This document shows, piece by piece, positions 1-11,722 of a DNA stretch of 11,722 bases. Numbering within the stretch: the first letter of the stretch is position 1; every line of letters starts with the position of its first letter. The position numbers and the translations under genes are program-made. Source of the DNA: Chloroflexota bacterium (GTDB lineage: Bacteria > Chloroflexota > Anaerolineae > Promineifilales > Promineifilaceae); NCBI GenBank assembly GCA_024223125.1, contig JAAEOP010000305.1, positions 1 through 11,722 on the forward strand, written 5' to 3'. The notes under the pieces are model-generated. The model was not told the DNA's origin. It saw nothing but the letters and a program-made list of their open reading frames with translations, and searched no databases.

Positions 1-150
1 ATCGGCTAAACGGCCGTCACGCCGTCGCACATAATAGATGCTTTTATCCCCGTCCGTAGTGGTAACGAAAACTTTGGTATACCACTTGTGCTTTAACTCT
101 TGAGCATGTTTGTCAACGCGCTTGTCACTTAAGAGACGGTTGCATTTCAA
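1..150 (-). CDS. Possible partial coding frame running off the left edge
   Basis: On the minus strand a frame is open from about 156 down to the first base of the window. The only visible start candidate is a TTG at 150-148, with no clear ribosome binding site. The translated text is lysine- and arginine-rich, with a segment WYTKVFVTTTDGDKSIYYV that reads like real protein, followed by RRRDGRLAD at the edge. I do not recognise a family. It overlaps the start of a plus-strand open frame, so at most one of the two is likely to be an intact gene, and both may be decayed remnants. Low confidence: about 50 codons without a stop is not strong proof. Confidence 0.2.
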   Translation of the reverse strand, partial: MKCNRLLSDKRVDKHAQELKHKWYTKVFVTTTDGDKSIYYVRRRDGRLAD

Positions 151-444
151 ACCGCTTTAGCTCGTTTAGGGCAGCAAGTAGATCCTCGCCGCGGTTCTCA
201 TATCCAACATAAAGTCGCTTTAGCTGATGGTTGCGAAGCGCTTCAGGAACGGATAAAAGAGCAATTTCCTGACTCCCATTGGCTGCATAGAATGGTTGTT
301 AAAGTAAATGAAACACACTCTATTGAAATGCAACAAGTTTTCACAAAAATTGCACGAAAAACAGCAAACGTAAAGACTATGCATTACCAGAAACTTGTAG
401 TTCAAGACAACCTCTTCCACGCCCTGCAACAACGCACCTTCTAA
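133..444 (+). pseudogene. Unrecognised gene fragment, C-terminal end only
   Basis: After an in-frame stop at 130-132 the plus frame stays open for 103 codons to a TAA at 442-444. There is no good start: the first ATG is at 289 and has no ribosome binding site. The translation looks protein-like, beginning TVAFQTALARLGQQVDPRRG and ending LVVQDNLFHALQQRTF, with a mixed charged, amphipathic composition. I cannot assign a family. It is AT-richer than the genes further right and has no ACGGCCGT motif. The most economical reading is the 3' remnant of a gene that has lost its beginning, lying just before a repeat array. A competing minus-strand frame of about 57 codons (stop near 125) also reads plausibly, so even the strand is uncertain. 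Confidence 0.3.
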
Positions 445-469
445 GGCCAATTGTGACATCATCGCCATT

Positions 470-536
470 GTAGGGGCAAGGCAATCGGCTAAAACCTGGG
501 CCAAACGCATGGCCTCATCACCGATTGCCTTGCCCC
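470..536. repeat. Head hairpin of array A (GTAG plus 16-bp stem)
   Basis: GGGGCAAGGCAATCGG (473-488) is followed by a 32-base spacer and then its complement, CCGATTGCCTTGCCCC (521-536). GTAG (470-473) sits at the 5' foot and shares its last G with the stem. Loop and stem resemble the head of array B with about two thirds identity in the loop. The stem uses A in two places where the tandem units use G (GGCAAGGCAAT against GGCGAGGCGAT), so head and body are separate sequence subtypes. Confidence 0.8.
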
Positions 537-738
537 GCCCATCGCAACCGGGGCGAGGCGATGGGTGATAACATTTTGGTGAATGGCGTGGATCGTGGCC
601 CATCGCAAATGGGGCGAGGCGATGGGTGATAACATTTTGGTGAGTGGCGTGGATTGTGGCCCATCGCAAATGGGGCGAGGCGATGGGGGCAGGGTTTTGG
701 TGAATGGCGTGGATTATGGCCTATCGCCTCGCCCCTAC
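470..738. repeat. REP-like repeat array A, upstream of the RAYT gene
   Basis: Composite repeat of about 269 bp. It starts with GTAGGGGCAAGGCAATCGG at 470, whose 16-base arm returns inverted at 521-536 to give a strong hairpin. Then come three tandem units, each opening with GGGGCGAGGCGATGG at 550, 611 and 672, an exact 61-bp period for the first two steps. It ends with an inverted tail, ATCGCCTCGCCCCTAC, finishing at 738. Both outer ends therefore read GTAG going inward on their own strand, the tetranucleotide that RAYT enzymes are known to need beside REP hairpins. Several overlapping open frames cross the array on both strands, but they are by-products of the repeat and not genes. Confidence 0.9.
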
Positions 739-793
739 GGTTGCCGTCTGGTAACGGCCGTGATATTTTTGAAATTAAAGAGAGGCGCATCAA

Positions 794-1336
794 ATGAACA
801 AATCAGGACCAAATCGTAAAACAATTCGGCTGCCAGATTGGGATTATCGCACGGCTGGCTACTATTTCATTACCATATGCACCTACCAACGGCAATATCT
901 TTTTGAAGACCCGCGCCTGTATGAAATTGCGGCTAATGCGTGGGCATATATCCCACACCAACCCCATGCAAAACATGTGGCGCTGGATGAGGATGTGATT
1001 ATGCCCAATCATAAACATGGGATCATTCAAATTCTGACAGGCCCTGATACCCCATTGCCGTCATCAGATCATCCGCATGGCGTGCTGCCCGGTTCCATTG
1101 ACGCTATTGTAGGCAATTACAAGATGCTGGTCACAAAACGGGTTAAGGCGATGTTAAAAGCGTCAGGGACAGATATGAAAGTATGGCAGCGCGGTTATTG
1201 GGAACGCATCATCCGCAATGAACGGGAATTGAACGCCACGCGCCAATACATAAGGAATAATCCCATTCGCTGGGCTGAGGATCGAGAGAATTTGGATAGG
1301 TTGTTATCAAAAATGCAGTACGTGGATGGCATATGA
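794..1336 (+). CDS. REP-associated tyrosine transposase (RAYT, Y1/HUH family)
   Basis: A 180-residue single-strand DNA transposase of the TnpA-REP (RAYT) branch of the Y1 superfamily. Enzymes of this family cut REP hairpins next to a GTAG tetranucleotide and form a 5'-phosphotyrosine link. Visible marks in order are the N-terminal strand YYFITICTYQRQYLF (about residues 28-42), the metal-binding MPNHKHG with H73 and H75, and the C-terminal YWERIIRNERELNATRQYIRNNP block with Y152 as the likely catalytic tyrosine. The HUH centre residue, normally hydrophobic, is lysine (K74). Length is normal for the family. The start is supported by GAGAGG at 780-785, eight bases upstream. The gene lies exactly between arrays A and B, its presumed substrates. 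ACGGCCGT, common elsewhere in the window, is absent from the coding sequence but appears directly after the stop, which fits an acquired gene. Function is confident from motifs; activity is inferred. Confidence 0.93.
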   Translation: MNKSGPNRKTIRLPDWDYRTAGYYFITICTYQRQYLFEDPRLYEIAANAWAYIPHQPHAKHVALDEDVIMPNHKHGIIQILTGPDTPLPSSDHPHGVLPGSIDAIVGNYKMLVTKRVKAMLKASGTDMKVWQRGYWERIIRNERELNATRQYIRNNPIRWAEDRENLDRLLSKMQYVDGI

Positions 1337-1357
1337 CGGCCGTGTTTCACCATGATC

Positions 1358-1424
1358 GTAGGGGCAAGGCAATCGGCCGTAACCTGTGCCGCACCCATAA
1401 CCTTATCATCGATTGCCTTGCCCC
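1358..1424. repeat. Head hairpin of array B
   Basis: GTAGGGGCAAGGCAATCGGC at 1358-1377 has its first 20 bases identical to the head of array A. The inverted arm CGATTGCCTTGCCCC is at 1410-1424. The intervening bases are recognisably related to those in array A (both include AACCTG followed by GCC) but have diverged, so the two arrays are an old duplication and not a recent assembly copy. Confidence 0.8.
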
Positions 1425-1694
1425 GTTCCCCGCCGTACATCACCGGGGCGAGGCGATGGGGGGGAATGGTTTGGTGGATGACATGGATCATGGCCCATCG
1501 CAATTGGGGCGAGGCGATGGGTGACAATGGTTTGGTGGATGACATGGATCATGGCCCATCGCAATTGGGCGAGGCGATGGGTGACAATGGTTTGGTGGAT
1601 GACATGGATCATGGCCCATCGCAATTGGGGCGAGGCGATGGGGGGGAATGTGTTGGTGATTGGCATAGATCGTGGTCCATCGCCTCGCCCCTAC
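1358..1694. repeat. REP-like repeat array B, between RAYT and the HsdR remnant
   Basis: Same plan and orientation as array A. The GTAG head is at 1358, with stem arms at about 1361-1376 and 1410-1424. Four tandem units open with GGGCGAGGCGATGGG at 1445 (unit 1), 1506, 1567 (one G short) and 1627, giving steps of 61, 61 and 60/61 bases. The inverted tail CCATCGCCTCGCCCCTAC is at 1677-1694. The internal unit text (GGTTTGGTGGATGACATGG) differs from array A (CATTTTGGTGAATGGCGTGG), but the units within each array are almost identical, as expected if each array expands or homogenises by itself. Within each unit boundary CCCATCGC and GCGATGGG face each other across 12 bases, so every junction can fold into a small hairpin. 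Confidence 0.9.
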
Positions 1695-1731
1695 CATTGG
1701 TGTTTGGAATATTGGGGTAAAATTTGGAAAC

Positions 1732-3528
1732 ATGAGCAATTTTACGTTTTTGAAAACCAAAGAGTGGCAAGACCTTTATCAAGCGGCGGTGCAGGCGGAG
1801 CGGTATACGTTGGCCGATGCCCGTACCGCGCTGTTTCACGGCCGTCGCGCCATCGAGCTAATGGTGGAGTGGTTGTATGCGTATGATGGGGCGTTTAGAC
1901 GGCCGTACAACGACTCCCTCAGCGCCCTCATGGCCGACGCCGGGTTCAAGGAACATGTGCCCCACGGTGTCCGCCAAAAAATGCACGCCATACGGATTTG
2001 GGGGAATTCGGCTGTGCATCGAGATAGCCCCGTCCGCTCCGCCGACGCGCTGGCGATAATAAAAGAGTTGTTCCACGCGGCGCATTGGTTCGGCCGTACC
2101 TACACCCAGAGCGACCCCAACGCCATCCCCGACCAATTCGACGAGAAGGCACTGCCGTCCCCGGCACGGGAAGTTGCCCGCCAAAGTCGGGCACAGTTAA
2201 AAACGCTGGCTCAAGCATACCTAAAACGGGACGAAGATCTGCGCCAGGAACGGGAGACTATCGCTGCGCTCAAAGCAGAATTGGAAGCGCTGCGGAATCA
2301 GGTTTCCGTGACCAAAGTCGTCAACGAGGCGATCCCCGACACCTACGATTATGACTACACCGAAGCCGAAACGCGCCGTTTGCTCATTGATGTGCTGCTG
2401 CGGGAAGTGGGCTGGGAGATTTCGCAAGACGCAAGAAACTGGGTTTTTGATAAAAATCCGGTTTCTGCTGAACTCGAACCGCTGCGCCGGGAGTTGGCCG
2501 ATGCTTTGCACCAAACTGTGCAGACGATGAATCTGAATAATTTTATTGTGCGTCCGAAACGGCCGTATGTAGAACCGTTCCAGCAGCGCGGCCGTTGGGA
2601 CAATTTGAGCCGCTCCGACATCGCCGACCTGAGCCAACATGTGGCCGGGCTGCCTGCCCAGCTTCCCGACGAACCGGAAACGGCCAAGCGATTTGATTTG
2701 CTCATCTATCATTTACAGTTATCTCTCCTGCATGGCGAGACGAAGGCAGTCGAATCGCTGCAAAATCGGGTCATGCAAATGGCGTTCCTGCTCAATGAAA
2801 AAGGGAGTATCCCGGCCGTGCAGGCGCGGATGGCGCTCATCCAGCGCGTCCAAACGGAGGCGTACTGGCAAGAAATCACGCTGCCGCAGTTGGAAGATTT
2901 ACGCCGCGCCCTGCGTGACTTAACCCGTTTCATCGAACGGCCGAAGCAAAATGTGGTTGTCACCGACTTCACTGACGAGTTTGGGAAGGCAAAGCCAACG
3001 TATCTGCCAGAAGTGAGCCAGGGGGTGAACATCATCCAGTACCGGCGCAAGGTGGAGCAGTTTATCCGTGCCAATGAGGATGCGGTGGTCATTTGCAAAA
3101 TCCGCTGGGCGATGCCGCTCACGCCGGAGAATTTGGACGCTTTGGATGAGATTCTCTTTCCGGCGGAGGCGGTTGGCTCGGAGTCGGAGTTTGCCCGTGC
3201 GTTTGGTACGCCGTCCAACCTGGCGGAATTCGTGCGCGGGTTGGTGGGGCTGGATCGGCAGGCGGCGAAGGAGAAGTTTGCCCGGTTTTTGGATGGCAAC
3301 AATTACAATGCCGACCAAATCCAGTTTGTGAACTTCATCATTGACCACCTCACCAAGAATGGGATAATGGAACCGAGGCTGTTGTGGGAACGGCCGTTTG
3401 TAGATTTGCACGACGCCGGGCCGGATGGATTATTTGTGAATGAGGATGCGGAGACGTTGCTGGAGACGGTGCGGCAGATTAACAGGGCAACCATTGTCTC
3501 TACTCGGACTCCTCCGACAAACTACTAA
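1732..3528 (+). pseudogene. hsdR: Type I restriction R subunit lacking the nuclease and helicase core
   Basis: HsdR normally translocates and cuts DNA as part of an HsdRMS complex. This 598-residue version keeps the ends only. Residues 1-130 resemble the DUF4145-type N-terminus of HsdR (MSNFTFLKTKEWQDLYQAA, AIRIWGNSAVH), about 144-191 is a charged coiled coil, and 201-230 holds the YDYTEAETRRLLIDVLL block that normally precedes the endonuclease. After about residue 237 the protein jumps straight to an EcoEI_R_C-like C-terminal region (ELEPLRRELADAL, VVVTDFTDEFG, LVGLDRQAAKEKF, ADQIQFVNFIIDHL, residues 244-598). The PD-D/E-x-K nuclease and the whole SF2 helicase, with its Walker boxes, are absent, yet the frame is open. 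Usual length is about 1100 residues or more. I chose ATG 1732 because the earlier in-frame ATG at 1672 lies inside array B; the binding site is weak (GGAAA just upstream). No hsdM or hsdS is visible. It may be a dead gene, an assembly collapse or a repurposed scaffold. Confidence 0.85.
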
Positions 3529-6500
3529 ATGACAACGAACTTAATGCTGCCCCTGGCCGCCTATATCCCTCGTGATCGTGTTGAGAATATGGTTCAGCAA
3601 CGGCCGTTAACCCGAGATGGCGTAGCGATGATTGCTGATATTTCCGGCTTTACCCCTTTGACAGAAGCATTAACCCAGGGGTTAAGCGCCGATCATGGGG
3701 CCGAAGAGTTGACCCGCGCTCTGGATTCTGTTTTTACACCGCTGATTGCTCAGGTACACCGCTACGGCGGCAGCGTCATTAAATTTGGCGGCGACGCGCT
3801 GATTGTCTGGTTTGGTCGGGTAAAACGAGGGCGCCGCACGGCCGTTATTCGCCGCGCTCTGACGGCCGCCGGGCAAATGCAAAAAGTAATGCAGCGTCAC
3901 GGCCGTATTCCCACCCCCATTGGCCCCGTTTCCTTGCAAATGAAAATTGGTCTGGCGTATGGGCCGGTAAAACGGTTTAACCTGGGGCTGCCAGAGATTG
4001 GTTTTGAAGATGTGTTGGCCGGGGCCACGTTGGATCGCATGGCTGACAATGAACATCATGCAGAGCCGGGGGATATTATGGCAGATAGGGAGACGCTGGC
4101 TTATGCGGAGACGGCCGTGACCATCATTGAATGGCGGGATGATGTGGCGGTGGTGGGGAAGATTTTACGGCCGTCGCGCCCCCAACCGTGGCCAGAGCTT
4201 ACCTGGTCGCCAAACAAAGAGACTGATCTTGTAGAACAATTGGCTGCCTACGTGCCCCGGTCTATTGCGGAAACGTTGCAAACGGGGCAAACTCAGGTGG
4301 CTGAACTGAAGCCCGTTCTCAGCTTGTTTGTACAGTTTCACGGGCTGGATTATGACGCTGACCCGGAGATTGAGACGAAGCTGCAAACTTATTTTTGTCT
4401 GGCTCAACAGGTGGTGGCTCGTTATGGCGGCCGTCTTAACCGGCTCATCACCGGCGACAAAGGTTCTTTGCTGCACATTATCTTTGGCGCCCCGCGTAGC
4501 GTGGAGGAGCAGGAGCTACGAGCCATTCGCTGCGCCCTGGATTTGCAGGCGGACTGCGGCCGTCTCCCTTTCATCAGTATGCAGCGTATTGGCGTCACGG
4601 CCGGGCGCGTCTTTGCCGGGCCGGTTGGCTCGCCGCTGCGCCACGATTACACCACGATGGGGGATGCCATTAACCTGTCGGCTCGCCTGATGCAGAATGC
4701 GGCCGCGGATCAGATTTTGTTGGATACGGCCGTGCGCCAACAACTCAACGCCGCCTTCACTATCACCGATTTAGGGAATATCAAAGTCAAAGGCAAAGCC
4801 AACCCCATCCACGTTTACGCCGCCGAAAGCTACCAACAACCAGAACGAGTTCGCCGACGCATCGAGCGCTTGTTTGGTCGAGAGGCAGCGTTATCTGTAA
4901 TCCGTAATCTGTTAGCCGTAGTCCGTAATCGGTCAACAGAATACAGAACACGAAACACGAAACACGGCCACATCCTTACTATCATCGGCGAAGTGGGGCA
5001 GGGCAAAACCTTGTTGTTGGACAATTTGCGGCATGAAGCAGAAATGGAGTGGCAGACCAGTTTGTCTGGCGGGGTGTGGGCGTCTGGCATTAGTCTAGCT
5101 TATGGCAATACGTTTAGCGGCTATTTGTTTATTGAGATTTTGCGTGATTTGCTGAATGTGCCCCCAGGAGCGACGCCGCATCAGACCAGCCAACGGTTGC
5201 GTGATTTTTGTTTGGATTTGTTTGGCAGCGGCCGTCTCGATTCTACTTACCCCTATTTAGCCAAATTTATGAATCTACCTTTGCCGGAGGAGGCGGCCGC
5301 CCGCCTGGATGGGTTGGCCGGAGAGAGTTTGCGCTGGCAAATTTTTGAGCTGCTGCCCGACTTACTGCGACGGGTGTGCGCCCATTATCCGGTTGTGTTG
5401 GCTTTAGATGATTTGCAATGGGCCGATTCCACCTCGCTGCAATTGTTGGAACGGCTGACTCTGCTAACGGCCGATTCACCACTTATCTTGCTGCTGGCAA
5501 TGCGCCCGGAAATGGAGACGCGAGCCTGGGAAATGGCGCTTGGTTGGGACACGCTTGCACTGAGCAACCCCGAAGCGGCCGCGCTGCCCCACACCCGACT
5601 GACCCTCAATGCGCTGGATGACGACGCGGCCGTTGCCCTCATCACCCACCACGCCCCCGATCTGCCAGAGCGGGTTGTCGCTTACCTGGTGGAAAAAGGG
5701 GGCGGCAATCCGCTGTTTTTGGTGGAACTGGTGCGTACTTTGCAGCTAAGTGATGACACTGATTTTGAGGATGTGGCTTTGGATGCGCTCGATTTACCTA
5801 ATTCTGTGCAGGGATTGCTGCTGGCCCAACTAGACCGGTTGGCGGTGGAAATGCGCCATATGTTGCAATTAGCGGCCGTCATTGGCCGCACGTTTTTGGA
5901 TGAGGTGTTGGCGGGCATTAGTACGGCCGAAAAGCAAGTAACAGCATTGATTTCCGAACTGGCCGACCGGGATTATGTCCGTCCTGCCCAGGTCGACCTG
6001 GGCGCGGCACACACCTTCCGTCATGCGCTCATTCAAGAGGGAGCCTACAGTACGCTGCTGCATGAACGCCGCCGCACTTACCATCGTCAGGTGGCGCAGA
6101 CATTTGAGCGTCTCTTCCCGGCCGCCATTGCCGAACAAGCCGCCTTCCTGGCTTACCATTACGAACATGCCGCAGACCTGGACAACGCCATCTACTATCT
6201 CAACCAGACGGCCGATCAAGCTCGCCTCCTATTTGCTCATGAAGAAGCAGAGCTTCTCTATAAACGCATTTTGGATTTGATGGCTCAGGATGAAGGTGTG
6301 GATAGTTACGGCCGTGCCAAAACCTATCTCAAGTTGGCTCACATCTATAGTAACCAGCAAGCCTTTTCTAGCGCCCAAGAATATTACAATTTAGCCTTTG
6401 ATTTATTCGACGACCACTATGAAAAGCGGCAAGATCAACCCGTAGCCAAAACAACGTTCCAAGAAGACACACGCACTTTGAAGTGGGGGGTTATTGAACA

Positions 6501-7959
6501 ATACGTACAAACTTTTGACCCGGCTATGACGGTTAGCAATGAAAATATCTTCTTGGTCGGGAACTTGTTTGAAGGCTTGATGGAATTAGACAATGAATGG
6601 AATGTTATTCCGGCTCTCGCCAGACGTTGGCGCGTTGACGCTACTGGCAGACATTATCAATTTGAGCTGCGGGCAGACTTGAAATGGAGTGATGGCACTT
6701 CACTCACAGCCCACGATTTTGTATTTGCATACAAACGGAACCTTAGCCCCGAAACCAGAGCGAGTAATGCGGGGCAATTATATATTATTGAAGGGGCGGA
6801 ACAGTTCCACAAAGGAGAAAGCCTCGACGCTGAAGTTGCCTTAGGCGTGGCCGCCAGCGATGCGTTCAATCTAAGTATTACCCTGAATTCACCCTCGCAC
6901 TCTTTTCTTTATTTATTGACTGATCCGGTGATGTTTCCGCAACCGGCGCATCAGGTTAAGAAATTTGGAGATCGGTGGAGCAAACCAGAAAATCTAGTCT
7001 GCAATGGCGCTTTTATGCCGATTGTAAAAAAGAACAAGGCGGCGAATTTGGTTCAAAACCCTTATTACCGGGGATATGAATTGGGCAATTTGGAAAAAGT
7101 GTTATTTAGTTTTGTTCATCCCAATATTGACCAATATCAGAATAAGCATATTGATTGGTGCCGGGTGGATGATCAAGCCAATTTAATTCGTCAATACCCG
7201 GATGAAGCTATCCTGGTGCAAGGATTTTTAACGTTCTTCCTTATATATTCCTGCCATGTTCCCCCGTTTAATGATCAAACATGGCGACAGATTTTTGCCC
7301 AATGTATTCACCGTCAAACATTGGTTAGCGACGTTTGGTCAGATGTGCAGCGGCCTGCTTACGGCGGTTTGGTTCCGCCGGGTATGCCGGGACATACACC
7401 CGAAATTAGCCTGGCGTTTAATCCAACGGCCGCGCGTAAGACATTAGAGAGTCATCTGCCCAAGACTCAGTTGCCGCCATCATTAAGACTCATTACCTTG
7501 CCAGGGTTTAAAGAGACGCCTCAATTTCTCAGCCAGGTCTGGGGCGACTATTTGGGTGTGCCAGTTTCAATTGAAGAGAATTTAGCGGCCGATGATCTGA
7601 TTTCCCAATTTCAAGAGGGCAAAGCCCATATGGCGCTGCTAGGCTTTCATTTGGATTATCCTGACCCAGATGAACTATTTCGCACGCTGTTTCACAGCGC
7701 CAGCCCTTTGAACTTTCTCGGCTGGCAAAATGCACGATTCGATGCGCTGCTAGATGGCGCTCTAACAAGCGCAAATCTGTCTGACCGGCTGTCCCGTTAC
7801 CATCAAGCCGACCAATTATTGGTAACAGAAGATGTTGTCGCTGTACCCTTATATTACTTGCAAGCGTATGGTCTGCTACGACCCCATTTTCACTTGATGG
7901 ACTCGGGTAAAATTGTACATGATGGGGCCATCAAATTTAAGAATATCAGGGCAATTTAA
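3529..7959 (+). CDS. Tandem class III cyclase, STAND-type ATPase and family 5 solute-binding domain fusion
   Basis: A 1476-residue multidomain protein. Cyclase domain 1 (about 25-200) has ADISGFT with metal Asp37 and KFGGDA with Lys85 and Asp89. Cyclase domain 2 (about 235-435) has Gln269 where the first metal Asp should be, but keeps TGD (Asp310) and the GDAINLSAR loop with Asn382 and Arg386. Domain 1 lacks a clean copy of that loop, so together they resemble the paired halves of soluble adenylyl cyclase (class IIIb). An AAA/STAND ATPase follows: GRE at 450-452, Walker A GEVGQGKT at 487-494, Walker B VVLALDDLQWAD around Asp627-Asp628, then helical regions and TPR-like repeats to about 965. 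Residues about 978-1476 match family 5 (OppA/DppA type) binding proteins: FDPAMTV, NLFEGLMEL, LKWSDGTSLTAHDFVFAYKR, GAFMPI. No signal peptide or lipobox precedes that part, so it should face the cytoplasm. The ATG directly follows the preceding stop. Cyclic nucleotide synthesis and ligand sensing are inferred. Confidence 0.9.
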   Translation: MTTNLMLPLAAYIPRDRVENMVQQRPLTRDGVAMIADISGFTPLTEALTQGLSADHGAEELTRALDSVFTPLIAQVHRYGGSVIKFGGDALIVWFGRVKRGRRTAVIRRALTAAGQMQKVMQRHGRIPTPIGPVSLQMKIGLAYGPVKRFNLGLPEIGFEDVLAGATLDRMADNEHHAEPGDIMADRETLAYAETAVTIIEWRDDVAVVGKILRPSRPQPWPELTWSPNKETDLVEQLAAYVPRSIAETLQTGQTQVAELKPVLSLFVQFHGLDYDADPEIETKLQTYFCLAQQVVARYGGRLNRLITGDKGSLLHIIFGAPRSVEEQELRAIRCALDLQADCGRLPFISMQRIGVTAGRVFAGPVGSPLRHDYTTMGDAINLSARLMQNAAADQILLDTAVRQQLNAAFTITDLGNIKVKGKANPIHVYAAESYQQPERVRRRIERLFGREAALSVIRNLLAVVRNRSTEYRTRNTKHGHILTIIGEVGQGKTLLLDNLRHEAEMEWQTSLSGGVWASGISLAYGNTFSGYLFIEILRDLLNVPPGATPHQTSQRLRDFCLDLFGSGRLDSTYPYLAKFMNLPLPEEAAARLDGLAGESLRWQIFELLPDLLRRVCAHYPVVLALDDLQWADSTSLQLLERLTLLTADSPLILLLAMRPEMETRAWEMALGWDTLALSNPEAAALPHTRLTLNALDDDAAVALITHHAPDLPERVVAYLVEKGGGNPLFLVELVRTLQLSDDTDFEDVALDALDLPNSVQGLLLAQLDRLAVEMRHMLQLAAVIGRTFLDEVLAGISTAEKQVTALISELADRDYVRPAQVDLGAAHTFRHALIQEGAYSTLLHERRRTYHRQVAQTFERLFPAAIAEQAAFLAYHYEHAADLDNAIYYLNQTADQARLLFAHEEAELLYKRILDLMAQDEGVDSYGRAKTYLKLAHIYSNQQAFSSAQEYYNLAFDLFDDHYEKRQDQPVAKTTFQEDTRTLKWGVIEQYVQTFDPAMTVSNENIFLVGNLFEGLMELDNEWNVIPALARRWRVDATGRHYQFELRADLKWSDGTSLTAHDFVFAYKRNLSPETRASNAGQLYIIEGAEQFHKGESLDAEVALGVAASDAFNLSITLNSPSHSFLYLLTDPVMFPQPAHQVKKFGDRWSKPENLVCNGAFMPIVKKNKAANLVQNPYYRGYELGNLEKVLFSFVHPNIDQYQNKHIDWCRVDDQANLIRQYPDEAILVQGFLTFFLIYSCHVPPFNDQTWRQIFAQCIHRQTLVSDVWSDVQRPAYGGLVPPGMPGHTPEISLAFNPTAARKTLESHLPKTQLPPSLRLITLPGFKETPQFLSQVWGDYLGVPVSIEENLAADDLISQFQEGKAHMALLGFHLDYPDPDELFRTLFHSASPLNFLGWQNARFDALLDGALTSANLSDRLSRYHQADQLLVTEDVVAVPLYYLQAYGLLRPHFHLMDSGKIVHDGAIKFKNIRAI
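4894..4967 (+). repeat. Dispersed repeat embedded in the ATPase domain coding sequence
   Basis: TCTGTAATCCGTAATC at 4894-4909 is nearly identical to TCTGTAATCCGCAATC in the non-coding stretch at 9744-9759. It is followed by GTAGTCCGTAATCGG and a tandem ACACGAA run (about 4948-4967). Inside the gene it encodes residues about 456-479, rich in Arg, Asn and Thr, between the GRE motif and Walker A, where STAND ATPases usually have a short helix. The sequence stays in frame. It looks like an intergenic-type repeat captured as a linker. Confidence 0.55.
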
Positions 7960-9574
7960 CGCAGTTACCGCTGTTAAGCAGTATTCTATGTTGTGAGTCA
8001 GCTACTAGAATGCACATCTTTTCGGCGCCGTAAGGGCCAAACGGCCGTTCACTAAAACTATATTTTGTAAACGGTGAAGAGCCGCCATATAACTTCCATT
8101 TACATTGAGTAGGATCGCTAGGGTAAGGGCACAGCTCCGTCCCTGCATATTTTGGCAAAACAGTGTCAAAGAAGAAATGGACGTGATAATTCTTTGTGTC
8201 CGGCACAAAGTTATGGACTTCAAAGTTAACCACATAGTTAAAATTGGCGTCCAATGTCAGGCTAAGGATTTCAGCAGACTTTATAGTGGAATCGGTATTG
8301 TTCAAAATAGATGGCAGATAAACAGTGTTATCCAAAACAGATGATGTTAATGTGCCGCTGCCGCTTTGTACAAACTGATAATTATTGGGGGAATTATTAT
8401 TAAAGTAGGTTCCAGAAATCCGTACTGTGGTGTTATTGCTGCCGACGCTTGCCACATACAGTCCGCCGCCAGAACCAGAGGCGGTGTTATTCCTAAATGC
8501 GCCTCCTAAAATGGAGATATTGCCCCCGTCCATTTCCGCATACAGCCCGCCCCCTTTGCTGTCTGGTTGATTATCAGCTAAATTGCCATCGAAAACAGTG
8601 TTGTTAATTTGCACCTCCCCACCGATCATATTTAGATAAAGACCACCCCCGTTTTGGCCTGTGTTATTGGTAGTGAATTTACTGTTTTCAATTGTGACGC
8701 GGCCTCCTTCCATCTGAATATAGCCGCCGCCGGCCGATTGGCTGACCAACATTGTCCGATTATCTTCAAATTCACTGTTGCGGATAATTAGCTCGCTGTC
8801 ATCAAAAAGATGGACTTCAAACCCGCCACCACGATTGGCGCTGTTGTTCGTGAAGACGCTGTTATCAATAGTGAGGGAGGAATTATTATAAAGCTCTATG
8901 TACAGACCGCCCCCGTTAAAGTCATCCGCTTCATTAAAATCAAAGAGGCTGTCTTCAATTTGCAGATGAGACCCGCCCCGAATTTCCAAATAGATGCCGC
9001 CGCCATAATCACGAACAAAATTGTCATCGAAAAAGATGTTGTCTAATAATACCTCAGCGCTGTCGCTGATAACCCCGCGCACACCGCCGCCATTAGTGGG
9101 ATTGCCGTTTGTTTCTAAGATGAAGTGCTCGACAATGAGTTTATCTAAGTTGGGAAAAGTGGGATCGTTTGTATCTTCCAGGACAAGGACTGAGCCGGAA
9201 TTATTGAGTTCGGAGCGAGTGATTGGCGCGTGGTAAGAAAAGCCGTGACTCAGAAAATCAATTGTTTCTGTAAATTCCTGGTTATTCGTATCGCAATTTG
9301 TATCTGGAAACCAGCCGCCGCTAAGGCGCAAATTTTTGGTAATAACTGCGTTCCCGGAATCTTTAGCCGGTATCATTTGAGGAATGAAGTCGCCATCTTC
9401 TGCCAGTTGAATAGCCTGCTCAAATGTGCCACAGTTTCCGGCGCCGCTGGCAATGCCTCTCGCTTGTACTTGTGACCAGAGAAACATGAGCGCCATTGTA
9501 GACGTGAATAAACTGAGGAGAATAATAAAGCCAACATACTGCCAACGGGGCGTGTTCTTTTGCCAGGAAGTCAT
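7946..9574 (-). CDS. Secreted Pmp-like parallel beta-helix surface protein
   Basis: A 542-residue exported protein. Residues 14-34 form a hydrophobic signal or anchor helix after a basic N-terminus, ending WSQVQARG. About 45-160 resembles the entry part of right-handed beta-helix proteins (CGTFEQAIQLAEDGD, ITKNLRLSGGW). Eight GGG blocks at residues 162, 191, 221, 249, 282, 309, 341 and 369, mostly followed by (I/L/F/Y)Y or similar, alternate with NSxFxxN segments every 27-33 residues. This pattern is close to the GGA(I/L)/FxxN repeats of polymorphic membrane proteins. VYLPSI (418-423) precedes a separate C-terminal domain of about 110 residues with four cysteines. There is no autotransporter barrel. 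AGGAGA lies upstream (about 9582-9587) at good spacing from ATG 9574. Its stop overlaps the convergent cyclase gene by 14 bases. Likely an adhesin or structural surface protein; partner unknown. Confidence 0.85.
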   Translation of the reverse strand: MTSWQKNTPRWQYVGFIILLSLFTSTMALMFLWSQVQARGIASGAGNCGTFEQAIQLAEDGDFIPQMIPAKDSGNAVITKNLRLSGGWFPDTNCDTNNQEFTETIDFLSHGFSYHAPITRSELNNSGSVLVLEDTNDPTFPNLDKLIVEHFILETNGNPTNGGGVRGVISDSAEVLLDNIFFDDNFVRDYGGGIYLEIRGGSHLQIEDSLFDFNEADDFNGGGLYIELYNNSSLTIDNSVFTNNSANRGGGFEVHLFDDSELIIRNSEFEDNRTMLVSQSAGGGYIQMEGGRVTIENSKFTTNNTGQNGGGLYLNMIGGEVQINNTVFDGNLADNQPDSKGGGLYAEMDGGNISILGGAFRNNTASGSGGGLYVASVGSNNTTVRISGTYFNNNSPNNYQFVQSGSGTLTSSVLDNTVYLPSILNNTDSTIKSAEILSLTLDANFNYVVNFEVHNFVPDTKNYHVHFFFDTVLPKYAGTELCPYPSDPTQCKWKLYGGSSPFTKYSFSERPFGPYGAEKMCILVADSQHRILLNSGNCVKLP

Positions 9575-9654
9575 AGAGTTCTCTCCTATATAATGTTGTA
9601 GGTGGGGAAGTGCAAGTGTCGATGTTGAATCTGACCCATTATAACGTAATTAGC

Positions 9655-9684
9655 GCAAATGCCACCTCATGAGGTGGCATTTGC
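9655..9684. promoter_or_regulatory. 30-bp perfect palindrome, possible operator or terminator stem
   Basis: GCAAATGCCACCTCA at 9655-9669 is followed without a gap by its exact reverse complement (9670-9684). It lies 80 bases upstream of the beta-helix gene start (minus strand) and 5 bases before a ribosome binding site on the plus strand. There is no clear T-tract on either side, so a dyad operator is as likely as a transcription terminator. Confidence 0.6.
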
Positions 9685-9700
9685 ATTTAAGGAGATAAAC

Positions 9701-9784
9701 ATGAAGCGAATAGCGAAACAGGTGTCCCGGTCTATTTGGCTATTCTGTAATCCGCAATCGGTAAGCGATAATCGTTTTCACTGA
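9701..9784 (+). pseudogene. 27-codon mini-ORF with good ribosome binding site, interrupted by repeat
   Basis: AAGGAG at 9689-9694 is six bases ahead of ATG 9701. The frame reads MKRIAKQVSRSIWLF and then enters the TCTGTAATCCGCAATC repeat, stopping at 9782-9784. The basic-then-hydrophobic start looks like the beginning of an exported or membrane protein that has been cut short by the repeat. It could also be a genuine short peptide. No family recognised. Confidence 0.3.
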
Positions 9785-9811
9785 TTACTGACTACCGGCA
9801 ACTGATTACTG
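9744..9811. repeat. Dispersed TAATCCG / CTGATTACTG repeat
   Basis: Starts TCTGTAATCCGCAATCGG (9744-9761), shared with the coding repeat at 4894. It ends with two direct copies of CTGATTACTG at 9781-9790 and 9802-9811, with an AT-rich spacer. No coding potential beyond the mini-ORF that runs into it. It resembles a small dispersed intergenic element; only two partial copies can be seen here. Confidence 0.5.
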
Positions 9812-9820
9812 TTGTTCGTC

Positions 9821-9855
9821 GCTAACGGCCGTCTCCGGGCCAGACGGCCGTTAGC
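9821..9855. terminator. Perfect 14-bp stem hairpin downstream of the small secreted protein gene
   Basis: GCTAACGGCCGTCT (9821-9834), loop CCGGGCC (9835-9841), AGACGGCCGTTAGC (9842-9855). Each arm holds the ACGGCCGT octamer. It lies 44 bases past the stop of the minus-strand gene ending at 9900 and could end its transcript, but there is no T-tract after it on the minus strand. It may simply be two inverted copies of the octamer motif. Confidence 0.45.
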
Positions 9856-9899
9856 CAACTCCTCTACTTTCCTTCAATCTCCACTATACCGAGACCCGG

Positions 9900-10385
9900 T
9901 TACGAGACTTTCGTCAGCGTGCCCATGATGACTGGGTCGCGGCCACACATCCAGGGGGTGTCGATTTTGGCTTCCACATCCAGCGTATCGCCATCGTCTG
10001 ATAGCTCGCCGGTTACTTCAACCGTTACCTCAAACCCGCCCACATCAATTGTGGCCTCCGCTGCTAACTCGTCAGGGTGCGCGGCCGTCTTTCCGCCTTC
10101 AGCCCACATGGAACTGGCCGGAAGAACAGCGCTGCCGCAAAATCCACCTGCATCCACCAGGAGTCCCCCACCCAGAGATGCCGTACCTGCTACTAAATTA
10201 TCCTCATCGTTTAAGTCAAGGGTGAGGGTGGTTTTGCTGTTATTGTCACCCGTTACTGTGCCTGTAAAAACACCCTCGAATGGTCCCGTTTCTGCATTCT
10301 GCTTCGTTGGCGCGGCAAAAGCCGTCACGCTCAAAATAGATAATGTCACTAATGTAATCAATAAACCTACTGTCAATTTTTTCAT
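9900..10385 (-). CDS. Small secreted beta-rich protein of unknown function
   Basis: A 161-residue protein with a classical signal peptide: MKKLTVGLLI followed by a hydrophobic stretch and an AFA-A cleavage site after about residue 24. The mature part is acidic and rich in Gly, Thr, Asp and Val in an alternating pattern that suggests beta strands (VFTGTVTGDN, TTLTLDLND, VTVEVTGELSDDG). Two cysteines, Cys83 and Cys147, could form one disulfide. I chose ATG 10385 over an in-frame GTG at 10394 because GAGG lies eight bases before the ATG but overlaps the GTG. It is followed by a GC-rich hairpin at 9821-9855. No recognised family; it could be a calycin- or beta-barrel-like extracellular protein, which is a guess from strand pattern alone. 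Confidence 0.8.
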   Translation of the reverse strand: MKKLTVGLLITLVTLSILSVTAFAAPTKQNAETGPFEGVFTGTVTGDNNSKTTLTLDLNDEDNLVAGTASLGGGLLVDAGGFCGSAVLPASSMWAEGGKTAAHPDELAAEATIDVGGFEVTVEVTGELSDDGDTLDVEAKIDTPWMCGRDPVIMGTLTKVS

Positions 10386-10596
10386 GTCATTCACCTCGTT
10401 TTGTTTGATGCTGACAGCTTATCAGAGACAGACGGCCGTTGGCTTTAACCCTGTCTAGCGGCAACCTTAAGACAGCATTAAGTTGCCAGTGGCAAGCAGC
10501 GGAATGTGGCTGTGCATAGGGAGATTGCAGAGACGGCCGTTGGCCTGTTATGATAGAGTGGAAAATAAGTTAACTGACGACCTAATTATTTCTGTT
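10386..10596. other. Intergenic region with direct and inverted repeats
   Basis: No gene seen. It holds two direct copies of AGACGGCCGTTGGC (10430-10443 and 10531-10544); a near copy also forms the right arm of the hairpin at 9842. It also has an imperfect inverted repeat GCAACCTTAA ... TTAAGTTGC (10461-10470 and 10478-10486) and a 13-base palindrome TTGCCAGTGGCAA (10483-10495). These lie between divergent genes and are plausible regulator sites for the minus-strand gene starting at 10385. I see no convincing promoter for that gene. Confidence 0.4.
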
Positions 10597-10624
10597 TTGA
10601 TTTTTATCAGACAATCATTACAAT
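10597..10624 (+). promoter_or_regulatory. Candidate sigma-70 type promoter for the SPFH gene
   Basis: TTGATT at 10597-10602 and TACAAT at 10619-10624 are separated by 16 bases in an AT-rich stretch. A start near 10631 would give a leader of about 140 bases before ATG 10773. Confidence 0.5.
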
Positions 10625-10680
10625 ACAAAAAGGTGCAGTTTCTAACCGTGAAATAAGAAGCCAAACATCGGCGACAATCA

Positions 10681-10742
10681 GCGTTTGATCCAAACTGGAG
10701 AACAAACTGACAGTTTGTTCGGCGCAAATAAACAGTTTGCGC
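10681..10742 (+). promoter_or_regulatory. Leader with three adjacent, mutually compatible and competing hairpins
   Basis: Hairpins in order: GTTTG-ATC-CAAAC (10683-10695); the 21-base GAACAAACTGACAGTTTGTTC (10700-10720), a nine-base stem; and GCGCAAA-TAAACAG-TTTGCGC (10722-10742). CAAACTG occurs at 10691 and 10703, and its complement CAGTTTG at 10711 and 10733, so alternative pairings exclude each other. This is the layout of an attenuator, a protein-binding leader or a paired operator. It ends 30 bases before the SPFH start codon. Confidence 0.5.
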
Positions 10743-10772
10743 TATAAGTGAAGATCGGGAGAAAAAACCCTC

Positions 10773-11722
10773 ATGAATGATAAAGTGATTATTGGGATAG
10801 TCATCACAGTCTTAGCGCTTGCGTTGAGCATTGCGGCCGTTGTCACCTGGGGCGTAGTTGGGTTAATCGGGGTACTTATTGTTTTGGCCATTGTCGCTAT
10901 CGTCACTTTCTTCCAGCAGCGTAAGGGGTATGTTCGCCTCAACGAGTTGGAAGTGGGGGTCTTGTTTGATAGGCATGGTAATTTCATCTGCTTTTTGGAT
11001 AATGAGTACGGCCGTGTCTACCCTCAATCAGCCAACAAACCCAACCATTGCCAACCCTTAGACAACCCCATCCGGCGACACGCCGTCAACCCCGCCCAGG
11101 AACGGATGACTGCTACCATCTCTAAGGGCCTTATCACGGCTACCGGCACTGCCAAACAAATTCGCACTCTGGAAGGCATCCCCATTGATATTCCTTGGAG
11201 CTTTGCCTTCCGCATAGAAGTTTGCAGCATCCTATCGGGCATCGAACTCAAAATGGCGCGTGCTTTACCAGAATTTTCTACCAATATCATTGCCGGCCGG
11301 GTCAAACATGCTTTGCAACATATTATCAGCTGCACCCCCATCGCCGACTTGTATGCTTTTGAACAGGGTGATGACGACGACGACGGCCGTGGCCCCATCC
11401 AACGTCTGGAAGATGAATTGTGCGTTATGGTGATGGAACGATCGAAAATATTGGGCATTACTGGGAGTGGCTTGAATGATGTGCGCCTGGGGCCAATTGA
11501 ACTTCCGGCCCAATTGGAAAAAGCCCTGAGAGCAGCCCATCAACGGCAGTTGCAAACAGAAACAATGGGACATGCGCTGGAAGTGTTGCAAAAAGCTGTG
11601 TCAAACTTCTCTGAAGAAGATATGCAGCGGTTAACCACCCTGGAACGGCTGCGAATCATTGACGAAAACAGCAAATCAATGGTCTACGTCACCGACGCCT
11701 TTGTCAGCTCAAAATCAGATTC
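10773..11722 (+). CDS. SPFH/band-7 (stomatin-prohibitin-like) membrane protein, 3' end outside the window
   Basis: The frame is open from ATG 10773 to the last base, 316 complete codons. Residues 5-47 form a long hydrophobic stretch that can make two membrane helices. It is followed by QQRKGYVRLNELEVGVLFDRHGN, typical of the start of an SPFH domain, which scaffolds membrane microdomains and often partners with proteases or NfeD. The middle includes the IDIPWSFAFRIEV strand (138-150) and NIIAGRVKHALQHII (171-185). Residues 200-204 are five consecutive aspartates in a probable loop. From 245 on, a charged helical region begins (LPAQLEKALRAAHQRQLQTE). GGGAG at 10757-10761 is a possible binding site at a long 11-base spacing. 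Upstream lie a promoter and hairpin leader. Assignment to SPFH is good; the exact subfamily is not determined. Confidence 0.8.
   Translation, partial: MNDKVIIGIVITVLALALSIAAVVTWGVVGLIGVLIVLAIVAIVTFFQQRKGYVRLNELEVGVLFDRHGNFICFLDNEYGRVYPQSANKPNHCQPLDNPIRRHAVNPAQERMTATISKGLITATGTAKQIRTLEGIPIDIPWSFAFRIEVCSILSGIELKMARALPEFSTNIIAGRVKHALQHIISCTPIADLYAFEQGDDDDDGRGPIQRLEDELCVMVMERSKILGITGSGLNDVRLGPIELPAQLEKALRAAHQRQLQTETMGHALEVLQKAVSNFSEEDMQRLTTLERLRIIDENSKSMVYVTDAFVSSKSD

Follow-up and report, generated by a model that had tools for sequence, protein, structure and literature searches.

The 11,722-nucleotide stretch of DNA analyzed here (the window) contains a gene, at 3529-7959, that fuses two cyclase domains and a STAND ATPase to a complete family 5 solute-binding domain (SBP), which forms the C-terminal part of the protein. 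The product is probably a STAND-class nucleotide cyclase that works in the cytoplasm and is triggered by a ligand, with the SBP as a replaceable specificity cassette. An initial annotation of the sequence had already described this fusion, and its coordinates and domain order are correct. The convergent beta-helix gene went unmentioned there, and exchange of outputs or sensors is visible in relatives alone. The relevant features are as follows.

3529..7959, + strand: whole gene, C1-C2 cyclase, STAND ATPase, TPR-like arm and SBP_bac_5; 1476 amino acids plus stop
3610..4173, + strand: C1 cyclase domain, residues 28-215, with metal aspartates D37 and D89 (alignment, conservation, fold)
4246..4836, + strand: C2 cyclase domain, residues 240-436, with N382 and R386 (Pfam, alignment, conservation, fold)
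4855..5598, + strand: STAND P-loop ATPase core, residues 443-690 (AAA_16; structural matches to MalT and the STAND structure 6mfv)
5599..6438, + strand: arm and TPR-like helices, residues 691-970, between ATPase and sensor (weak TPR_12 below its cut-off; models)
6226..6408, + strand: usual exchange boundary, residues about 900-960 (placed from relatives, not from the window locus itself)
6460..7956, + strand: complete family 5 solute-binding domain, residues 978-1476, the variable sensor part (Pfam, PDB alignments, models)
7946..9574, - strand: gene for a secreted right-handed beta-helix protein, 542 amino acids (weak Chlam_PMP match; PF13229 in many relatives)
9458..9574, - strand: hydrophobic N-terminal segment of the beta-helix protein, signal-peptide-like as judged by eye (sequence)

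Architecture of the protein

The gene is a single uninterrupted frame of 1476 codons plus a stop. Pfam profiles match Guanylate_cyc in two stretches (4.1e-17), AAA_16 (2.7e-13) and SBP_bac_5 (8.3e-49, residues 1026-1391). In comparisons with PDB sequences, the first 448 residues align with human soluble adenylyl cyclase (sAC), and the last 499 match DppE, OppA and MppA across both lobes. Both the family 5 sequence profile and the full two-lobe fold are present. The SBP is complete, as the initial annotation had claimed, since the Pfam match spans profile positions 2-364 of 368 and OppA and DppE align over about residues 993-1452, covering both lobes (phmmer against PDB chains).

Judged from its sequence and fold, the head is a two-domain class III cyclase resembling human sAC. 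The metal aspartates of C1 and the transition-state Asn and Arg of C2 are all present, and D37 and D89 are kept in all 31 C1-C2 rows of our alignment A1 that have the column. R305 and T375 align with K334 and T405 of sAC, which we take to be the base-recognition Lys/Thr pair, and K311 aligns with sAC chain position 340. The predicted product is most likely cAMP, but the Arg at the position of the base-recognition Lys, found in 37 of 38 aligned rows, counts against the explanation that we prefer.

The ATPase part is a MalT-like STAND ATPase with a TPR-like arm. Its Walker A motif is GEVGQGKT (residues 487-494) and its Walker B motif ALDDLQWAD (625-633); K493, D628 and D633 are invariant in 38 aligned rows. 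The structural match to MalT covers residues 443-930, and the TPR matches that precede the SBP in Pfam are weak, TPR_12 lying under its cut-off. By analogy with this class, the protein might oligomerize on ligand binding.

The protein was also said to have no export signal, and we found no export signal, lipoprotein anchor or membrane span in a hydropathy scan. The Kyte-Doolittle mean over 19 residues peaks at 1.58, inside the SBP at residue 1227, and neither the N-terminus nor the linker is hydrophobic. ABC permease or ATPase genes were not found by Pfam among the six window proteins scanned.

Relatives and their distribution

A search with the cyclase head gave 1552 matches, of which the best 120 were listed. 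SBP_bac_5 is present in 81 of the best 86, with head identity of at least 51% and the window's own protein counted, and in none of the remaining 34 listed (39-46% identity), most of which show TPRs. Therefore, the SBP occupies the TPR site of the distant relatives and marks the group of close heads. A frameshift or misassembly near 6420-6480, which the initial annotation named as evidence that would refute the fusion, is excluded because these close heads also carry the SBP and because the alignment runs through the junction in 38 rows.

Among the matches listed, five close heads lack the SBP (P0241, P0242, P0247, P0248 and P0252), all but P0247 being 840-951 amino acids long. P0247 has a C1-C2 head 66% identical to that of the window, and TPRs replace the SBP, that is, another type of sensor on the same chassis.

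With the SBP part as query, and considering proteins of similar total length only, there were 595 matches, the best 120 of which were listed. Guanylate_cyc, AAA_16 and SBP_bac_5 labels occur together in 62 of the best 67 (again with the window's own).

Carriers of the SBP-cyclase gene are sparse. The SBP matches at E up to 1e-55 in 7 of 301 sampled genomes of the phylum, three of which (G023, G056 and G294) match via other types, and the head matches at E up to 1e-95 in 6 of 396 genomes of the class. The loci with C1-C2-type genes (L001-L009, L011, L012 and L014) are from Chloroflexota. The 12 genomes reached through loci have one C1-C2-type match each; in G011, head and SBP lie on separate contigs. 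No silent SBP cassettes were seen in these 12 genomes at E up to 1e-20: G002 and G003 each have one additional long protein of another type, and the rest are open frames of about 540-760 amino acids.

The solute-binding domain and its pocket

The SBP has the lowest mean identity to the window among the six parts compared in 31 relatives (0.465 versus 0.685-0.728 for the cyclases). A structure prediction, as the initial annotation had proposed, retains the fold and matches liganded SBPs over nearly the entire length. Many positions, e.g., W1053, A1067 and R1070, are invariant over 38 rows down to 28% identity to the window.

For the pocket, we used 21 ligand-contact positions of OppA, and 20 of these can be placed through the window/OppA alignment. 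Eighteen of the 20 differ, G1372 and D1376 being the two identical positions. Basic contacts of OppA have become hydrophobic in the window protein (K307 to W, H371 to F, R404 to F and R413 to L). At D1376, the equivalent of OppA D419, 16 of 32 C1-C2 rows and 6 of 6 rows of other output types in A1 have Asp, and those six also keep the surrounding ADYPDPD motif. The contact positions have a mean variability of 2.04 bits versus 1.66 for the whole SBP, and 461 of 10000 random sets are as high.

Such changed and variable contacts would fit either a shifting specificity or a loss of binding in a decayed pocket; the pocket comparison gives no support to OppA-like peptide binding as such. The initial annotation had proposed a one-component sensor that converts peptide or solute binding into a cyclic nucleotide signal. 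A cytoplasmic solute-to-cyclic-nucleotide converter is still the best reading, now with STAND-type gating, but a peptide ligand is unproven, because of the 18 differing contacts, and we withdraw that specificity.

Another reading of these observations is that the SBP fold has been reused to recognize proteins or surfaces, with a vestigial pocket, in a polymorphic receptor for defense or kin recognition. The high variability of the SBP, its changed OppA contacts and the bimodal identities described below would all suit such a receptor. The available part of one study describes STAND receptors with variable C-terminal sensors in multicellular bacteria (PMC10907252), and PADLOC reports weak PycC matches to the cyclase part. 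We nevertheless regard this reading as unlikely. The predicted SBP resembles liganded SBPs over nearly its full length, the ADYPDPD motif suggests a working pocket in the other output types, and no known toxic effector was found among the six window proteins scanned. Moreover, the PycC matches reflect general class III cyclase similarity.

Probable exchange of sensors

We compared 81 proteins (3240 pairs), with residues 1-890 taken as the chassis. Chassis identity is at least 0.85 in 30 pairs, and their SBP identities are bimodal: 6 pairs reach at least 0.849, 24 do not exceed 0.672, and the interval between is empty. The 24 divergent pairs come from six clusters, one of which (P0008/P0030/P0031/P0037/P0042/L002) contributes 15 pairs with mutual SBP identities of 0.59-0.67. 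The others are P0026/P0032/P0043/L003 (4 pairs), P0009/P0020/P0028 (2 pairs) and the single pairs P0004/P0021, P0065/P0067 and P0007/P0051. Three of the six similar pairs involve P0062, P0250 and L009, and P0062/L009 are almost one protein (0.995).

In P0030/P0042, P0026/P0043 and P0004/P0021, near-identity ends just past the last TPR motif, near residue 957. The break lies inside the SBP near 1080 in P0065/P0067, and near 900 in P0020/P0028. GC3 of the SBP part is below that of the head in 8 of 8 genes.

AU tests, on groups picked after viewing both trees, rejected a common history of chassis and SBP in 3 of 7 cases (p 3e-4, 5e-4 and 9e-5). The four that did not reject it were P0012+P0035 (0.16), P0008+P0030+P0042 (0.64), P0004+P0021+P0033 (0.13) and, on the head tree, P0001+P0002 (0.125), which is the window's own pairing with P0002. 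From these sequence comparisons, the SBP looks like an exchangeable specificity module in at least some lineages.

A convergent beta-helix gene and a joint replacement

The gene for the beta-helix protein is the sole neighbor common to all loci compared, where neighbors were compared with each other and not named. In 15 of 15 C1-C2-type loci (the window, G001-G012, G129 and G628), it is convergent and adjoins or slightly overlaps the SBP end; in the window, the overlap with the cyclase gene is 14 nt, at the stop codons. The beta-helix gene is truncated by a contig end in G001, as is the head in G009, G010 and G011; G010 was assigned to the type from its SBP alone. No beta-helix match was found in the 12 loci with SBP matches of other types (L010, L013, L016, L019, L020, L032, L092, L093, L101, L102, L104 and L105), some of which have a short flank. 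A search with the beta-helix protein of the window gave 435 matches, and at least 45 clear relatives (E at most 2.8e-48) are among the best 120, which were listed.

At locus L111, the SBP and the mature beta-helix were replaced jointly, as a block of about 3 kb between flanks that are about 90% identical to those of L004. L111 was read as the reverse complement, and the two proteins that it encodes match P0028 and P0134 with 100% identity. The DNA of the two loci is 89-91% identical through most of the chassis (to 7166) and 88.7% identical from 10157 outwards, about 85 codons inside the beta-helix gene. The intervening 3.0 kb, comprising the SBP and most of the mature beta-helix, has scattered matches only, of at most 73%. 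In 200-base steps, identity is 0.78-0.97 in the chassis except for one step at 0.43, then 0.49-0.68 within the block, 0.90-0.93 over 10401 to 11400 and 0.60 in the last step. In the control pair L004/L006, it is 0.70-0.93 within the block. The step at 0.43 corresponds to an extra stretch of P0028, and L004/L006 also fall to 0.52 there. This stretch, at residues about 225-281 of P0028, adds about 50 residues between C1 and C2 in a chassis that is otherwise near-identical.

The signal-like segment of the beta-helix protein is kept in L111 although the mature part is replaced. Between P0134 and L004/L006, the N-terminal segment is 0.91 identical and the helix 0.55, versus averages of 0.30 and 0.45 over 1376 pairs. 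A second, weaker case of replacement is L002/L003. Here, C1-C2 is 0.88 identical and the protein beyond the beta-helix 84%, and between them lie a STAND part that differs as well (0.61), the SBP (0.60) and the beta-helix (0.34).

Among 17 loci, the window is closest to P0002 in its SBP (0.72, with the next at 0.52), to P0010 in its head (0.81) and to P0122 in its beta-helix (0.70; P0122 is paired with P0025 indirectly). No near-identical chassis partner for the window exists among the proteins compared. These similarities suggest that the window locus may be a mosaic.

Ordinary fast divergence could also be considered, in which the SBP and beta-helix outpace the chassis, no cassettes are exchanged and L111 is at most a single event. 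Mean SBP identity is indeed lower than chassis identity in bins from 0.5 upward, four of the seven clade tests fail to reject a shared history, and 15 of the 24 divergent pairs belong to one cluster with much the same SBP identity throughout. However, no pair with a chassis identity of at least 0.85 has an SBP identity between 0.673 and 0.848, and identity drops steeply within tens of residues at the TPR/SBP border. The tree conflicts in three tests, with p below 0.001, and the contrast between the two parts of P0134 also argue against divergence alone, which we find quite improbable as an explanation.

We return to the SBP as a proposed exchange cassette, and to its relation with the beta-helix protein. 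The SBP/beta-helix distance correlation over 18 loci has a partial r of 0.38 given the head (5 of 1000 permutations) and of 0.10 given the arm. The pairing of cyclase and beta-helix proteins is indirect for 11 proteins, P0028/P0134 being the one pair confirmed on a single piece of DNA. Specific co-divergence of SBP and beta-helix is therefore weak once the arm is controlled, which disfavors a partnership of the two, whereas the constant pairing and the one joint replacement favor it.

Tentatively, the convergent pair might be one exchangeable recognition locus, with SBP and mature beta-helix as a matched receptor and partner, possibly for kin recognition; we hold this to be doubtful. The genes lie tail to tail, with variable 3′ parts flanked by conserved 5′ parts, so one double crossover could swap both specificities. 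If this reading is true, such a crossover would keep both promoters, the signal peptide and the signaling chassis, and the locus would be a bacterial sensor/ligand system in which the partner is read via cyclic nucleotides. A connection between a cytoplasmic receptor and a secreted protein can be put to the test here, and the natural chassis-identical pairs provide a means to measure a change of sensor specificity.

Exchange of outputs

We built a quick LG+G4 tree from 88 SBP segments, with secreted SBPs as the root; it included 21 C1-C2 proteins, about every third. The C1-C2 type forms one branch with support 100. Among the other long SBP proteins, several outputs are intermixed (protein kinase, SARP/BTAD, SARP plus kinase, single cyclase and zinc-ribbon cyclase); ignoring rows without an assigned output, the tree requires 21 label changes. 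The SBPs of P0090 (cyclase) and P0098 (kinase) are 90% identical, and those of P0084 (SARP) and P0096 (kinase) 89%. The outputs of P0090 and P0098 were checked by Pfam, and the remaining ones are precomputed labels. By these assignments, the STAND-SBP core is paired with other predicted outputs, namely a kinase, a SARP or a single cyclase. In its evolution, the family shows exchange at either end of this core: outputs swap at one end, on SBPs up to 90% identical, and sensors at the other.

Two STAND proteins have tandem SBPs, three in P0003 and two in P0052. PF19962 (EAD9) was rejected as an output of P0003, since the match is below its cut-off and inside an SBP repeat. P0068, P0083 and P0103 have hydrophobic N-termini and two SBP_bac_5-like stretches, and are apparently secreted double SBPs.

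Possible mechanism

In the resting state, the C1-C2 cyclase would be held inactive by the STAND ATPase. A solute entering between the two lobes of the SBP would cause it to close, and closure together with ATP exchange would release the STAND core, which might rearrange or oligomerize. The released core would then switch on a single active site, with metal aspartates from C1 and Asn and Arg from C2. Recombination around the border between TPRs and SBP would give lineages different SBPs on a retained 5′ chassis; on at least one occasion, the mature part of the convergent beta-helix gene would have been acquired with the SBP. A degenerate or constitutive enzyme, with the SBP as a passive scaffold that has no role in gating, would accord with the lost OppA contact positions and with gating being a proposal, but is very improbable given the many invariant SBP positions at identities down to 28% and the retention of the SBP in nearly all listed close heads (81/86).

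Relation to known systems

ADCY10-type cyclases have a long TPR-type C-terminus. The window protein instead has a family 5 SBP as C-terminal sensor, and also differs from human ADCY10 (sAC) by R305 in place of K334. MalT is a DNA-binding activator; compared with it and other STAND transducers, the sensor here is an SBP and the output a cyclase. OppA, DppE and MppA are exported and serve ABC importers, whereas the window SBP has no export signal and has mostly different residues at the OppA contacts.

To our knowledge, SgrR is the clearest precedent for cytoplasmic sensing by an SBP. SgrR and DsvR are described in the available part of one source as transcription factors whose C-terminal SBP_bac_5 serves as a sensor and not as part of a transporter (PMC13060122), and in this they resemble the window protein. 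However, they have an N-terminal HTH and neither an ATPase nor a cyclase, whereas the window protein opens with a cyclase and gave no HTH match in Pfam or fold searches. Through the window protein, a class of cytoplasmic SBPs would join the cases in which one protein leads from a solute to a second messenger.

STAND sensors diversified by DGRs occur in multicellular bacteria, with filamentous Chloroflexi among the forms named in the available part of that study (PMC10907252). These are also STAND receptors with a variable C-terminal sensor. There, a retroelement diversifies CLec domains, whereas here the whole SBP is replaced, once together with the 3′ part of the neighboring gene.

Two other candidate assignments were rejected. 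The TOMM kinase/cyclase fusion model (TIGR03903) scores 192.5 bits versus an equivalog cut-off of 705.75 bits. For Pycsar, the PycC matches are weak and partial (best 41.5 bits), and no PycTIR or PycTM effector model matched the other five window proteins.

We found no description of an SBP-cyclase fusion or of cassette exchange in the best-ranked titles and abstract beginnings listed, among which subscription journals are thinly covered. A paper on the kinase PknG with a TPR scaffold (PMC8546545) reportedly mentions solute-binding once. The available part of PMC7159879 mentions neither SBP nor SARP, and has adenylyl cyclase in one reference-list entry.

Other features of the window

Upstream, at 1672-3528 on the + strand, is a gene for a 618-residue protein that carries DUF4145 and EcoEI_R_C, the pair seen at the ends of a type I restriction R subunit, but has no helicase match. 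Its stop codon directly abuts the ATG of the cyclase gene, and in the ten loci compared, no homolog of it neighbors the cyclase gene. In the region 467-1690, REP-like repeats with inverted arms, about 147 nt long in four copies and 71 nt in two, surround a Y1_Tnp-like ORF at 794-1336. By its sequence, this region resembles a REP-associated tyrosine transposase together with its repeats. Downstream, a gene on the - strand at 9903-10394 encodes a 164-residue protein with a hydrophobic N-terminal segment and no Pfam match, and a Band_7/SPFH protein is encoded on the + strand at 10773-11720 and extends past the end of the window.
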